64,000 nt of DNA, from NCBI GenBank assembly GCA_958295935.1, contig OY282385.1, forward strand, positions 310,001-374,000, read 5' to 3'. Below are positions 1 to 64,000 of this stretch, in pieces. The position numbers were made by a program, and so were the translations under genes. Source of the stretch: an uncultured Dehalococcoidia bacterium (lineage in GTDB: Bacteria > Chloroflexota > Dehalococcoidia > Lucifugimonadales > Lucifugimonadaceae). A model generated the notes under the pieces. That model was not told the origin of the DNA, searched no databases, and saw nothing but the letters and a program-made list of their open reading frames with translations. Positions within the stretch are counted from its first letter, which is position 1, and the number at the start of each line of letters is the position of its first letter.

Positions 1-1
1 C

Positions 2-346
2 TACATGACCGGCATGTCCGATGGATGGTACGCCGTTCTCAACGAAGATCTCGGCCTGGGCTGGGCGGTTTCCTACCCGGTCGACGTGTTCCGATACCTA
101 TGGTTCTGGAGGAATCTCGGCGGGGGATGGGCATATCCGTGGTATGGACGCTGCTACAACGTCGGGTTGGAGCCGTGCACCAGCTTTCATAACGGCGGCC
201 TCAAGCAGGCTCAGGAAAACGGCACGGCACGCTCATTCGGACCGGGAGAGACGGTCAGGGCAAACATCGCGGCAGGAGCATTCACCGGAAGCCGCCAGGT
301 GACCCGGGTGTTGCCGGACGGACAGGTCATACTCGCCGATGCCTGA
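2..346 (+). CDS. Aldose 1-epimerase-like protein, C-terminal fragment
   Basis: The reading frame is open from the first bases of the window and stops with TGA at 344-346, so only the last ~114 residues of a longer protein are present. The visible part includes the stretches YPVDVFRYLWFWRNLGG and GLEPCTSFHNGG, followed by a beta-rich tail. A Trp/Phe-rich strand followed by a GLEPCT-type turn is what I associate with the C-terminal half of galactose-mutarotase-fold (aldose 1-epimerase or DUF4432) proteins, which act on free sugars in the cytoplasm. The catalytic His and Glu would lie upstream and cannot be checked. It would fit the sugar-acid catabolism genes elsewhere in the window. The family call is moderate; coding status is fairly sure. 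Confidence 0.6.
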   Translation, partial: YMTGMSDGWYAVLNEDLGLGWAVSYPVDVFRYLWFWRNLGGGWAYPWYGRCYNVGLEPCTSFHNGGLKQAQENGTARSFGPGETVRANIAAGAFTGSRQVTRVLPDGQVILADA

Positions 347-426
347 TAAGCGGCAGAAATAGACCCTCCACAATCCCGGACTCGGACGGTTTGTCCAACA
401 GGGCAGTGTGCGCTTGTAGCATATTC

Positions 427-460
427 CCCACACCTCCGACGCATCGTGCGGAAGTGTGGG
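427..460. repeat. Intergenic hairpin after the epimerase-like gene
   Basis: CCCACAC at 427-433 pairs with GTGTGGG at 454-460, and inside it CGCA at 440-443 pairs with TGCG at 447-450. It lies about 80 bases past the stop of the first gene. There is no T-run, so it is not a convincing intrinsic terminator, but it could be a transcript 3' end or part of a dispersed palindromic element. Confidence 0.4.
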
Positions 461-486
461 CATGGCGCGATGGCCCAGCGCCTGAT

Positions 487-511
487 GGATTCCGATGAAA
501 GCCGGAATGAC
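487..511. repeat. REP-like palindrome
   Basis: ATTCCG at 489-494 and CGGAAT at 503-508 form an inverted repeat around an A-rich spacer, in the setting GGATTCC...GGAATGACG. Short intergenic palindromes of the GGATTCC-GGAATGACG type occur scattered in many bacterial genomes. Only one copy was noticed in this window, so calling it a repeat family is inference. Confidence 0.3.
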
Positions 512-635
512 GAATCCGGAAGGCTCTCCGCAACTCAGCAGGCTGAAGAAAAACGCCCAACGGATGACCAGGAGAACATCTCAAGGTACGGTCTCGACGG
601 GGGATTGCTCAAACATTCGGGAAGGAGATAGTCCG

Positions 636-1427
636 ATGTTGATTATCGACACTCATTGCCACGCAGGGCGAAACTGGTTCGAACCCTTGGAGACCCTGCT
701 TTTCCAGATGGACGAGAACGACGTAAACGGCGCGGTTCTCATCCAGCACGGCGGCGCCTATGACAACGAGTACCTGCTGAACGCGGCAGCCGCTCACGCG
801 GGCAGGTTCAAGGTCGTGGCAATGATCGATCCCGACGACCCCGACACAACCGGTACGCTGGAAAGACTGGCAGGGCAGGGCGCCGCCGGCATACGTCTTT
901 CCCCAAGCGCGCGGGTGCGCGGCCACGATCCTCTGGCCCTGTGGAAGAAAGCCGGGGAACTGGGCATGACGATATCCTCCCTCGGATCAGCCGTCGAGTT
1001 CGCATCAACCGAGTTCAAGCGCCTTCTGGACTCCTGCCCACACACGAGCGTGGTGATCGAGCATCTCGCCGGGGTGGGAATAACGCAGCCCCCTTACACA
1101 GACTATGAGTCTGCCCTGGAGTGCGCACAGAGACCAAATACATACCTCAAAGTGCCGGGGCTGGGAGAAATATGTCCCAGACCGCCGAGGCTAGACCCCC
1201 ACTTCCACTTCGAAAACGTACCGCCGCTGTTCGAAATGGCCAAAGACGCCTTCGGAGTGCAGCGCATGATGTGGGGAAGCGACTTCCCGCCAAGCGCGGG
1301 AAGAGAGGGGTACGCCAACACGCTGGCAGGAGTGGCCTCGCACCCCGCTTTCGCAGAACAGGGCGAAAGGGAATGGGTGATGGGGAAAACTGCCGCCGCG
1401 GTGTGGGGCTTCGCAGGGGCCAACTGA
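636..1427 (+). CDS. Amidohydrolase_2 family metal-dependent hydrolase
   Basis: A 263-residue TIM-barrel hydrolase of the Amidohydrolase_2 type (2-pyrone-4,6-dicarboxylate lactonase and ACMSD relatives). Visible signatures are the N-terminal metal-binding DTHCH at residues 5-9, VVIEHLAG in the middle, and the C-terminal MWGSDFPP that supplies the last metal-ligand Asp. The frame is open upstream, but I start at ATG 636 because GGAAGGAGAT at 620-629 is a strong ribosome binding site and the HxH motif is then close to the N terminus, as usual. These enzymes hydrolyse or decarboxylate ring-derived acids in the cytoplasm; the substrate cannot be read from the sequence. It stands alone between a sugar-epimerase-like gene and degV. 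Confidence 0.85.
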   Translation: MLIIDTHCHAGRNWFEPLETLLFQMDENDVNGAVLIQHGGAYDNEYLLNAAAAHAGRFKVVAMIDPDDPDTTGTLERLAGQGAAGIRLSPSARVRGHDPLALWKKAGELGMTISSLGSAVEFASTEFKRLLDSCPHTSVVIEHLAGVGITQPPYTDYESALECAQRPNTYLKVPGLGEICPRPPRLDPHFHFENVPPLFEMAKDAFGVQRMMWGSDFPPSAGREGYANTLAGVASHPAFAEQGEREWVMGKTAAAVWGFAGAN

Positions 1428-1463
1428 ACTTCGACGGCGCCGACTAAGAGGCAGCGGGCCGAG

Positions 1464-2360
1464 CTACTCGGCCCAGTAGGCTATGCCCACGAGACCAGGT
1501 CCCGTATGCGCTCCCATGAAGGGGTGGAACTGCGTGAGAAACATCTCCGAGCAGTCGAACTCGTCGCCGACCGTTGCAAGCAGCGCAGAAGCCTCCTCGG
1601 CCGCGTCCGCGTGCATAACGTTCACGTGAGCCTTCTTGCCTGCCAGATCCGAACGCGCCGAACGCAGAAGCCGCTCATACGCCCTGCGCCTCGACCGCGG
1701 ACGTGCAATTACCCCGACTTTGCCCTTTGCAAACTGCATTACAGGCTTGATGTTGAGCAACTGGGAGGCCCAAACCGCTATGCGGGGAACCCGCCCGCCC
1801 CTGTGGATGTACTCGAGGGTATCGAGGTAAGCGACCAGCCGCACGCGGGAGGATACGTGCCGCGCCACCGATTCAACCTCCTCGAGCGCGGCTCCCCTGT
1901 ACGCCGCACGCGCCGCCTCAAGAGCGATCAGGGCCTGGCTGCCTGCCGCCGCGGTAGAATCGAACACGCGTATCTCGGTACCTGACAACTCCTGGCCCGC
2001 CAGTTCCGCGGCCACCCGTGCTGAGTCATATGCGGCGCTGAGGTGAGAGGCCAACGTGATGCAGAGAATCGAGTCCGCGTCCTTCGAGGCCCTGGTAAAG
2101 GTCTCAAGCCAAACCTGAGGCTTTGGGGCAGAGGTAGTGGGAAGCCTCTGAGCGCGCCGCAGATCGTCGTAGAAACTCTCAAGACCGCTGGAAGGCCCAT
2201 CGACGTAAGTATCGCCGTCGATGGTGATCTCCATCGGAGCTATACCAAGATCCACCGCAGCAGCCATACGCGCAGGAATAGCGCTGGCCGAGTCGGTGAC
2301 CACGGCCACCCTGCGCGCAGTAAGGCGCCCCGCCTGATGGCTTGACTTTGCACTGTTCAT
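1464..2360 (-). CDS. DegV family fatty-acid-binding protein
   Basis: DegV-fold protein of about 298 residues, in the usual size range. The N-terminal VAVVTDSASAIP strand-turn and the later TSAPKPQVW and GYxxL-like segments match DegV/FakB proteins, which bind a fatty acid between two domains. In Firmicutes FakB presents the acid to the kinase FakA; no FakA/Dak kinase gene is visible here. A GTG at 2381 would add seven residues, but it falls just outside a perfect inverted repeat at 2366-2379, so I prefer ATG at 2360. No good Shine-Dalgarno is seen for either start. The gene is transcribed away from the histidine operon. Confidence 0.85.
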   Translation of the reverse strand: MNSAKSSHQAGRLTARRVAVVTDSASAIPARMAAAVDLGIAPMEITIDGDTYVDGPSSGLESFYDDLRRAQRLPTTSAPKPQVWLETFTRASKDADSILCITLASHLSAAYDSARVAAELAGQELSGTEIRVFDSTAAAGSQALIALEAARAAYRGAALEEVESVARHVSSRVRLVAYLDTLEYIHRGGRVPRIAVWASQLLNIKPVMQFAKGKVGVIARPRSRRRAYERLLRSARSDLAGKKAHVNVMHADAAEEASALLATVGDEFDCSEMFLTQFHPFMGAHTGPGLVGIAYWAE

Positions 2361-2365
2361 GGGAC

Positions 2366-2379
2366 GTTGATTATTCAAC
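2366..2379. promoter_or_regulatory. Perfect inverted repeat at the degV start
   Basis: GTTGA (2366-2370) and TCAAC (2375-2379) flank TTAT, forming a 14-base palindrome immediately upstream of the chosen degV start, in the divergent region before the histidine operon. Position and symmetry suit a repressor operator. No regulator is identified, so function is inference. Confidence 0.35.
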
Positions 2380-2591
2380 ACTGCATGACCGCGGTCAAAA
2401 CCTCGGCCCTCTGAAAAGCTGAACGGAGTGTGGCTGTGTCCAAACGCGCTGCAAGAGCGCGTCGAACCACAAAATTGTACCCCTCGATACCCTTATCGGC
2501 GATTGAACGTATCCATTGCGGAATACAATTAGACTGACGCATACAAGCCCCGGCATCGGTAAGCGAAACCGCCGGGCAGGAATCCAGGAAG

Positions 2592-4028
2592 ATGAACTCT
2601 CCAAGGTCGATTGATCGGCTTCCCGGCATGGCAGACCTATACTCGGCGGAGATAGACCGCAGGGACAAGCTGGTCCGGACGCTGCAAGAGAGCTACGAGC
2701 TTCGCGGTTACCAGCGAGTGGATACTCCGCTGCTGGAACAGACCGAGCTGTTCATCCGCAAGTCTGGCGGAGACCTCTCCTCCCGGCTGTACGGCTTCAA
2801 GGAACCCGGCGGGTACGAGGTGAGCCTGAGACCGGAGTTCACCGCGCCCGTTCTACGCTTCGCCTCCAAGGGCCGCGCATCGGAAATACCGGCGCGCTAC
2901 CAGTATGCAGGGCCCGTTTTTCGGTATCCGGTGACTGAGCCGGGCGGTCAGACTGAGCGCGGAGAGTTCTGGCAGTTGGGAGCAGAGTTGATCGGGCCAA
3001 ACGCCCCCGCCGCAGACGGCGAGATCATCGCCATGGCTATGGAAGGGCTGGCTCTCCTCGACGCCCCTGAATCGGTAGTCAAGCTGGGCGACGTGGGCAT
3101 GGTGTGGCAGGCGCTTCAGCCCTTCGGTCTCTCCCAGCGCGCAATCCTCTTCATGCTAAACAGCATTGGCGATTTACGACAGGCGGAAACTGAAGTGCAC
3201 CGGGTGCGCAAGAAAGCCCGGGACATGGGCCTTACGGGCAATCAGCCCACTGCTAACGGCCCCCCTATCCTCCAGGGCGGAAGCGATCGAGCGCCTGCCC
3301 TGGTTGAATCGGTATTGGGAGAGGCCTCAAACGCCAACAGCTTCTTTGCCGGAGGGTCACGGTCGAAAGAGGAGATCGCAGAGAGGCTGGCCAGAAAGCT
3401 CACGAGAGCCGAGGACCCTGCCAGATTTGACGCAGCCCTGGACCTGCTGGGGAAACTGGCCAGTCTGAACGGCCCCCCCGCAGAGGTCTTTGACAAGGCG
3501 GAGGACGCGCTGAAGGGAGCAGGGCAGACAACGGAGCCGCTGGAAAACCTCATGCAGGTAGTCGAAGCCGCCATCTGCGAGGGAGTGCCCCGCGAGGCTA
3601 TTCGCCTGGATCTTGGCTTGGCTCGTGGAATCCTCTACTACACAGGCGTGATTTTCGATGCCATATCTGCCGGCAGACCAGTGGGCGGGGGAGGGCGGTA
3701 CGACGGCTTGACGCGGGCGCTCGGCGCAAAGCAAGACCTCCCTTCACTGGGATTCGCTTTCAACCTACATGCGATATCTGAGGTTATCCCTGCGGGTGAG
3801 ATCGAGAGCAAGCCGGAAGGATCCCTCGTGGTCGCAAGAGGGCGGGAAGCGGCGCCGGCCGCGGCTCGCGAGGCGGCAAGGCTGAGGCAGCAGGGCAGTC
3901 GCGCGACGCTGGACTTCAACGCGCGCTCAGACCTGGAAACGCTCAGACCAACGGCCCGCAGCGCGGGATACGCGAGCATAGTCGCGGTTGCGGCGGACGG
4001 CGCCATACAGAGGGAAGATCTGCTTTGA
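2592..4028 (+). CDS. hisZ: HisZ-like / histidyl-tRNA-synthetase-like protein
   Basis: A 478-residue class II aminoacyl-tRNA-synthetase-like protein opening the histidine operon. It has motif-1 and motif-2 style segments (LRPEFTAPVLRFA near residue 80; RYQYAGPVFRYPVTE near 100), a histidine-A-like loop (LARGILYYTG), and GGGGRYDG of motif 3. In HisRS the loop normally reads RGLDYY; here Asp is replaced (RGILYY). A C-terminal region of ~70 residues looks like an anticodon-binding-type domain. Position directly before hisG, with overlapping stop and start, argues for HisZ, the regulatory partner of ATP phosphoribosyltransferase. However, 478 residues is long for HisZ and the hisG here is the long form, so a true or bifunctional HisRS cannot be excluded. 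Confidence 0.75.
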   Translation: MNSPRSIDRLPGMADLYSAEIDRRDKLVRTLQESYELRGYQRVDTPLLEQTELFIRKSGGDLSSRLYGFKEPGGYEVSLRPEFTAPVLRFASKGRASEIPARYQYAGPVFRYPVTEPGGQTERGEFWQLGAELIGPNAPAADGEIIAMAMEGLALLDAPESVVKLGDVGMVWQALQPFGLSQRAILFMLNSIGDLRQAETEVHRVRKKARDMGLTGNQPTANGPPILQGGSDRAPALVESVLGEASNANSFFAGGSRSKEEIAERLARKLTRAEDPARFDAALDLLGKLASLNGPPAEVFDKAEDALKGAGQTTEPLENLMQVVEAAICEGVPREAIRLDLGLARGILYYTGVIFDAISAGRPVGGGGRYDGLTRALGAKQDLPSLGFAFNLHAISEVIPAGEIESKPEGSLVVARGREAAPAAAREAARLRQQGSRATLDFNARSDLETLRPTARSAGYASIVAVAADGAIQREDLL

Positions 4029-5059
4029 GTCTCCGACTGGCCATTCCGTCCGAGGGCGCGTTGGCCAAAGGCGCTGAACGATTCATGGCCAGCTGCGGGC
4101 TGAAGGTCTCACGCGCCAGTTCACGCCGTTATACGGCCGCTGTACCTGCAATGCCCGGTTTGGTGGCCCTTTATCAGAGACAGTCAGACATCACGTCGGA
4201 GATCGACGGAGAAAGCGCCGACGTCGGGCTGGTAGGGCTTGACCGCTTTCGCGAGTCGCGCCGCGAAGGCGGAGACACCATCCTGATAGTGGAGGACCTG
4301 GGTTTTGGCAAATCGAGCCTGGAACTAGCGGTGCCGGACGCGTGGGTGGACGTGACGACGGTCTATGATCTGGCCGACTTGGCCATGGAGTTCAAGAACC
4401 GGGGCAGAGAGTTGCGCATCGCAACCAAGTACCCCCGCCTTGTAAAGCGATTCCTCAACAGGCGAGGAATAAACTACTTCTCGATGGTGCACGCCTCCGG
4501 CGGCTTGGAAGCCGCGCCCGTCATGGGCTACGCAGACATGATCGCAGACATCACGGCTACCGGAGTGACTCTTAGGGAAAACCGATTGAGGCCCCTGCTT
4601 GATGGCGCCGTCATACAATCTCAAGCCGCGCTGGTGGGAAACGCACGCCTCTTGGCCGTCCTGCCGGAACGGTTGAGTCTGGTACGCGAACTTCTGGAGC
4701 GCGTGGAGGCTTCTCTGCGCGCAAGGAGATTCCAGCGCATATCTGCAAACATCCCCGGAGAATCCCCGGAGAGCGTGGCCCGTATGGTCATGTCCAGAAG
4801 GGAACTGGCCGGCATAGAAGGGCCCACGGTGGCAAACGTGTTCACCGACGACGGCCTGAACTGGTTCAACGTACAGGTAGTCGTACGCAAGAACGACCTC
4901 ATAGCCGCAGTAGACCACTTTCGCAGCATCGGGGGCAGCGGCATAACCGTGAATGAGGCCTCGTACGCCTTCCGCTCACGCTGCGAGTCGTTCGACCGGC
5001 TGCTGCACAGCCTCGAACCGTACCGCAACGGCCAAGAGCCAAGAAGCGGGCCGCAGTGA
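4025..5059 (+). CDS. hisG: ATP phosphoribosyltransferase, long form
   Basis: First committed enzyme of histidine synthesis, joining ATP and PRPP. The 344-residue product begins LRLAIPSEGALAKGA and carries ESADVGLVGLDRF and ATKYPRLVKRFL of the HisG catalytic fold. GYADMIADITATGVTLREN is the PRPP-binding region. A C-terminal ~75-residue segment (around VANVFTDDGLNWFNVQVVV) matches the ferredoxin-like HisG_C regulatory domain that binds histidine in long-form enzymes. It starts with TTG at 4025, overlapping the upstream stop by four bases (TTGA), which suggests translational coupling. The combination with a HisZ-like gene is odd because HisZ usually accompanies short HisG lacking this domain. 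Confidence 0.93.
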   Translation: MSLRLAIPSEGALAKGAERFMASCGLKVSRASSRRYTAAVPAMPGLVALYQRQSDITSEIDGESADVGLVGLDRFRESRREGGDTILIVEDLGFGKSSLELAVPDAWVDVTTVYDLADLAMEFKNRGRELRIATKYPRLVKRFLNRRGINYFSMVHASGGLEAAPVMGYADMIADITATGVTLRENRLRPLLDGAVIQSQAALVGNARLLAVLPERLSLVRELLERVEASLRARRFQRISANIPGESPESVARMVMSRRELAGIEGPTVANVFTDDGLNWFNVQVVVRKNDLIAAVDHFRSIGGSGITVNEASYAFRSRCESFDRLLHSLEPYRNGQEPRSGPQ

Positions 5060-6375
5060 AACGGGTATACGGGCTGTCCGCCGCAATCGAGCGGTTCAGC
5101 CAGATACGGCGCCCAGGCGCGGAAGGCCCGAAGTCGGACGGCAACGGATTATTCGATCACGCTCTGGATCCAGACGAGTTTGCGGCCCATGTCATCGCTG
5201 AAGTACGACAGCATGGAGCCGATGGGCTGCTGCGCATTTCGGAACGCCTCGACGGTATTCCGCTCAGTTTCATAGAGGTTCCTCAAAAGCTGGTGAGATC
5301 TGCCCCGGAAGGCCTTTCGGGAGAATCCAGGGAAGCTCTGGATCTCTCGATAGAGCGCGTACGATCATTCCAGGAAACCGCGCTGCCCGCAGGGTGGACG
5401 CACGAGAGCGGAGAGTACGGCGAAATCGTCACGCCCGTACGCTCCGCAGGGGCATACGTTCCCGCCGGAACCGCTCCACTCGCCTCGACCGTTGTCATGA
5501 CCGTAATCCCGGCACGCGTTGCCGGCGTCAGAGAGGTCGTGCTGTGTACCCCGGCTCCCGGCAACGAATTGCCTCACCGGGCCGTCCTTGCCGCCGCTGC
5601 GCTGTCAGGAGTTGACCGGGTCTTCAAGATTGGCGGCGCCCAGGCCATAGCCGCGCTCGCATACGGCGCGGGCATAGTGCCTGCGGTCGACGTCATTTGC
5701 GGGCCGGGCAACGTATGGGTCACCGCGGCAAAGAAAGCCGTGTACGGGGACGTCGGCATAGACGGCCTGTATGGACCCACCGAGACGCTAGTGGTGGTCG
5801 ACCAAAACTCGGATCCCGAACTGGCAGCAGCCGACCTGCTCGCCCAGGCCGAGCACGACGTGCTTGCCGTCCCTGTGCTGGTCTGCATAGGAGAAGACAT
5901 CGCAAAACGCGTGGAAGCAGAATTGGACAGGCAGTTGAAAGGTCTTGATCGAAGCGGGATCGCCGCTCAGGCGATAAGGCAAAATGGAATGTCGGCGGTG
6001 CTTGACACGCCTGACGAGGCCATCGAGGCGGCTAACGCTCTTGCGCCGGAACACCTTTGCCTCATGATAGAGGCCCCGCATGAGTGGAGCGGCGCAGTCA
6101 CGGCTGCCGGCGGCATCTTCATGGGAGAGAACTCGGGAGAAATAATGGGAGACTACGTGGCCGGTCCTAGTCACGTGATGCCCACTGGAGGCACGGCTCG
6201 ATTCGCCTCCGCGCTGAGCGTAAGAAACTTCCTGCGGACAACCCCGTTCCTCAACCTGAGCGAGGAGTCCCTCCTCCACACCGCGCCGGCCGCAGCCACC
6301 TTGGCGGGCATCGAGGGATTGGGCGGCCACAAGGCCGCGGCACAGATGAGACTCAAGAAACTGGTGGGTGAGTAG
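5056..6375 (+). CDS. hisD: Histidinol dehydrogenase
   Basis: Zinc-dependent NAD enzyme catalysing the last two oxidations, L-histidinol to L-histidine. At 439 residues it has family length. Visible signatures are GPGNVWVTAAKKAVYG, the zinc-ligand region AQAEHD, the catalytic Glu-His pair in APEHLCLM, and GDYVAGPSHVMPTGGTA with the zinc-binding Asp. A C-terminal GGHKAAA holds the last zinc-ligand His. It starts with GTG at 5056, overlapping the hisG stop by four bases. All expected catalytic residues appear intact. Confidence 0.96.
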   Translation: MKRVYGLSAAIERFSQIRRPGAEGPKSDGNGLFDHALDPDEFAAHVIAEVRQHGADGLLRISERLDGIPLSFIEVPQKLVRSAPEGLSGESREALDLSIERVRSFQETALPAGWTHESGEYGEIVTPVRSAGAYVPAGTAPLASTVVMTVIPARVAGVREVVLCTPAPGNELPHRAVLAAAALSGVDRVFKIGGAQAIAALAYGAGIVPAVDVICGPGNVWVTAAKKAVYGDVGIDGLYGPTETLVVVDQNSDPELAAADLLAQAEHDVLAVPVLVCIGEDIAKRVEAELDRQLKGLDRSGIAAQAIRQNGMSAVLDTPDEAIEAANALAPEHLCLMIEAPHEWSGAVTAAGGIFMGENSGEIMGDYVAGPSHVMPTGGTARFASALSVRNFLRTTPFLNLSEESLLHTAPAAATLAGIEGLGGHKAAAQMRLKKLVGE

Positions 6376-6380
6376 CTGCC

Positions 6381-7475
6381 ATGAACGCAAAAGGCCAAGA
6401 CATACAACGGCTCATGCGAAAGCACCTGGTCGAGGTAGCGACCTATTCCGGCGTGGACCCTTCCGAGGAACTGGCGCGCTCAGCCGGCATCAGCCCGGAT
6501 GAGGTGATACGGCTGAACGCAAATGAAAACCCGTACGGGGCGCCGCACGAGGTGGTCGAGGCTCTAAGCGGATTGACGCTTCACCTATACCCCGACCCGG
6601 AACAGCGCCGCCTGAGAAAAGAGATCGCCGCATACACCGGGCAGCCCGTCGAAAGGGTCGTCGCTGGCGCTGGCGGAGACGAAATCATCGAACTACTGCT
6701 ACGCCTGTTCGTAGAACCTGGGGAAACCGTGATCGACTGCGATCCGACGTTCGGCATGTACAGCTTCTCCGCACGGGTCGCCGCAGCCGAACTCGTATCC
6801 ATTCCACGCCGAGACGACTGGTCCATAGACCTGGAAGCAATCGCATACGCGGCACAGAACAGCGCCAAGATCCTCTTCCTCGCCTCTCCGAATAACCCCA
6901 CAGGCAACTCCGTAACCGAGCGGGAGGCTATCCAGTTGCTGGAGATGGGCCTGATAGTGGCCATTGACGAGACTTACTACGAATTCTCCGGTAACACTCT
7001 GGCGCACCTGATCGGAGACTACGACAACCTGACCATACTGAGATCGTTCTCCAAATGGGCCGGCATAGCCGGCCTGCGCGTCGGATACGCCATCGGATCG
7101 GAAACGCTGGTGCGCCACCTCATAGACATAAAGCAGCCCTACAACGTCAACGTGGCCGCAGAGGCCGCCGCCATAACCGCGATGCGAATTTCACGTCGAC
7201 TGCTGGAAAGGGCTGATTCTCTGGTCCAACAGCGGCGGCGAATCGAGCGGGCCATCGACGGCATACCGGAAATGTCTTACTACCCGTCCGAAGGAAACTT
7301 CCTGCTCTGCCGCTTCGAACGAAAACAGTCGAGACAGGCATACGAAGAACTGGCGCGGCGCGGCGTGTTCGTGAGACTCTTTTCACACCCCAGGCTTGAA
7401 AAGTGCTTGAGAATCAGCTCTGGCACGCCGGAACAGACCGGCAAGCTCCTGGAGGCATTGGCGGATATTGCCTGA
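6381..7475 (+). CDS. hisC: Histidinol-phosphate aminotransferase
   Basis: PLP-dependent fold-type I aminotransferase converting imidazole-acetol phosphate to histidinol phosphate. The 364-residue product shows LNANENPYG near residue 45, SPNNPTGN around 170, IDETYYEF, and the PLP-lysine motif LRSFSKWAGIAGLRVGYAIG around 215-235. It follows hisD by five bases, so the two are surely cotranscribed. Length and motifs are normal for HisC; Dehalococcoidia-type HisC may also serve other aromatic substrates, which cannot be judged here. Confidence 0.94.
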   Translation: MNAKGQDIQRLMRKHLVEVATYSGVDPSEELARSAGISPDEVIRLNANENPYGAPHEVVEALSGLTLHLYPDPEQRRLRKEIAAYTGQPVERVVAGAGGDEIIELLLRLFVEPGETVIDCDPTFGMYSFSARVAAAELVSIPRRDDWSIDLEAIAYAAQNSAKILFLASPNNPTGNSVTEREAIQLLEMGLIVAIDETYYEFSGNTLAHLIGDYDNLTILRSFSKWAGIAGLRVGYAIGSETLVRHLIDIKQPYNVNVAAEAAAITAMRISRRLLERADSLVQQRRRIERAIDGIPEMSYYPSEGNFLLCRFERKQSRQAYEELARRGVFVRLFSHPRLEKCLRISSGTPEQTGKLLEALADIA

Positions 7476-7501
7476 GCGGTTTCCTGATCGAGGGTAGAGA
7501 A

Positions 7502-8116
7502 GTGTCAGATCAAAGAGCGCAGCCTGCGCGGGTAGGATCGGTCAAACGCGAAACCGGGGAAAGCTCAGTCTCGGTGACCGTCAACCTCGACGGATCGGGC
7601 AGGGCGGACGTCGAATCGCCCGTGGGTTTCATGAACCACATGCTGGCCCAGATAGCGCGGCACGGAATGGTCGACCTGACCGTCAGAGCCGCGGGTGACG
7701 TCGAAACCGGTTCCCACCACACCGCAGAGGACACTGCCATCGTCCTGGGCCGCGCCATCGACAAGGCCCTCGGCGAGCGGCTTGGCATAGTGCGAATGGC
7801 AAATACCCTCGTGCCCCTGGATGAAGCCCTGGCGCAAGTGGCTCTGGATCTCAGCGGTAGAGGCTACGCGGTGGTGGACATGGCCTCCACGAACAACCTG
7901 GGCGAGTTTCCAGCGGACATGGCGAGGCACTTCTTCGAGGCTATGGCAATCGAGGGGCGATTCAATCTGCACCTCAGAGTTCTCGCAGGGCTGAACGAGC
8001 ACCACGTGATAGAGGCCTCATTCAAGGCCTTCGCACGAGCATTGCGCGCAGCCTCAGCCATGGACGAGCGCGGGCAGGGCAGGGCGCCCAGCACCAAGGA
8101 CACTCTGTCTGTCTAG
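7502..8116 (+). CDS. hisB: Imidazoleglycerol-phosphate dehydratase
   Basis: Manganese-dependent dehydratase of histidine synthesis. The metal-binding repeats are HHTAED after GDVETGS, and NEHHVIEASFKAFARAL near the C terminus. The frame is open further upstream into hisC, but the GTG at 7502 gives a 204-residue protein, close to the usual 195-200, 26 bases after the hisC stop. It has only the IGPD domain; the phosphatase domain found in the E. coli bifunctional HisB is absent, so another histidinol-phosphatase is needed. It ends the operon, its TAG overlapping the convergent purS stop. hisH, hisA, hisF and hisIE are not in this window. Confidence 0.95.
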   Translation: MSDQRAQPARVGSVKRETGESSVSVTVNLDGSGRADVESPVGFMNHMLAQIARHGMVDLTVRAAGDVETGSHHTAEDTAIVLGRAIDKALGERLGIVRMANTLVPLDEALAQVALDLSGRGYAVVDMASTNNLGEFPADMARHFFEAMAIEGRFNLHLRVLAGLNEHHVIEASFKAFARALRAASAMDERGQGRAPSTKDTLSV

Positions 8117-8355
8117 GCTCCCTCAAGATCGAAGGAATAACGTTCGATCACGGGGTTGGCCAGGAGCTTGTCGCACATCTCCCCGACCTGCCGCCTTGCG
8201 CGGGGCTCGCTGTCCTCATCGAGTGTGATCTCGAAGTACTTGCCGGATCGCACCTGATCCACGGATTCAAAACCCAGCCTGCCAAGAGCCTTGGCAATGG
8301 TTATCCCCTCGGGATCGTTGACAGTGGGCTTGAGCGTTACCCGAACGCGCGCCAT
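8113..8355 (-). CDS. purS: Phosphoribosylformylglycinamidine synthase subunit PurS
   Basis: Small (80-residue) subunit of the three-part FGAM synthase PurSQL. It matches the family in ARVRVTLKPTVNDPEG at the N terminus, GFESVDQVRSGKYFEI in the middle, and LANPVIERYSF at the end. ATG at 8355 is chosen; a GTG at 8361 would add two residues. It lies 11 bases after the DUF3105 gene and is the last gene of the minus-strand purine cluster. Unusually, purQ and purL do not follow; the next gene is the convergent hisB, whose stop overlaps this one by two bases. Confidence 0.92.
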   Translation of the reverse strand: MARVRVTLKPTVNDPEGITIAKALGRLGFESVDQVRSGKYFEITLDEDSEPRARRQVGEMCDKLLANPVIERYSFDLEGA

Positions 8356-8366
8356 GAACACTGTAA

Positions 8367-9071
8367 TTAGTACAGGTTGCCGGGCACGCTCTCCGGCGCC
8401 CGGTTGACGTAGGCTTCGATGAAATCTCTTATGGCCTGATCGTCCACCTCTTCTAGCTTCAGGTGGTGACGCCAGGCGGTGATCGTGAACTTGGAGCCCA
8501 TTCCCGGATAGGGAGACATGATGAACTGTGACTGGCTAGTGGGAATGATGTCTCGCAGCGCCTGGAGCTCCTCAGAGCATCCGTCCGGGCAGTCGTAGTG
8601 GAATCCGATTCCCCCGTTCTCCAGATTCTGTATCAGCACCTCATCCGGGAGGAATACGTCGTACTCTCCCCACCGGGCCGGCGAGCCATAGGGCGCGGGC
8701 GAATCATCGCCGGCCAGAGGGGGAGTTGACCAGTGCGCGCCGGAAGTGGCGGGAACGTGCGTGTATGGATCGTGGCTAGCTCCCACCTCGATCTCTTCTC
8801 TGCCGTCATCGACGTCCAGAGCCACCGGGCCGCCGGTGTTGAGGCCCCGACGCGGTTCATCATCGGTTCGGTTTGGCGTCAAGCCTGGGCCGACTAGAAG
8901 AGCGGCAATCAGTATCGCCGCAACGGCCAAGCCGCCCGCGATGACAAGCCGCCTGCGGCGACGCCTGCGGCGCTGGCTGCGAGCGCGGCGCTCCGCCCTG
9001 ATCTCGGACCGGGTCATCCCGCGCCGGCTATCCGGGCGCGTCGTGGCCTTTCGCTGAATTCTTTCTGTCAT
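8367..9071 (-). CDS. DUF3105 family membrane-anchored protein
   Basis: A 234-residue protein with a very Arg-rich cytoplasmic N terminus (residues ~20-42), one membrane helix at about 43-62, and an extracytoplasmic domain. The segment DPYTHVPATSGAHWSTPP followed by YDVFLPDEVLIQNLENGGIGFHY matches DUF3105, where the usual consensus has histidines in an HNLEHG-like motif. Here that motif reads QNLENG, so both histidines appear replaced. The function of the family is unknown. It sits between purC and purS, 11 bases from purS, so it is probably cotranscribed with purine genes without an obvious role in the pathway. Confidence 0.8.
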   Translation of the reverse strand: MTERIQRKATTRPDSRRGMTRSEIRAERRARSQRRRRRRRRLVIAGGLAVAAILIAALLVGPGLTPNRTDDEPRRGLNTGGPVALDVDDGREEIEVGASHDPYTHVPATSGAHWSTPPLAGDDSPAPYGSPARWGEYDVFLPDEVLIQNLENGGIGFHYDCPDGCSEELQALRDIIPTSQSQFIMSPYPGMGSKFTITAWRHHLKLEEVDDQAIRDFIEAYVNRAPESVPGNLY

Positions 9072-9117
9072 AAGTACGAGGGTCGGGGAGCAGCCCCAGC
9101 CTGTCCGTCGTTCTCTC

Positions 9118-10029
9118 TCAGGTTAATACGGATCGGCCCGTAAGTCGCTGAAAGGCTTCCTGATAACGTTTCCCGGTCTCGCAGACCACTCCCTGGGGAA
9201 GCGCAGGCCCCGGCGGTTCCTTGTCCCAGCCGTAGTCGGTAAGCCAATTGCGCACGAACTGCTTGTCGTAGGCCGGAGGCGAGTTCCCCATGCGCCAGTC
9301 TGCCGCGTCCCAGAAACGGCTGGAATCCGGGGTCAGAAGCTCGTCGATGAGGGACACTTCACCACCGATGAAACCAAACTCCAGCTTGGTGTCCGCCAGG
9401 ATCATGCCTTTGGATAGCGCGGCGTCGTGCCCTATACGGTACACGAGCAGGCTGAGCTCTTCGAGACGCCGATAAAGGTCCACTCCCACCAGGTTTTCCC
9501 CATCCGCGCGCGTCAAAGGCTCGTCGTGACCCGATTCGGCCTTGGTCGAGGGTGTAAACAACGGCGTGTCGAAACGCTCCGCCTCCTGCATCCCGGCTGG
9601 CATGAGACTGCCGTTCAACGTGCCGGATTCGACGTACTCCCTCCAGCCCTGCCCCGTGACGTACCCCCGCACGACGCACTCCATGTCGATCCGGGCCGCG
9701 CGGCGCACTACCATCGCCCTGTGCGCAAGGGCAGGGGAGAGCTTCTGAATACCAGGATGTCCGGCCAAGTCTCCCAGGTTTTCCCGATCATAGGCCATGC
9801 CGATCATGTGATTGGGGACGGTCCGGCCGGTCATGTCGAACCAGAAAGCGGACATTTGCGCCAGGACGGCCCCCTTGCCGGGTACCGGGGTTGGCAGAAC
9901 GACGTCGAAGGCAGATATGCGGTCGGAGGCCAACATCAGCATCAGCCCGTCGCCCAGATCGTAAGTATCGCGCACCTTGCCTCGATACATCAGGCCCGGC
10001 AAGTCGGTTTCATATACCGCAGAGGTCAC
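9118..10029 (-). CDS. purC: SAICAR synthetase
   Basis: Phosphoribosylaminoimidazole-succinocarboxamide synthase, joining CAIR and aspartate with ATP. The 303-residue protein has YRGKVRDTYDLGDGLMLMLASDRISAFDVVL at the N terminus (a glycine-rich nucleotide loop and the SDRxSAFD signature), VVRGYVTGQGWREY in the middle, and ILADTKLEFGF with SLIDELLTPDSSRFW further on. The length is typical of the longer bacterial/yeast-like PurC type. It overlaps purB by four bases, showing tight coupling. Confidence 0.95.
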   Translation of the reverse strand: MTSAVYETDLPGLMYRGKVRDTYDLGDGLMLMLASDRISAFDVVLPTPVPGKGAVLAQMSAFWFDMTGRTVPNHMIGMAYDRENLGDLAGHPGIQKLSPALAHRAMVVRRAARIDMECVVRGYVTGQGWREYVESGTLNGSLMPAGMQEAERFDTPLFTPSTKAESGHDEPLTRADGENLVGVDLYRRLEELSLLVYRIGHDAALSKGMILADTKLEFGFIGGEVSLIDELLTPDSSRFWDAADWRMGNSPPAYDKQFVRNWLTDYGWDKEPPGPALPQGVVCETGKRYQEAFQRLTGRSVLT

Positions 10030-11366
10030 GTCACGGCTTTCTCAGGTTCAGTCGGCGAAACGGAGGGCAGCAGACCTATCCCCCGGAAGGTGTGGTCGGT
10101 AAACCGCATGAAGTAAGCGTAATCGAACAACCGCCTCAACTCCGGCTCAGGCGTCAGCCGAGTTATGCGGGGGTCATCGCATACGAGGTCTCGGAAATCC
10201 GCCTCCTTGTGCGAGGCGTAAAGCGCGTGCTGTTGCACCAATTCGTAGGCCATGGAGCGATCCATACCGGCTTCTACGAGGGCCAGCATCACCCTGGGCG
10301 AGAAAACCACGCCGCGAGTGAATTCGAGATTGCGCATCATCCGGGCAGGGTACACCTCCATGCCAGAGACCACCCGGGTCAGCACGTGGAGCATGTAGTC
10401 CAATGCAAGCGCCGAGTCGGGGAGAATCATGCGCTCCGCCGAGGAGTGGGATATATCTCGTTCATGCCACAGGGGAACGTTTTCCAAGGCCGTGACGGCG
10501 TAGCCGCGCACCAGGCGCGCCAGACCGCATACGCGTTCGGAAAGCTCAGGATTGCGCTTGTGCGGCATTGAAGACGAACCCTTTGTAACGAAGCCGGGTT
10601 CTCCAAACGGCTCCTGAACCTCCCCGATTTCCGTCCTCTGCAGCGCCCTGATCTCTGTGGCGACCTTCTCCAGAGTGGCCGCCAGAAGGGCGAGCGAGAG
10701 AACGAACTCGGCATGTCGGTCTCGCTGGATTACCTGGTTGGAAATTGGGGCCGGCTGAAGTCCCAGTCGATCGCATACGTAAGCCTCGATTTCAGGCGGC
10801 ACGCTGGCGTATGTCCCCACCGGGCCGGAAATCTTGCCAATAGCCACCCTGCGGGCAGTCGCCTCAAGCCGCTCGACCTGCCTGCCAAGCTCCGCACGCC
10901 AGAGCGCCGGCTTTAGCCCGAAACTCAGCGGCTCCGCGTGTATTCCGTGGGATCGGCCTATGCAGGGCGTATCCTTGAACTCCAGCGCACGAGACGCGCA
11001 GGCGTCCATCAGCCGTTTCACGCCAGCGAGTATCAATTCCAACGATCTGGTCATTTGCAGGCTGAGAGCGGTGTCCTTGACGTCGTTGGAAGTCAGGCCG
11101 TGGTGAAGCCACCTCCGTTCTTCCCCGAGCGACTCGCCCACGGCTCTGATAAAGGAAACCACGTCGTGCTTGGTGTCGGCAAACCAACGGGCATATGCAT
11201 CCGGGTTGAACTTGGCGCGCTTGATCAAAGCCGCATCTTCGGCAGGAATCACCCTCAGCTCGGCCCAAGCCTCCGACACGGCCACCTCTATGCGCAGCCA
11301 TAGCCCAAAGGCGTGGCTTTCGGACCACACCTTCTTCATCTCCGGGCGCGAGTACCTTTCGATCAT
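10026..11366 (-). CDS. purB: Adenylosuccinate lyase
   Basis: Homotetrameric lyase acting twice in purine synthesis (SAICAR to AICAR, adenylosuccinate to AMP). The 446-residue protein carries the fumarase/aspartase signature GSSSMPHKRNP near residue 265, HHGLTSNDVKDTA near 88-100 and IGRSHGIHAEP around 135-145. It starts with ATG at 11366, overlapping the upstream HAD-phosphatase stop, and ends overlapping purC. Nothing looks damaged. Confidence 0.96.
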   Translation of the reverse strand: MIERYSRPEMKKVWSESHAFGLWLRIEVAVSEAWAELRVIPAEDAALIKRAKFNPDAYARWFADTKHDVVSFIRAVGESLGEERRWLHHGLTSNDVKDTALSLQMTRSLELILAGVKRLMDACASRALEFKDTPCIGRSHGIHAEPLSFGLKPALWRAELGRQVERLEATARRVAIGKISGPVGTYASVPPEIEAYVCDRLGLQPAPISNQVIQRDRHAEFVLSLALLAATLEKVATEIRALQRTEIGEVQEPFGEPGFVTKGSSSMPHKRNPELSERVCGLARLVRGYAVTALENVPLWHERDISHSSAERMILPDSALALDYMLHVLTRVVSGMEVYPARMMRNLEFTRGVVFSPRVMLALVEAGMDRSMAYELVQQHALYASHKEADFRDLVCDDPRITRLTPEPELRRLFDYAYFMRFTDHTFRGIGLLPSVSPTEPEKAVT

Positions 11367-12043
11367 TCCGCCCGTCCTTCCGGCTTCCCGGACTGCGCCC
11401 GCAGGAAACTCGCGGCCGGGTGCAGAGATTCAAACGGATTTGCCGGAATGCCATTCTCGCGGCAGTAGTTGAGCAACCTCGACCTTGCGAAGACGACTTC
11501 CGCCCGCGCGGCCGCGCAGGCGTCAGATCTGAGGCCGTCTCCTATGAAGACTGTTCGCATACCGGCGGCTTTGGCATCCATGATGGCCTTGCACTTGCAC
11601 ACTGCGCCCGCCGGATCGCAGCCGCGCAGGCGCAGAGGATAATCGTACCTAAAAGGCCCCCGCCCGGTGGATGAGGCGGTTGCATCGACTGCCACAATGT
11701 CGAGTTTTTCAAAACCGCGGGCATCGAGCAAAGCGCGAATGTAGAACCGCAGACCTGCGGAGACGATTTTCACAGAGCCACCGGTCCCCGAGGCAGCCTC
11801 GACTAGTTCCGCAAAGCCGGGCCGGAGCGATGCGTTCCTGCTTACGTATTCCGACATCTCGCCCACTGTGGCCCTTACCTCGTCGAAGGCTCTTTCCTGA
11901 TACTCCCGGAAGTCGGTCTCGCCGCGGCTAAACAACTCCCGATGCATCCTCGTAGTGCGCGCGGCGAATCTCTCCAGCAGCATCTGAGCTACGTTCATCT
12001 CTGCCGCAGTATCGTCAAAATCACATGCCACGTAGAACGTCAA
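11363..12043 (-). CDS. HAD-superfamily phosphatase (MtnX/PSP-like)
   Basis: Haloacid-dehalogenase phosphatase of ~226 residues, embedded between purD and purB. It has DFDDTAAEM (motif I with nucleophile Asp near residue 7), KIVSAGLRFYI (motif II Ser), and VFIGDGLRSDACAA (motif IV), typical of the phosphoserine-phosphatase/MtnX branch. An ATG at 12085 would start inside purD; the TTG at 12043 has a GAGG seven bases upstream and puts motif I at the N terminus as usual, so I choose it. It overlaps purB by four bases. The substrate is unknown. Since hisB here lacks a phosphatase domain and the his operon is adjacent, histidinol phosphate is one possibility, but that is only inference. Confidence 0.8.
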   Translation of the reverse strand: MTFYVACDFDDTAAEMNVAQMLLERFAARTTRMHRELFSRGETDFREYQERAFDEVRATVGEMSEYVSRNASLRPGFAELVEAASGTGGSVKIVSAGLRFYIRALLDARGFEKLDIVAVDATASSTGRGPFRYDYPLRLRGCDPAGAVCKCKAIMDAKAAGMRTVFIGDGLRSDACAAARAEVVFARSRLLNYCRENGIPANPFESLHPAASFLRAQSGKPEGRAE

Positions 12044-12053
12044 AGATATCGCC

Positions 12054-13331
12054 TCAGACAGGCGCGCCCACGGCGCGGCCGGCAACGTCCGTTCGGTAAT
12101 GGGCTCGATCGAACTTGATGGCGCGCACTGAGTCGTAGGCGCGCGCCCGCGCCTCCGAGAGGTCAGCGCCGGAACCGGTCACAGCCAATACTCTGCCGCC
12201 GGAAGTGACTATACCGCCCTCGGGCGTCGACGCGGTGCCGGCATGGAACACCAGGGCTGAAGCGGCAGCCGATTCCAAACCGGTAATTGGATCGCCTGTG
12301 GCATAGCGCCCCGGATAACCGCCCGAAGCCATCACCACGGCAACGTGCGCGCGGCCATCCCAGACGACCTCGACGTCTTCCAGCCTGCCCTCCGCGGTAG
12401 CCGCGCAAACGTCGACGAGATCCGTGGCAAGGCGCGGCAAGACAACCTGAGTCTCCGGGTCTCCAAAGCGGCAGTTGAACTCGATCACCTTCGGACCTTC
12501 CAACGTGACCATCAGCCCGGCGTATATCACGCCCTGGTATGGGCAGCCCTCTGCAACCATGGCACGCGCCGTAGGCTCCAGGATTTGGCGGCGAACCAAA
12601 CCGGCCAGGTCGTCCGTCCAGAACTCGGGAGGTGAATAGGCCCCCATGCCGCCTGTGTTCGGCCCCCTGTCTCCATCGTATACCCGCTTGTAGTCACAGG
12701 CCGCAACCTCGGCAGATACCTTCGTCCCGTCCACGAATGCAAAGACGCTCACCTCCACGCCGCTCAGACGCTCTTCTACTACTACGGTAGAACCCGCCTT
12801 TCCGAATGCGCCTCCCATCATGCTGGACACGGCGCGCTCCGCTTCCCCCTTGGTCGTAGGCAGCACGACGCCTTTCCCACCGGCCAGCCCGTCGGCCTTG
12901 ATTACGGCCGCGCCCTCCGGCATCGACCTGATGTACCTGTGCGCAGGCGCCGCCGAGTGAAACGTCTTGTGCTCCGCGGTGGGAATGCCGTGACGCCGCA
13001 TAAGATCCTTCGCCCACGCCTTGGACGACTCTATGCGGGCAGCGGATGCGGTTGGACCAAAGACCTTGATACCGGCCGCAGATAGCTCATCGGCAAGGCC
13101 GGCCTCAAGCGGCGCCTCCGGCCCGACCACGACCAAATCTACGCGATGATCGAGCGCGGCCCTAACCACCCCCGGAACGTCCTCGGCCGCCGTGTTGGGC
13201 AGGTTACGGGCCAACGCGCCTATGCCCGGATTGCCCGGCGCAGCAAGCAGACGGTACACCGACTTGCTCCGGCTCAGCTTCCAGGCCAGCGCATGCTCCC
13301 GACCGCCGGAACCTACGAGCAGTACTTTCAC
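12054..13331 (-). CDS. purD: Phosphoribosylamine-glycine ligase
   Basis: GAR synthetase of the purine pathway, an ATP-grasp enzyme of 425 residues. Visible parts are [19 protein letters not shown] at the N terminus, [32 protein letters not shown] of the ATP-grasp A domain, and [18 protein letters not shown], the metal-binding stretch. It lies 27 bases after guaA on the same strand. Length and motifs are normal. Confidence 0.96.
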
Positions 13332-13358
13332 GTCAGATCGCCCGATCCTCAGCTGCGC

Positions 13359-15032
13359 TTATTCCCACTCTATGGTTCCGGGGGGCTTGCTCGTAATGTC
13401 GTACACCACCCGGTTTACAGAGGGGACCTCGTTGACGATTCGGGAGGAGATGCGGCCAAGAGTGTCGTAGGGCAGCCGCGCCCAGTCCGCGGTCATCGCG
13501 TCATTGCTGGAGACGGCTCGAATAGCGACCACGTGTTGGTACGTGCGCCGGTCCCCCATCACCCCCACGGTTCGCGTGTTGGTGAGCACGGCGAAAGCCT
13601 GCCACAATTGCTGATACAGCCGGTCCCTCTTCACCTCGTCGATCACTATCCAGTCGCAGGCCCGTAACGTCTCCAGCTTCTCAGCGGTCACTTCTCCAAT
13701 GATCCGTATGGCAAGGCCAGGCCCCGGAAAAGGCTGACGGTTCAGGACCTCCGACGACAGCCCCAGCTCCGCTCCTGCCAGCCTGACCTCATCCTTGAAC
13801 AGGTACCTCAGCGGCTCCACCAACTGTAAGTCCATCCTCTCAGGCAGCCCGCCGACGTTGTGATGCGTCTTGATCTTGTGAGAGGCGGTAGATTCGGAGG
13901 TCTTGCTCTCGATCACGTCCGGGTAGAGAGTTCCCTGCGCGAGAAAATCCACCTCCCCCAGCTCCTGAGCCTTCTCCTCGAATACGCGGATGAACTCGTT
14001 GCCTATTCGCTTGCGCTTCTCCTCGGGATCCGTAACCCGCGCCAGAGAGGACAGAAACCTCTCTACCGCGTCCACGTATATCAACTTGAGGCCCAGATTG
14101 CGCGCGAACAGGTCTCTCACACGCTGCGGCTCCTCCAGGCGCATCAGGCCGTTGTCAACGAAGATGCAGGTGAGCCGGTCGCCTATGGCTCTATTGATCA
14201 GCGCCGCGGCTACGGTGGAGTCGACCCCGCCCGAAAGTGCGCAGATGACTCGTCCACCATCCACCTGAGCGCGGATGTGCTCCACCGCGTCGTTCACGAA
14301 ATTCGAGGGCGTCCAGGTTCCCTGGCATCCACAGACCCCGTACACGAAGTTGCGAATGATCTCAGCACCCTGAGGAGTATGGGCCACCTCCGGGTGGAAC
14401 TGGATGCCGAACATGCCGCGGCCGTTTCCCATGACGGCGATTGGAGAATGCTCGGAGGAAGCGAGAACGCTAAACCCCGGCGGAGTCTCGTCGATGCGGT
14501 CGCCATGGCTCATCCAGACGGGCACGGAGTCGTCAAGCCCATCGAGCAATCCACCGCCCAATCCGATGCGGCGCAGAACCGAATATCCATACTCTCTGGC
14601 CGTACCTCGCGCCACCGCTCCACCCAGTTGGTGCGCAAGCAGTTGCATGCCGTAGCAGATGCCCAGCACAGGGACCCCGGAATCGAAAACCCAGCCCGGC
14701 ACCATGGGAGCGCCGGGCTCGTACACACTTCCAGGACCGCCGGACAACACGATCCCGCGCACGTCCTGCTCATCGAGGATCTGCCCCTCGGCTGTATGAG
14801 GGATGATCTCGCAATAGACGTTCGCTTCTCGAACGCGGCGCGCTATGAGTTGGCTGTACTGAGAGCCGAAGTCGATTACTACGATGCTCTGGGTCTTGGT
14901 CGGCGAGCGCCCGGAAGGCTGCGCAGAGGCGCCGGCGCGCTCGCTCTGGGCTATCTCCAGATATGTCCCAACCTCGATGTCGTCAGAGGTCGAAACGCGG
15001 TGTGTGGAGGGCTTCCCCGAGAGCTCGTACAT
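13359..15032 (-). CDS. guaA: GMP synthase (glutamine-hydrolysing)
   Basis: Converts XMP to GMP. The N-terminal class I glutamine amidotransferase domain starts at [20 protein letters not shown] and has the nucleophile Cys in [15 protein letters not shown] and His-Glu in QFHPEV. The synthetase part has the PP-loop [12 protein letters not shown], and the dimerisation domain ends GTIEWE. At 557 residues it is ~45 longer than usual, because the only clear start, ATG at 15032, gives an N-terminal tail of about 48 residues with no family match. No strong ribosome binding site precedes it, so the real start may be a downstream non-ATG codon. It is the first gene of the minus-strand purine cluster. 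Confidence 0.95.
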
Positions 15033-15096
15033 AGGCGTAAGAGGGGGGAAGGCTAGCAGTTGTGCTAAACTCCGTCAAACTGAAATCGTATTGCAG

Positions 15097-15123
15097 AACG
15101 CGCCCCGGAGCATGGGGCGCGTT
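15097..15123. promoter_or_regulatory. Strong hairpin upstream of guaA and tsaC
   Basis: AACGCGCCCC (15097-15106) pairs perfectly with GGGGCGCGTT (15114-15123) around a seven-base loop, in the 244-base divergent region between guaA and tsaC. There is no T-run on either side, so it is not an intrinsic terminator. On the minus strand, TTGACG at 15073-15078 could be a -35 element for guaA, but the matching -10 is weak. The hairpin lies upstream of it, so a role in the guaA leader is uncertain. Confidence 0.4.
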
Positions 15124-15276
15124 GCGTTCCCGGCCCTTTCCGAAAACCCGGCCAAGTAGAACGCAAGAACCCCTTCTCTGGTCAATCGTAAGGGCAGAGA
15201 CGAGCGTGCGGCGCCCGACCAAGGGGTTACCGCGCAGAGGTTCGACAGCCAGTTCGGAAACGGGCTTGGAGAAGAC

Positions 15277-15897
15277 GTGTCCCCACTTGAAGAAGCAGTC
15301 GAGATTTTACGCAATGGAGGCATCGTGGCCTTTCCCACGGATACCTACTACGGCCTCGGCTGCGACGTGTTCAACGAGGCTGCCGCAAAGAGGGTGGTGA
15401 AGGCCAAGGGCCGCTTGCAGGGCTCGCCGCTGCCCGTTCTGCTGGCAGGCCCCCAGGACGTTGAGATGGTATGCAGCGACCCGCCCGACAGCCTGAAGAA
15501 ATTGGCCGACAGGTACTGGCCAGGGCCGCTAACCATAGCCTCCAAGGCTAAAGACGAGGTGGCCGCCAGCGTGACCGGGGGCAGAGGTACAGTCGGTATG
15601 CGAGTGCCCAATCACCACACCCCTCGCAACCTCATACGCATGTTGGGCCGCCCAATAACGGGCACGAGCGCCAACCCGTCGGGAAAGCCGCCCCACAAAA
15701 CCGCCGCACAGGTGCTCGACGACATGGACGGCGAGGTCGACCTCATCATCCCAGGCGAGTGCGGACCACATCCAGCCGCCTCAACAGTCATCGATCTGTC
15801 CGGCGACCGGCCCATAGTAGTGCGCGAAGGCGCAATCCCTGCCCGCGAACTCGCAGAACTCTTACCGGATATGACGGTAGCCGGACGCGCCCAGTAG
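15277..15897 (+). CDS. tsaC: L-threonylcarbamoyladenylate synthase (Sua5/YrdC/TsaC)
   Basis: Makes threonylcarbamoyl-AMP for the t6A37 modification of ANN-decoding tRNAs. The 206-residue single YrdC domain shows GGIVAFPTDTYYGLGCDV near residue 14, KxKGR (KAKGRLQGSPLPVLL), YWPGPLTI, VGMRVPNH, and the SANPSGKPP signature. It lacks the extra Sua5 C-terminal domain, so it is of the TsaC type. The start is GTG at 15277; no ATG is better placed. MtaB, which further modifies t6A, is encoded at 47891-49228. Confidence 0.92.
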   Translation: MSPLEEAVEILRNGGIVAFPTDTYYGLGCDVFNEAAAKRVVKAKGRLQGSPLPVLLAGPQDVEMVCSDPPDSLKKLADRYWPGPLTIASKAKDEVAASVTGGRGTVGMRVPNHHTPRNLIRMLGRPITGTSANPSGKPPHKTAAQVLDDMDGEVDLIIPGECGPHPAASTVIDLSGDRPIVVREGAIPARELAELLPDMTVAGRAQ

Positions 15898-15932
15898 CTC
15901 GACGACCGCGTTACTCAGTTCCTACCTCACCC

Positions 15933-16967
15933 ATGAGCCAAGACACCGCCGCGAAATTGCCTCCCGAAGCCGCAGAAGAGCTCGACGCGGCCCTCCGTGA
16001 ATTCATCGAGTCGCGCAAGCTGCCGCTGTATCACATGATGTCGTTCCAACTGGGCTGGAAGGACGAGATAGGTGAACGAGCGCAACCCGGACCCCCGCCT
16101 CGCGTGCACGGCTCCTTCACCCTCGCATCCGCCCATGCAGTGGGAGGCGATTACCGGCGCGCTATCGACTACGCCATCTCCGTGGAACTGATAAACGGCT
16201 TCTGGCTCATACACACAGACATCGAGGACGGAAACACCGAAAGGGCAGGGAGGCCGTCAGTCTGGTGGACGTGGGGGCCGGCGCAGGCCATCAATACCGG
16301 CGACGGCATGCACGCCATGGCGAGGCTCGCCCTTTTTCGCTTGACCGAAAAGGGCGTAGAGCCGCACCGGGTAGCGGCCGCGATACGAGGGCTGGACGAA
16401 GCCACCGTACGCATATGCGAAGGCGAATACCTGGACATAGCCAACCAGGACCGCCTCTTGATGGCGACCAGCGCATATCTCGAAATGGCGGAAAGCAGGG
16501 TAGGGGCCCTCTTCGGCTGCGCCGCACGGTTTGGCGCACTTGCAGCAGGAGACGCAGACGACCGGCTAGCCCTGAGTCTCGAAGCCTTTGGAACAAAGGT
16601 AGGGACGGCTCGCCAACTCGCCTCGGACTACGACACTCTGTGGCCCCAAGGCAATCGTGACCAGGTGCAGCAGGGACGCATGATCGCAAAGAAGAAGAAC
16701 CTGCCGGTCGTACACACGTTTGAAAGCGCAGACCCCGCCACCAAACGGCGCCTTGGTGAGATCTACATGCAGCGCGTGCTGGACCCGAAGTCGCTGGACG
16801 AGGTGGCACACTTATGCGAGGCAGCGGGCGGAAGAGAAGCCGCAGCCGCAGCCATCCACCGACTTGTCGAGGAGTCCCAAGAAAATCTGGAGAGAAGCGG
16901 TCTGGGCCAGGCGGGACGCTCACTTCTCAGAGAAGAGGGCAGGGCGCTGGTGAGGCCCCATTCATGA
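15933..16967 (+). CDS. Polyprenyl synthetase family protein with altered Asp-rich motifs
   Basis: Isoprenyl diphosphate synthase-fold protein of 344 residues. The first Asp-rich region reads HTDIEDG at 94-100 with R and G-x-P-x-x-W following, where active enzymes have HDDxxD; the first Asp of the pair is Thr. The second region reads SDYD at 231-234 followed by a KKKNLPVV segment, again short of the usual DDxxD. The overall frame (R-x-G-x-P, KxxLPV) still fits trans-prenyltransferases, which elongate allylic diphosphates with Mg2+. The ATG at 15933 is chosen over an open upstream frame that overlaps tsaC. It lies between tsaC and pgk. Activity should not be assumed. Confidence 0.8.
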   Translation: MSQDTAAKLPPEAAEELDAALREFIESRKLPLYHMMSFQLGWKDEIGERAQPGPPPRVHGSFTLASAHAVGGDYRRAIDYAISVELINGFWLIHTDIEDGNTERAGRPSVWWTWGPAQAINTGDGMHAMARLALFRLTEKGVEPHRVAAAIRGLDEATVRICEGEYLDIANQDRLLMATSAYLEMAESRVGALFGCAARFGALAAGDADDRLALSLEAFGTKVGTARQLASDYDTLWPQGNRDQVQQGRMIAKKKNLPVVHTFESADPATKRRLGEIYMQRVLDPKSLDEVAHLCEAAGGREAAAAAIHRLVEESQENLERSGLGQAGRSLLREEGRALVRPHS

Positions 16968-16977
16968 TCTCAAAAGT

Positions 16978-18171
16978 ATGAAAGTCGCCAGGAAAACCGT
17001 GGCCGACGTCGACACCGCAGGCCGGAAGTGCCTGCTGAGAGTCGATTTCAACGTTCCATTCGAGCCCGGGGAACAGACCATATCCGACGATTCGCGCATC
17101 AGGGCAGCCCTGCCGACTATCTCATACCTCATCCAGCAAGGCGCATCGCTCATAATCTGCACCCACTTGGGTAGACCCAAAGGAAGAGTCGTCCCGGGAA
17201 TGGGCACGGAACCGGTAAGGCTCAGACTTGCCCGGTTGCTGGACGCAGAGGTCGCACCCGCCGGCGGACCGGTCGGCCCGGAAACCGCCAAAGTTGTGTC
17301 CCGCCTGCGTGCAGGTCAGATCGCCATGCTTGAAAACCTGCGATTCCACCCAGGGGAAGAAGCAAACGACCCCGCCTTCGCAAGAGAACTAGCATCGCTT
17401 GCCGACATTTTCGTGAATGACGCCTTCGGAGCGGCACACAGGGCCCACGCCTCCACGGCAGGCATTGCCCGGCGCCTGCCAGCCGTTGCAGGACTCCTGA
17501 TGACGCAGGAACTGGAAATGCTGGGCCGAATTCTCGAAGAGCCGGACCGGCCGGCTCTCGCAGTCATCGGAGGGGCCAAGGTGACCGACAAGATCGGGGT
17601 GGTCCAAAACCTCCTGGACAAGGTGGACAAAGTGCTCATAGGGGGCGGAATGTCGGCCGCTTTCATAGCAGCGCAGGGGATGAACCCCGGGGAACCGAGG
17701 CCATCGCGCAGCGACGTGGAGGCCGCCAAAACATTGCTTGATGCATACGGATCCCGTATCAGCCTGCCGGATGACGTTATCGTGGCCTTCGCATTCAGCG
17801 CTGAAGCGGAGGCGAGAGTCGCCGCAGCCGATCAAATCCCGAATGGCGCGCTGATTCTGGACATAGGACCGAGCGCGGCTGCCCGGTATGCTGATGAGAT
17901 AGGGCGCGCCCGCACCGTGCTTTGGAACGGTCCTATGGGAGTGGCCGAGTGGGAAAGGTTCGCGGCAGGTACACGAACCGTTGCCAACGCAATCGCAGCC
18001 AAGCCCAGCCTAGTATCGGTTATCGGCGGCGGTTCGACCGCAGAGGCGGTGGCGAAATTTGATCTCACGGAGAAGATGACTCACGTTTCGACCGGTGGAG
18101 GCGCGTCGCTGGAGTTCCTGGAGGGAAAGACCCTGCCGGGCGTGGCCGCGCTAGATGAACGCAGCGCATGA
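16978..18171 (+). CDS. pgk: Phosphoglycerate kinase
   Basis: Glycolytic/gluconeogenic kinase making ATP from 1,3-bisphosphoglycerate. The 397-residue product has RVDFNVPFE near residue 24, THLGRPKGR around 62-70 (substrate-binding basic patch), VNDAFGAAHRAHAST, GGAKVTDKIG, and the C-terminal IGGGSTAEAVAKF nucleotide loop and STGGGASLEFLEGK. It begins with ATG ten bases after the prenyl-synthetase stop and is followed by tpiA, a common pairing. Confidence 0.97.
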   Translation: MKVARKTVADVDTAGRKCLLRVDFNVPFEPGEQTISDDSRIRAALPTISYLIQQGASLIICTHLGRPKGRVVPGMGTEPVRLRLARLLDAEVAPAGGPVGPETAKVVSRLRAGQIAMLENLRFHPGEEANDPAFARELASLADIFVNDAFGAAHRAHASTAGIARRLPAVAGLLMTQELEMLGRILEEPDRPALAVIGGAKVTDKIGVVQNLLDKVDKVLIGGGMSAAFIAAQGMNPGEPRPSRSDVEAAKTLLDAYGSRISLPDDVIVAFAFSAEAEARVAAADQIPNGALILDIGPSAAARYADEIGRARTVLWNGPMGVAEWERFAAGTRTVANAIAAKPSLVSVIGGGSTAEAVAKFDLTEKMTHVSTGGGASLEFLEGKTLPGVAALDERSA

Positions 18172-18232
18172 ACACGACGCCGAATATGAGTAGAATCCCC
18201 AGATCCGAATATCTGAAGGGCGAGTCTGAGCC

Positions 18233-18994
18233 ATGCGCACACCGGTAATAGCAGGCAACTGGAAGATGAATACCACCCCGCATACCGCGGCCGACCTTGC
18301 GCGCAGCGTTGCAGAGCGGACGTCCGGGCTATTGGGGGTGACCAAAGTCGTTTGCCCGCCAAACGTCTGCATCCCTGCCGTGAAGGCCGCCCTGCATGGA
18401 ACCGACGTAGAAGTCGGGGCGCAAAACGTTCACTCCGAGCCGACGGGCGCATTTACCGGAGAGATCTCCGTAGGGATGCTGACCGAACTGGCAACCCACG
18501 TGATCGTGGGCCATTCGGAACGGAGAAGCCTGTTCGGGGAGACCAATACCGGCGTGGCGCGCAAGGCCGCGGCAGCCGCGGCCGGCGGTCTGAAGCCCAT
18601 CCTGTGCATCGGCGAGTCCCTCGATATACGACGGACGGGTGAAGCCGAGACGTTTTGCAAGGCGCAGTTGCGCGAGAGCCTGGAGGGATATTCGGCCTGG
18701 GACTCGCTCATAATCGCCTACGAGCCTGTGTGGGCCATAGGCTCCGGTGAGGCCGCTTCGCCCATGATCGCCCAGGTCATGGCCTCGGCCATAAGAGATG
18801 AAATCTCAGACATAGCCGGTCAAGCTGCCGCTGAACGCGTCCCCGTGCTGTACGGCGGCAGCGTCAATCCTCAGAACGCCGGCCCCTTCATGGACCGACC
18901 CGATATAGATGGAGCGCTTGTAGGCGGCGCCAGCCTCGACGCAGAGGCCTTTTCGGCCATAGTTCAGATTACGGCGGGCCCGATCAGTCCGTGA
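18233..18994 (+). CDS. tpiA: Triosephosphate isomerase
   Basis: Interconverts DHAP and glyceraldehyde-3-phosphate. It is a 253-residue TIM barrel with AGNWKMNT (catalytic Lys) near residue 8, GHSERR (electrophilic His region) around 90, the catalytic Glu in AYEPVWAIGSG, and LYGGSVNPQNA phosphate-binding loop near 205. It lies 61 bases after pgk, and its stop overlaps the miaA start by four bases (GTGA). Confidence 0.97.
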   Translation: MRTPVIAGNWKMNTTPHTAADLARSVAERTSGLLGVTKVVCPPNVCIPAVKAALHGTDVEVGAQNVHSEPTGAFTGEISVGMLTELATHVIVGHSERRSLFGETNTGVARKAAAAAAGGLKPILCIGESLDIRRTGEAETFCKAQLRESLEGYSAWDSLIIAYEPVWAIGSGEAASPMIAQVMASAIRDEISDIAGQAAAERVPVLYGGSVNPQNAGPFMDRPDIDGALVGGASLDAEAFSAIVQITAGPISP

Positions 18995-19917
18995 AACCCC
19001 TTGTGGCCGTAGTAGGCCCCACGGCCGCCGGAAAATCCGAAGCCGCTATTGAAATCGCGCTCCGCCACCGGGGCGAGGTTGTCAACGCAGATTCCCGCCT
19101 GCTGTACCAAGGCCTCGAAATCGGCTCCGCAACCCCAACGGATTCGGAACGACGGGGAACGAGACATCACCTGATCGGCTTTGTACAGCCGGATCAGGCG
19201 TACAGCGTAGCCGCATTCCTCGACTCGGCCAGGCGCATAATAGACGACATAACCGCCCGCGAGCGTCTACCTGTGATGGCCGGCGGAACAGGGCAGTACG
19301 CGTGGGGATTGATAGAGGGGTGGAACGTGCCAAAGACGCCTCCGGATACGGAACTGCGCCAGCGGCTTGAAAGGAAAATGCACGATGAGGGACTGGATAG
19401 CCTCGTCAGAAGACTGCAAGAACTAGACCCGGAAGTGACTAGGCTGATCGACGTCAGAAACCCAAGGCGGGTGATACGGGCCATAGAGCGGGCGATGGCT
19501 GGAAAGACGGGCGTAGCCGACAGACGACCCCCCGATGACCTTCCTTACGATACCCTGATCATTGGGTTGACCGCGAAACGAGATGCGCTCCACCGGCGGA
19601 TCGAAAACCGCATCGAGGCCATGATCCAACGAGGCTGGGCAGATGAAGTAAAGACCCTCTTGAAAGCCGGAGTCCACGATGACGCGCCCGCAATGTCGGC
19701 CATAGGCTACCGAGACGTGGCGAAGTACGTGAGGGGAGAAATCGAGATCGGAGAGCTGAAATCTCTGGTGGCAAAAGCGACCAGGCGGTTAGTAAGGCGG
19801 CAGTACAACTGGTTTAAGCTGACCGACCCCCGGATCGTCTGGATCCAAGCCGGGCCGGGCGCGGCTGAAGATGCGGCTAAAGTAACGTGCAAGTGGCTTC
19901 GTTCACGCAAATTATAG
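18991..19917 (+). CDS. miaA: tRNA dimethylallyltransferase
   Basis: Transfers dimethylallyl from DMAPP to A37 of UNN-decoding tRNAs. The 308-residue product has the P-loop GPTAAGKS at about residue 8-15, VVNADSRLLYQGLEIGSATP, TRHHLIGFVQPDQAYSVAAF, GGTGQYAWGLIEGW, and AIGYRDVAKYVRGE near residue 235. It starts with GTG inside the tpiA stop. MiaB, which would add the methylthio group, is not here; the MiaB-like gene at 47891 is MtaB. Confidence 0.95.
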   Translation: MKPLVAVVGPTAAGKSEAAIEIALRHRGEVVNADSRLLYQGLEIGSATPTDSERRGTRHHLIGFVQPDQAYSVAAFLDSARRIIDDITARERLPVMAGGTGQYAWGLIEGWNVPKTPPDTELRQRLERKMHDEGLDSLVRRLQELDPEVTRLIDVRNPRRVIRAIERAMAGKTGVADRRPPDDLPYDTLIIGLTAKRDALHRRIENRIEAMIQRGWADEVKTLLKAGVHDDAPAMSAIGYRDVAKYVRGEIEIGELKSLVAKATRRLVRRQYNWFKLTDPRIVWIQAGPGAAEDAAKVTCKWLRSRKL

Positions 19918-19971
19918 CCAAACACAACGCCAAAATAACGACCTGTCAGGTACGGCCATCCGACAGGCACA

Positions 19972-20835
19972 ATGGGAACCCTGATGATTGAGTTCGCAAA
20001 GCTGCATGGGGCAGGAAACGACTACATAGCAATAGACGGCCGAGGTGTCAGCCGAGATTGGGGCGCGCTGAGCCTGGAGATGAGCAGACTCAATTTCGGA
20101 GTCGGGGGCGATGGCATAGTGCTGGTACAAGACTCGGATCGCGCCCAGATAAGGATGCGCGTCTTCAACCCCGACGGGTCCGAGGCGGAAATGAGCGGCA
20201 ACGGGATCAGGCTGTTCGCAAAGTTCGTCATAGACCGGAAGATCGCTCTACCCGGCCCCCAAGGGCTGATCGTTGAAACCGGCGGTGGAGTCAGGACGGT
20301 ATGGCCGCGCACGTGCGGCGGCAAGATGGACGCGGCAAGAGTAGCAATGGGCAAGCCAGTATTTGAACCCGCGCTCATACCCGTGGCCGGGAACGTCGCC
20401 GCCGGCCGGGATCGCGTGATAGACCACCGCATGAGGGCCGGGGGCATCGAGCTTGCGGTCACCTGCCTTTCAGTGGGAAATCCACACGCAGTGGCCTTTC
20501 TGGAAGAGCCTGTAGACCAATTCCCGCTCCACGAGGTCGGGCCTGAAGTGGAAAACCATGACGACTTCCCAAACCGGATCAACTTCGAGATCGTAAACGT
20601 ACTTGAACGCAGTCGGATAAAGGCTCGCATCTTCGAGCGAGGAGCCGGAGAGACCCTTTCATCAGGCACCGGCAGCACCGCCGCGGCAGTGGCTTCACGG
20701 CTCCACGGTATGGTCGGCGACGAGGTCTCGGTACTCGTGCCCGGCGGAGAGTTGATGGTTGCGTGGGACGGATCCGGGGAGGCTTTCCTCGAAGGCCCGG
20801 CGGTCGAAGTCTTTACCGGCATTTGGCCCGACTGA
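19972..20835 (+). CDS. dapF: DapF-like epimerase lacking both catalytic cysteines
   Basis: A 287-residue protein of the diaminopimelate epimerase fold: FAKLHGAGNDYIAIDGR at the N terminus, GVGGDGIVLV, FNPDGSEAEMSGNGIR, SVGNPHAVAF, and ERGAGET with a GTGS segment. DapF works by a two-base mechanism with one Cys after NGxR and one before GTG. Here the first position is Leu81 (NGIRLFAK) and the second Ser231 (TLSSGTGS), so both catalytic cysteines are absent. The start could also be ATG at 19984 (numbering then falls by four). It lies 85 bases before dapL, in lysine/DAP context. It may be inactive, use another mechanism, or have another substrate. Confidence 0.85.
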   Translation: MGTLMIEFAKLHGAGNDYIAIDGRGVSRDWGALSLEMSRLNFGVGGDGIVLVQDSDRAQIRMRVFNPDGSEAEMSGNGIRLFAKFVIDRKIALPGPQGLIVETGGGVRTVWPRTCGGKMDAARVAMGKPVFEPALIPVAGNVAAGRDRVIDHRMRAGGIELAVTCLSVGNPHAVAFLEEPVDQFPLHEVGPEVENHDDFPNRINFEIVNVLERSRIKARIFERGAGETLSSGTGSTAAAVASRLHGMVGDEVSVLVPGGELMVAWDGSGEAFLEGPAVEVFTGIWPD

Positions 20836-20920
20836 CCCGGCAAAGCAGTAGTATCTTCTTCCCCGCAAACAAACCCGGTCGGGGCAAAATGTATCCAGAA
20901 AGACGGAGAAACCTCTCGAA

Positions 20921-22102
20921 ATGACTCTAGCCAAGCGCGTTCAACAACTCCCGCCGTACCTCTTCGTAGGCATATCCAGAACCATCGCAGAGAAAAAGGC
21001 ACAAGGGATAGACGTCGTCGACTTTGGCATAGGCGACCCGGACATTCCCACCCCCGACGCAGTGCTGGAGGCGCTCGACGCAGCCTCGCGCAAGCCCGCC
21101 AATCACCGTTACCCGGAGTCGGAGGGCCTGCCGCAGTTCAGGCGCGCGGTAACCGACTGGTACCAGCGTCGCTTTGGAGTGAAACTCGACCACGAGAGCG
21201 AGGCGATGAACCTCATAGGCGCCAAAGAAGGCATCGGACATGCCGCCCTGTGCTTCATAGACCCCGGAGGAACGGCCCTGATTCCGGATCCCGCCTACCC
21301 GGTGTACTCCATAGGGACGATGTTCGCAGGCGGTGAATCGCACTATCTACCGCTGCTGGAAGAGAACGGCTGGCTGGTAGATTTTCGGGAGGTGGACAGC
21401 GCCGCCGCAAAACGGGCCAGCGTAATGTGGCTGAACTACCCGAACAACCCGACCGGCGGCGTGGCCCCGCTGAAATTCTTCGACGAGGCCGTAGAGTTCG
21501 CCCGACAGTTCGGCCTGTATTTGCTCCACGACGCCTGCTATACCGAAGTCACCTTCGACGGCTACAAAGCCCCAAGCATCCTGCAGGCAACCGGCGCCAG
21601 AGAAATGAGCATGGAATTCCACTCGCTTTCAAAGACCGCAAACATGACCGGATGGCGGGTAGGTATGGCGGTTGGAAACTCCGAAATGGTGAACGCCCTC
21701 ATGAGGGTCAAGTCCAACCTCGATTCAGGACTGTCCCAGGCGATACAGGAAATGGGAATCGCAGCCCTCAACCTGGATCCTCACTGGGTCGCCGAAAACT
21801 CCGAGAAATACCGCCGCAGGAGAGACAAACTGGTTGCAGGATTGCGGGGAGCGGGACTCAGGCCGGAATCGCCAAAGGCAGGGCTATACGTATGGTCGCC
21901 CGTGCCGGCGGCATACACCTCCGCCGCGTTCGCAGAACTGCTCCTCGACGACCTCAATATAGTCGTTACTCCAGGCACAGGGTACGGACCGGCCGGAGAG
22001 GGATACGTGCGGCTTTCCCTGACCACCCCAGACCATCGCGTCGAGGAAGGATTGCGCAGGCTCGCAGGTTGGAATATCCCGGCTCCGAACAGCGCAGGAT
22101 GA
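20921..22102 (+). CDS. dapL: LL-diaminopimelate aminotransferase
   Basis: PLP aminotransferase converting tetrahydrodipicolinate to LL-DAP in one step, bypassing the succinyl/acetyl routes. The 393-residue protein starts KRVQQLPPYLFVGISR and has DFGIGDPDIPTP, GAKEGIGHAALCFI, DPAYPVYSIGTMFAGG, LNYPNNPTGG, and the PLP lysine in SLSKTANMTGWRVG. These match the DapL2/Chloroflexota-type enzymes. It follows the dapF-like gene and precedes hflX by one base, so all three are probably one transcription unit. Confidence 0.93.
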   Translation: MTLAKRVQQLPPYLFVGISRTIAEKKAQGIDVVDFGIGDPDIPTPDAVLEALDAASRKPANHRYPESEGLPQFRRAVTDWYQRRFGVKLDHESEAMNLIGAKEGIGHAALCFIDPGGTALIPDPAYPVYSIGTMFAGGESHYLPLLEENGWLVDFREVDSAAAKRASVMWLNYPNNPTGGVAPLKFFDEAVEFARQFGLYLLHDACYTEVTFDGYKAPSILQATGAREMSMEFHSLSKTANMTGWRVGMAVGNSEMVNALMRVKSNLDSGLSQAIQEMGIAALNLDPHWVAENSEKYRRRRDKLVAGLRGAGLRPESPKAGLYVWSPVPAAYTSAAFAELLLDDLNIVVTPGTGYGPAGEGYVRLSLTTPDHRVEEGLRRLAGWNIPAPNSAG

Positions 22103-22103
22103 A

Positions 22104-23273
22104 ATGAAACGCACCAAATCGACGCGCCGAGCTATGCACGCCACAGGGCCTCACAAAGAACGGGCCCTGTTGGTTGGAGCGCGGGCGCGAAACGGCAGCG
22201 ACCTGTGGGAACTTGACGAATCCCTGGACGAACTGGCGGAGTTGGCCGGCGCAGCCGAGGCCAAGGTGGAAGGACGCGTCACGCAACATCTCCCCGAACC
22301 CTCGCCAACCTATTTGGGCAAGGGAAAACTCGAAAACCTCACTCGAAGAGTGGACGCGGAAGGCATCGACACGGTCATATTCGATGACGAACTCACCCCA
22401 ACCCAGCAGCGAACGCTTGAGAACAAGCTGGGCGTCAAAGTGATCGACCGGACCGCGCTCATACTGGACGTGTTCGCCCGCCGGGCCAGAACACGGGAAG
22501 GACAACTACAGATCGAACTGGCGCAAACCGAATACCTGCTGCCAAGGCTGGCGGGGCAGTGGTCACACCTCGAACGGCTGGGGGGAGGCATAGGCACCAG
22601 GGGGCCGGGCGAAACCCAGATCGAGACAGACCGCAGGCTCGTAAGGGGGCGGCTGGGAAGGATCAAGAGAGATCTCGATCGAGTCAGAAGCCAGCGAGCA
22701 AGCCAGCGCGGAAAGCGGGCGTCCGGCGCCGCAAGAGTGACCTCCCTCGTCGGATACACGAACGCAGGCAAGAGCGCGGTATTCAACAGGCTGGTATCCG
22801 GGGGCGTACCCTCCAGGAACCAGATGTTTTCCACCCTGGACACAACCACCAGGAAGCTGTACCTGCCATCGGGAGCCTCCGCCACTTTGAGCGATACGGT
22901 CGGATTTGTGCACAAACTGCCGCCGGTGCTCGTGGCCTCGTTCAGAGCGACTCTCGAAGAGTTGAGCGAGGCCGACCTGCTGCTGCACGTCGTAGACGTC
23001 AGCAACCGGCGGGCAGCCGAACAGGCTCAGGTGGTGGACGACACCCTCGAAGGCATGGGCCTGTCAGACAAGCCCCGCATACTGGTCTTGAACAAACTGG
23101 ACCTCGTCGCAGGAGGGCCGGAAGTTGAGGAAACTTGGGGCATAAGGCCAAAAATCCGTATAGTCTTAACTTCGGCCCTTGAAGGATGGGGCATAAGGCA
23201 GTTGCGGGAAGCCATAGACGAGCAGGTGTCGGAGAAACCGACGTCCACGCTACACGCAGCCGCCGTTTCGTGA
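22104..23273 (+). CDS. hflX: GTPase HflX
   Basis: Ribosome-associated GTPase that splits stalled or heat-stressed ribosomes. The 389-residue product has the N-terminal HflX domain (PSPTYLGKGKLENL; FDDELTPTQQRTLE), the GGGIGTRGPGETQIETDRR linker signature, and the G domain with G1 VGYTNAGKS, G2 FSTLDTTTR, G3 DTVGF and G4 NKLDL. It starts one base after dapL. It fits with the ribosome-rescue genes smpB and ssrA further along. Confidence 0.95.
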   Translation: MKRTKSTRRAMHATGPHKERALLVGARARNGSDLWELDESLDELAELAGAAEAKVEGRVTQHLPEPSPTYLGKGKLENLTRRVDAEGIDTVIFDDELTPTQQRTLENKLGVKVIDRTALILDVFARRARTREGQLQIELAQTEYLLPRLAGQWSHLERLGGGIGTRGPGETQIETDRRLVRGRLGRIKRDLDRVRSQRASQRGKRASGAARVTSLVGYTNAGKSAVFNRLVSGGVPSRNQMFSTLDTTTRKLYLPSGASATLSDTVGFVHKLPPVLVASFRATLEELSEADLLLHVVDVSNRRAAEQAQVVDDTLEGMGLSDKPRILVLNKLDLVAGGPEVEETWGIRPKIRIVLTSALEGWGIRQLREAIDEQVSEKPTSTLHAAAVS

Positions 23274-23338
23274 TCTGAGAGACAGGACCGCCAACGCCAG
23301 GTCACCAGGTGGGCGGAGATTGCAAAAGGTACAAGACA

Positions 23339-23686
23339 GTGAGCCCAATCATCGGAGATAGCCTGCCGGCTCGGCCGTTCTTTAGCTGCGAGGAAGACGC
23401 TTTCGTGATCGTAGACTCCGCGAGCATGTCCGCGGGATTCAAGAGCGGAACCTTCGATCCCTGGTTCAGATTTGAAGTCGGCAGCCGCAACGTCTTCGAA
23501 AGTCGGCCGGTGAAGGTTCTCAGCCACTCCTCGGACAAAGCGCTCGTGGAGTGCACGGTCGGGACGGTGGAACTGGACTTCGAGTCAGGCTCAGCACGAA
23601 AAAGATCGCCGGATGGCAAGGAATGGGTCTATCTCGCCGGCCTGGACGAGGCTAACTCCGGGGGCGGCTGGATGCGGGTCTCCTGA
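23339..23686 (+). CDS. Hypothetical protein
   Basis: A small protein of about 115 residues that I do not recognise. No membrane helix or signal peptide is visible; the chain is beta-rich with alternating Phe/Val segments (FFSCEEDAFVIVD, WFRFEVGSRNVF, ALVECTVGTVELDF) and ends in a Gly-rich stretch. I choose GTG at 23339, preceded by AAAAGG nine bases upstream; GTG at 23309 would add ten residues. It stands between hflX and the S41 protease on the same strand. Confidence 0.55.
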   Translation: MSPIIGDSLPARPFFSCEEDAFVIVDSASMSAGFKSGTFDPWFRFEVGSRNVFESRPVKVLSHSSDKALVECTVGTVELDFESGSARKRSPDGKEWVYLAGLDEANSGGGWMRVS

Positions 23687-23852
23687 AAGGCCTTCGCCTT
23701 GACGCAGAAAGGGCTGACCACTTGGCGCGGGGGAGAGGCAAAGTGCCGGAAAAGTATGTTCGCACTAGATACGTTATGTAAAGTTGGAAGCGTTGGAAAG
23801 TTCCGGGAAGGGCTTTCAAGCCCATCCCGATTCGAAGATCGGCTGTGAGAGC

Positions 23853-25187
23853 GTGACACTCCTACACACTGACTGCAAGAACAAGACGGTCTCTCAGCCC
23901 CTCCTGCTGATGCTGTCCATCGCGCTCGCTCTGGCCGCGCTCGCCGCGCTGGTAGCTTGCGGAAGGCCCGACCAACCCCCTGCGCAGCCCGCGCCGCAAC
24001 AGGACCAAGGCAACGACGCCGTCGTCCTCTCCGACGGAACCATCGCAACCCCGACGGCCATGCCCCTCGCTCCGAGGCCGGAGGCCGTGCCGGAGGATCT
24101 CGCGGTCATATGGGAGGCCTACAACATCATTCGAGAGGACTACGTAAACCAGAGCAAGGTCGATCCCGACGTGCTCTCGGCGGCCGCAGTGAGCGCCATG
24201 GTGAAAGCCCTCGAAGATCGGCATAGCTCATACATCAGCGCCGAAACCTTCAGACTGGAAACGCAAAACTTCCAGGGCAAGTTCAGCGGGATCGGCGCAC
24301 AGGTCGGACACTCCCCGGACGGCAGCAGGTTGATCATCATCGCACCGCTGCCTGATACGCCTGCAGAGCGGGCAGGCATAAGGGCCGGAGACCTGATCAT
24401 GGCGGTCGATGGAGAAAGCGCCGAGGGATGGAGCATCCTCGAAGGCGTGAACAGGATTCGGGGGCCGAACGGCGAACCCGTGACCCTCACGGTGAGGCAC
24501 GTCGGAGACATCTACGACGTGGACATAACCATCGTGCGGGGAACCATCGAACAGCCAAGCGTAACCTCCCGACACCTCGAAGACACCCAGTTCGGGGTGG
24601 TCAAGATATCCATCTTCACCGCAGAGACGATTCACGAGGTTCGAGATGCCATCGAGGAGTTGCTGGACGGCGGCGCAAAAGGCATCGCGATAGACCTTCG
24701 CCAGAACCCAGGCGGACTGCTTACATCCACGGTGGACATAGCAAGCGAGTTCCTCGAGGACGGCGGCCTCGTCACCTATGAACTCGACGCAAAGGGCAAT
24801 CGGCAGGATTGGAAAGTCAGATCTGGCGGAAGGTACCCGGACCTGCCCCTGGCGGTGATCGTGGACGAATTTTCGGCCAGCGGGTCGGAGGTTCTCGCAG
24901 GCGCGCTGCAAGACCACGGGCGAGCAGTCGTAATCGGCGCCAGCTCATTCGGAAAAGGCAGCGTGAATCTGCTGCGCGAACTGAGCAACGGCGGAGGACT
25001 CTATCTGACTACAGGCCACTGGTACACCCCCAACGGCCGATTGCTCGAAGGCCACGGAGTCTCCCCCGACGTCGTAGTAGAGTCACCCTCCGCCGCTTCG
25101 ATACGAGACGCGGAGTTTGAAGATACCCAAATGTCGGCCGCCATAAAGCAGTTGGAGTTCCAGACCGGCCTCTCAGGACCTGGCTAG
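23853..25187 (+). CDS. ctpA: S41 family carboxyl-terminal processing protease, lipoprotein
   Basis: Extracytoplasmic serine protease with a Ser-Lys dyad. Starting at GTG 23853, residues 1-36 form a lipoprotein signal ending in LVAC, with Cys36 as lipid anchor. A disordered Pro/Gln/Ala linker follows (37-80). The PDZ domain covers roughly 138-230 (IGAQVGH; AERAGIRAGDLIMAVDG). The protease core has ASEF and the dyad Ser343 in FSASGSE and Lys368 in FGKGS, spaced 25 residues apart as in E. coli Prc. Starting instead at the upstream ATG would place a charged stretch before the signal. Lgt, needed for the anchor, is encoded at 52325-53218. It precedes smpB by 28 bases. Confidence 0.9.
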   Translation: MTLLHTDCKNKTVSQPLLLMLSIALALAALAALVACGRPDQPPAQPAPQQDQGNDAVVLSDGTIATPTAMPLAPRPEAVPEDLAVIWEAYNIIREDYVNQSKVDPDVLSAAAVSAMVKALEDRHSSYISAETFRLETQNFQGKFSGIGAQVGHSPDGSRLIIIAPLPDTPAERAGIRAGDLIMAVDGESAEGWSILEGVNRIRGPNGEPVTLTVRHVGDIYDVDITIVRGTIEQPSVTSRHLEDTQFGVVKISIFTAETIHEVRDAIEELLDGGAKGIAIDLRQNPGGLLTSTVDIASEFLEDGGLVTYELDAKGNRQDWKVRSGGRYPDLPLAVIVDEFSASGSEVLAGALQDHGRAVVIGASSFGKGSVNLLRELSNGGGLYLTTGHWYTPNGRLLEGHGVSPDVVVESPSAASIRDAEFEDTQMSAAIKQLEFQTGLSGPG

Positions 25188-25215
25188 AACCGGCGCGCCC
25201 CCTTAACCATTTGCC

Positions 25216-25683
25216 ATGAACGACGAACCGGCGAAACTGATCGCCTCGAACCGGCGCGCCAGACGAAACTACGAGATCCTCGATACCGTAGAGGCAGGGA
25301 TCGCTCTCACAGGCGCCGAGATCAAGTCCGTGCGTCAGGGGCGCGTGAACATCGCAGAGGCCTATGCAAGGGTGAGAAACCGCGAAATGATCATGATGAA
25401 CATGCACGTCTCGCCCTACAAAGGCGCAAGCCACTACTCCCAGGAGCTCGATCCGGCCCGACCAAGGAAACTGCTCCTACATCGATCCCAGATCCGATAT
25501 TTCGGGCTAGAGGCGGACCGACAAAGGCTAACCATCATCCCCCTCCGCCTCTACATCCGCAATCACCGCGCAAAGGTAGAAATCGCCCTCGCGAGAGGAA
25601 AACGCAGCCACGACCAACGGGAGACGATACGCCGGCGAGACGCTGAACGAGAGATGGCCCGCGCCTCGAGACGCAGCGCATGA
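25216..25683 (+). CDS. smpB: SsrA-binding protein SmpB
   Basis: RNA-binding partner of tmRNA in trans-translation. The 155-residue product has IASNRRARRNYEILDTVEAGIALTG near the N terminus, EIKSVRQGRVNI, HVSPYKGASHYSQE, and RPRKLLLHRSQI, then a basic C-terminal tail with RRRDAEREMAR. The tail folds in the ribosomal A site. It lies directly upstream of the tmRNA gene, a frequent arrangement. Confidence 0.96.
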   Translation: MNDEPAKLIASNRRARRNYEILDTVEAGIALTGAEIKSVRQGRVNIAEAYARVRNREMIMMNMHVSPYKGASHYSQELDPARPRKLLLHRSQIRYFGLEADRQRLTIIPLRLYIRNHRAKVEIALARGKRSHDQRETIRRRDAEREMARASRRSA

Positions 25684-25751
25684 GACAGGCGGAACTGACG
25701 CCCGCCCTGCCCCGCTCACGAAAACGCGGTCAAGGGAAAAATACTGCACCC

Positions 25752-25780
25752 TGTCCACGTGAGCGGTAAAACGCTATGAT
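25752..25780 (+). promoter_or_regulatory. Candidate promoter of the tmRNA gene
   Basis: TATGAT at 25775-25780 is a good -10 element about 17 bases before the mature tmRNA 5' end. The best -35 match, at 25752-25757, is poor (TGTCCA). Transcription would start near 25787, giving a short leader removed by RNase P. Confidence 0.4.
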
Positions 25781-25796
25781 TAAGGGACGTGACTTT

Positions 25797-26149
25797 GGGG
25801 ACGCGTGGATTCGACAGGGAGGAATTCTGCAAGATCGCGGGCCGAGGATGCTGCCAACCTCGTTAATCAGGCGGCAATGAAAGTAACTGGCGACAACGAA
25901 CTCGCCTACGCTGCCTAAAGGGCAGCGTCGTCTCCCCGCTCCTTACCCTGGGTGGAGCGGACGAGGCGCCGACAATCCGGGGTGCGTTTCCGGCGACGCC
26001 GATAGCCGGCAACCAAGACACTCGGCTGGCCGTTGTGAAAACCGCCGGTGGGAACAGCAGCGGCAAGAACCATTCCGTCGGATACGCCCGTAGAAGTCGA
26101 AGCGGAACCCTCCCTGGACGGGGAGTTCGACCCTCCCCCGTCTCCACCA
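25797..26149 (+). ncRNA. ssrA: tmRNA (SsrA), tag GDNELAYAA
   Basis: One-piece tmRNA of 353 bases. The 5' GGGGACG (25797-25803) pairs with CGTCTCC near the 3' end, followed by an encoded CCA ending at 26149. The T arm (GGGAG-TTCGACC-CTCCC) and the 5' GTGGATTCGACA element are clear. The resume codon is GGC at 25889, after AGTAACT, and the reading frame GGC GAC AAC GAA CTC GCC TAC GCT GCC ends at TAA 25916-25918, encoding GDNELAYAA. Thus the tag starts with Gly rather than the common Ala. It releases ribosomes stalled on broken mRNA and marks the product for proteolysis, working with SmpB encoded just upstream. Confidence 0.95.
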
Positions 26150-26395
26150 AAGTTTCATTACCCGAGGAAATCGGGGCGCAGCCAGACCGGTCCACGACGC
26201 GACCACTGAACGCCCCGCCGCATTCCCCACTAGATTCTAGAAATCTGAACCCGTCCATCCAGCCCCGTAACACTTGCCCCGCGAGGCCCCCGCGCCCGTT
26301 CGCACGGTGGTATAAATTTGCCATCCGCCCGTAGCTCGCAAAGCCGGCTGCACGAGGCCGGATCCATAACCCCGCCACCTAAGGAGAGCGATCTC
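26150..26395. other. Intergenic region between ssrA and the selenoprotein gene
   Basis: No gene is supported in these 246 bases. The frames that stay open are Arg/Pro-rich shadows. The end of the region holds the ribosome binding site AAGGAGAG (about 26381-26388) of the following gene. No T-rich terminator for ssrA is obvious. Confidence 0.5.
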
Positions 26396-28081
26396 ATGTA
26401 CGAACTGGAAGTACTCAACCCGGTTTCCCCGCAGCAGGGAGAAGTCAGCGCATTCCCATACGCCCCCCGTCCTGCCAGCCTCGATGGCAAAGTCCTCGGC
26501 CTGATGTGGAACGGCAAAGCACACGGAGACGACGCACTGAAAAGGGCCGGCGAGTTGATCCGGCAGAAGGCGCCAACCGTAGACGTCCGCTTCTACTCCG
26601 GCGCCCTGCCCTTCCCAGACCCCACTCGAAACAAGGCCATATCGGAGATAGACGCAGCCATCGGATGTACCGCCGACTGAGGGTCATGCACGTCGTGGCT
26701 TGTCTACGACATGGTCGAGTTGGAGAAGGCCGGTATACCGACCGCCATCATACTTTCCGACGGTTTCCAGCACGACGCCGACGCAAGCGCACGCGCCTTC
26801 GGCATGGGGCCAATACCGCGCGTCGAGGTCCCCAAGGTCTACAACAACATCACGACCGCCGAGGCCCGAGGACAGACCGAACCCGTCGTACCGCAGCTCA
26901 TCGAACTGCTCACTAGGCAGATGACGGGCGAGGACCTCGAAGAGGCCGCCATACAGGCCGCCCAGTCCAGGAGGGAAATATTCCAGGGTGAAGACCCGTT
27001 CGACGCCCTCGATGCCTTCAACGAGGCCTTCCTCAGCAGGGATTGGGGAGACGGATTCCCCCTCATTCCTCCCACGCACGCACGCGTCGAACACATGCTC
27101 ACCGGGTCCTCCATGGACCCGGACGAGATCGTCTGCAAACTGCCCCCAGGCAACGGAATGGTCACCGTGCAGAAGGTCGCAACAAACTGCGTAATGGCAG
27201 GCTGCAGACCGGAACACCTCCCCGTGGTCCTCGCAGCCTGCCGGGCCATATCACAAATGGACCCCTTCGCCGCACGCGGCCTGCTCATGTCCACCAGCGC
27301 CGGCGCGCCTCTCATCCTGGTCAATGGACCCATTAGAGAGGAAATAGGCCTGAATTCGAAACGCGCCGCGCTCGGACCAGGCAAACTCTCAAGGGTCAAC
27401 GTCGCAATAGGCAGAGCCTTTACGCTCACCCTGAAGAACGGAGGACACTGGTACCCGGGCGTGCTCGACATGGACACCATAGGCACACCCCGCAAGTTCA
27501 GCCTCTGCGTGGCAGAGAACGAAGAGCACACCCCGTGGGAACCGTGGCACGTCGAGCAAGGATTCGACCCCGAACAAAGCACGGTCACGATATTCCCCAC
27601 CGGCGGAGAACACGACCACGGAAACCAGGGCGTCGACACCCCGGACGGCCTACTGAGGTCTATCGCCAGCGGCATCGGAAGGGGCGGAGGATACATCGCA
27701 GACCTGCAGGGAGAGCATGACCGAACCGCGCCCGGAGAAATACGCAGCGGAGGCGGAACCCTGATACTCATCGCCCCGGCCCACGCTCAACCAATAGCCC
27801 AGGGAGGCTTCAGCAAGGCCGCAGCCAAGGAGTTCATACACCACCACGTAAACGTGCCCGCAAGCAAGCCGATGAGCCACTTCAACGTTCCTGACAAGGT
27901 ACGCTTTCAGTACCGATGGCTATACGACCTGACCGAATCAGAACGCGAAAAGGTCATGCTCCCAGGACACCTCCACGCAGGCGCATACCACCTGGTATGC
28001 GTTGGAGCAAACGACCGCGCCAAGAACTTGATCATCGGCTCCGGGGATGCGTCGATAGTGGAGATAACCCACCGAAACTGA
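26396..28081 (+). CDS. UGSC-motif selenoprotein (in-frame TGA decoded as Sec)
   Basis: The gene starts at ATG 26396 after a strong AAGGAGAG site and meets TGA at 26678-26680. Reading straight on in the same frame continues without a stop to 28081, giving 561 residues with Sec95 in ...CTAD-Sec-GSCTSW. Sec-Gly-Ser-Cys is the motif that defines the UGSC (seleno)protein family, known from marine metagenomes. The motif is followed by VYDMVELEKAGIPTAII, typical of the same domain (residues 1-~190). A hairpin just past TGA fits a bacterial SECIS. Residues ~205-561 form a second conserved-looking domain of unknown function (DWGDGFPLIPPT; NCVMAGCRPEHLPVVLAACRA). A redox role for Sec95/Cys98 is inferred. 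Treating this as two genes would leave the second without a ribosome binding site. Confidence 0.9.
26692..26710 (+). promoter_or_regulatory. Candidate bacterial SECIS element
   Basis: GTCGT (26692-26696) pairs with ACGAC (26706-26710) and encloses the loop GGCTTGTCT; an inner G-T/G-C extension is possible. The loop-opening G at 26697 lies 17 bases after the TGA, inside the 16-37 base window known for bacterial SECIS elements, where a G in the first loop positions is needed for SelB binding. An outer CA/TG pair separated by a C-A mismatch may lengthen the stem. Confidence 0.65.
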
Positions 28082-28159
28082 CCGAACGGCACAGGCCCAA
28101 CCACGAAAACGCGAAACTCATGGGACTCCCAAACTGAAAGGCCCGCGCTGGCACGGTTC

Positions 28160-28603
28160 ATGGCAGGTTATTCAGGCACACCGCTGGCAAAGAAACTAGG
28201 CATCCGGGAGGGCCACCAGGTAGCGCTGCTGAACGCTCCCCGCGGTTTCGAGCTCAAGCTTGATGGGCTGCCCGATACGGCCGCGGTAACGCGCGACGAA
28301 ATCGCCGGGCACGTCGACGTGATCGTCCTCTTCGCCGTCGAGAAAGCCCAACTGGCGACCGCCTTCCCCTCTCTCGCGCCGCTAGTGTTCCCGGCAGGAA
28401 ATCTCTGGGTCGCCTGGCCCAAACGCTCTTCCAAAGTGAACACCGACTTGACCGAGGACGTACTGCGGCAAATCGGGTTGCCCCTCGGCATGGTGGACAA
28501 CAAAGTCTGCGCGGTCGACGACACTTGGTCCGGGCTGCGCTTCACGTGGCGTAGAGAACTTAGAAAGATGAAGAAGCCGGTACCGATCACCCCCGCCGGG
28601 TGA
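28160..28603 (+). CDS. DUF3052 family protein
   Basis: A 147-residue protein with the family opening AGYSGTPLAKKLGIREG, VALLNAPRGFE, a central VDVIVLFAVEKAQL, and the segment LWVAWPKRSSKVNTDLTEDVLR, which matches DUF3052. It has no membrane helix. Proteins of this type are small cytoplasmic proteins of unknown function, often found alone. The last 17 bases overlap the convergent ABC permease gene. The motifs are clear; the role is not. Confidence 0.85.
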   Translation: MAGYSGTPLAKKLGIREGHQVALLNAPRGFELKLDGLPDTAAVTRDEIAGHVDVIVLFAVEKAQLATAFPSLAPLVFPAGNLWVAWPKRSSKVNTDLTEDVLRQIGLPLGMVDNKVCAVDDTWSGLRFTWRRELRKMKKPVPITPAG

Positions 28604-29561
28604 CCGACCGATCATCGACGCTATCCTCGCCCTTGGGTGCATAGCCGGAACCGCCCGACTCCACTCCCCGCGCCTCCAACTCGCCATGCGAGCCGGGAGC
28701 CGCGGGCCTCGGCGGGTGACTATGCACAACCTCTTTGCTCCGGCCAACCAGCCCAAGCCGCCTCAACAGGAAGAACGAAACCTCCACCGCTATCAACAGG
28801 CCCACGCCCGTAAGTACCACAGCGCCCCCCGGAGCGACGTCCGCGTAGAAAGCGATCACAATACCCCCCACTCCAATCACAACCCCGATCAGAGCCGAGG
28901 CGATGATCGCCGCCCCCAAACCCGTAGTAAGTCTCAGGCCGATCAGCACAGGCGTCACGATCAGCGCACCCACCAAGAGCACCCCCACTACCCGCATAGA
29001 CACGGTTATCGTCGCGCCCGTGACCAGCGCCAGCGCCAGGTTGACCAGGTTGATCCGCACCCCGCTGATGCGAGCAAGGTCGGTGTCGTAAGACGTCTGC
29101 GCCAGTTCCACAAAGAACAACGTCAACATCAGCGCAACCCCCACGAGGAGAGCCCCGATCATCCACAGATCCGTGGTCGTGGCCGTCAGGATGCTGCCGA
29201 ACAGGTAGCCGTAGAGGTTGGCGTTGAAACCCTCTGCGAGTGAGATGATGACCACCGCAACGGCCAACGCCCCGTACAGCACCACCGCCAGAGCCGCATC
29301 GCCCGGCATCATCCGGCGCACCCGCAGTTGCTCGATGCCCACAGCGGCCAGTGAGGTCGAAGCCAAAGCCAGGTAAGGCGGGAAAGTACGCGTCAACAGC
29401 CCGATAGCCACACCCGCAAGGGCAACGTGCGCGAGCGAGTCGGCTATCAGGGAAAGCCGCCGCAGCACGAGGAACACCCCGAAGGATGGCGCCAGCGCGC
29501 CGATCATTGCCGCCGCGGCCATGGAACGAAGCATGAAGTCGTACTGGAATATATCCGGCAT
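28587..29561 (-). CDS. znuB: Zinc/manganese ABC transporter permease (ZnuB-like)
   Basis: A 324-residue membrane protein with eight or more hydrophobic segments. It opens MLRSMAAAAMIGALAPSFGVFLVLRRLSLIADSLAHVALAGVAIG, the region that defines ABC-3 permeases, and has MRVVGVLLVGALIVTPVL in the centre. The C-terminal ~55 residues are hydrophilic. Together with the ATPase 24 bases upstream it forms the membrane part of a zinc-type importer. No substrate-binding lipoprotein (ZnuA) is present nearby. It converges with and overlaps the DUF3052 gene by 17 bases. Confidence 0.9.
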   Translation of the reverse strand: MPDIFQYDFMLRSMAAAAMIGALAPSFGVFLVLRRLSLIADSLAHVALAGVAIGLLTRTFPPYLALASTSLAAVGIEQLRVRRMMPGDAALAVVLYGALAVAVVIISLAEGFNANLYGYLFGSILTATTTDLWMIGALLVGVALMLTLFFVELAQTSYDTDLARISGVRINLVNLALALVTGATITVSMRVVGVLLVGALIVTPVLIGLRLTTGLGAAIIASALIGVVIGVGGIVIAFYADVAPGGAVVLTGVGLLIAVEVSFFLLRRLGLVGRSKEVVHSHPPRPAAPGSHGELEARGVESGGSGYAPKGEDSVDDRSVTRRG

Positions 29562-29585
29562 CGCTGGACTATCGCCTCACAAAAG

Positions 29586-30392
29586 TCATCGATGCTCGTG
29601 AAGAGCGTCGTGAAGAAGAACGTCCACCGGGTAACCGTACAGACGCGACAACTCGCGAGAGGTCAACTCGTGCACCGGCCCATGAAACACCATCTCGCAG
29701 TTGATGCACGCGCAACTCTTGGCCTCCCGCATCACCGCGCCGATGTCGTGAGACACGATCACGATCGTGATATTCAGCTCCTCGTTCAGACGCCTCAGTA
29801 GATGGCTGAACTGCTCCTGACCGGCCGAATCCACGCCCGCAACCGGCTCATCCAGCAGCAAGAGCTCAGTGTCCCTGACGAGCACGCGCGCGATCAGCAT
29901 ACGTTGCTGCTGACCCGCAGAAAGGTCGGCCGCCCTTCTCTTGGCCAGACGCTCGATGCCAACCAGCTCCAGGGCCCTCGCAATCTTCTGCCGGCGAGAG
30001 CGTCTGAACGGAGCCAGCGGGTCCATGCCTGAATAGAGGCCAAAGCCCACCACCTCGCTAACAGTCGCAGGGAAACGAGCGTCGTGGGCCTCCACCCTCT
30101 GGGGTACGTAACCCACGCGGGACCACTGCCGGAAGCGTTCTGGCGGCTGCCCGAACAACAGGACAGACCCGCGAGTCGGTTTGAGAAGGCCCAGAGCCAT
30201 CCTCAGCAGCGTCGTCTTGCCGCTCCCGTTAGGCCCCAGGATCGCCATGAAATCGCCCGGCTGAACGGCGAACGATATACGCTCCACAACCGGCTCGGAA
30301 AAGTACGAAAACCACGCATCGCGAAACTCGAGCGGCGGCGGGTCAGAGCCATTCTTTTTAAGATCAGGTATCAACTGCGCATCTACTTGCAC
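29586..30392 (-). CDS. znuC: Zinc/manganese ABC transporter ATPase (ZnuC-like)
   Basis: A 268-residue ABC ATPase with Walker A GPNGSGKTT near residue 54, Q-loop VPQRVE, signature LSAGQQQRMLIARVL and Walker B LLLLDEPVAGVD, followed by the switch His in VSHDIG. A Cys-containing patch near the end (KSCACINCEMVF) recalls Zn-importer ATPases. It lies 21 bases after the Fur-family regulator and 24 before the permease, so the three form one operon. Confidence 0.92.
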   Translation of the reverse strand: MQVDAQLIPDLKKNGSDPPPLEFRDAWFSYFSEPVVERISFAVQPGDFMAILGPNGSGKTTLLRMALGLLKPTRGSVLLFGQPPERFRQWSRVGYVPQRVEAHDARFPATVSEVVGFGLYSGMDPLAPFRRSRRQKIARALELVGIERLAKRRAADLSAGQQQRMLIARVLVRDTELLLLDEPVAGVDSAGQEQFSHLLRRLNEELNITIVIVSHDIGAVMREAKSCACINCEMVFHGPVHELTSRELSRLYGYPVDVLLHDALHEHR

Positions 30393-30413
30393 ACGGAGGT
30401 AAAACCCCGGCTA

Positions 30414-30851
30414 TCAGCGGCTTCCATGCGTCGAGCACGCGGCGCAAACAACGTAGAACTCCATGCGGTGCCCCACTATCTCGTCAGGAATCTCGCGCTC
30501 GATTGACCTGAGAGCGCGCTCGATAGTCGAGTCCCGAAACTCGCTTACCGTCCCGCAGTTGATGCACATGGTGTGATGGTGATGCTCTACACGCGCCAAA
30601 CTGTACTTGGGAGTGCCGTCCGGCATGATCAGCTTGCACAGCGACCCAACCTCCAGAAGATGCCTGATCGTGCGGTACACAGTAGCCCGGCCAACGTCCT
30701 GTAAAGCATCGCAAAGCGATTCCGCGGTAAAACCCTCGCCCTGCTCCTCTATCGCACCGATGACCCGCTGCCTGGGTCGCGTAATGCGGAAACCTCGGTC
30801 CTCCAGAGCGGCGGCCAGGTTAGGCCTCACCGCAGGCTGTTGTGAAGTCAT
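30414..30851 (-). CDS. zur: Fur-family regulator, probably zinc-sensing (Zur)
   Basis: A winged-helix metal-dependent repressor of ~145 residues. It has RITRPRQRVIGAIEEQ (DNA-binding domain), GRATVYRTIRHLLEVG (recognition helix), then the HHHH metal site and structural-zinc cysteines CxxC at 96-99 (CINC) and 136-139 (CAAC). Three ATGs are possible at 30878, 30866 and 30851, none with a Shine-Dalgarno; I choose the shortest because the operator overlaps the longest. The operon with znuC and znuB points to Zur rather than Fur, but this is context, not sequence proof. Confidence 0.88.
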   Translation of the reverse strand: MTSQQPAVRPNLAAALEDRGFRITRPRQRVIGAIEEQGEGFTAESLCDALQDVGRATVYRTIRHLLEVGSLCKLIMPDGTPKYSLARVEHHHHTMCINCGTVSEFRDSTIERALRSIEREIPDEIVGHRMEFYVVCAACSTHGSR

Positions 30852-30869
30852 GCTGTAATCGATCATTAT

Positions 30870-30884
30870 TGATACCATATATCA
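30870..30884. promoter_or_regulatory. Fur-family operator (Fur/Zur-type box)
   Basis: TGATA (30870-30874) and TATCA (30880-30884) are perfect inverted half-sites with five bases between, the spacing of the 15-base 7-1-7 Fur-family box TGATAATnATTATCA. Ten of the 14 defined positions match on either strand. It overlaps the first ATG of the regulator gene, so it probably gives autorepression of zur-znuC-znuB when metal is plentiful. Confidence 0.6.
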
Positions 30885-31046
30885 GTTAAACAGTGCGCGT
30901 CAATAAACAGAAAGTGCATATGGACCGCTGCGCCGCCGCGCCGCGGGCCGCGTGAAAATAGTCTTTGCCCATTGTTCCGACCGCGCAACTCTCCGATGCA
31001 GGAGCCGACGTGCGCGCTGTCCACTGTCACAGCGCAATGCCGCTCG

Positions 31047-33947
31047 CTACAGCCGCCGGTTGGATACCACAGGCTCCGAGGCCAACAGGCCGCGCAGCGT
31101 CCGCAGATCGGGCAGCCCCAGGATCCTGGAAACGCCCGCGTCCACGCGTATTCGAGCCGGACAACGCGCCATGCCCGGCAGCCGATCGAACTCGTACTCT
31201 GCCAGCTCGTCGAACAGGTTGGACAGCCCATGAAGCTGCGAGGCCGAAATGGCCCGCAGGTCCACGACGGGCAACGATCTGAGATCGGCCTTCTTGAACT
31301 TCACCCAATTGCCCTGCGTGGTGTTGCGAATGGAGAGCAGGGCCAACAAACCGGCGCTGCTGTTGAGCCAGACCGCGATAGCCCTGTCCCAAACGTAGCT
31401 ATCGCTCTTGACCGGCCACCAAACGTTGGACAGAACCGGCGCGTCGGTACACATAGCCGCGACTCTGGCCGTATTCAGCCTAAGACGTTCCGCTATGAGA
31501 AGCCGCCCCGCCCGCTGCCATAGCTGGTCAGCTGATTTGAGACGGCGGCCACGGCGCGCCTCGACAAGCGGGGCCAGATACCTGTCAGATTGGGTCGCCA
31601 TGCATCTGCGAGCCATAGTGTCGTTGCCTTCCACCATCGGGTACGCCGTCACCGTACCCGTAGGCTCAAACCCGTCTCGAACGTCTCGCACGTCAGGCCC
31701 AATCCGCCCGATCTCCTGGAGCTGGCACAAAGGAACCTTGGAAGCCGCTGCCTCCCCCGGTACCCACGTCTCGCCGTCATCCAGCAGGCGCATCGCGCTG
31801 CGGATTACGTCCGCGCGGGCGAACTGCACGCCGGCCCACTTCCTCCCGGCGAACTTCGATTCAGGAATCGAAACCACCTCCCCGACGTGACGGCCATCAA
31901 CTTCCAGAAGCGCCGCTCCCCTGCCCTCCAGTCTCGCCGGGATAGTTGACGCAACGGCCTGAGCCGTGCGGTGGGCGTCCAGAACGCCATCCGGATTCCT
32001 CCAGAGATTGACGAACGTAGTGCGCTGCTCTGAGTCAGCCTCCTTCTCAGACCGGCGCGTAGCGATCAACAGGGCCTCCGACAGGTCGGTGCTGTCCGAG
32101 AAGTTCCAACGCAACGGGTCGTGGGACGCAACCACCACGTCCAGCGAGAAATCACGCTCGATGAGCCGGCGCGTCTGCTCCCACGCCGGGCCGGTGCACA
32201 CGGTGAGCGGCAACACCAAGGCCAGACGACCCTCGCCGGAGCGCAATTTGGGCGAGGCCGCCGCCACGAAAGCCGCGCCCAGGCCGGCCGTAGCCGAAGC
32301 CTGCATCGACTTCAGGCGGCGAGATAGCTCGTTCTGAAGTTCCCGCCGCTCCGAAGAAGGCAAACTGCCGAACAACAGATTGCCTCCCACAGACCGGGTG
32401 AAAGGCGGATTCATGATCGCCAGATCCAAGTCCGGCAGCGTAGCCGTAACACCCTCCGACGCGCCGCGAGAGCCGCCGCCGGACACTTTCCGCGCATCCT
32501 GTGCAACAACCCCTACCCCTTCAGGGGACAAGGCGAATTGCACCGCCGACTCGTCACGCCCCAAGAAATCCAGCGAACCCAACGACACGTTCGATCCGCT
32601 CACGCCCAGCGGCATCACGTATAGGTTCATGCGGTCGAACTGTATGTCGGGATTGAGCATCGCCAGGCTGGTGGCCGCAAAATGCACCGCAGAAAGCTGC
32701 ACGTCGTACCCATGCAGAGCCTGCTCCACCATCACCTTGTGGAGAGCCGGAGCGTTCTGCCCGCCCGCCTGCTTGTGAAGACGCTCCACCTCCGAAGCGA
32801 CCGCCATCAGCAGAGTCCCCGTGCCGCACGCCAGGTCCGCCACGTTGAGCGAGCCCGGAAACTCGTAGTCGCCCCAATCCACTCGCGGAGGCCAATCATG
32901 AAACGCCAAACGGGACAGCAGCGTGGCCGCCGGTACAGACGTGTAATACGCGCCGGTGAACTTCGCATCGCTCAACAGAGTATGGAACAACCGACCCGAA
33001 AGGTCGTGACCCTCCAGCTGACGAGTATCCTCCATCGCCCTGATCAGCGGAGCCATGACCGACTCCCGTACCTCGTCCGGCCCGTCAGACAACACGTCGA
33101 GGATGCTCGCCGCCAATTGGAAGACCGGCGCGTAGTCGATGTTGTCGCAAATATCGCGCCAAGCGTCGCGCAAACCGGAATCGCCCTGCCCGCGCGATTC
33201 GCTCACCGTCGCAACGTCAGGGCTCGCAGCAGCCAGCCGGTCCTGGAAGGCAAGAGCATTGAAAAGCACAAGGCAACCAATGCGCAGGGCCGCCGCCCTG
33301 TTCTTTTCCTGATCCGTACTGGCAATGATTTCGGCAACGCGGCGGGATACGCGGGCGTGCCGAGAGATGGCCTTGGACGACCGTTCCAGCGCGTAACCAA
33401 CGACCCCGGCCGCAGCGGCCACCCGGTCCACGCCCTCCAGCTCCAGCGGAAGGGCGCGCAACTGATCGGCAAACTCGACAACTGAGCCCGTCCTGGTGCG
33501 GCGGCCTGCTACAACCGTGCCGCGGGAACCATGCACCCACCATCGAATATCCGAGGCCGCTTCAAGCTCGGCCTGCGTGTTCTCCGAGTAACGCAGCCGG
33601 TCGGGATAGAGAACGCCGAGCAAGCCTATGGCGTCAGGAAAACCCTCCAGCCTGCCATCGAACTGACCCCTCAGACCCTTGTCCGATCCCTCCCACTTGC
33701 ATTCCACCAGTACCGAATCCCCGCCTCTCAACTCGACCCGGATATCTGGAGCCGCCTGCCCCCTGCGGCGTTCGGCCCTGGCGGATATTCCCCGGCCGCG
33801 GAGCAACTGGGCCAGAAGGACGTTTACAGCCTCTTCCCGAACGGTTTCGGAAGCGTTCGATCCGATCCGCCGAGCGGACCCCCTAGCCCTCAAGTTGCCA
33901 ACGCCTCGCTTGCCCGGGAACCGTTCCCCGCCATTCCATTCCCGCAT
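31047..33947 (-). CDS. Type IIG restriction-modification enzyme
   Basis: A single 966-residue protein with endonuclease, methyltransferase and specificity parts. Near the N terminus PD at 67-68 and ECK at 82-84 form a PD-(D/E)xK nuclease site. An adenine-methyltransferase core follows with SAM motif I DLACGTG at 371-377 and catalytic motif IV NPPF at 513-516. The C-terminal ~300 residues would contain target recognition. This layout is that of Type IIG enzymes, which both cut and methylate, so no separate S or R gene is needed. It stands alone on the minus strand, next to the compositionally different protease region. Confidence 0.88.
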   Translation of the reverse strand: MREWNGGERFPGKRGVGNLRARGSARRIGSNASETVREEAVNVLLAQLLRGRGISARAERRRGQAAPDIRVELRGGDSVLVECKWEGSDKGLRGQFDGRLEGFPDAIGLLGVLYPDRLRYSENTQAELEAASDIRWWVHGSRGTVVAGRRTRTGSVVEFADQLRALPLELEGVDRVAAAAGVVGYALERSSKAISRHARVSRRVAEIIASTDQEKNRAAALRIGCLVLFNALAFQDRLAAASPDVATVSESRGQGDSGLRDAWRDICDNIDYAPVFQLAASILDVLSDGPDEVRESVMAPLIRAMEDTRQLEGHDLSGRLFHTLLSDAKFTGAYYTSVPAATLLSRLAFHDWPPRVDWGDYEFPGSLNVADLACGTGTLLMAVASEVERLHKQAGGQNAPALHKVMVEQALHGYDVQLSAVHFAATSLAMLNPDIQFDRMNLYVMPLGVSGSNVSLGSLDFLGRDESAVQFALSPEGVGVVAQDARKVSGGGSRGASEGVTATLPDLDLAIMNPPFTRSVGGNLLFGSLPSSERRELQNELSRRLKSMQASATAGLGAAFVAAASPKLRSGEGRLALVLPLTVCTGPAWEQTRRLIERDFSLDVVVASHDPLRWNFSDSTDLSEALLIATRRSEKEADSEQRTTFVNLWRNPDGVLDAHRTAQAVASTIPARLEGRGAALLEVDGRHVGEVVSIPESKFAGRKWAGVQFARADVIRSAMRLLDDGETWVPGEAAASKVPLCQLQEIGRIGPDVRDVRDGFEPTGTVTAYPMVEGNDTMARRCMATQSDRYLAPLVEARRGRRLKSADQLWQRAGRLLIAERLRLNTARVAAMCTDAPVLSNVWWPVKSDSYVWDRAIAVWLNSSAGLLALLSIRNTTQGNWVKFKKADLRSLPVVDLRAISASQLHGLSNLFDELAEYEFDRLPGMARCPARIRVDAGVSRILGLPDLRTLRGLLASEPVVSNRRL

Positions 33948-34220
33948 ACAGGATCCGAGCAGCTATTGTCAGACAGGGAGCTTCGAAGAACGTCCCCTAT
34001 CCCCACAGCCACAAAGGAAGGGAGAGACCATCTGTTGGACCTTCTATCACTCAATTTCCCGCCGCGAAAGGAAAGGGATGTCCTAGTGGCTTCCGTGGGG
34101 TTGCTAACCGCCTTTTCGACGTTTTCGCTCTTGCCGTCGCGGTTACTCACGATTGCCCGCCGGAAACGGCTATCCCAGTGGCGGAATGGCAGGCGCCAAA
34201 GCCGCTGTGGGCGCTGCAAC
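33948..34220. other. Intergenic region between the RM gene and the protease
   Basis: No gene is supported in these 273 bases. A stretch at about 34172-34190 resembles the D-arm start of a tRNA-Leu, but no anticodon or T arm follows. Confidence 0.5.
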
Positions 34221-35051
34221 CTAGCCGCCTCTTCGGACCCAAGCGCGTCCGTGATGGTTCTCTATGATTTTCTGCGCTGATGTACCTGCAAAAGTGTGTA
34301 TCGCTGCGTGGTGAACTGAGAGCGCCGCGTCCTGAAGCTGAGGGTCATCTTCCAGATTCACTACTTTGACACCTATGCTGCGTACCTGATCCCTGCCGAC
34401 TCGTCTTCCATGCGAGTTGAACGACTCATAATCTGCGAACCAATCCGCTATCTTCTTGGATTTCTCTTTTGCGTTCGCTTCTCTGGACAGCATATATCGC
34501 TCCAGCCAGCCTGCGACCATGCCAGAGGCCAATCTCTGGGAATCTTCGCATTGGGTAAGCAGGCCGGGCGCATAAGTCCTGAGAATTGGCATCCAGGCAG
34601 AAATATTCTCCGGTTTTCTACACTCACGTTTGGCGAGTTCAAACTGGTTGAGAATCGCTTTGGCCGGCGCGGACCTCATTCCTTCGGGAGTGGAGATTAG
34701 GAACTGCGGATCAATTGGTCCCAACTGCGAATGCTGCCCCATGACCAATTCGTCGGCTGAGAGTGCAATCATGGTCGCGGCAGACATGGCCGCAACGGGA
34801 ACAAAGACCCGTATGTGATCGAATCTCTCCCTAAGATACTCCACCAATGATTCGGCAGCTTCTGCAGAGCCGCCGGGACTATGTATAAGGATGTCCAGGT
34901 TCCGCTCGCGGATATTGGAAACGGCCTCCATGAGGCCTTGAACATCGGGGAGTTCTACCTGTAGCTCAGCGGGGGGCATCCGGCGCGATTCAAACCACGC
35001 GGTCGCATATAGGATCGCCGCCCTGCCGGTAGCACGGCTCAACTGCCGCAA
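34221..35051 (-). CDS. SDH-family Clp-fold serine protease
   Basis: A protease of the serine-dehydrogenase-proteinase/Clp-crotonase fold (276 residues from TTG 35051). Motifs are HSPGGSAEAAESLVEYL at 58-74, the catalytic Ser90 in AMSAATMIALSADEL, and GPIDPQ at 111-116. It has no signal peptide or transmembrane helix, so it is cytoplasmic or peripheral. Family members usually begin DxVRRKYL..L..TGR, and codons for VRRKYL are present upstream in the same frame, so the true start is likely earlier at a non-ATG codon near 35097. It follows the small coiled-coil gene by ~50 bases. Confidence 0.78.
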   Translation of the reverse strand: MRQLSRATGRAAILYATAWFESRRMPPAELQVELPDVQGLMEAVSNIRERNLDILIHSPGGSAEAAESLVEYLRERFDHIRVFVPVAAMSAATMIALSADELVMGQHSQLGPIDPQFLISTPEGMRSAPAKAILNQFELAKRECRKPENISAWMPILRTYAPGLLTQCEDSQRLASGMVAGWLERYMLSREANAKEKSKKIADWFADYESFNSHGRRVGRDQVRSIGVKVVNLEDDPQLQDAALSVHHAAIHTFAGTSAQKIIENHHGRAWVRRGG

Positions 35052-35104
35052 GTATTTCCTGCGGACGCCGTCGAAGTCAGGAACGCCCTGAAGAGTTAGG
35101 AGCG

Positions 35105-35320
35105 CTATTGAGTTCCTTTAGAATCTCGCCCCAAGTAGGCATTAGGCCTCACCATGTTCGTGGAATCAGAGGTATAGACGGCATCGCTCTGGGACGACAG
35201 GGATGCCCGCAAGTAGATCTTCTCAACCTTCTCGTAGAACTCCATCAACTCGGCTACCCCAGCCTCCCTGTTTTCAAACTCCTCCCGTAGCGATCCCAAC
35301 TCCTGCTCTCTGGTAGTCAT
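35105..35320 (-). CDS. Small coiled-coil protein upstream of the SDH protease
   Basis: A 71-residue acidic, Glu-rich protein. Residues 4-40 (EQELGSLREEFENREAGVAE) look like a coiled coil, followed by a Ser/Asp-rich end. Start ATG 35320 has an excellent site AAAGGAG nine bases upstream. No family is recognised. Since it is transcribed with the protease gene just after it, it may be an adaptor or inhibitor of the protease; that is inference. Confidence 0.65.
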   Translation of the reverse strand: MTTREQELGSLREEFENREAGVAELMEFYEKVEKIYLRASLSSQSDAVYTSDSTNMVRPNAYLGRDSKGTQ

Positions 35321-35487
35321 GTCCCACTTCTCCTTTACTTTACGGCTGTATGCTATCACGCATGCGATGCCAAGCCTTTCCCGATTCTCTTCCCAGAGAC
35401 AGCCCGGAACCCAAGAAGGAGAAGGGTTGACCGGGCAGCGCCAACAGGTAAAGGACGACTGAGACCGCGGAGACCGAGCCCCCCCTG

Positions 35488-36381
35488 CTACACGAACATC
35501 GTCCGCCCATACACCTCCCAACCAACCCCTGCCTCTTCCTCTCCGCCCCCTCCCGGTATCAACACACCCCAACTCTTGAGAAACTCGTAGTTTTCCCTTG
35601 CAGACTTCGTAGGGTCGTTCCAGGAGCTATAGAACCTCACGCCATTCTCATCGCAGGCCCCCTTGACGGCCAGCCTGGCGCGGTCCATGTCATCGGGATA
35701 AGGCGGATCGTGCGAGTCTGCGTAGCCGTGGGACATGCCCATGTCGCCAGGCCCCCACTCGGCAAATCCAATGCCCGGAACTGCCGCGATATGACCCGCG
35801 TTGGCCATGCCCTCCCGATCCTCGATCTTGAGACCCAACAGAAGTTCACCCTCAGGGTTCAACGGCCACGGGTCCGCCAAACGCATGTACTCGCCCGGAG
35901 AAAGCCCCCAGATCCCAGCGGGAATCCCCTGCCCGCCCCCGCCTCTCTGACCTTCTCCCAACCCGTTTCCCACGCCGAGGGTTTGCCACACGTACCGGCA
36001 GCCCTCCACGAAAGCCTGCACCGCCGAGGCCTGACGCGCATGGGTGTGAAGAACCCCATGAACCCCGGCCGTCAAGACCTGCCTGATCTGCCACTGGTTA
36101 TGGACCACCTCGTCCCTCGTGCGGCAGTTGGAGGGCAGCGTAGAGACCACGCAAGGCGTTCTGTGGCCGCTACTAGTCGGGCCGCCATCCACCAAACCCC
36201 GCATGAACTGGTGCAAGCCAGTCACGTCAAAGGCCCCGTGCTCGAAGTCGACAAGCAGGATGTCGGCCCAGGTGCCGGCCATACGCTTTCCGTTTTCGTA
36301 GGTCAGCGGCCCCGCGCCCGTTGGGAACGCGGGCTGACCCGCTTCAAGAAGTTCGATGGCTCGGTTGATTCTTTCAGGCAT
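35488..36381 (-). CDS. HpcH/HpaI aldolase family protein (first copy)
   Basis: A 297-residue class II aldolase of the HpcH/HpaI/citrate-lyase type. Visible parts are AFPTGAGPLTYENGKRMAG, ADILLVDFEHGAFDVTG (substrate/metal region), LLLGLKIEDREGMAN with the metal-ligand Glu, and WGPGDMGMSHGYAD with the Asp. These enzymes make or break 2-keto acid plus aldehyde bonds. The insert around residues 150-200 is Gly-rich. It is followed on the same strand by another aldolase and an Ldh_2 dehydrogenase. The second copy is at 37728. Confidence 0.85.
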   Translation of the reverse strand: MPERINRAIELLEAGQPAFPTGAGPLTYENGKRMAGTWADILLVDFEHGAFDVTGLHQFMRGLVDGGPTSSGHRTPCVVSTLPSNCRTRDEVVHNQWQIRQVLTAGVHGVLHTHARQASAVQAFVEGCRYVWQTLGVGNGLGEGQRGGGGQGIPAGIWGLSPGEYMRLADPWPLNPEGELLLGLKIEDREGMANAGHIAAVPGIGFAEWGPGDMGMSHGYADSHDPPYPDDMDRARLAVKGACDENGVRFYSSWNDPTKSARENYEFLKSWGVLIPGGGGEEEAGVGWEVYGRTMFV

Positions 36382-36473
36382 GACTTTGACCTTCTGTGCA
36401 GATGCTTTTTCAAGTGACGGATCGGAGTGAGTTTATCGAACTTGGAAAACTGCGGGTTTGCGGAGCGCCGGAG

Positions 36474-37550
36474 TCAGGTCAGATTCCACTCCAGACCAAG
36501 CTCAGCCGTAATGTCCCTAAACCATTCGATCACCTCCGGATGATACGGAATACCCTCGGCCAGGCGTTCCCGCTCATCCTCGGCCTCGGGCAGACCGGCA
36601 TACACCACGCGCTCCTGTCCGGGCGAGGGAGGACACTCGCGCAGGCGGCGCAGGTACTCATCCATCGTGGACTTGAACTCAGCGACGTCCGTAAAAGCCT
36701 CGATGTTGTACGCGATGAAGTGGTGCGCCCTCGCAGACCCGCTGAACAGCCCCGGACCGGTGCCGGAAAGCAGCCCGGACAGGATGTCTATCATCACGCT
36801 GAGCCCATATCCCTTATGGGAACCGCTCTCCCTGTTGCCGCCCACGGGCAACATCAACTGGCCGTCCTCCGGGTATGTCTCCGTCATGATCGGCGTGCCG
36901 TCAGCTTGACCCACCCAGCCGGGCGCCAACCTCTCCCCCAACCGCCTCGCCAGTTGAACCTTGTTCCCTGCGACCGCGCTCATCGAGGCGTCGAACACGA
37001 AAGGCGCCTCCGCGCCGGCCGGCGCGGCTATGGAAAGCGGGTTGAGACCAAGCATCGCCTTTGCGCCGTTCGTCGGCGCCATCGCGGTACCGCCGATGGT
37101 CATAGCAATACCCACCATGTCGTGCTTCACGGCCATGTGCGCATGATAGGCCGCCGCGCCGAAGTGACGTGCGTTCCCAACCGCAACCGCCCCTATACCC
37201 GCAGAACGGGCCTTCTCTATCGCCATATTCATAGCCCGCGGCCCCACCACAAGACCCAGACCGCCGTCGCTGTCCAGAGTAGCCGACGCAACCGACTCGC
37301 GCAGCGCTCGCACACGCGGGCTGGGATTGATCACACCCTCGCCGAACATCTTCACGTAGGCGCGCATCATGTTGGACACGCCATGCGACTCGATGCCCCG
37401 CAAGTCAGCGTACACAAGCACGTCCGCAGACTGCACGGCATCAGCCCGGCTCATACCCATGCGCTCGAATATCGCCTCGACCGTGGCCCGCATGTCCTCC
37501 TGATTCACGCGGACCGCTATGTCCGCAGGAACGTGAAATCTCTCAAGCAA
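36474..37550 (-). CDS. Ldh_2 family malate/L-lactate-type dehydrogenase
   Basis: An NAD(P)-dependent 2-hydroxyacid oxidoreductase of the Ldh_2 (YlbC/YiaK/malate dehydrogenase) family, 358 residues. Motifs are ADLRGIESHGVSNM near residue 50, VAVGNARHFGAAAYHA with the catalytic His near 130-140, and GLNPLSIAAPAG. It oxidises hydroxy acids or sugar acids to keto acids. It sits between two HpcH/HpaI aldolase genes on the minus strand, suggesting a joint pathway; the substrate is unknown. Confidence 0.9.
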   Translation of the reverse strand: MLERFHVPADIAVRVNQEDMRATVEAIFERMGMSRADAVQSADVLVYADLRGIESHGVSNMMRAYVKMFGEGVINPSPRVRALRESVASATLDSDGGLGLVVGPRAMNMAIEKARSAGIGAVAVGNARHFGAAAYHAHMAVKHDMVGIAMTIGGTAMAPTNGAKAMLGLNPLSIAAPAGAEAPFVFDASMSAVAGNKVQLARRLGERLAPGWVGQADGTPIMTETYPEDGQLMLPVGGNRESGSHKGYGLSVMIDILSGLLSGTGPGLFSGSARAHHFIAYNIEAFTDVAEFKSTMDEYLRRLRECPPSPGQERVVYAGLPEAEDERERLAEGIPYHPEVIEWFRDITAELGLEWNLT

Positions 37551-37727
37551 CTTTCATTCCCTCCAACATGAGACGCACACAAGCTACCCGGGCGAGTAGC
37601 GAGGTGAAAGCGAACCGGTTTGCTCCCGCCGACCCGGAACCCGCTCTCTCCGGACTGACGCTCTCCGCGAAAAGACGATTACGCAAAGCTCCTTGGACAT
37701 ACGCGATCCCCCCGCTCCGCCGATGGG

Positions 37728-38501
37728 TCAACTCTGCCCAAACTCCTCACGCAACTCGGCGAAGATCCGCACCGTCTGCTCAGTTCCCAGCGACAGCGTG
37801 GAAGACACGTTCATCATCCGGTATCCCGCGGATATCCAGCGCCGGCAGGCCGCCGGATCCGTGAACGTCGTCGCAAGCGCCTTGCCGGAACCCTTCATAC
37901 GCTCCGCCACGTCGATCATCACGTTCTCTGTCTTGCCGTGGTGAATCTGACCGGGAACCCCCAACGACGCAGACAGATCGGAAGGCCCCACCAGCAAAAC
38001 CTCGAAGTGTTCGAGCTTCAGGGTCTCGTCCAAACGCTCGTAGGCCTTGACGCTCTCCATCTGAAGGATCAACACGGTCTCCTGATTGGCGTTCTCTATG
38101 ACCGCATTCGGGCTTATCCCCATCAACGAGGCGAACCACGGGGCGATGCCCCGATTGCCAACCGGCGGGTACTTGGCATAGTCGATAGCACGCGCCGCCT
38201 CATCAGGCCCCTCGATCTGAGGCACCATGACCCCCACGGCCCCAACGTCATACGCCTTCTTGATCAGGCCGGGATCGTTCCACGCCACACGTATCACCGG
38301 CGCACAACCGGACTGCCTGCCCTGAACCGCTATAGTCCCCACCGACTCCGTGCCCCATGGCGAGTGCTCCTGGTCTATCCACACCCAATCCGGGCCGGTC
38401 TGATAGACGGCGGCCGCCACGTGAGCCTCACGGCTGAACATGGAAGTCCCCAGGATGAGCGCATCTTCCCTGATCTTCTGGCGTATATTGCTTGGATACA
38501 T
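37728..38501 (-). CDS. HpcH/HpaI aldolase family protein (second copy)
   Basis: A second class II aldolase, 257 residues from ATG 38501, which has GAGG about six bases upstream. It shows LGTSMFSREAHVAAAVYQTGPDWVWIDQEHSP, APVIRVAWNDPGLIKKAYDVGAVGVMVPQIEG, ILQMESVKAYE (metal-ligand Glu) and GPSDLSASLGVPG (metal-ligand Asp), the classical HpaI signature. It is closer to HpaI than the first copy. An open frame upstream to 38621 lies in the divergent promoter region and has no start signal of its own. Confidence 0.9.
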   Translation of the reverse strand: MYPSNIRQKIREDALILGTSMFSREAHVAAAVYQTGPDWVWIDQEHSPWGTESVGTIAVQGRQSGCAPVIRVAWNDPGLIKKAYDVGAVGVMVPQIEGPDEAARAIDYAKYPPVGNRGIAPWFASLMGISPNAVIENANQETVLILQMESVKAYERLDETLKLEHFEVLLVGPSDLSASLGVPGQIHHGKTENVMIDVAERMKGSGKALATTFTDPAACRRWISAGYRMMNVSSTLSLGTEQTVRIFAELREEFGQS

Positions 38502-38650
38502 GCTGGGCCTCGTGCAATTGAACAGGTTGAAAAGCTGACAGCCGGGCATCTGCCCGATGCTGAGGAATGTTACTCCGAGCAGGGATGCTTTAATACCTGC
38601 CAGGGACGACGAGGCCAACAAGACAGCCCCGCGAGGGAACGGTGAAGCAG

Positions 38651-39817
38651 ATGAAGATTGAAGAACTGAGAATCGACCTCATCGAGAGCGAGCCTATTAC
38701 GCCCGAATGGCGGCCGATACGCAACATGATGGAGTACCCGGGCGCATACCGCGCCCGCTTCGGACACCGCCCGTTCGACGGCGAACCGATCAGGCTCTCC
38801 CCGCGCCCGGCATACGGCGCGGTGCTACGCCTGAGCACAGACGCAAACATCGAGACGTGCGCCCTACTCTCCGTTAGCTGGGGAAAAGAGCACGTCGAGT
38901 GGGAAGCGCAGGCGTTCAAGACACAGTGGAACGGGGAACTGGTTGGGGAAAACGCGCTCGACAGAGAGAGGATGTGGCACAAACTGTGGATGGCGAGGCG
39001 ATACTTCCACGTAACGTCCACCACCCCCCTCGAACTCATAGACGAACTGCTGTGGGACCTGGCAGGTATGCAGGCAGGGCTGCCCGTGCACAAGCTGATA
39101 GGCGGCTTCAGAGACCGAATACCCGCATACCAGGTCGTCACATCACTCTCTTACGAGGAAAACCTCGCCGCCGCCGCAAAGGCCAAACAAGAAGGCTTCT
39201 TGGGCTTCAAGGACCACATGATGCTGGGCGTCGACACGAACCTCTCCCTGGCACGAGACCTGCGAGACCTCGTCGGAGATGACTTCCAGCTTATGCACGA
39301 CCCCGTACAGCAGTACACGGTCGAGGATGCCGTGAAAGTCGGCCGCGCTCTTGAGGACCTCGGATATCTCTGGATCGAGGAGCCGTTGCAGGAAGTGGAC
39401 GTACGCGGCCTGAAACGGCTCGCGGACGAACTCGACCTCCCCGTGCTGGCCCTGGAGTCTATCCAGGGACACCCGTACCTCGTAACACCCTATCTGGTCG
39501 CAGGAGCGGTCGACATAGTGCGCCAGCGAGGGTTCGGAATAACAGGACAGCTAAAACTTGCGAACCTCTGCGACATGTTCGGCGTAGGATGCCACGGAGG
39601 AAATCCGCACGTCGTCGCAGCCGTGCGCAACGACGACTGGTGGGAACATTCAGGATCCCCGCTCTCCCCGCCCCCGTCCCACCAAACGGCCTTCGCCCCC
39701 CTCTTCCGTGACACCACGCGCATCGAGGACGGATACATGTACCCGCCCACGAGCCCCGGCCTGGGCAGGGACATCGACCTGGCAGGAATAGCAGACCGCA
39801 CGATAGCCACTGTCTAG
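38651..39817 (+). CDS. Enolase-superfamily protein, divergent
   Basis: A mandelate-racemase/muconate-lactonizing-type enzyme of 388 residues from ATG 38651 (GTG 38642 would add three). Metal ligands appear as D217 (LMHDPVQ), E243/E244 (WIEEP) and E269 (LALES). Lys187 and His189 lie in FLGFKDHM at the usual barrel-strand-2 position, and H315 in GCHGG. The pattern after D217 (DPV instead of DxN or DxH) and the loop around residues 30-60 differ from the two DgoD-like enzymes at 61545 and 62744. The enzyme abstracts a proton alpha to a carboxylate; the substrate is unknown. It is divergent from the aldolase genes. Confidence 0.85.
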   Translation: MKIEELRIDLIESEPITPEWRPIRNMMEYPGAYRARFGHRPFDGEPIRLSPRPAYGAVLRLSTDANIETCALLSVSWGKEHVEWEAQAFKTQWNGELVGENALDRERMWHKLWMARRYFHVTSTTPLELIDELLWDLAGMQAGLPVHKLIGGFRDRIPAYQVVTSLSYEENLAAAAKAKQEGFLGFKDHMMLGVDTNLSLARDLRDLVGDDFQLMHDPVQQYTVEDAVKVGRALEDLGYLWIEEPLQEVDVRGLKRLADELDLPVLALESIQGHPYLVTPYLVAGAVDIVRQRGFGITGQLKLANLCDMFGVGCHGGNPHVVAAVRNDDWWEHSGSPLSPPPSHQTAFAPLFRDTTRIEDGYMYPPTSPGLGRDIDLAGIADRTIATV

Positions 39818-39951
39818 GCCCCCGGCAGCCCTCCACCGACATACCGGCGCAACTCACGCCCGGCCAGTGACAACCCCGCTTGGAACTCGCAGGGCCGTGT
39901 TATAGAACATATGTTTTAGATACGCGCGAGAACGCGCCCAGGAGGTCTACT

Positions 39952-41349
39952 TTGCCCATCAGACACGTGCCAGACCGGTTCGAGAAATTACAGGCCCTCG
40001 GATCCATGGCCACCGACGACATCTTGACAAGATCTACAAGCCGAGGCGCAGAGGAACAACAAAGGCGCTCCCCATACTCCATACCCAGAAACAACCCAGG
40101 GCCGGGCGTGTACAGAGCATCCATGCCGAACGGCAAGCGCATCAACCTCATGCGGGTCATGTTCACAGACTTCTGCAAGATGGACTGCCACTTCTGCCCC
40201 AACAGCCACTGGGTGCCCAGACGCCGATTCGCCTTCAAGGTGGACGAACTCGCCAGAACCTTCATGGACCTCGCCGAGAGGCACACCGTGGACGGCCTGT
40301 TCCTCAGCTCAGGAGTGGCAGGCACAGGCTCCAAGACCACCGAACGGCTGGTGAAAGTCGTCGAATCCATACGAAAACGCTACGGATATCGAGGATACAT
40401 TCACCTGAAAGTCATGCCCGGAACGGACTACGAATACGTCGAAGCAGCCCACCGACTGGGCACCCGACTGTCCGTAAACATAGAAACCCCCACAGTCGGA
40501 CACATGAAGCGGCTCAGCAAGATGAAGGAACTCGTCAGGGACATCATGGCCCCGATGCGATGGATACACGACCTGACAAACGAAACCACAGGCGGCGCAG
40601 TCGGACAGGTGACGCAGATGGTCGTGGGCGCCGCAGATGAAACCGACCTGCACATATTCAAACGCATACGACAACTCTACTCGGACTGGAACCTCAAACG
40701 AATCTACTACGCAGCATTCCGACCGGTCAGGTACACCCCGTTGGAGGGCCATGAGCCAACCCCCCTCATGCGGGAACACCGCCTCTATCAAATGGACTGG
40801 CTAAAGCGCGTCTACCAATTCTCGGACAGTGAAATAGGACTGGCCTTCAACCAAAGAGGATTCCTCTCACTCGAACAGGACCCAAAGACCGCCATAGCGC
40901 TGGAAAACCTCGACGCCTTCCCGGTGGACGTGAACCAAGCCGACAGAGAACAACTGCTCAGAACACCGGGCGTCGGGCCGACGTCGACCGAACGCATACT
41001 CGCTTTGCGGCACAGGCACAAGATAGACGCCTGGCGCGATCTCCAGGCAATGGGCGTCGTCAAGAAACGCGCATGGCCCTTCCTGAAGTTCGCCGGACGG
41101 CGCACAGAGGGCGCATCCCAACTTCGCATGGACGTGTTCGACGATGGAAAACTGTTTCGCACCGAAAGACGGAGCGAACCCGCGCCCAACCACAGCCACA
41201 CCGCGCCAACGACTACAGCCGCCGCACCATGCGGACTCACCCGATCCTGCGTAGGATGCTCCCTATACGGCGCACCCGGTCACCCAGGCTCGACGGAAAC
41301 CCCGCAGCCCGCACCGAGAATTCTCGCAGGAACCGCCGCAACGCCATGA
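39952..41349 (+). CDS. Radical SAM DNA-repair/modification-type protein with HhH
   Basis: A 465-residue radical SAM enzyme from TTG 39952, which has AGGAGG six bases upstream. The cluster is CX3CX2C at C75, C79, C82 (FCKMDCHFC). The core is followed by VDGLFLSSGVAG and KVMPGTDYEYVEAAHRLG, and at about 325-355 by a helix-hairpin-helix (PVDVNQADREQLLRTPGVGP) of DNA-binding type. This matches the putative DNA modification/repair radical SAM family usually paired with a uracil-DNA glycosylase-like gene; no such partner is seen here. The Pro/Thr-rich tail carries three more cysteines (CGLTRSCVGC), perhaps another cluster site. Confidence 0.85.
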   Translation: MPIRHVPDRFEKLQALGSMATDDILTRSTSRGAEEQQRRSPYSIPRNNPGPGVYRASMPNGKRINLMRVMFTDFCKMDCHFCPNSHWVPRRRFAFKVDELARTFMDLAERHTVDGLFLSSGVAGTGSKTTERLVKVVESIRKRYGYRGYIHLKVMPGTDYEYVEAAHRLGTRLSVNIETPTVGHMKRLSKMKELVRDIMAPMRWIHDLTNETTGGAVGQVTQMVVGAADETDLHIFKRIRQLYSDWNLKRIYYAAFRPVRYTPLEGHEPTPLMREHRLYQMDWLKRVYQFSDSEIGLAFNQRGFLSLEQDPKTAIALENLDAFPVDVNQADREQLLRTPGVGPTSTERILALRHRHKIDAWRDLQAMGVVKKRAWPFLKFAGRRTEGASQLRMDVFDDGKLFRTERRSEPAPNHSHTAPTTTAAAPCGLTRSCVGCSLYGAPGHPGSTETPQPAPRILAGTAATP

Positions 41350-41413
41350 CCAACCCGAGCCTCGATTCCCAGGCGATCGGAAGCTCCGCCTGGACACACA
41401 GGGAAAGTCACGC

Positions 41414-42217
41414 ATGGACGAGCAAATACAGGTCAACAGGAAGAACTGGGACGAGAGAACTCCCGTACACGCCGCTTCCCGCTTCTACGACCTGAAAGGC
41501 TTCAAGGCCGGCCGGATAACCCTGAACGACATCGAACGGCGGGAGGTCGGACCCGTATCCGGCAAGAGCCTGCTTCACCTCCAATGCCACTTCGGGATGG
41601 ACACCATGAGCTGGGCGCGGATGGGAGCCAACGCGACGGGCGTAGATTTTTCCGAAGCCGCTATCGAACTGGCGAGATCCCTCAACGACGAACTGGGCCT
41701 GGCGGTCAGGTTCATATGCGCCAACGTGTACAACCTGCCGGAAACCCTCCGTGAACAGTTCGACGTGGTGTTTACGTCCTACGGCGCACTGTGCTGGCTG
41801 CCGGATCTGGACGACTGGGCCCGCGTCATCGACAACCACCTCAAGCCAGGCGGCGTGTTCTATATCGTGGACTACCACCCGTTCATGGGAACGCTGGAAC
41901 CGTCGGAATCAGGATGCCTGCAACCCGCGAAACCGTACTTCCACAACCGGCTGTTCTTCGATGACGATGAGCCCAGCTACGCAGGCGCCGAGCCGATCAG
42001 GAGTCCCTGCTACGAGTGGCAGCACAGCCTAGGCGAGATCGTAACCGCCCTCACGGCCTCCGGCCTCCACGTCGAGTTCCTGCACGAGTTCCCCTTCTGC
42101 AACTACAAGGCCATGCCCAACATGCAGCGCGGACAGGATGGCCTCTGGAGATTCGGAAAGCGCAACGACTCCATCCCACAAATGTTTTCTATCCGGGCGG
42201 CAAAGCCGCTCTCGTGA
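41414..42217 (+). CDS. Class I SAM-dependent methyltransferase
   Basis: A 267-residue Rossmann methyltransferase. The SAM-binding stretch is SLLHLQCHFGMDTMSWARMGANATGVDFS (motif I with its characteristic HLQCHFG), then VRFICANVYNLP (motif II) and DVVFTSYGALCWLPD (motif III region). The C-terminal half has a WQHSLGEIVTALTASGLHVEFLHEF end typical of small-molecule methyltransferases. No signal peptide. It starts at ATG 41414, 64 bases after the radical SAM gene. Substrate unknown. Confidence 0.88.
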   Translation: MDEQIQVNRKNWDERTPVHAASRFYDLKGFKAGRITLNDIERREVGPVSGKSLLHLQCHFGMDTMSWARMGANATGVDFSEAAIELARSLNDELGLAVRFICANVYNLPETLREQFDVVFTSYGALCWLPDLDDWARVIDNHLKPGGVFYIVDYHPFMGTLEPSESGCLQPAKPYFHNRLFFDDDEPSYAGAEPIRSPCYEWQHSLGEIVTALTASGLHVEFLHEFPFCNYKAMPNMQRGQDGLWRFGKRNDSIPQMFSIRAAKPLS

Positions 42218-42459
42218 CCGCCCCAACCCCCGCTGCCAGGCACGCGCCGCCCCATTCACCCGCGCATCGCCGTTCAACCGGACTAACCTCACCCCCGCGG
42301 GAGACCTGCGCACAACTCGGAAACGCCCCCGCAGAAGCGAATTCCGATCGCACCCCCTTCCCCCTGAGCCAACTTCCGCGCCCCAACAAACCGCAGCCCC
42401 ATGCAATACAATCCCCGCAGATCAACACCAGTGCCCGGCCCGAAGCGCAGGAGGCAAAC

Positions 42460-42774
42460 ATGATAGTCGTGTCAACCGAGGAAGTCCCGGGCCGTGAGAT
42501 AACGGAAGCTCTCGGCCTCGTCAGAGGGAACGCCGTCAGAGCCAGGGCCATCGGGCGGGACATAACAGCCACCCTGAAAAACATCGTAGGCGGAGAACTC
42601 AGTGAATACTCCAACCTCCTGCAGGACACCAGGGAGCAGGCCACACAGCGCATGATCAGCGAGGCCGCATCCATGGGCGCCGACGCCGTCCTCTCCGTGC
42701 GATACACAACCGCCGCGGTAGCAAGCGGCGCCGCAGAGATACTCGCGTACGGCACCGCCGTAAAACTGCGCTAA
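42460..42774 (+). CDS. YbjQ family (DUF74) protein
   Basis: A 104-residue UPF0145/YbjQ protein that assembles into pentamers in known members. It has STEEVPGREITEALGLVRGNAVRARAIGRD and a C-terminal MISEAASMGADAVLSVRYTTAAVASGAAEILAYGTAV, the classic family pattern. ATG 42460 is preceded by a perfect CAGGAGG. The role is unknown; heavy-metal or stress roles have been suggested for the family. It lies 242 bases after the methyltransferase, and the frame running through that gap has no separate gene. Confidence 0.92.
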   Translation: MIVVSTEEVPGREITEALGLVRGNAVRARAIGRDITATLKNIVGGELSEYSNLLQDTREQATQRMISEAASMGADAVLSVRYTTAAVASGAAEILAYGTAVKLR

Positions 42775-42808
42775 GCCGCAAGCCCAAGCTGCCCTCACTC
42801 CCAAAAAG

Positions 42809-42884
42809 TGGCACGCCCGGAGGGATTCGAACCCCCGACCCTCTGGTTCGAAGCCAGATGCTCTATCCACTGAGCTACGGGCGC
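42809..42884 (-). tRNA. tRNA-Arg (anticodon TCG)
   Basis: On the minus strand GCGCCCG pairs with CGGGCGT of the acceptor stem. The D arm, the anticodon loop CTTCGAA with anticodon TCG between CTGG and CCAG, and the T arm GGGGG-TTCGAAT-CCCTC are all present. Discriminator G and an encoded CCA end the gene. It reads CGA codons. Confidence 0.96.
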
Positions 42885-42982
42885 GAGTCTTTGGGGTTTT
42901 AGCTACAGACTCAAGCAGACCGCCCGCTACGGGAACGGGCAGCCCGGCGGCTATGGCGCCAAGCCGCATGTTTGACGGCGGT

Positions 42983-43059
42983 TGGGGTGAGCGGAGGGAC
43001 TCGAACCCTCGATCTTCAGGGCCACAACCTGACGTGTTAACCACTACACTACGCCCACC
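42983..43059 (-). tRNA. tRNA-His (anticodon GTG)
   Basis: Minus-strand cloverleaf with acceptor GTGGGCG/CGCTCAC and the extra G-1 facing discriminator C, the hallmark of tRNA-His. The anticodon loop is TTGTGGC with anticodon GTG. The T arm contains GGGTTCGAGTCCC, and CCA is encoded. It lies 98 bases from tRNA-Arg in the same orientation. Confidence 0.96.
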
Positions 43060-43111
43060 GCGCTCCATTGAGCCTAGCGCCTGCGCACGGCGCAATCAAT
43101 CGAAAAACGGA

Positions 43112-43888
43112 TCAACCCTCGTCCCCGCCCTGCTCTGCACGCCAAACGCGGTAACGCTCCACCGTCTCATCCGTGGGAGGATAGTACCGACCGGGAGGCG
43201 CATCCTCGGCGTCCATCAAACCCATGATGAAACTCTCCACACGCTCGTGCTCCTCGATCCACTCGATCACCTCCACGGCCAACTGAGAAGGGATGACCAC
43301 CACGCCGTCGTCGTCAGCCACGATCACGTCCCCGGGCATCACCAGCGCACCGCCGCACCCGATGGGAACGTTAGCCTCGAAAGCCTCGATGCCGGGCCGG
43401 TTGACCGTGGGAAGCCGATCACCCGCGAACACCGCCAAGCCGTAGTCGTCCCGAATCATGTCCACGTCCCTGATCGCGGCATCGGTGACCACACCCTCAG
43501 CCCTATTCATCCACAAGTGCCTGGTCTTGACGTTCCCCAGAACCGTGCAACGAACGTCGCGGTTGCCGTCAACTACCAGCACGTCGCCAGGCCCGCAACT
43601 TGCCATAGCCTCATACTCGGGCGAAAACTCACCCCGCCGCGTGATCTCCAACAAGTCCGGACGAGGCGGAATGAACCGCAGCGTGCGCGCCCGCGCCGCG
43701 ATCTTGCGGCCGAGCGTCATCGGACGCACCCCGTACATGAAGCAATTCTGCCAAGAAGCCTCCTCGTGTGAGCCGGGAGGCGCCTCGATGCCCATCCTGA
43801 AAATAGCGCTGTAGCAAGTGGCGGACGTGACATCCGTGAAACGACGCAGCAAATCGTCTTCCACGTGCACTCTGGGCTCATATGGCAT
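43112..43888 (-). CDS. RraA family protein / HMG-aldolase-like (copy 1)
   Basis: A 258-residue RraA/dimethylmenaquinone-methyltransferase-type protein. Its core has [36 protein letters not shown] with the Arg-Asp pair used by 4-hydroxy-4-methyl-2-oxoglutarate aldolases, and CGGALVMPGDVIVADDDGVVVIP. It could be a 2-keto-acid aldolase or the RNase E-inhibitor relative; sequence cannot separate them. It sits next to a close paralogue 20 bases upstream on the same strand. Confidence 0.88.
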   Translation of the reverse strand: MPYEPRVHVEDDLLRRFTDVTSATCYSAIFRMGIEAPPGSHEEASWQNCFMYGVRPMTLGRKIAARARTLRFIPPRPDLLEITRRGEFSPEYEAMASCGPGDVLVVDGNRDVRCTVLGNVKTRHLWMNRAEGVVTDAAIRDVDMIRDDYGLAVFAGDRLPTVNRPGIEAFEANVPIGCGGALVMPGDVIVADDDGVVVIPSQLAVEVIEWIEEHERVESFIMGLMDAEDAPPGRYYPPTDETVERYRVWRAEQGGDEG

Positions 43889-43908
43889 CTTCTCGTATCA
43901 CCTCTTTT

Positions 43909-44646
43909 TCACTGGCCGGAAACAGAGCGCCGGTACTCTTCCCGCATCGCATCGCTAGGAGGATAGTACTTGCCCGGTCTCGCTCCCTCGGCCTTGATCC
44001 TATCCTTGACGTAACTCTCCACACCCTCGGTCTCCTCCACCCACGCAATGCACTCCTCCGCATACCACGAAGGCACTACCACAGCGCCATCGTCATCGCC
44101 CACGATCACGTCCCCGGGACGCACCAGCGCGCCGCCGCACTGAATATCCACGCCCTCCTCCGCAGGCTCCGCCCACGGCAGCCCCCCGTAGGGTGTCCGA
44201 GACCCAGCGTATACGATCAACCCGTAACCCTCATCCTCCAATACCGTAAGGTCCCGGATGGCCCCGTCGGTCACCAGACCCTCCGCGCCGTTCATATGAA
44301 GTTGCAGCAGCTTCACGTCCCCGCCCACCGCAGCCATCTTCCTGCCCATCACGTCGGCCACCAGCACGTCGCCAGGCCCGCAGCGAGCCATCGCAAGGTA
44401 CTCCGGAGAGTCTTCACCCTGCCTGGTCTCGGAAGATAGATCGAGGCGCGGAGGCAGAAACCTCAGAGTTCGGGCCCTGCCGGCCAAGCGGGCGCCGGGA
44501 GTGAAAGCCCTCACGCCCTCCATGAACGAAATCGGCACGCCAAGCCGATTCGTCACCGCCGCCCAAACCGTCGCCACCGGCACGACCCGGAACCTGGCGA
44601 GAATCTCATCGCTCACAGCCACCGGCTTCACCTTACGACCATTCAT
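43909..44646 (-). CDS. RraA family protein / HMG-aldolase-like (copy 2)
   Basis: A tandem paralogue of the preceding gene, 245 residues from ATG 44646, which has GGGGGAA just upstream. The same core is seen: [38 protein letters not shown] (Arg-Asp), and [23 protein letters not shown], ending GRYYPPSD-like GKYYPPSD, so the two arose by duplication. An ATG at 44682 is an alternative start. It lies 55 bases downstream of the pepA stop. Confidence 0.86.
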
Positions 44647-44701
44647 GAATTCCCCCTGCCCTGCCCCATCGAGGTGGGTCATCAGGCGTTCTTCCGTCCA
44701 T

Positions 44702-46258
44702 CTATCCTGAAGCCAGGTCTTCCGCCAGCTGTACCAGCGACCTCGCCAAAACGCCGGTCGCACCGGAAGGATTCACTCCGTCCGTCGAATCGGCCATGCT
44801 CGTAGCGGCGATGTCCACGTGCACCCACGGCGTGCGGCCAGCGAACTCCGATATGAAATGCGCCGCCGTGATAGTACCTGCCGGACGCCCTCCCGTGTTC
44901 TTGATGTCCGCAACCTTGGACTTGTTCTGCTTCTTCGAAGCCTCATCGAGCGGAAGGCGCCACATAGCCTCTCCGCGACGACCCCCCGCAGCGATAACCG
45001 CCTCGGTCAGAGCGTCATCGTTCCCGAAAACCGCGCTCTGACCCCTGCCAAGCGCTATCGAAGCGGCCCCGGTGAGAGTCGCCACGTCAACAATCCGCTC
45101 AGCCCCATTCGACCTGGCGTAGGAAATGGCGTCCGCAAGCGTCAAACGACCCTCGGCATCCGTGTTGTCAACCTCTATGTACTTACCGCTCATAGACTTC
45201 ACCACGTCCCCAGGCCGCTGAGCCGAACCGCCGGGCATGTTCTCAGTAGCAGCCACCACGGCATGAACGTTGATGCGAGGCCTCAGACTAGCGAGCGCCG
45301 TAATCGCCCCGATGACCGCCGCGCCGCCAGCCATGTCCCCCTTCATGGCAGACATCCCACCCGGAGGCTTCAGAGAAATGCCCCCGGTGTCGAACGTAAT
45401 GCCCTTTCCGATCATCCAAAGATTGTTGGAAGGATTGCCGACATCCCCCATGAGCGACAGGTGTATGAACTTCGGAGGCTGATCGCTGCCCGCCGCAACC
45501 CCCAGGTACGCTCCCATACCCAACTCCTCCACCGCATCGCGATCCAGTACCCGGCACTCGACGCCCGCGGCGCGAGCCATCGAACACGCAACCTCCGCCA
45601 TCCGCGAAGGCGGAAAACGGTTCCCCGGCTCGTTCACCATATCGCGCGCCGCCATAGCCGCGCCGGCATACGCTGCCCCGCGCCGGATCCCCGCCTCCAG
45701 AACAAGCCGCTTGGCCGGGTCGACGTCCAGCAAGGTCAACGATTCAAGCCTGCCCCCGGAACCCTCATCCCCCTTGGACTTGTACTTCTCGAATCTGTAC
45801 ACCCCGAGCAGCGCCCCTTCCGCTATCGCCTCCGCACTTTCCCCCGCATCGAGCCCGCCTATGCCCGCGCCGTGAACTATCGTCGCGGCTCTCTTGACCG
45901 AGGCCTGTTCAAGCCTGCGAAGAGCGCCCGCGGTCACGCGGCGCACCGACTCCACCCCAAAGTCGCTTGACTTCCCAAGACCCAACACCAGCGCTCGCGA
46001 CGGCGCGAAAGACGGATACGCCAAACTCGGCGTGTGAACGAGGGTCGTCTCCCCCATGCGGCCCGTAATTTCCCCATCCGAAATAAGCCCCGAAAGAACC
46101 CCGCCAAGGGCGCGGTCCACCGCACCGGTCGCTCCACCCGGACTCGTCACCCCCTCGAAGAGATTCACGATCAATGCCGGAGTCTCATAACCCGTGAGGT
46201 CACCGGTAGCAGCCTTGATTTCCAACAATTCACACCTCCGCCGTATGTCTGACGCCAT
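44702..46258 (-). CDS. pepA: Leucyl aminopeptidase (M17)
   Basis: A 518-residue cytosolic two-metal aminopeptidase. The catalytic domain has [21 protein letters not shown] with metal-binding Lys and Asp, [15 protein letters not shown], and the signature [13 protein letters not shown] with the metal-ligand Asp and Glu, plus [17 protein letters not shown] near the end. Length is near the usual 500. It trims N-terminal residues from peptides released by proteases. The upstream 437 bases hold no gene. Confidence 0.94.
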
Positions 46259-46695
46259 CGAGCAAATTCACCGGGCAGCCGCAGCACGCCCCATGACGGA
46301 TCACGTAACCCGGGCAGCCCGAAGATACATTGTAGGGCCGGAAGGACGGGCGCACCCACCCGCCCTCCATCGGCTCCTTCCGCTCGGAAGCGGCGGCAGC
46401 GGGAACGATTTTTTGATAGGTCTTGAACATGTTCGAGACATAATCTATGATTCCGCCCAGCCAAATAGTACGAAAGTACCTTGTGAAACAAACGCCGACG
46501 TTAGTAACGTCCGGCAACGGTGAAACCGCAGGCGCGAAGTGTCCGCTTCGCCCGCGGAACGTGTGGGAAGCCATGCCGTAAGCAATAGGCCTCTCACGAA
46601 ACGCGTCGGCTTGGTGACGTAAGCCCAGGCCGGTCAAGCGGGTTAGCCCTTGCCGATTTTGGGCCCCGCGCCCGAACCCTGAAGGGGGGATTAGA
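46259..46695. other. Non-coding region with serial hairpins
   Basis: No gene is supported across these 437 bases. It contains a run of small inverted repeats: GTAC-GAAA-GTAC (46468-46479), GCCG-ACGTT-AGT-AACGT-CGGC (46494-46515), CGGT-GAA-ACCG (46518-46528), and a longer one with CCGC/GCGG and GAAG/CTTC (46526-46556). They precede the MBL-hydrolase gene on the plus strand and might form a structured 5' leader, but they match no riboswitch I know. The last bases hold the GGGGGGA ribosome binding site of that gene. Confidence 0.35.
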
Positions 46696-47538
46696 TTGGT
46701 CAGCAACAACGTAGCAGTCAGAGTCGTCAGCGACGGTACCTTCTTACTGGACGGCGGCCCCGTCTTCGGACCCGTGCCTAAGATTCTTTGGGAAAGAAGC
46801 GCAAAGCCAGACCGAAAGAACCGGGTCCGATTGGGACTCAACAGCCTGCTCATTCGCACCCCGGAAGCAAACGTACTCGTTGACGCCGGCATAGGCTCCA
46901 AAGAGCCTGAGATAAACAGGGACATCTATGGCCACAAGTCCAGCAAACTGCCAAGCAACCTACGGTCTCAGGGAGTCCCGCCAAGGGAAATCGACTTCGT
47001 CCTACTCACACATCTGCACTTCGATCACTGCGGAGGATCCACCTGCCTCGACAGAGACGGCAACATAATGCCCACCTTCCCCAACGCAAGGTACCTAGTG
47101 CAAAGGGCCGCTTGGGAAGAGGCCTTCAGCCCCAACGAACGCTCCATACCGGTGTATGGACCCGGCATAGACCACCTCAAGACACTCGAAGAACGCGGCA
47201 TGATCGACTTCCTCGACGGAGACACCGAAATCGCCCCAGGCGTCCGAGCCGTCGTAACCAACGGATACTCCAACGGACACCAGATCGTCACGGTCAACGC
47301 CGGAAGCGAACGCATCGCCTTCCTCTCAGACCTCATCCCAACCCCCAACCACTTGCCGCTGCCGTACATCACCGCATTCGACCGCTACCCGGACCAGACC
47401 CTGGAGGTCAAGAAGCAGATACTCGATCAGGCCGAGCGAGAAGGATGGCTGCTCGTATTCGCACACGGATACACCGAACGCGCCGGCTACCTGGAGCGCA
47501 AGAAGAGCGCCCTCACACTCAAGCCCGTGGCCATCTAG
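46696..47538 (+). CDS. Metallo-beta-lactamase fold hydrolase
   Basis: A 280-residue cytosolic hydrolase of the quorum-quenching-lactonase-like branch of the MBL fold. The metal site HLHFDH is preceded by LLTH, and later GYSNGHQIV, FLSDLIPTPNH and FAHG supply further histidines and the bridging Asp. It begins with TTG at 46696, five bases after GGGGGGA; no better start exists. Substrate unknown: lactonase or small-ester hydrolysis is likely. It is followed by a strong terminator. Confidence 0.88.
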   Translation: MVSNNVAVRVVSDGTFLLDGGPVFGPVPKILWERSAKPDRKNRVRLGLNSLLIRTPEANVLVDAGIGSKEPEINRDIYGHKSSKLPSNLRSQGVPPREIDFVLLTHLHFDHCGGSTCLDRDGNIMPTFPNARYLVQRAAWEEAFSPNERSIPVYGPGIDHLKTLEERGMIDFLDGDTEIAPGVRAVVTNGYSNGHQIVTVNAGSERIAFLSDLIPTPNHLPLPYITAFDRYPDQTLEVKKQILDQAEREGWLLVFAHGYTERAGYLERKKSALTLKPVAI

Positions 47539-47580
47539 ACCGCCCGACCCATATAACCCGCACAGCAGGCGCCGCCGCCA

Positions 47581-47614
47581 AAAGAGGCCGCTCTCGAAAG
47601 GGAGCGGCCTCTTT
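47581..47614. terminator. Bidirectional intrinsic terminator
   Basis: AAAGAGGCCGCTC pairs perfectly with GAGCGGCCTCTTT around TCGAAAGG (a GAAA-capped loop with two more weak pairs), flanked by A-rich and T-rich ends. It can end the MBL-hydrolase transcript on the plus strand and the mtaB transcript on the minus strand. Confidence 0.85.
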
Positions 47615-47890
47615 GTCGATACAGACCGCGTTTACCTTAAAACGGCCTCTACTACGGGCATACCCCGCCTGAAACCGGTCTCCGGCCCCGCAAAAATCAC
47701 GCTCGAAGCCCCCTACCCCGTCTATGAAACGCGTTACGACCTTTGACCAACCGCGCTACCCGCTACTCCATAACCGCATTCAACTCGAATTGCCACAACG
47801 CTCGATCCGTTCTCCACTCCCGTACACCCATCCCGGATATCCACTCACTCCACTGCCCTCCTGTCGTCCAGGCCAGCGGGTCGGCGCAAC
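47615..47890. other. Intergenic region downstream of mtaB
   Basis: Nothing is supported in these 276 bases beyond low-complexity open frames. It lies between the bidirectional terminator and the mtaB stop, so it is probably the 3' end of the mtaB transcript. Confidence 0.4.
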
Positions 47891-49228
47891 TCACGTCGGC
47901 TCGGCAAGAACCGCCTTCCCGTCCACACCCGCTATCCTCACCCGCTCGAAACTATCAGCGCCCTCGGATCCATCACTCCGCGGACGACCCGCAAACCTCA
48001 CTCGCAGATAGTCCTCAGTAAGGCCGGACAACCCCCTGTCCCCCTCCCATAGAGCCGTCCGCAACTGCCCCACTGACCGCCGCCTGTAGCTGGCGGCCAT
48101 AGCGGATGCAACCTGCCTGACCGCCGCCGCCCGCCTGGACTTCGTAGACGCGTCGATCCGGCCATGGAAATGAGATGCGCTCGTGCCCGGACGCTCCGAA
48201 TAGGGAAAAACGTGCGCATCCGCAAACTCCAACTCCCCCATCAGCGCCACAGTCTCCGCGTGGTCCGACTCGCTCTCCCCGGGGAATCCGCATATTACGT
48301 CCGTAGTTATCGAAGCCGTGGGTACCGCGTCGCGAACTCGCCCAACCGCCAACGCGTACTCCTCCGGAGTGTACCGACGGCGCATCCGACGCAGAACCTT
48401 TTCGCTCCCGCTCTGGAGCGGCATGTGAAAATGCGGACACAGCCGATCAGTCCCATGCGCAGCCCACACCTCGAGCGTCTCATCGGTCACCTCGAGAGGC
48501 TGAAGAGAAGAGACGCGCAGGCGAGGGATGCACGTCTCGGCCAGGATGGACCTCAACAGCTTCGGCAAGTCCGCGCCCGGCAAGTCAAAACCATATGAGC
48601 CGAGTTGAGTGCCCGTTAGAACCACCTCCCCGCAACCGTCCCTCGCCAGCGAGTCCACCTGCCCTATCACCAGCTCCGGAGGGATGCTTCTTTCCCGACC
48701 CCGTACTTTGGGAACAATGCAGTAAGCGCAAACCTGATCGCAACCCTCCTGGATCTTGACCGAGGCGCGAGACCGACCGACCGACCGCAAAACCTCCCGC
48801 CCCGCCGCGGCCCCCGTACCCCCGGGCGGTGAAGTTACGCCCATGATGCCGGCCACCAGAACCGCCAGACCGTCCTTCTCGCGATTGCCCGCCACCAGGT
48901 CAACCAAACCGGCGCCGTCGAACGCCGAGCGGTCCCGCTCCGTGTAGCACCCGGCCGCAACGATGAACGCCGACGGAAAGCGGCGCCGAGCTGACGATAT
49001 CGCCTGCCGGGCCTTCTTGTCCGCCGTTGAAGTGACGGTGCAGGAATTCAGCACGAAAACGCTGGGATCGTCGTCAGATCCCGCCGCGCAAAACCCAACC
49101 GATAGAAACTCACCGGCAAGCTTCTGGCTGTCCGCCATGTTCAACTTGCAGCCGTGAGTCTCTATCCTGAAGGAAGGCCAGTACCCGTACTGCCCTCCCC
49201 GTTCGATTGTGGCGTCCCGTGGCGTCAA
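47891..49228 (-). CDS. mtaB: tRNA t6A37 methylthiotransferase (MtaB)
   Basis: Radical SAM enzyme adding a methylthio group to t6A37 of tRNA. About 445 residues from TTG 49228, preceded by GGAGGG seven bases upstream; an ATG at 49282 would extend it but overlaps a likely promoter for fabF. The N-terminal MTTase domain has ETHGCKLNMADSQ and VLNSCTVTSTADKKARQ, the TADKK signature separating MtaB from MiaB. The radical SAM cluster is CX3CX2C in EGCDQVCAYC. A TRAM-like C-terminal part is short. TsaC at 15277 makes the t6A precursor step. Confidence 0.9.
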   Translation of the reverse strand: MTPRDATIERGGQYGYWPSFRIETHGCKLNMADSQKLAGEFLSVGFCAAGSDDDPSVFVLNSCTVTSTADKKARQAISSARRRFPSAFIVAAGCYTERDRSAFDGAGLVDLVAGNREKDGLAVLVAGIMGVTSPPGGTGAAAGREVLRSVGRSRASVKIQEGCDQVCAYCIVPKVRGRERSIPPELVIGQVDSLARDGCGEVVLTGTQLGSYGFDLPGADLPKLLRSILAETCIPRLRVSSLQPLEVTDETLEVWAAHGTDRLCPHFHMPLQSGSEKVLRRMRRRYTPEEYALAVGRVRDAVPTASITTDVICGFPGESESDHAETVALMGELEFADAHVFPYSERPGTSASHFHGRIDASTKSRRAAAVRQVASAMAASYRRRSVGQLRTALWEGDRGLSGLTEDYLRVRFAGRPRSDGSEGADSFERVRIAGVDGKAVLAEPT

Positions 49229-49263
49229 CAAAAGGCCCTCCGTACCCGCATACAGGTCATTGT

Positions 49264-49269
49264 TATAAT
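49264..49269 (+). promoter_or_regulatory. Candidate -10 element for fabF
   Basis: A perfect TATAAT lies 88 bases before the fabF start. No good -35 is seen at the right distance. It falls inside the longest possible mtaB frame, which is one reason for choosing a later mtaB start. Confidence 0.4.
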
Positions 49270-49357
49270 CCGCCCCGTGCAACGCAAGAGAAGATTCGCT
49301 GAAAGACCCTACGCAAACCCGGCGTTATCCATCGCGCCGACCGAAAAGAACCACAAA

Positions 49358-50599
49358 ATGACTAAACGCATCGCCGTCACCGGTATCGGGCTGATTACCC
49401 CTTTGGGCCTCGATCGAAAGACCACTTGGGCCAACCTCATCAGGGGACAATCCGGCGTCGATCAGATCTCAGCCTTCAACGCAGAGGGCTATGAAACCCG
49501 CATCGCAGCGGAAATCCAGGATTTCAACCCCGCCCCAATACTTGGACGCAAGGAATCGAGGCGGCTGGACCGCTTCGCACAATTCGCCTGCGTAACCACT
49601 CTCGAAGCCCTGGAGCACGCCCAACTGGACACCTCCTGGACCAATCCCGACAGGGTCGCAGTACTAGTGGGAAGCGGCGTGGGAGGCATACTCACCCTGT
49701 CCCAGCAATACGACGTACTCGCACGCAGGGGGCCAAATCGCGTTAGCCCCTTCCTCATCCCCATGATGCTCAGCGACATGGCCGCCGGACAAGTCTCCAT
49801 GATGATCGGAGCAAAGGGCCCAAACTTCAACACCGTCTCCGCGTGCGCAAGCGGCGCAGACGCCATCGGAGAAGGCGCCGAAATGATACGCAGAGGACGC
49901 GTCGACATAGCCGTCGCAGGAGGCAGCGAGGCCGCAATTTGCCCCATAGGCTTGGCAGGGTTCAGCGCATGCATGGCCCTCTCAAAACGAAATGACGACC
50001 CACAAACCGCATCCCGACCGTTCGACGCACACCGCGACGGATTCGTGCTCGGAGAGGGAGCAGGAGTCATCGTCATGGAGGACGTGGAACACGCCAAACA
50101 GCGAGGCGCAAACATACTCGCGGAAGTCGCAGGATACGGCGCAACCAGCGACGCACACCACGTAACCCAGCCAGACCCCGAAGGAGAAGGCGCCGCAAGA
50201 GCCATGCAACACGCTCTCGACGATGCCGGAATGGCCCCCCAAGAAGTCGCATACGTAAACGCACACGGCACCTCCACACCGCTCAACGATAAATTCGAAA
50301 CCATGGCCATGAAGAAAGTGTTCGGCAAACACGCATACAAAGTGCCCGTAAGCTCCACCAAGTCCATGACCGGACACCTGCTCGGAGCCGCCGGCGGCAT
50401 TGAATCCGCCTTCTCCGTCATGGCGATCAGCGAGTCGGTTATCCCACCCACCATCAACCTCGAAGAGCCAGACCCGGACTGTGACCTCGACTACGTGCCA
50501 TACACCGCCCGACGAGGACGAGTACAGTCCTCCATGACCAACTCCCTAGGCTTCGGAGGACACAACGCAAGCGTGCTGTTCAAAGAATTCCTCAATTAG
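49358..50599 (+). CDS. fabF: 3-oxoacyl-[acyl-carrier-protein] synthase II
   Basis: Condensing enzyme that extends acyl-ACP with malonyl-ACP. The 413-residue thiolase fold has the nucleophile Cys163 in SACASGADAIG, His303 in NAHGTSTPLND, Lys335 and His340 in STKSMTGHLLGAAGG, and a NSLGFGGHN end. The catalytic triad is intact. The ATG at 49358 follows a purine-rich stretch; the open frame upstream is not used. No acpP or fabG is adjacent. It is followed by recJ after 19 bases. Confidence 0.95.
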   Translation: MTKRIAVTGIGLITPLGLDRKTTWANLIRGQSGVDQISAFNAEGYETRIAAEIQDFNPAPILGRKESRRLDRFAQFACVTTLEALEHAQLDTSWTNPDRVAVLVGSGVGGILTLSQQYDVLARRGPNRVSPFLIPMMLSDMAAGQVSMMIGAKGPNFNTVSACASGADAIGEGAEMIRRGRVDIAVAGGSEAAICPIGLAGFSACMALSKRNDDPQTASRPFDAHRDGFVLGEGAGVIVMEDVEHAKQRGANILAEVAGYGATSDAHHVTQPDPEGEGAARAMQHALDDAGMAPQEVAYVNAHGTSTPLNDKFETMAMKKVFGKHAYKVPVSSTKSMTGHLLGAAGGIESAFSVMAISESVIPPTINLEEPDPDCDLDYVPYTARRGRVQSSMTNSLGFGGHNASVLFKEFLN

Positions 50600-50618
50600 G
50601 AACTCACCACCAGACCAC

Positions 50619-52319
50619 ATGAACGATCCCGTCGAATGGCGCATCCCACAGCCGCCCGATGGCTTCTGGCTAGACCTCGCCGGAACCGGCGCACCGCCAG
50701 GACCGCTCCCCGCCAAGCTCCTATACAACCGGGGCATAACTACTAACAGGCAGGCCCTGGAGTACCTGCACGCAGACCTCGAAGGTCTATCCAGTCCCTT
50801 CGACCTGCCGGACGTGGACCAGGCGGCCAGCCGCCTACTCTCCTCAGCAGCAGCCGGAGAGCGCATCGGGATATTTGGTGACTTCGACGTCGACGGTCTG
50901 ACCGGAACAGCGATCCTCGCCGACGCGGTCGAGAAATTGGGCGGTGTTCCCCTGCCCTATATCCCGCACAGGGAAAACGAAGGGCATGGGCTATCCATGC
51001 CAGCCCTTCGATCCTTGCTCGATGGCGGAGCGGCCTTGATAGTCACCGTCGACACCGGCTCGACGGCCGTTGACGAAGTGGACGCCGCGCACAGGGCCGG
51101 AGTGGACACCATAATCACCGATCACCACGTTGCAGGAGACGAACTGCCCGCAGCCGCCGCCATCGTGAACCCAGCCATCGACGGCCGCACCGAGGCCGAT
51201 CTGACCGGTGCAGGGGTCGCATTCATGCTCGCTCGAGCCGTGTTTGAACTCGCAGGCAGCCAGCAGCCGGCACACCATTCCGCGCTTGCCGCCCTCGGCT
51301 CCATCGCAGACAGAGGCCCATTACAGGGAGATAACCGCTGCATCACCAGGAGCGGACTCGTAGAACTGGGACGAACCAGCCACCCAGGACTCGCCGCCCT
51401 GCTGAAAATCTCCGGCGCAGCGCGCACCGACGACAACCCAACTGCCGAGACGGTGTCCTTCCAACTGGCGCCTCGCCTGAATGCCCCAGGAAGACTGGGA
51501 GACGCCGCACCCAGCTTTGAACTGCTCACCGAGACCGATCCCGACCGCGCTGAACGCCTCGCCGAATGGCTGGACCTGAAGAACCGAGAACGCAGAACAC
51601 TCGGTGAAGAGGCCTTCAGACAGGCCCGAGAACAGGTCTCCGCCCAAGGGGAGCAGGCATACGTGGCAGTGGCCGCGCTGCAAGACGTAAGGATCGGACT
51701 GCTGGGCCCACTGGCCGGGCGATTGTGCGATGTCTACAGTAAGCCCGCCATAGCAGTCGCCTGCAAAGACGGAGTGGCCCGCGCCTCAGCCAGGAGCGTG
51801 CCCGAATTCGACGTACACGCCGCCATCAAGACGTCCGAGCCGCTGCTATCGCACTTCGGAGGACACCCCAGAGCCGCCGGTTTCGCAACCCCCGCAGCAT
51901 CCCTCCAGCAAGTACTCGATTCCGTCGAACATCAGGCCGCTTGGTCGCTCATGGGCCGCACCCGCACGCAATACCTCGACGTTGACGCCGAAGCCCACCT
52001 CGAAGAGCTGGGAACGGCAACGTGGGACTTCATAGACATGATGGCCCCGTTCGGGCCAGGAAATCCGGAACCGCTGCTCGCCTTCAGGAATCTGAAGGTG
52101 TCGAACGTCCGAACAGTCGGCGCAGGAAACCGGCACCTCCGGGTAGACCTCGAATCTCGAGGAGCCAGATATTCTGCCATCGGGTTCGGCCTTGGTGACG
52201 CGAACTTGGGCAGGGCGACCGTCGATGCCGTCTGCTCGCTCACGTGGAACGTCTGGGCCGGCCGACGTACGCGGGAACTCCGCATAAAGGACATCCGCCC
52301 TTCGTTGCGGAACGCATAA
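50619..52319 (+). CDS. recJ: Single-stranded-DNA exonuclease RecJ
   Basis: A 566-residue 5'-3' exonuclease of the DHH superfamily used in recombination and mismatch repair. Motifs are FGDFDVDGLTGTAI (motif I) near residue 90, VTVDTGS (motif II), and ITDHHVAGDELP (DHH motif III); GSIADRGPL and the DHHA1 region LSHFGGHPRAAGFA follow, and the C-terminal OB domain starts near MMAPFGPGNPEPLLAF. Length fits RecJ. It begins 19 bases after fabF. Confidence 0.94.
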   Translation: MNDPVEWRIPQPPDGFWLDLAGTGAPPGPLPAKLLYNRGITTNRQALEYLHADLEGLSSPFDLPDVDQAASRLLSSAAAGERIGIFGDFDVDGLTGTAILADAVEKLGGVPLPYIPHRENEGHGLSMPALRSLLDGGAALIVTVDTGSTAVDEVDAAHRAGVDTIITDHHVAGDELPAAAAIVNPAIDGRTEADLTGAGVAFMLARAVFELAGSQQPAHHSALAALGSIADRGPLQGDNRCITRSGLVELGRTSHPGLAALLKISGAARTDDNPTAETVSFQLAPRLNAPGRLGDAAPSFELLTETDPDRAERLAEWLDLKNRERRTLGEEAFRQAREQVSAQGEQAYVAVAALQDVRIGLLGPLAGRLCDVYSKPAIAVACKDGVARASARSVPEFDVHAAIKTSEPLLSHFGGHPRAAGFATPAASLQQVLDSVEHQAAWSLMGRTRTQYLDVDAEAHLEELGTATWDFIDMMAPFGPGNPEPLLAFRNLKVSNVRTVGAGNRHLRVDLESRGARYSAIGFGLGDANLGRATVDAVCSLTWNVWAGRRTRELRIKDIRPSLRNA

Positions 52320-52324
52320 GAAAC

Positions 52325-53218
52325 CTATCTGGCAGCAGCCCTGCGCCGCCTACGCTGTTCCCTGCCCCGCGCCGGCGAGTCTCCTACCTGAGGCTTAGGG
52401 CCGGATCCCGCCGGGCGTATAAATCTGGTCTTGATCAACAGGAACGGGACCGCGACCAGCAGAACCAGGATGGCGATGAGGTGCGCCTCCTGAAGCCCCC
52501 AGAACTTCACCGGATCGAGCCGCAGCCACTGGATCGCAAACCTGCCCACTGCATAGAGCGCAAGATAGACCATCCAGAGACTGCCGTCCGGCTTCAAACG
52601 CCCCCGCAATAGGAACAACAGCCCCAACGACATCATGTTCCAGATCATCTCGTAGACCACCGTCGGATGCACAGGAGTCACTGGATCGCCGTAGTCCCGC
52701 TGCGCGCCAAAGCGGGCGGGGCTGTCCGGGTGCGTGAAATACCAACCCCAAGCAAGATCCGTGGCACGAGACCAATGCTCGCCGTTGATGATGTCCCCCA
52801 CCCTGCCTATCGTCTGGGATATGAGCATCGCCGGCGCCACAACGTCCATCAACCTGCCTACCGGGTACTTCGATACGTAGGCGTAGGCCATGCCTGCCAA
52901 CCAGCCGCCAAGAATGCCCCCCCACAATCCAATGCCGCCGCTCCAGATCTGGAACATGCTCCCAAAGTTGCCAGAGTACTGACCCCAGTTATCCGCAACG
53001 TGCACCACTCGCGCACCGATTATTCCGCCCAGAATCCCCCAAATCGCCGTGTTGTACACCACCTCCGAAGAAATACCCTCACGCCTGGCCCAGCGCACCG
53101 AGAGATACACCGCAACCGCAACGGCAACGAAACTAAGAAAACCGTGCCAACTGAGAAGGAAGCCGCTGCCGCCGAAGATGTTCGGATCGAACGGGATGGA
53201 GATCGACAGAAGGTTCAA
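52325..53218 (-). CDS. lgt: Prolipoprotein diacylglyceryl transferase
   Basis: Membrane enzyme that puts diacylglycerol on the lipobox Cys of pre-lipoproteins. The 297-residue protein has seven or so membrane helices. The signature region reads ISQTIGRVGDIINGEHWSR, close to the GRxGNFxNxE consensus but with Asp in place of Asn-Phe. The catalytic Arg pair region (LRGRLKPDG) and a basic tail are visible. It supplies lipidation for the S41 protease lipoprotein at 23853. It converges with recJ, leaving five bases between stops. Confidence 0.93.
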   Translation of the reverse strand: MNLLSISIPFDPNIFGGSGFLLSWHGFLSFVAVAVAVYLSVRWARREGISSEVVYNTAIWGILGGIIGARVVHVADNWGQYSGNFGSMFQIWSGGIGLWGGILGGWLAGMAYAYVSKYPVGRLMDVVAPAMLISQTIGRVGDIINGEHWSRATDLAWGWYFTHPDSPARFGAQRDYGDPVTPVHPTVVYEMIWNMMSLGLLFLLRGRLKPDGSLWMVYLALYAVGRFAIQWLRLDPVKFWGLQEAHLIAILVLLVAVPFLLIKTRFIRPAGSGPKPQVGDSPARGREQRRRRRAAAR

Positions 53219-53547
53219 AATCGGTTATCGCTCGTCCGGGCGAGTCATGCGGAGGCTCGAAAATAGACCCCGCAAGCGGCACGCCCCCCTGTATCAACTT
53301 GTGTGCGTCTGTTCGCCGCTCTTAACTAAACGGCGCTTGAGATTCTAGGTTCGCCTTTGAACAGCGTCAAACCCGCGCCGCCCAAAAGGCCCGCCCAGCA
53401 GACCGATGGCGTAACGCTCACGCGCCTTCCGCACCCAAGGCGAGCCGTTCAAAGACCTGGAACAGGCAGCTGAGCTCTTCGGCGTAAGTCCGAGGGGCAA
53501 CGGTAAACTGAATTGCAAGCACGCCAGCCAATCGCCGAGCAGACCAC
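53219..53547. other. Intergenic region between lgt and xer
   Basis: No gene is supported in these 329 bases, which separate the divergent lgt and xer genes. They must hold both promoters, but no clear -10/-35 pair was found. Confidence 0.4.
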
Positions 53548-54501
53548 GTGACCCAGCTAGACTCAGCCCAACGTCAAATAGACCAGTTCCTGGACTACAT
53601 CGCAGTAGAACGAGGTCTGGCGCGCAATACCTTGGATGCCTACCAGTCAGACCTGGAGGCAGCCGGCAAGTTCTTCGCAGACCGCTCAGGCGGCCCAGCT
53701 TCCCCCAACGGTGGATGGTCATGGGACCAACTCGACCGAGAATCGCTGGCAGACTACTTCTCCGACATGGAAGAGCGCGGCTACTCCGAGGCTACACGGG
53801 CTCGCAAGATCGCCTCGCTGCGAACCTGCGTCAAGTTCCTGAGCGATGAGGGCGTCCTCAATTCCAGCGTCGTGGACGCTGTACGCGCTCCAAAGGGGGG
53901 AAAGCGGCTGCCCAAAGCGCTTTCCATAGAGGAAATGGGCCAACTGCTCGACTCACTCCTCCGGGAAACCTCTCCCGCCGGCCTACGAGACCGCGCAATG
54001 CTAGAGTTGACGTACGGCGCGGGGCTGCGAGTGAGCGAGTTGGTCGGCCTTGACGTCCAGCACGTCGATATCTCCTACGGCCAGGTGAAGGCGTTCGGAA
54101 AGGGACGCAAAGAGCGCATAATCCCCCTGCACGATAACGCCGCAGCAGCCATAGACGCATACCTGATCCACGGACGGCCCAAAATCGAGGGCGAACGCAG
54201 CGGCAACGCACTGTTTCTGAACAATCGAGGCGGAAGGCTCACAAGGCAAGGGTTCTGGCTCGTACTCCGAAACGCCGGCATGAGAGCAGGCATCGAAAGA
54301 CACCTCACGCCCCACACCCTGCGGCACAGCTTCGCAACCCATCTGCTAAGAGGCGGAGCATCACTCAGACACGTGCAGGAACTCCTGGGACACGCTAGCA
54401 TTTCGACCACTCAAGTTTATACTCACCTGACGACAGAGCACAGGCGACGCCAGTACGACGATGCCCACCCCAGAGCTAAGGAGCCGGAACTCAGCGCATA
54501 G
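53548..54501 (+). CDS. xerD: Tyrosine recombinase XerC/XerD
   Basis: A 317-residue site-specific recombinase of the chromosome-dimer-resolving type. It has an N-terminal SAM-like core-binding domain (residues 5-105) and the catalytic residues R161 (GLRVSEL), K185 (FGKGRKER), H256 and R259 (HTLRHSF), H282 (LGHASIS) and Tyr291 (VYTH). All five plus the nucleophile are present. It begins with GTG. It could be XerC rather than XerD; chromosomal use is more likely than mobile-element use because neighbours are housekeeping genes. Confidence 0.92.
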   Translation: MTQLDSAQRQIDQFLDYIAVERGLARNTLDAYQSDLEAAGKFFADRSGGPASPNGGWSWDQLDRESLADYFSDMEERGYSEATRARKIASLRTCVKFLSDEGVLNSSVVDAVRAPKGGKRLPKALSIEEMGQLLDSLLRETSPAGLRDRAMLELTYGAGLRVSELVGLDVQHVDISYGQVKAFGKGRKERIIPLHDNAAAAIDAYLIHGRPKIEGERSGNALFLNNRGGRLTRQGFWLVLRNAGMRAGIERHLTPHTLRHSFATHLLRGGASLRHVQELLGHASISTTQVYTHLTTEHRRRQYDDAHPRAKEPELSA

Positions 54502-54518
54502 TAAAGAGGGAGATAACT

Positions 54519-55286
54519 ATGACCGTCATAACGATCGAGGGACGTTTGGGAGCAGGGGCGTACAACCTTTCAAGGGTTGTCGCACGCGAAATGGGCATCG
54601 ACTTCGTCGACAGGCTGATACTCGCCGACATAGCGCGCAGGGTCGGCGCAACCGTCGGAGCCCTCGTAGACAACGAACGCCGCGTACCCACCCTCGTCTC
54701 CAAACTGGCCCAGGGAGTCCAGAGAATGCTGCAAAAGTCGGCAGTCGCTGGAATGGGAGGCGACCCCTACTTCGGACCCGGCATAGACACCCTACTCGCC
54801 CGCCCATATCACGAAATGGAGGAAGCCCCCGCAACCGCGGCAGAGCAGATAGACGAACAACACTTCATTGACACCGCCGCCGAAGTCATCAGGGACATAG
54901 CCGCCGTCGATAACTGCGTGATACACGGACGAGGTGCCGGAGCCGTGCTCGGAGACCGCGCAGACGTACTGCGCGTAGGGGTCGTATCCAGAATGGAGGA
55001 CCGCGTCACCAGAATCATGAACCGCGAGCGCCTGACCGAAGAGGAGGCGAGTGAACTGATCAGGCACGCAGACATGGCACAGCACAGATACTTCGAAAGA
55101 GCCTTCGGCCGCAGCCCAATAGACCCATTCCTGTATCATTTCATGTGGAATACGTCCGACGTTTCGACCGACTACGCAGCACAGATCACCATCGACGCAG
55201 CCCAAACCATGGCCGAAAAAGGGCTCCGCTGGGCAGCGCCGGACACAGGGATGCAGGCATCCCCTACCCCGCAGATTAGGCTATAG
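54519..55286 (+). CDS. Cytidylate-kinase-like family protein
   Basis: A 255-residue P-loop-type protein of the Cytidylate_kin2 family. The nucleotide loop reads GRLGAGAYNLSRVVA near residue 8, differing from the GxxxxGK(S/T) of true kinases by having no Lys. It continues VREMGIDFVDR-like VAREMGIDFVDRLIL, and has IHGRGAGAVLGDRADVLRVGVV and ERLTEEEASELIRHAD around 155-190, as in the family. It starts 18 bases after xer, so it is probably cotranscribed. Kinase activity is not assured. Confidence 0.85.
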   Translation: MTVITIEGRLGAGAYNLSRVVAREMGIDFVDRLILADIARRVGATVGALVDNERRVPTLVSKLAQGVQRMLQKSAVAGMGGDPYFGPGIDTLLARPYHEMEEAPATAAEQIDEQHFIDTAAEVIRDIAAVDNCVIHGRGAGAVLGDRADVLRVGVVSRMEDRVTRIMNRERLTEEEASELIRHADMAQHRYFERAFGRSPIDPFLYHFMWNTSDVSTDYAAQITIDAAQTMAEKGLRWAAPDTGMQASPTPQIRL

Positions 55287-55313
55287 CCCCCCGACGTTCA
55301 CAGGTGAAACCCC

Positions 55314-55643
55314 ATGCCAGGCAAACGACCCGCCAAAAAACGAACCACCAGAACCCCCCGCCAACGCAGCAAGCGGGAAAGCAGGCCCAACGTATACGTA
55401 CAGTCCAAAGAGGCCCAGAGGCCCCAGGACCAGGACGAGACCGGAACTTCACCCAGCGCAGGCTCTACGACCTCCACCCGAATAGCCGCAGCCAGACCAC
55501 GAAGCGTACGCCGGCAGGGACGCCAGAGATCCGAAGTCTTCGCCCGAACCTTGCCCGCTGAACTCCGAAAGCTTTCCGTACTCGTCGGAGGTATAGCCGT
55601 AATACTCGCCGTGCTAACCGTAGTCCTGCGCCAAACCGCCTGA
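55314..55643 (+). CDS. Small basic membrane-tail protein
   Basis: A 109-residue protein, very rich in Arg/Lys/Pro over the first 75 residues, ending in one hydrophobic helix (about 88-106, LSVLVGGIAVILAVLTVVL). The layout is that of a C-tail-anchored protein with a disordered basic cytoplasmic part. It resembles SecE in size and topology but has no SecE signature. It lies between the cytidylate-kinase-like gene and uvrC. Function unknown. Confidence 0.6.
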   Translation: MPGKRPAKKRTTRTPRQRSKRESRPNVYVQSKEAQRPQDQDETGTSPSAGSTTSTRIAAARPRSVRRQGRQRSEVFARTLPAELRKLSVLVGGIAVILAVLTVVLRQTA

Positions 55644-55709
55644 CCTCGCAGCTCCAGGCAACCCCATACCGGCCATGCCCCCGCGGCGCGGCCCTACACG
55701 CCAAAGATC

Positions 55710-57554
55710 ATGTACACCCGAACCGAACACGGGTTCACGGACCGGCTCGCCGCGGTTCCCAAACAGCCCGGCGTATACCTCATGCGAGGCCAGCGCAACC
55801 AGGTGCTGTACGTGGGAAAATCCGCCTCTTTGCGCAACCGGCTGCGATCCTATTTCGGAAGCAAAGCCGGGTTGACGGCAAAGACCCGCGACCTCGTTAG
55901 CCGGATACGAGACTTCGAGTACATCGTCACCGAGTCCGAGCAGGAAGCGCTCCTGCTCGAAAACAGCCTGATCAAGCAGCATAAGCCGCGCTTCAACGCA
56001 AGGCTCAAAGACGACAAGACCTATCCCTACATCAAGGTAGATCTCGAAGAACCCTTCCCAAGGGTCTACGTCACCAGACAGGCCGTAAAGGACAGCGCAC
56101 GATACTTCGGCCCCTTCGCCAGCGCCGGAAGCGTACGCAAGACCCTGGACCTGCTCAACAGGCTCTTCCCATACAGGAACTGCACCAAGAACATCAACGG
56201 CAACGACGAACGCCCTTGTCTCGAATACCACATAAAGCGCTGTATAGCCCCATGCACCGGATACGCCGATGAGGACGAGTACCGGCGCGTCATCGATCAG
56301 GTGCTGCTGTTCCTGGAAGGCAACACCCGCGAGGTGGTGACCGGGCTGAGGTCCGCAATGCTAAACGCCTCAGACGAACTCGAATTCGAGCGGGCCGCTG
56401 CACTGAGAGACCGCCTACGCGCAATCGAAAAGGTCTACGAGGGACAAAAAGTAGTCGGGCTCGGACGCGAAGACCTCGACGCAATAGCCGTCGCATACGG
56501 AAGCAACGAGGCCTGGGTCGAAGCCTTCTTCATACGCCACGGCAACCTGGTCGGCAGGGACCATTACGTCATGGAGGGCACGAGGGACGACTCCCCTGCC
56601 CTGATTCTCAGCGAGTTCGCAAAACAGTTCTACGATTCCGCCTCCCACGTTCCCAGGCGAATACTCCTGCACGCCCAGCCCGAAGATGCAGACCTCATCC
56701 TGAAGTGGCTGTGCGAGAAGCGGAAAGGAAGAGTCCAGTTCGCAGTCCCCCAACGAGGCCCCAAGAAGCGCCTGCTAGACATGGTGCAGCAAAACGCCGA
56801 ACAGGGCCTCGAACAACTCAAACTCAAGTGGCTCGCCGACGAGGACTTGACCGCCAGGGCAATGTCCGAACTGCAAGAGCAACTCAACCTGCCAAGACCG
56901 CCCCGGCGTATCGAATGCTTCGACGTCTCACACACCCAGGGAACCAACATAGTCGCCAGCATGTCGGTCATGCAGAACGGCAGGCCCCGCAGCGAGCGCT
57001 ACAGGAAGTTCCGAATCAAGACGGTGAAGGGCAACGACGACTTCGCATCCATGAGGGAAGCCCTGGACAGGCGATTCAAGCGACTCAGGAAATCATTAGA
57101 TGGGCAGGCCGACCATACCGGATTCGGAGAAATGCCCGACCTTGTACTGATAGACGGCGGCAAGGGGCAACTCAGCGCAGCCCTCGAAACTCTCCTGTAC
57201 CTCGGAATGAACGACGTGCCCCTGGCCTCCATTGCCAAGAAACAAGAGGAAATCTTCCTGCCGGACAGCCCTGAACCCGTGCTGCTGCCCCGCAACTCAC
57301 ACGCCCTATTCCTCGTACAAAGGGCCAGGGACGAAGCCCACCGATTCGCCGTAACCTACCACCGCTCGGCGCGACAGAAGACCACTGTAAAGTCCATCCT
57401 GGACCTGGTCCCCGGTATCGGCCCGACGCGGAAGCGCACGCTCATAAGAAAATTCGGCTCAGTGAAGAGAATCAGGGAGGCGGCAACGGAAGAGATAGCC
57501 GCAATGCCCGGAATGACCCTTTCCCTGGCCGAAAAGATCAAGGAACACCTCTAA
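55710..57554 (+). CDS. uvrC: Excinuclease ABC subunit C
   Basis: Dual-incision nuclease of nucleotide excision repair. The 614-residue protein has the GIY-YIG domain (VPKQPGVYLMRG; VLYVGKSASLRNRLRSYF) at residues ~11-95, a Cys-rich patch (CTKNINGNDERPCLEYHIKRC), and a UvrB-binding motif near 210. The RNase-H-like C-terminal nuclease follows (RIECFDVSHTQGTNIV; VLIDGGKGQL), then two HhH motifs at the end (LVPGIGPTRKRTLI; IAAMPGMTLSLAEKI). Length and domains are normal. Confidence 0.97.
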   Translation: MYTRTEHGFTDRLAAVPKQPGVYLMRGQRNQVLYVGKSASLRNRLRSYFGSKAGLTAKTRDLVSRIRDFEYIVTESEQEALLLENSLIKQHKPRFNARLKDDKTYPYIKVDLEEPFPRVYVTRQAVKDSARYFGPFASAGSVRKTLDLLNRLFPYRNCTKNINGNDERPCLEYHIKRCIAPCTGYADEDEYRRVIDQVLLFLEGNTREVVTGLRSAMLNASDELEFERAAALRDRLRAIEKVYEGQKVVGLGREDLDAIAVAYGSNEAWVEAFFIRHGNLVGRDHYVMEGTRDDSPALILSEFAKQFYDSASHVPRRILLHAQPEDADLILKWLCEKRKGRVQFAVPQRGPKKRLLDMVQQNAEQGLEQLKLKWLADEDLTARAMSELQEQLNLPRPPRRIECFDVSHTQGTNIVASMSVMQNGRPRSERYRKFRIKTVKGNDDFASMREALDRRFKRLRKSLDGQADHTGFGEMPDLVLIDGGKGQLSAALETLLYLGMNDVPLASIAKKQEEIFLPDSPEPVLLPRNSHALFLVQRARDEAHRFAVTYHRSARQKTTVKSILDLVPGIGPTRKRTLIRKFGSVKRIREAATEEIAAMPGMTLSLAEKIKEHL

Positions 57555-57557
57555 CAC

Positions 57558-58292
57558 CTAAAACCCTTGCCGGTCTGCGCCCCCGTACGCAGCCGCTACC
57601 TTGCGGCGGCGGGCCAAAAGCACGCTCAGCGCAGCGTCAATCGTTTCGACCGTCTCAGGGAGCGATAGCGAGCCGTCCGGCAGCTTTATCTCTATACGCC
57701 CCTCCGAGGCGCTCAGAGCAATATCGCCTCCCGCGGCAGCCGAAGGGCCTGAACTGACCGCGCCATCCGCATCGACCTCCGACTGAACGTCCCCTGCCCG
57801 TGCGCCGCTATCGGAGCGCGCCGGCGAGCGGTCCTCGGCCAAAAGCTGCCGCACCTCCCCAAATACGCGGTCTATCGTCGCGACTCTACGGCTCACCTCC
57901 TGGCGCCCGGCGCCCGTGATTTCCTCCAACAGCGACGCCATGCGCTTAGCGTCGCAAGGGTCTCGGCCAATCCTGTTTCCCAGCTGCACGAACAGAGGAA
58001 CCGATCCCGCCAGGTCGCGCATCGACGACAGGGCATCAGAATGCGAAAACGGGCTTGCCGCGCGTAAACCATCGCGGGTCAGGCGTATGCGGCTGCGACC
58101 GGTCGTAATTCCCCATAGCCGCAACGCCGTGAGCCTGGACGCAAAGGCTCCGCCGCGTTCAGCCATCCCAAGAGAACGCGCCAACCAGCTCCTGGACACC
58201 TCCCCCGCAAAGTCGCTAGACATCTTCCTCGCAACGTCCACGGAAGCGTTCAACTCGATCTCCGGATACTCATACTTGCCAAGCTTTGCCAT
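57558..58292 (-). CDS. Hypothetical protein with winged-helix-like N terminus
   Basis: A 244-residue protein not assigned to a named family. The first ~75 residues (YEYPEIELNASVDVARKMSSDFAGEVSRSWLARSLGM, then ALRLWGITTGRSRIRLTRDG) resemble a winged-helix DNA-binding domain seen in archaeal and bacterial regulators. The middle is helical, and residues ~155-200 are low-complexity Ala/Gly/Ser/Asp. The end could be a short coiled-coil. It converges with uvrC three bases away. A regulatory role is inference. Confidence 0.7.
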   Translation of the reverse strand: MAKLGKYEYPEIELNASVDVARKMSSDFAGEVSRSWLARSLGMAERGGAFASRLTALRLWGITTGRSRIRLTRDGLRAASPFSHSDALSSMRDLAGSVPLFVQLGNRIGRDPCDAKRMASLLEEITGAGRQEVSRRVATIDRVFGEVRQLLAEDRSPARSDSGARAGDVQSEVDADGAVSSGPSAAAGGDIALSASEGRIEIKLPDGSLSLPETVETIDAALSVLLARRRKVAAAYGGADRQGF

Positions 58293-59101
58293 TTTCCGCC
58301 CGCTCTATCTCCTGAGACGATGCTGATGTCACCTGCCGCAGTCGAAGGCCCTCTACGGCCAAATGCGCCCGGCCTACCTTGCAGGAATACGAACAAGAAC
58401 CTTTGTGCGAGGCCATGGGGAGGTCAGCGCAGTGTGAAACCGGCCGAAAAGCATTATGCCGCAAAATACGCCGCCCTACAAGCGCCAAACGCCGACAGAA
58501 TCGGCCAAATCACCAACTTACGCTGGAAATGTGCCGCTATTGCGCCTCAAATATGCCGCAGGCCCTCCCATCAAGCCAAATACCCCCACCTTGAGCGTGC
58601 AGGAAAACGCAACACCGCCATTCGCCGGAAAGCAAATAGGCCGCCATACACGTCGGCCAAATGGCGCATGAAAAACCTGAAGGAGCGATTGCACCCGCCT
58701 GCGCGGCCGGCCCCTCCAAACGTCCCCGCTGACCCCCAAACCCCTTACGCTCCGTTGGGCATCCTTGGCGGTCAGGCGTCGCGCTTCCCCCGCCCAGTTC
58801 GCCGTCACAAGGCCCCTGCTCTACTGCTCTCAGCCCCTCCGGCTACACCCATTCCAGCGCCAGCGCCCCGCCGCTGCATCCACCCCAAGCCGCGCAGCAC
58901 GCCTGAACTTGTTCACTGCCCGCCCCGTCGGAAGCGCTCCCCGCTCTATTTTCTCGTTGCGGCTATATATACAGACGGGGCGCAGCAAACGCCGCGCCCC
59001 GGTTCAACTCTAAGCGGAGCGCAGAGGCGAAACCGAGCCGCCAACAGCGGACCGCCGCCGCAGGAACCTCGATTCCGCCCCGCGCAGGGCCTAGGACCGA
59101 A
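58293..59101. other. Large non-coding region
   Basis: About 809 bases without a supported gene, between two minus-strand genes. A plus-strand frame of ~260 codons is open but is Pro/Arg-rich with no start signal and no family features. A hairpin GGGGCGC/GCGCCCC lies at 58977-59000, next to an AT-rich TATATATA stretch, and may end the NfeD-SPFH transcript on the minus strand. I see no tRNA and recognise no RNA gene. Confidence 0.4.
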
Positions 59102-59965
59102 CTAGCCAGACTCTTTGTCGTCGTCCGATTTCCCCGTAAAGCCGCCGGCAAGACCGTCCAGAAGCTTTGTGAACTCCAGTGGGAATATGAACTTCGAGGA
59201 TGGGCTCTCACCGATGTTCTTGAGTGTGTCCAGGTACTGGAGAGTCAGCGTGTTGGAATCGATTCCCCGTGCCACCTGGAAGATGCGGGCCAGAGCATCC
59301 GAGAAGCCTTGGGCCCTAAGCACCGCGGCCTGCTGGTCGCCCTCCGCGCTCAGTATCTCCGCCTGTCTCTGCCCTTCCGCCTTGAGAATCGACGCCTGCT
59401 TGTCCCCCTCGGCAACCGTGATGCTGGCCTGGCGAGTACCGTCCGCCTCCAACACCACAGCGCGCCTCACCCTTTCAGCCGACATCTGGCGGTTCATAGC
59501 CTCCTGAATCTCCCGCGGCGGGTCGATCTCCCGAATCTCAACGTTCGTGACCTTGATCCCCCAACGACCAGTCTCCTGGTCGAGTCTCAACCGGATCGCT
59601 TCATTGATACGCTCACGCTGGGAAAGCACTTCGTCAAGCGCAATGTCTCCGATCACCGCCCGAAGAGTGGTCGTAGCAAGACCCACCACCGCCATCCTGA
59701 ACTCCTCAACCTCCAATATCGCCTTCTGGGCCTGGTTGATGTCAACCCGCATGTACACCAGAAAGTCGATGTCGATAGAGGCGTTGTCCTTCGTGATGTT
59801 CGTCTGACGAGGTATGTCCAGCACCTGAGTCCGTGTGTCCACCTTCACGACCTGGTGAAGTATGGGAATCGCGAATACGATGCCGGGCCCCATCATCCCC
59901 TCGAAACGGCCCAGCTTGAAGCGCGCAAGCCGCTCGTAGTCCCTTATGAAATTGATGATTCCCAT
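59102..59965 (-). CDS. SPFH/band-7 domain protein (stomatin/paraslipin-like)
   Basis: A 287-residue membrane-scaffold protein of the flotillin/stomatin group. It starts with a short hydrophobic-poor segment, then GPGIVFAIPILHQVVKVDTRTQVLDIP (SPFH domain), VVGLATTTLRAVIGDIALDEVLSQRE, and the helical region AEGDKQASILKAEGQRQAEILSAEG that makes oligomers. It ends with FIFPLEFTKLLDGLAGG. The usual N-terminal membrane helix is not obvious, so it may associate with NfeD at the membrane instead. It follows the NfeD gene by 43 bases, the standard pairing. Confidence 0.9.
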   Translation of the reverse strand: MGIINFIRDYERLARFKLGRFEGMMGPGIVFAIPILHQVVKVDTRTQVLDIPRQTNITKDNASIDIDFLVYMRVDINQAQKAILEVEEFRMAVVGLATTTLRAVIGDIALDEVLSQRERINEAIRLRLDQETGRWGIKVTNVEIREIDPPREIQEAMNRQMSAERVRRAVVLEADGTRQASITVAEGDKQASILKAEGQRQAEILSAEGDQQAAVLRAQGFSDALARIFQVARGIDSNTLTLQYLDTLKNIGESPSSKFIFPLEFTKLLDGLAGGFTGKSDDDKESG

Positions 59966-60008
59966 GAAGTTCTCCTTGTCTCATTCACTTGAAATGCATC
60001 CGGACGGA

Positions 60009-61445
60009 TCACGCCCGCCCGGTCTCTCCGTCCGTCTCCGTTTCGGTCTTGTCCTGACGAGCTACGACGAGCCTGATGTTATCGACTTGGGAAACCACTA
60101 CCGTCTCCCCAACCTCGGCAACCCCTTCATCGACCTCAAGCTCGGCCAACCAAGACTCCCCTGCAACTCGTACCTCGCCCGATGGCGCCAGTTTAACCTC
60201 TACGACCGCATTCTGACCGACTATCTGCTCGCGTGCCAACGGACTCGCGTATCCAGACACCTTGCGGGAACGCCTGACCTCGTTGGCAAACCACAGAACC
60301 GTCAGACCAGCGGCAATCGCCAAGCCGTACAGCAACCAGCGATTCACGCTCAGCGCCGGGCCGGGTATCTCCGGCGCACCGAAGAAGCCAACCAGGAATA
60401 TCCCGCCGAGTATCAGCGCCACAGTGCCCCCAGCCCCAAAGAAACCCACCCCAGGCGCCTGCGCCTCCATGAAGAACAGCACGATGGCGAGCGCCAGAAG
60501 CCCCACCCCTGCCCACGAAAACGGCAGGTTCCCAACACCCGCGAAACCCAACAGCAACATCATGACCCCGAGAGTACCCGGAATCCAAAGGCCAAAATTC
60601 CAAAGCTCTATCACCAGAGCCAGCCCGCCCAGCGATACAAGCAGAAAGGCAATGTTCGGATCCGCAAGGAAGGACAGACTGCGCTCGATGAGGTTCATGT
60701 CCACGAACTCGATCTCCAACGCACCGCCCGTATCAAGTTCGATAGACCCACCCGACACCTCCACCTCCATACCGTCGATCCCTTCCAGCAGCTCGTTCAG
60801 ATCCGACGCAACAAGGTCGGATATACCAACATCCGCCGCCTCCGACGCAGACCAGGCCGAGGCCTCGCTCACCGCTGTCTCAAGAGCCTCGCCATTCCGG
60901 CCGCGCCGATCCGCGATGCTCCTGATGAAGGCCGCCGCATCCTCGTTCGCCTTTTTGCTTATCGTCTCCGGCAGATCCTCGCCGCCAGGACCAACGACCG
61001 ACGCCGCACCGATATTTGTGGCAGGAGCCATCGCAAGCACAGAGGCCGAAGCGCCCACGAACGTCCCCGCGCTCGCCGCCTGAGCCCCCTCCGGCGCAAC
61101 GTACACCACGACAGGCACCGGAGAGGCGAATATCCGCTCGACGATAGTACGCGTCGCATCGAGCAAGCCCCCGGGAGTATCGAGACGGATGATCACCACG
61201 CTTACGCCATCGCGAACCGCGCCGTCCAGAGACCGCGTGATGTACCTCGACGCCACGTTGTCTATCGCACCATCCAGCTCGACCACCCGCACCACCGGCA
61301 CACCCTGTGCAGCCTGTGCAGCCTCTGCCCTGCCCGAATACACCAGCCCCGACAAACCGCCCAGCACGAACAACAGCGCAGCGGAAAGCCGAACAGCTCG
61401 GCGGAAAGCCGGGCCGGACCAGATTATGGGGAAAATCGCATACAC
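60009..61445 (-). CDS. NfeD family membrane serine protease (ClpP-like plus NfeD)
   Basis: A 478-residue long-form NfeD. After a signal/TM at about 17-42, a ClpP-class protease domain (residues 50-215) has LDTPGGLLDATR, the nucleophile Ser in QAASAGTFVG, and a Lys in ISKKANEDAA. Four or more membrane helices follow (about 255-385), then the C-terminal soluble OB-like NfeD domain (residues 400-465). Long NfeD proteins cut membrane-scaffold partners such as stomatin, which fits the SPFH gene downstream. It is divergent from the enolase-type gene at 61545. Confidence 0.92.
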   Translation of the reverse strand: MYAIFPIIWSGPAFRRAVRLSAALLFVLGGLSGLVYSGRAEAAQAAQGVPVVRVVELDGAIDNVASRYITRSLDGAVRDGVSVVIIRLDTPGGLLDATRTIVERIFASPVPVVVYVAPEGAQAASAGTFVGASASVLAMAPATNIGAASVVGPGGEDLPETISKKANEDAAAFIRSIADRRGRNGEALETAVSEASAWSASEAADVGISDLVASDLNELLEGIDGMEVEVSGGSIELDTGGALEIEFVDMNLIERSLSFLADPNIAFLLVSLGGLALVIELWNFGLWIPGTLGVMMLLLGFAGVGNLPFSWAGVGLLALAIVLFFMEAQAPGVGFFGAGGTVALILGGIFLVGFFGAPEIPGPALSVNRWLLYGLAIAAGLTVLWFANEVRRSRKVSGYASPLAREQIVGQNAVVEVKLAPSGEVRVAGESWLAELEVDEGVAEVGETVVVSQVDNIRLVVARQDKTETETDGETGRA

Positions 61446-61544
61446 GTACTGTTCCTGTACTCATAAGAGTAACCGACGCGCAGACTTTCCGAGAGCGCGT
61501 ATACTGCGCCCGCCGCCAAGCTGGACGCTATACGGGACAAGCCG

Positions 61545-62684
61545 GTGAAGATCGCAGACATCAAGACATACCGCGCCTCGGACGGAAACCGTAATGCAAT
61601 CTTCCTGCAGATAATCACCGACGAGGGCGTTACCGGCGCGGGACAACCGTACTCGATAGGCCCCGACGAATCCATCGTCGGCATGATCGAAGCGATCAAG
61701 CCGTGGTTCATAGGCCAGGACCCAGCCCGCATCGAATGGCTGCTCCGACGCGCTAAGAACACAATGCGCTTCCCACTGGGCCAGGTCGCATGGTCCGCCC
61801 TCTCCGGCATCGACCACGCACTGTGGGACATCGCAGGAAAGGTAGCAGGAGAGCCCGTTTACAGCCTGCTGGGCGGCCCCACGCGAGACCGGGTCAGGGT
61901 ATATCACGGCGTCCACGGGGAATCCCCGCAATCACTCGCCGACCGGGCCCTGCAACTTCAGGCAGAAGGCTATACCGCCTTCAAGACCAGCCCATTCCCA
62001 CCAAACTGGCCGGAAATGCCCTGGGCTATGGTCCTGCGAGAAGCCGAGGCGCGCATCGCAGCTCTGCGCAATGCCCTCGGAGAATCCGCCGGCATCGCCA
62101 TAGACGTACACGTCAAACTGCGGGAGCCCGCAAAGGCCCTCGAACTCGTCCGCGCGCTCACCCCATACCGCCTGATGTTCGTCGAAGAACCAGCCCGGGC
62201 AGAGTTCATAGAATCCACCGCGCTGCTCCGCAGGGACTTCCGGGTAGCCCTCGCAACCGGCGAAAACCTCTACGGAATCGCCCGTTTTGCCGAACTGCTC
62301 GACGCCGACGCTGTGGACATCATCCAGCCGGACTTGCTCTGCTGCGGAGGACTCCTCGAAGCAAAGAAGATCGCCGCAATAGCCGAGGCCCATTACGTCA
62401 CCGTCGCGCCGCACAACCCCCTCGGACTGCTATCCACGGCCACCGCAGTACACCACGCCGCAAGCATCCCCAACTTCACCATCCTGGAGTGGGGATCAGA
62501 CCACAAGCGAAAGAAAGCCGAGTTCGTAGACCAAGCATGGCGACCGGTTGACGGGTACTTTGAACTGCCCCGGAAACCCGGCATAGGCATGGAATTGAAC
62601 CTGGAGGCCATAGCAAAGAACCCGCCCCGCCAATGGGACCGGGGCTTCCCGGTACACGACGACGGGGCGCCCGCGTTCATCTGA
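61545..62684 (+). CDS. Enolase-superfamily acid-sugar dehydratase-like (copy 1)
   Basis: A 379-residue mandelate-racemase-type enzyme starting at GTG 61545. Metal ligands are D187, E214/E215 (FVEEP) and E240 (LATGENL), with catalytic His189 (DxH) and His290 (VAPHNPLG). The D-x-H pattern and the late HNPLG match the D-galactonate/D-mannonate dehydratase branch, which removes water from sugar acids to give 2-keto-3-deoxy acids. The usual cap region is at residues 1-110. It is 41% or more alike by eye to the next gene, so the pair arose by duplication; exact identity was not computed. Confidence 0.88.
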   Translation: MKIADIKTYRASDGNRNAIFLQIITDEGVTGAGQPYSIGPDESIVGMIEAIKPWFIGQDPARIEWLLRRAKNTMRFPLGQVAWSALSGIDHALWDIAGKVAGEPVYSLLGGPTRDRVRVYHGVHGESPQSLADRALQLQAEGYTAFKTSPFPPNWPEMPWAMVLREAEARIAALRNALGESAGIAIDVHVKLREPAKALELVRALTPYRLMFVEEPARAEFIESTALLRRDFRVALATGENLYGIARFAELLDADAVDIIQPDLLCCGGLLEAKKIAAIAEAHYVTVAPHNPLGLLSTATAVHHAASIPNFTILEWGSDHKRKKAEFVDQAWRPVDGYFELPRKPGIGMELNLEAIAKNPPRQWDRGFPVHDDGAPAFI

Positions 62685-62743
62685 TCCCGCGCCCTTCCCG
62701 CAAAGAGGGGGCTGCCAAAAGCCAAAGGGACGCCTGAAAAACC

Positions 62744-63889
62744 ATGAAGATCACCCAAATCGAATGCCTCATAGCAGGCTCTGAAACACTCAACAACGTC
62801 GTGATCGTCCGCACGCACACCGACAGCGGAATCTACGGAGTAGGCGAGGCGTACCGAGTCGGGCCGGACCTGGCCACGCCGCACTGGGTGGACTACTTTG
62901 CCGAGCAACTCATAGGGCGGAATCCGCTCGAAATCGAACGGGCATGGGCCATGATGTACCAGGGAGCCAGATTCCCACCCGGCGCATCGGGCATGGCCGC
63001 AATCTCAGGCATAGAACAATCCCTCTGGGACATCGCAGGAAAGGCCCGAGACGTCCCCGTATACCAGTTGCTGGGCGGAAGAGTGCGAGACCGCATAAGG
63101 GCATACCACGGAGTGGGAGGCGAATCCCCGGACGAACTGGCAGAAAACGGGATGCGCCTGGTGCAAAACCAGGGCTTCACCGCCCTAAAGACCGGCCCGC
63201 TTGGACCGCAATGGCGAAACATGACCTGGGAAGCCGCCCTGGCCGATGCACGCAACCGCATGGGCGCACTCAGAGAGGCCGTCGGCCCGGACGTGGACGT
63301 AGGCCTCGACGCTCACGCCGCAATATGGGAAGCCGCCAGAGTTCTGGAACTCTCTGACACACTCGCAGAGTTCCGACCCTTCTTCATGGAAGAACCCCTC
63401 CGAATGGAAAACCGACGAGCCATGGCCGAGCTACGACGAAAAATGCCCTTCGCTCTCGCCACCGGAGAGTGCCTATACACCAAGTACGAATTGGGAGACC
63501 TCATTCGAGACCGCGCAGCAGACATACTGCAGCCAGACGTGTGCATAGTGGGCGGAATCCTGGAAATGAGAAAAATCGCATTCAACGCCGAGGCTCACGA
63601 CATCGTAGTCGCCCCGCACAACCCGCTCGGCCCGGTAGCGACCATGGTGAACTTGCACTTCGACGCAGCGACCTCGAACTTCATCATTCAGGAATTCAGG
63701 TCGCCCAACGAAACCGAGGCCGCCATCGTTGACAACCCCCCAAGACCAGTCGACGGGTACTTCCACCTGCCAGAGGGGCCCGGCCTAGGCATAGACGTCA
63801 TAGACGAGGAAATCGAGGCGCGGCCATACGTTCGCGCATGGCGCCGAGGGGACGAAACTATGCAGGACGGCAGCATCGCCTACATCTGA
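62744..63889 (+). CDS. Enolase-superfamily acid-sugar dehydratase-like (copy 2)
   Basis: A 381-residue paralogue of the preceding enzyme with D189, H191 (LDAHAA), E216/E217 (FMEEP), E242 (LATGECL) and H292 (VAPHNPLG), all in the same arrangement. The loop at 70-85 (MYQGARFPPGASGM) and the C-terminal 45 residues differ from copy 1, so substrates may differ. It starts at ATG 62744, 59 bases after copy 1. No dedicated transporter or aldolase follows before the window ends. Confidence 0.88.
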   Translation: MKITQIECLIAGSETLNNVVIVRTHTDSGIYGVGEAYRVGPDLATPHWVDYFAEQLIGRNPLEIERAWAMMYQGARFPPGASGMAAISGIEQSLWDIAGKARDVPVYQLLGGRVRDRIRAYHGVGGESPDELAENGMRLVQNQGFTALKTGPLGPQWRNMTWEAALADARNRMGALREAVGPDVDVGLDAHAAIWEAARVLELSDTLAEFRPFFMEEPLRMENRRAMAELRRKMPFALATGECLYTKYELGDLIRDRAADILQPDVCIVGGILEMRKIAFNAEAHDIVVAPHNPLGPVATMVNLHFDAATSNFIIQEFRSPNETEAAIVDNPPRPVDGYFHLPEGPGLGIDVIDEEIEARPYVRAWRRGDETMQDGSIAYI

Positions 63890-64000
63890 GCCCCCAGCCC
63901 AAGCAGCGCTCCTTCCCGCCTCCCCTGCACCAATTCAAGATGCGGTTCTCCCCTACTATCCCCCCGTTCTTCAGCCGACCCCCTGGACAAGCTTGGGGAA

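Follow-up and report, generated by a model that had tools for sequence, protein, structure and literature searches.

A fused UGSC-family selenoprotein in a Dehalococcoidia genome: a near-constant partner domain, a predicted flavodoxin-like fold and remote kinship with GrdB

Gene structure at the locus

The window analyzed here is a 64,000-nucleotide stretch of the genome of an uncultured Dehalococcoidia bacterium. On its forward strand, a reading frame opens at ATG 26396, reaches an in-frame TGA at 26678–26680, continues through 466 further open codons in the same frame, and ends at a terminal stop, TGA 28079–28081. The junction proposed in an earlier sequence-only reading, in which this TGA links two frames in phase to give a chain of 561 residues with Sec95-Gly-Ser-Cys98, can be seen directly in the sequence: codons 95–98 are TGA-GGG-TCA-TGC, in the protein context TAD-U-GSC-TSW. 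The features of the locus are as follows.

26381–26386, + strand: AAGGAG ribosome-binding site, 9 nt 5′ of the ATG (from sequence)
26396–28081, + strand: joined selenoprotein gene, 561 residues with Sec95 (full-length homology to 79 loci)
26411–26914, + strand: UGSC domain, residues 6–173, predicted parallel alpha/beta (PF24696, 111 bits; AlphaFold2 model)
26678–26680, + strand: TGA codon read as selenocysteine 95 (TGA in 79 of 79 fused loci; Cys in non-Sec relatives)
26687–26689, + strand: codon of the resolving Cys98
26692–26710, + strand: SECIS-like hairpin, GUCGUGG-CUUGU-CUACGAC (94 sequences, alifold consensus)
26711–26713, + strand: internal ATG, the gene-caller start of a separate 456-residue ORF without a ribosome-binding site
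26972–28075, + strand: C-terminal partner domain, about residues 193–560 (505 bits to the A5 profile)

The 3′ half had been described as lacking a ribosome-binding site of its own, and no Shine-Dalgarno-like sequence precedes ATG 26711. Standard gene callers had been expected to report two broken genes; mechanical calling at this locus gave ORFs of 120 and 456 residues, and precisely this misannotation was found in Paracoccus ferrooxidans, where the UGSC gene of plasmid pFER4 is entered as a pair of hypothetical proteins, one on each side of the TGA. On pFER4 (locus L266, regions 7399–7968 and 12371–14146), the split UGSC adjoins a partner gene, and selB lies approximately 4 kb from it. Scanning the selenoprotein gene for sigma-70 promoters and terminators found none. 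An smpB gene with the tmRNA gene directly after it (window 25216–26149) precedes the selenoprotein gene by 247 nt.

Selenocysteine reading of the TGA

When 84,980 species genomes were searched with two peptide patterns omitting the Sec codon, 79 fused loci emerged, mostly from Dehalococcoidia (including SAR202) and other Chloroflexota; the others include two Entotheonella loci and single loci labelled Nitrospinota and Betaproteobacteria. The Sec position is TGA in every one of them. A sequencing error, one of the objections raised in advance, is excluded, since such an error cannot recur in 79 independent assemblies; another objection, that relatives might end at the TGA, fell away as no relative stops there. 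Cysteine takes the place of Sec, as CGSC at the same position, in haloarchaeal, Arthrobacter, Roseovarius, and Variovorax relatives, and the CGSC form is also present in Embleya. Across 350 Chloroflexota genomes, nearly every UGSC domain contains one TGA; in the three long exceptions examined, both redox residues are gone and there is no switch to Cys. UGSC proteins without Sec and the resolving Cys (DTRSGS, DMGVTP, CWGTSP, and DMGTSV) occur at L207 7379–7921, L208 421–945, L206 2302–2823, and L267 7365–9050; that of Vibrio europaeus is partner-fused and sits after genes for aconitase X and the DUF126 protein that accompanies it.

The genome, complete at 2.75 Mb, carries tRNA-Sec (anticodon TCA), selA, selB, and selD, the last itself with an in-frame TGA; the objection that selB and tRNA-Sec might be missing thus fell away as well. 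Among 60 relatives, selB scored above cut-off in 32 of 34 UGSC-bearing genomes versus 16 of 26 UGSC-less ones (Fisher p 0.003). Three relatives (83%, 73%, and 62% identity), all of which have TGA at codon 95, were compared codon by codon. Most changes fall at third positions, before the TGA as well as after it (for example, 42 versus 10 + 10 at the other positions before it, and 185 versus 50 + 28 over residues 201–561), and the same holds over residues 106–561; the ten codons separating the TGA from the internal ATG also show few changes. Selection is therefore purifying on either side of the TGA and acts on one protein, including a stretch that no separate 3′ gene would translate.

The loop of the hairpin begins 18 nt 3′ of the TGA, with conserved core pairs at 26694–26708. 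In 94 different post-TGA sequences, 94.7% of pair cells are standard, as compared to 86% for swaps of the 3′ arm between sequences (2000 trials, maximum 88.3%) and no more than 50% for slid pairings; two-sided, compensatory changes occur in 36 pair cells. The window hairpin sequence folded alone does no better than its shuffles, so that the evidence is comparative, and this comparison points to a SECIS-like hairpin shortly 3′ of the UGA. A window-wide scan for TGA-joined frames, with at least 50 residues on each side and a Cys three residues off, singled out 26396–28081 as the only candidate combining a long tail (466 residues) with a protein-like UxxC, the other six candidates resembling antisense or shadow frames.

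Taken together, the Sec machinery, the invariant TGA, the codon selection, and the covarying hairpin support the assignment of the TGA to selenocysteine, as first proposed, and argue against a true stop that would leave two separate genes or a pseudogene. That alternative, to which the two mechanically called ORFs lend their support, was rejected on TGA conservation and the codon comparison and is regarded as exceedingly improbable. The interval 26396–28081 almost certainly encodes a selenoprotein, a reading that is essentially proven at the level of sequence.

UGSC domain: family and predicted fold

The joined protein matches Pfam PF24696 (UGSC) with 111 bits against a gathering cut-off of 25, over profile positions 2–171 of 172, and thus aligns with the family over the whole domain; it also has the U/C-G-x-C active site, TGA- or Cys-encoded, that marks the family. 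With the NCBIfam equivalog NF041046 it scores 98.7 bits, under the curated cut-off of 125, whereas stand-alone relatives score 134–147. It therefore shares with the ‘UGSC family (seleno)protein’ of PF24696/NF041046 a common UxxC Sec motif and an N-terminal domain aligned end to end, but differs from the members that pass NF041046, which are shorter and stand-alone, in being partner-fused and below cut-off. In a tree of 58 UGSC domains, the window protein falls within a well supported fused clade of 14, and changes between fused and split forms number about five across the tree.

An AlphaFold2 model built with 44 sequences (mean pLDDT 90, pTM 0.90) places Sec95 between strand 87–92 and helix 96–111, at the helix N-terminus. 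Among the matches listed for the model, flavodoxin and flavodiiron domains come closest of the solved structures (Foldseek E about 1e-4), VIA Z scores of 9–12 belong to B12-binding or other Rossmann-like domains, and no thioredoxin fold appears. The UGSC domain is thus predicted to be flavodoxin/Rossmann-like rather than thioredoxin-like, and the thioredoxin fold supposed in 2008 (PMC2398784) has no counterpart among these listed matches. Weak whole-protein phmmer matches to 3no4 (E 0.009) and SoxY (E 0.07) were gone when profiles were used.

C-terminal partner domain

The protein had also been credited with an extra C-terminal domain of ~350 residues. The additional length is confirmed, at about 360 residues (193–560), but the domain is no add-on: it is the usual partner of the family. 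No Pfam or NCBIfam match to it was found, profile searches returned no solved relative, and fold comparison gave nothing below 1e-3 in Foldseek and a best VIA Z of 6.0. Likenesses to class I fumarase, to chorismate mutase, and to the ‘Toblerone’ fold of cyclic amide hydrolase were seen but given no credence.

Among 60 relatives, 66 partner domains were counted, of which 27 are fused to UGSC, 25 lie directly upstream of it, 11 lie directly downstream, and 3 are unpaired; hence 63 of 66 are fused or adjacent, and in many genomes the partner is a stand-alone gene beside UGSC. Counted from the UGSC side, a fused or neighboring partner accompanies 142 of 147 domains, a count biased towards fused forms because many loci were found through the fusion. 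Plasmid loci are paired in 15 of 16 cases, across Actinomycetota, Proteobacteria, and haloarchaea. Constant pairing, in either order as well as by fusion, is strong evidence for a two-part enzyme, and UGSC and its partner very probably constitute one.

Candidatus Lucifugimonas marina JH1073 has both fused and split UGSC forms. The genome under study encodes a second fused UGSC selenoprotein (genome positions 85762–87372), 46% identical to the first and likewise with a TGA. On haloarchaeal plasmids (L271, L274, and L277), two partner copies surround one UGSC in the order partner-UGSC-partner, which hints at a hetero-oligomer.

Kinship with GrdB

UGSC proteins weakly match the GrdB, GrdH, GrdF, and PrdB models over the Sec region (E 1.4e-4 to 0.2). 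With hhalign, UGSC aligned to the GrdB family of its own genome at E 2.6e-7, and the 58 UGSC domains aligned to GrdB over 84 columns with the Sec residues matched to each other (E 1.1e-9); none of 20 unrelated decoy families did better than 3.8e-3, and reversed GrdB gave 0.025. The alignment falls at the Sec region of GrdB, where Sec350 of the 436-residue Clostridium sticklandii protein lies (PMC3091704). By these profile comparisons, a homologous U-G-x-C Sec domain is common to both, the UGSC domain being remotely related to the one at the C-terminus of GrdB, the selenoprotein of glycine reductase. The likeness to GrdB, GrdH, and PrdB comprises a Sec-Gly-x-Cys between strand and helix, followed by an ‘EKAGIP’ strand. 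Against full-length GrdB/PrdB models, UGSC members give fragments only (10–19 bits versus cut-offs of 65–800), and the window protein itself matched none of the GrdB/PrdB models. No solved relative of the GrdB family was found in the PDB by sequence, and no statement of UGSC-GrdB kinship was found in the free full texts consulted.

UGSC lacks the N-terminal 300 residues of GrdB, the GrdB-like stretch being about 85 columns long, and, unlike glycine, betaine, and D-proline reductase, it has no pyruvoyl GrdE/PrdA partner. A GrdE homolog, which the GrdB link had led us to expect in the partner, was rejected at an hhalign probability of 0.5%. UGSC also coexists in genomes with true GrdB/GrdE pairs, including five in the genome under study. 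These five GrdB-family genes (genome positions 538064–539101, 552355–553389, 1305900–1306943, 1652779–1653813, and 2517217–2518254) each reach an in-frame TGA (UGTC or UGSC) and have GrdE-like genes adjoining, forming a set of glycine/betaine-reductase-like selenoenzymes in a relative of SAR202-type Chloroflexota.

Neighboring genes and electron donor

At several loci, UGSC is accompanied by thioredoxin system genes: the Arthrobacter operon reads trxB-trxA-partner-UGSC and the Roseovarius operon partner-UGSC-trxB, trxB lies upstream of the UGSC locus in Variovorax SRS16, and both Haloterrigena and V. boronicumulans have TrxR-like genes with CxxC nearby. The gene in the window has neither trxA nor trxB next to it, and neither recurs around the 79 fused loci. 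In glycine reductase, electrons pass from NADPH to thioredoxin reductase, thioredoxin, GrdA, and GrdB (PMC3091704), and a map of a grd cluster includes trxA (PMC10838667). The Sec-Cys pair of that enzyme is reduced by the thioredoxin system (PMC3091704), and some UGSC operons likewise contain trxB or trxB-trxA; recycling of the UGSC enzyme by thioredoxin is, on this evidence, reasonably probable.

Other UGSC neighbors encode CoA-transferases, acyl-CoA synthetase, acyl-CoA dehydrogenase, and CoA-ester lyase, together with branched-chain-amino-acid-type ABC, TRAP, and TTT transport, circumstantial evidence for a role in organic acid breakdown. The 79 fused loci have no constant neighbor; their scattered catabolic neighbors include a dipeptide-type ABC transporter, a CaiB CoA-transferase, and a 2-hydroxyacid dehydrogenase. 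In the window, tmRNA and smpB lie upstream, and a Zn-type ABC transporter and a Fur-family regulator lie downstream; they are absent among the recurrent neighbors of fused loci and were judged unrelated. A 966-residue protein encoded on the minus strand (window 31047–33947) has an NPPF motif like that of N6-adenine methylases, gave no Pfam match at 1e-5, and is possibly a restriction-modification or BREX-like enzyme.

Discussion

UGSC was named in 2008 in the Global Ocean Sampling study, where it ranked among the commonest selenoproteins with 255 sequences (PMC2398784), and a 2026 review describes most such families as still uncharacterized (PMC13188914). The UGSC/Unknown_1 fusion was published in the same 2008 study (PMC2398784), also as a UGSC selenoprotein with an unknown conserved domain in aquatic microbes, and the C-terminal domain described here is likely identical with Unknown_1. 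The family and the fusion type were thus already known; the GrdB kinship with the predicted fold, the near-constant partner, and the thioredoxin operons are new.

The explanation that best covers these observations, to which we give roughly even odds, is a two-part, thioredoxin-recycled reductase that works like GrdB, probably with a different substrate-activating partner. UGA95 would be decoded by tRNA-Sec and SelB, aided by the hairpin 11–29 nt downstream. Sec95, at its helix N-terminus, would attack a carbon or heteroatom of a substrate bound and activated by the partner, breaking a C-N, C-S, C-O, or C-halogen bond; Cys98 would then form a selenenyl-sulfide with Sec95, to be reopened by thioredoxin and NADPH-thioredoxin reductase. 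The partner would fill the role of GrdE or PrdA, probably without GrdE-type pyruvoyl chemistry, as it has no detectable sequence similarity to GrdE. Bond-breaking chemistry of the GrdB type is put forward tentatively, and the substrate, judged from neighboring genes only, is probably an organic acid or acyl-CoA.

A possible though less favored alternative is that UGSC is a general thiol/selenol oxidoreductase, either a peroxidase or a disulfide reductase, with a thioredoxin-like fold and a C-terminal domain that serves for targeting or as an accessory. Published opinion leans this way (PMC2398784), as do the UxxC motif and the trxB/trxA genes that adjoin in some operons, a Sec beside a Cys with thioredoxin at hand fitting a peroxidase or simple disulfide reductase as well. 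Moreover, a title cited in PMC3091704 reports peroxidase activity of GrdB, so that the oxidoreductase and GrdB-like readings overlap. The predicted parallel alpha/beta sandwich, however, matches flavodoxin and B12-binding domains and, as far as the listed matches go, not thioredoxin, and a free-standing redox protein would leave unexplained why the partner is retained in 63 of 66 cases, to either side of UGSC.

It is unlikely, but conceivable, that the partner is the main enzyme, for instance an organic-acid or acyl-CoA lyase, dehydratase, or hydrolase, and UGSC only its redox switch or protection. The partner has many invariant polar residues (D219, T227, N310, N320, N335, R340, D358, and E374) and a near-invariant C371; the CoA-transferase, CoA-ester lyase, acyl-CoA synthetase/dehydrogenase, TRAP, and TTT genes nearby would suit such an enzyme, as would a faint resemblance to class I fumarase in Foldseek (E 0.0024, probability 0.41) and the fused forms with a degenerate Sec site in Vibrio europaeus and two further genomes (G235 and G236). 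Against this, the fold matches lie under any safe threshold, the VIA optimum included, and both redox residues are seldom lost (about 3 of 84 in Chloroflexota).

If the GrdB-like reading is followed further, UGSC and its partner might represent a third branch of the GrdB/PrdB superfamily, namely, a thioredoxin-recycled Sec/Cys enzyme for C-heteroatom cleavage with a new, non-pyruvoyl activating subunit, found in microbes of the oxic ocean, sponges, and soil rather than in Stickland fermenters; this is a speculative proposal, held no more firmly than the chemistry itself. In the meantime, genome annotation breaks the UGSC fusion gene into two pieces. Candidate sources of the enzyme are JH1073, Roseovarius sp. 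THAF8, and haloarchaea, the Cys form sparing selenoprotein production. Now that UGSC has been given a predicted fold and a superfamily, along with a named partner and a probable electron donor, its function becomes testable, and an orphan selenoprotein family acquires a testable enzyme hypothesis.
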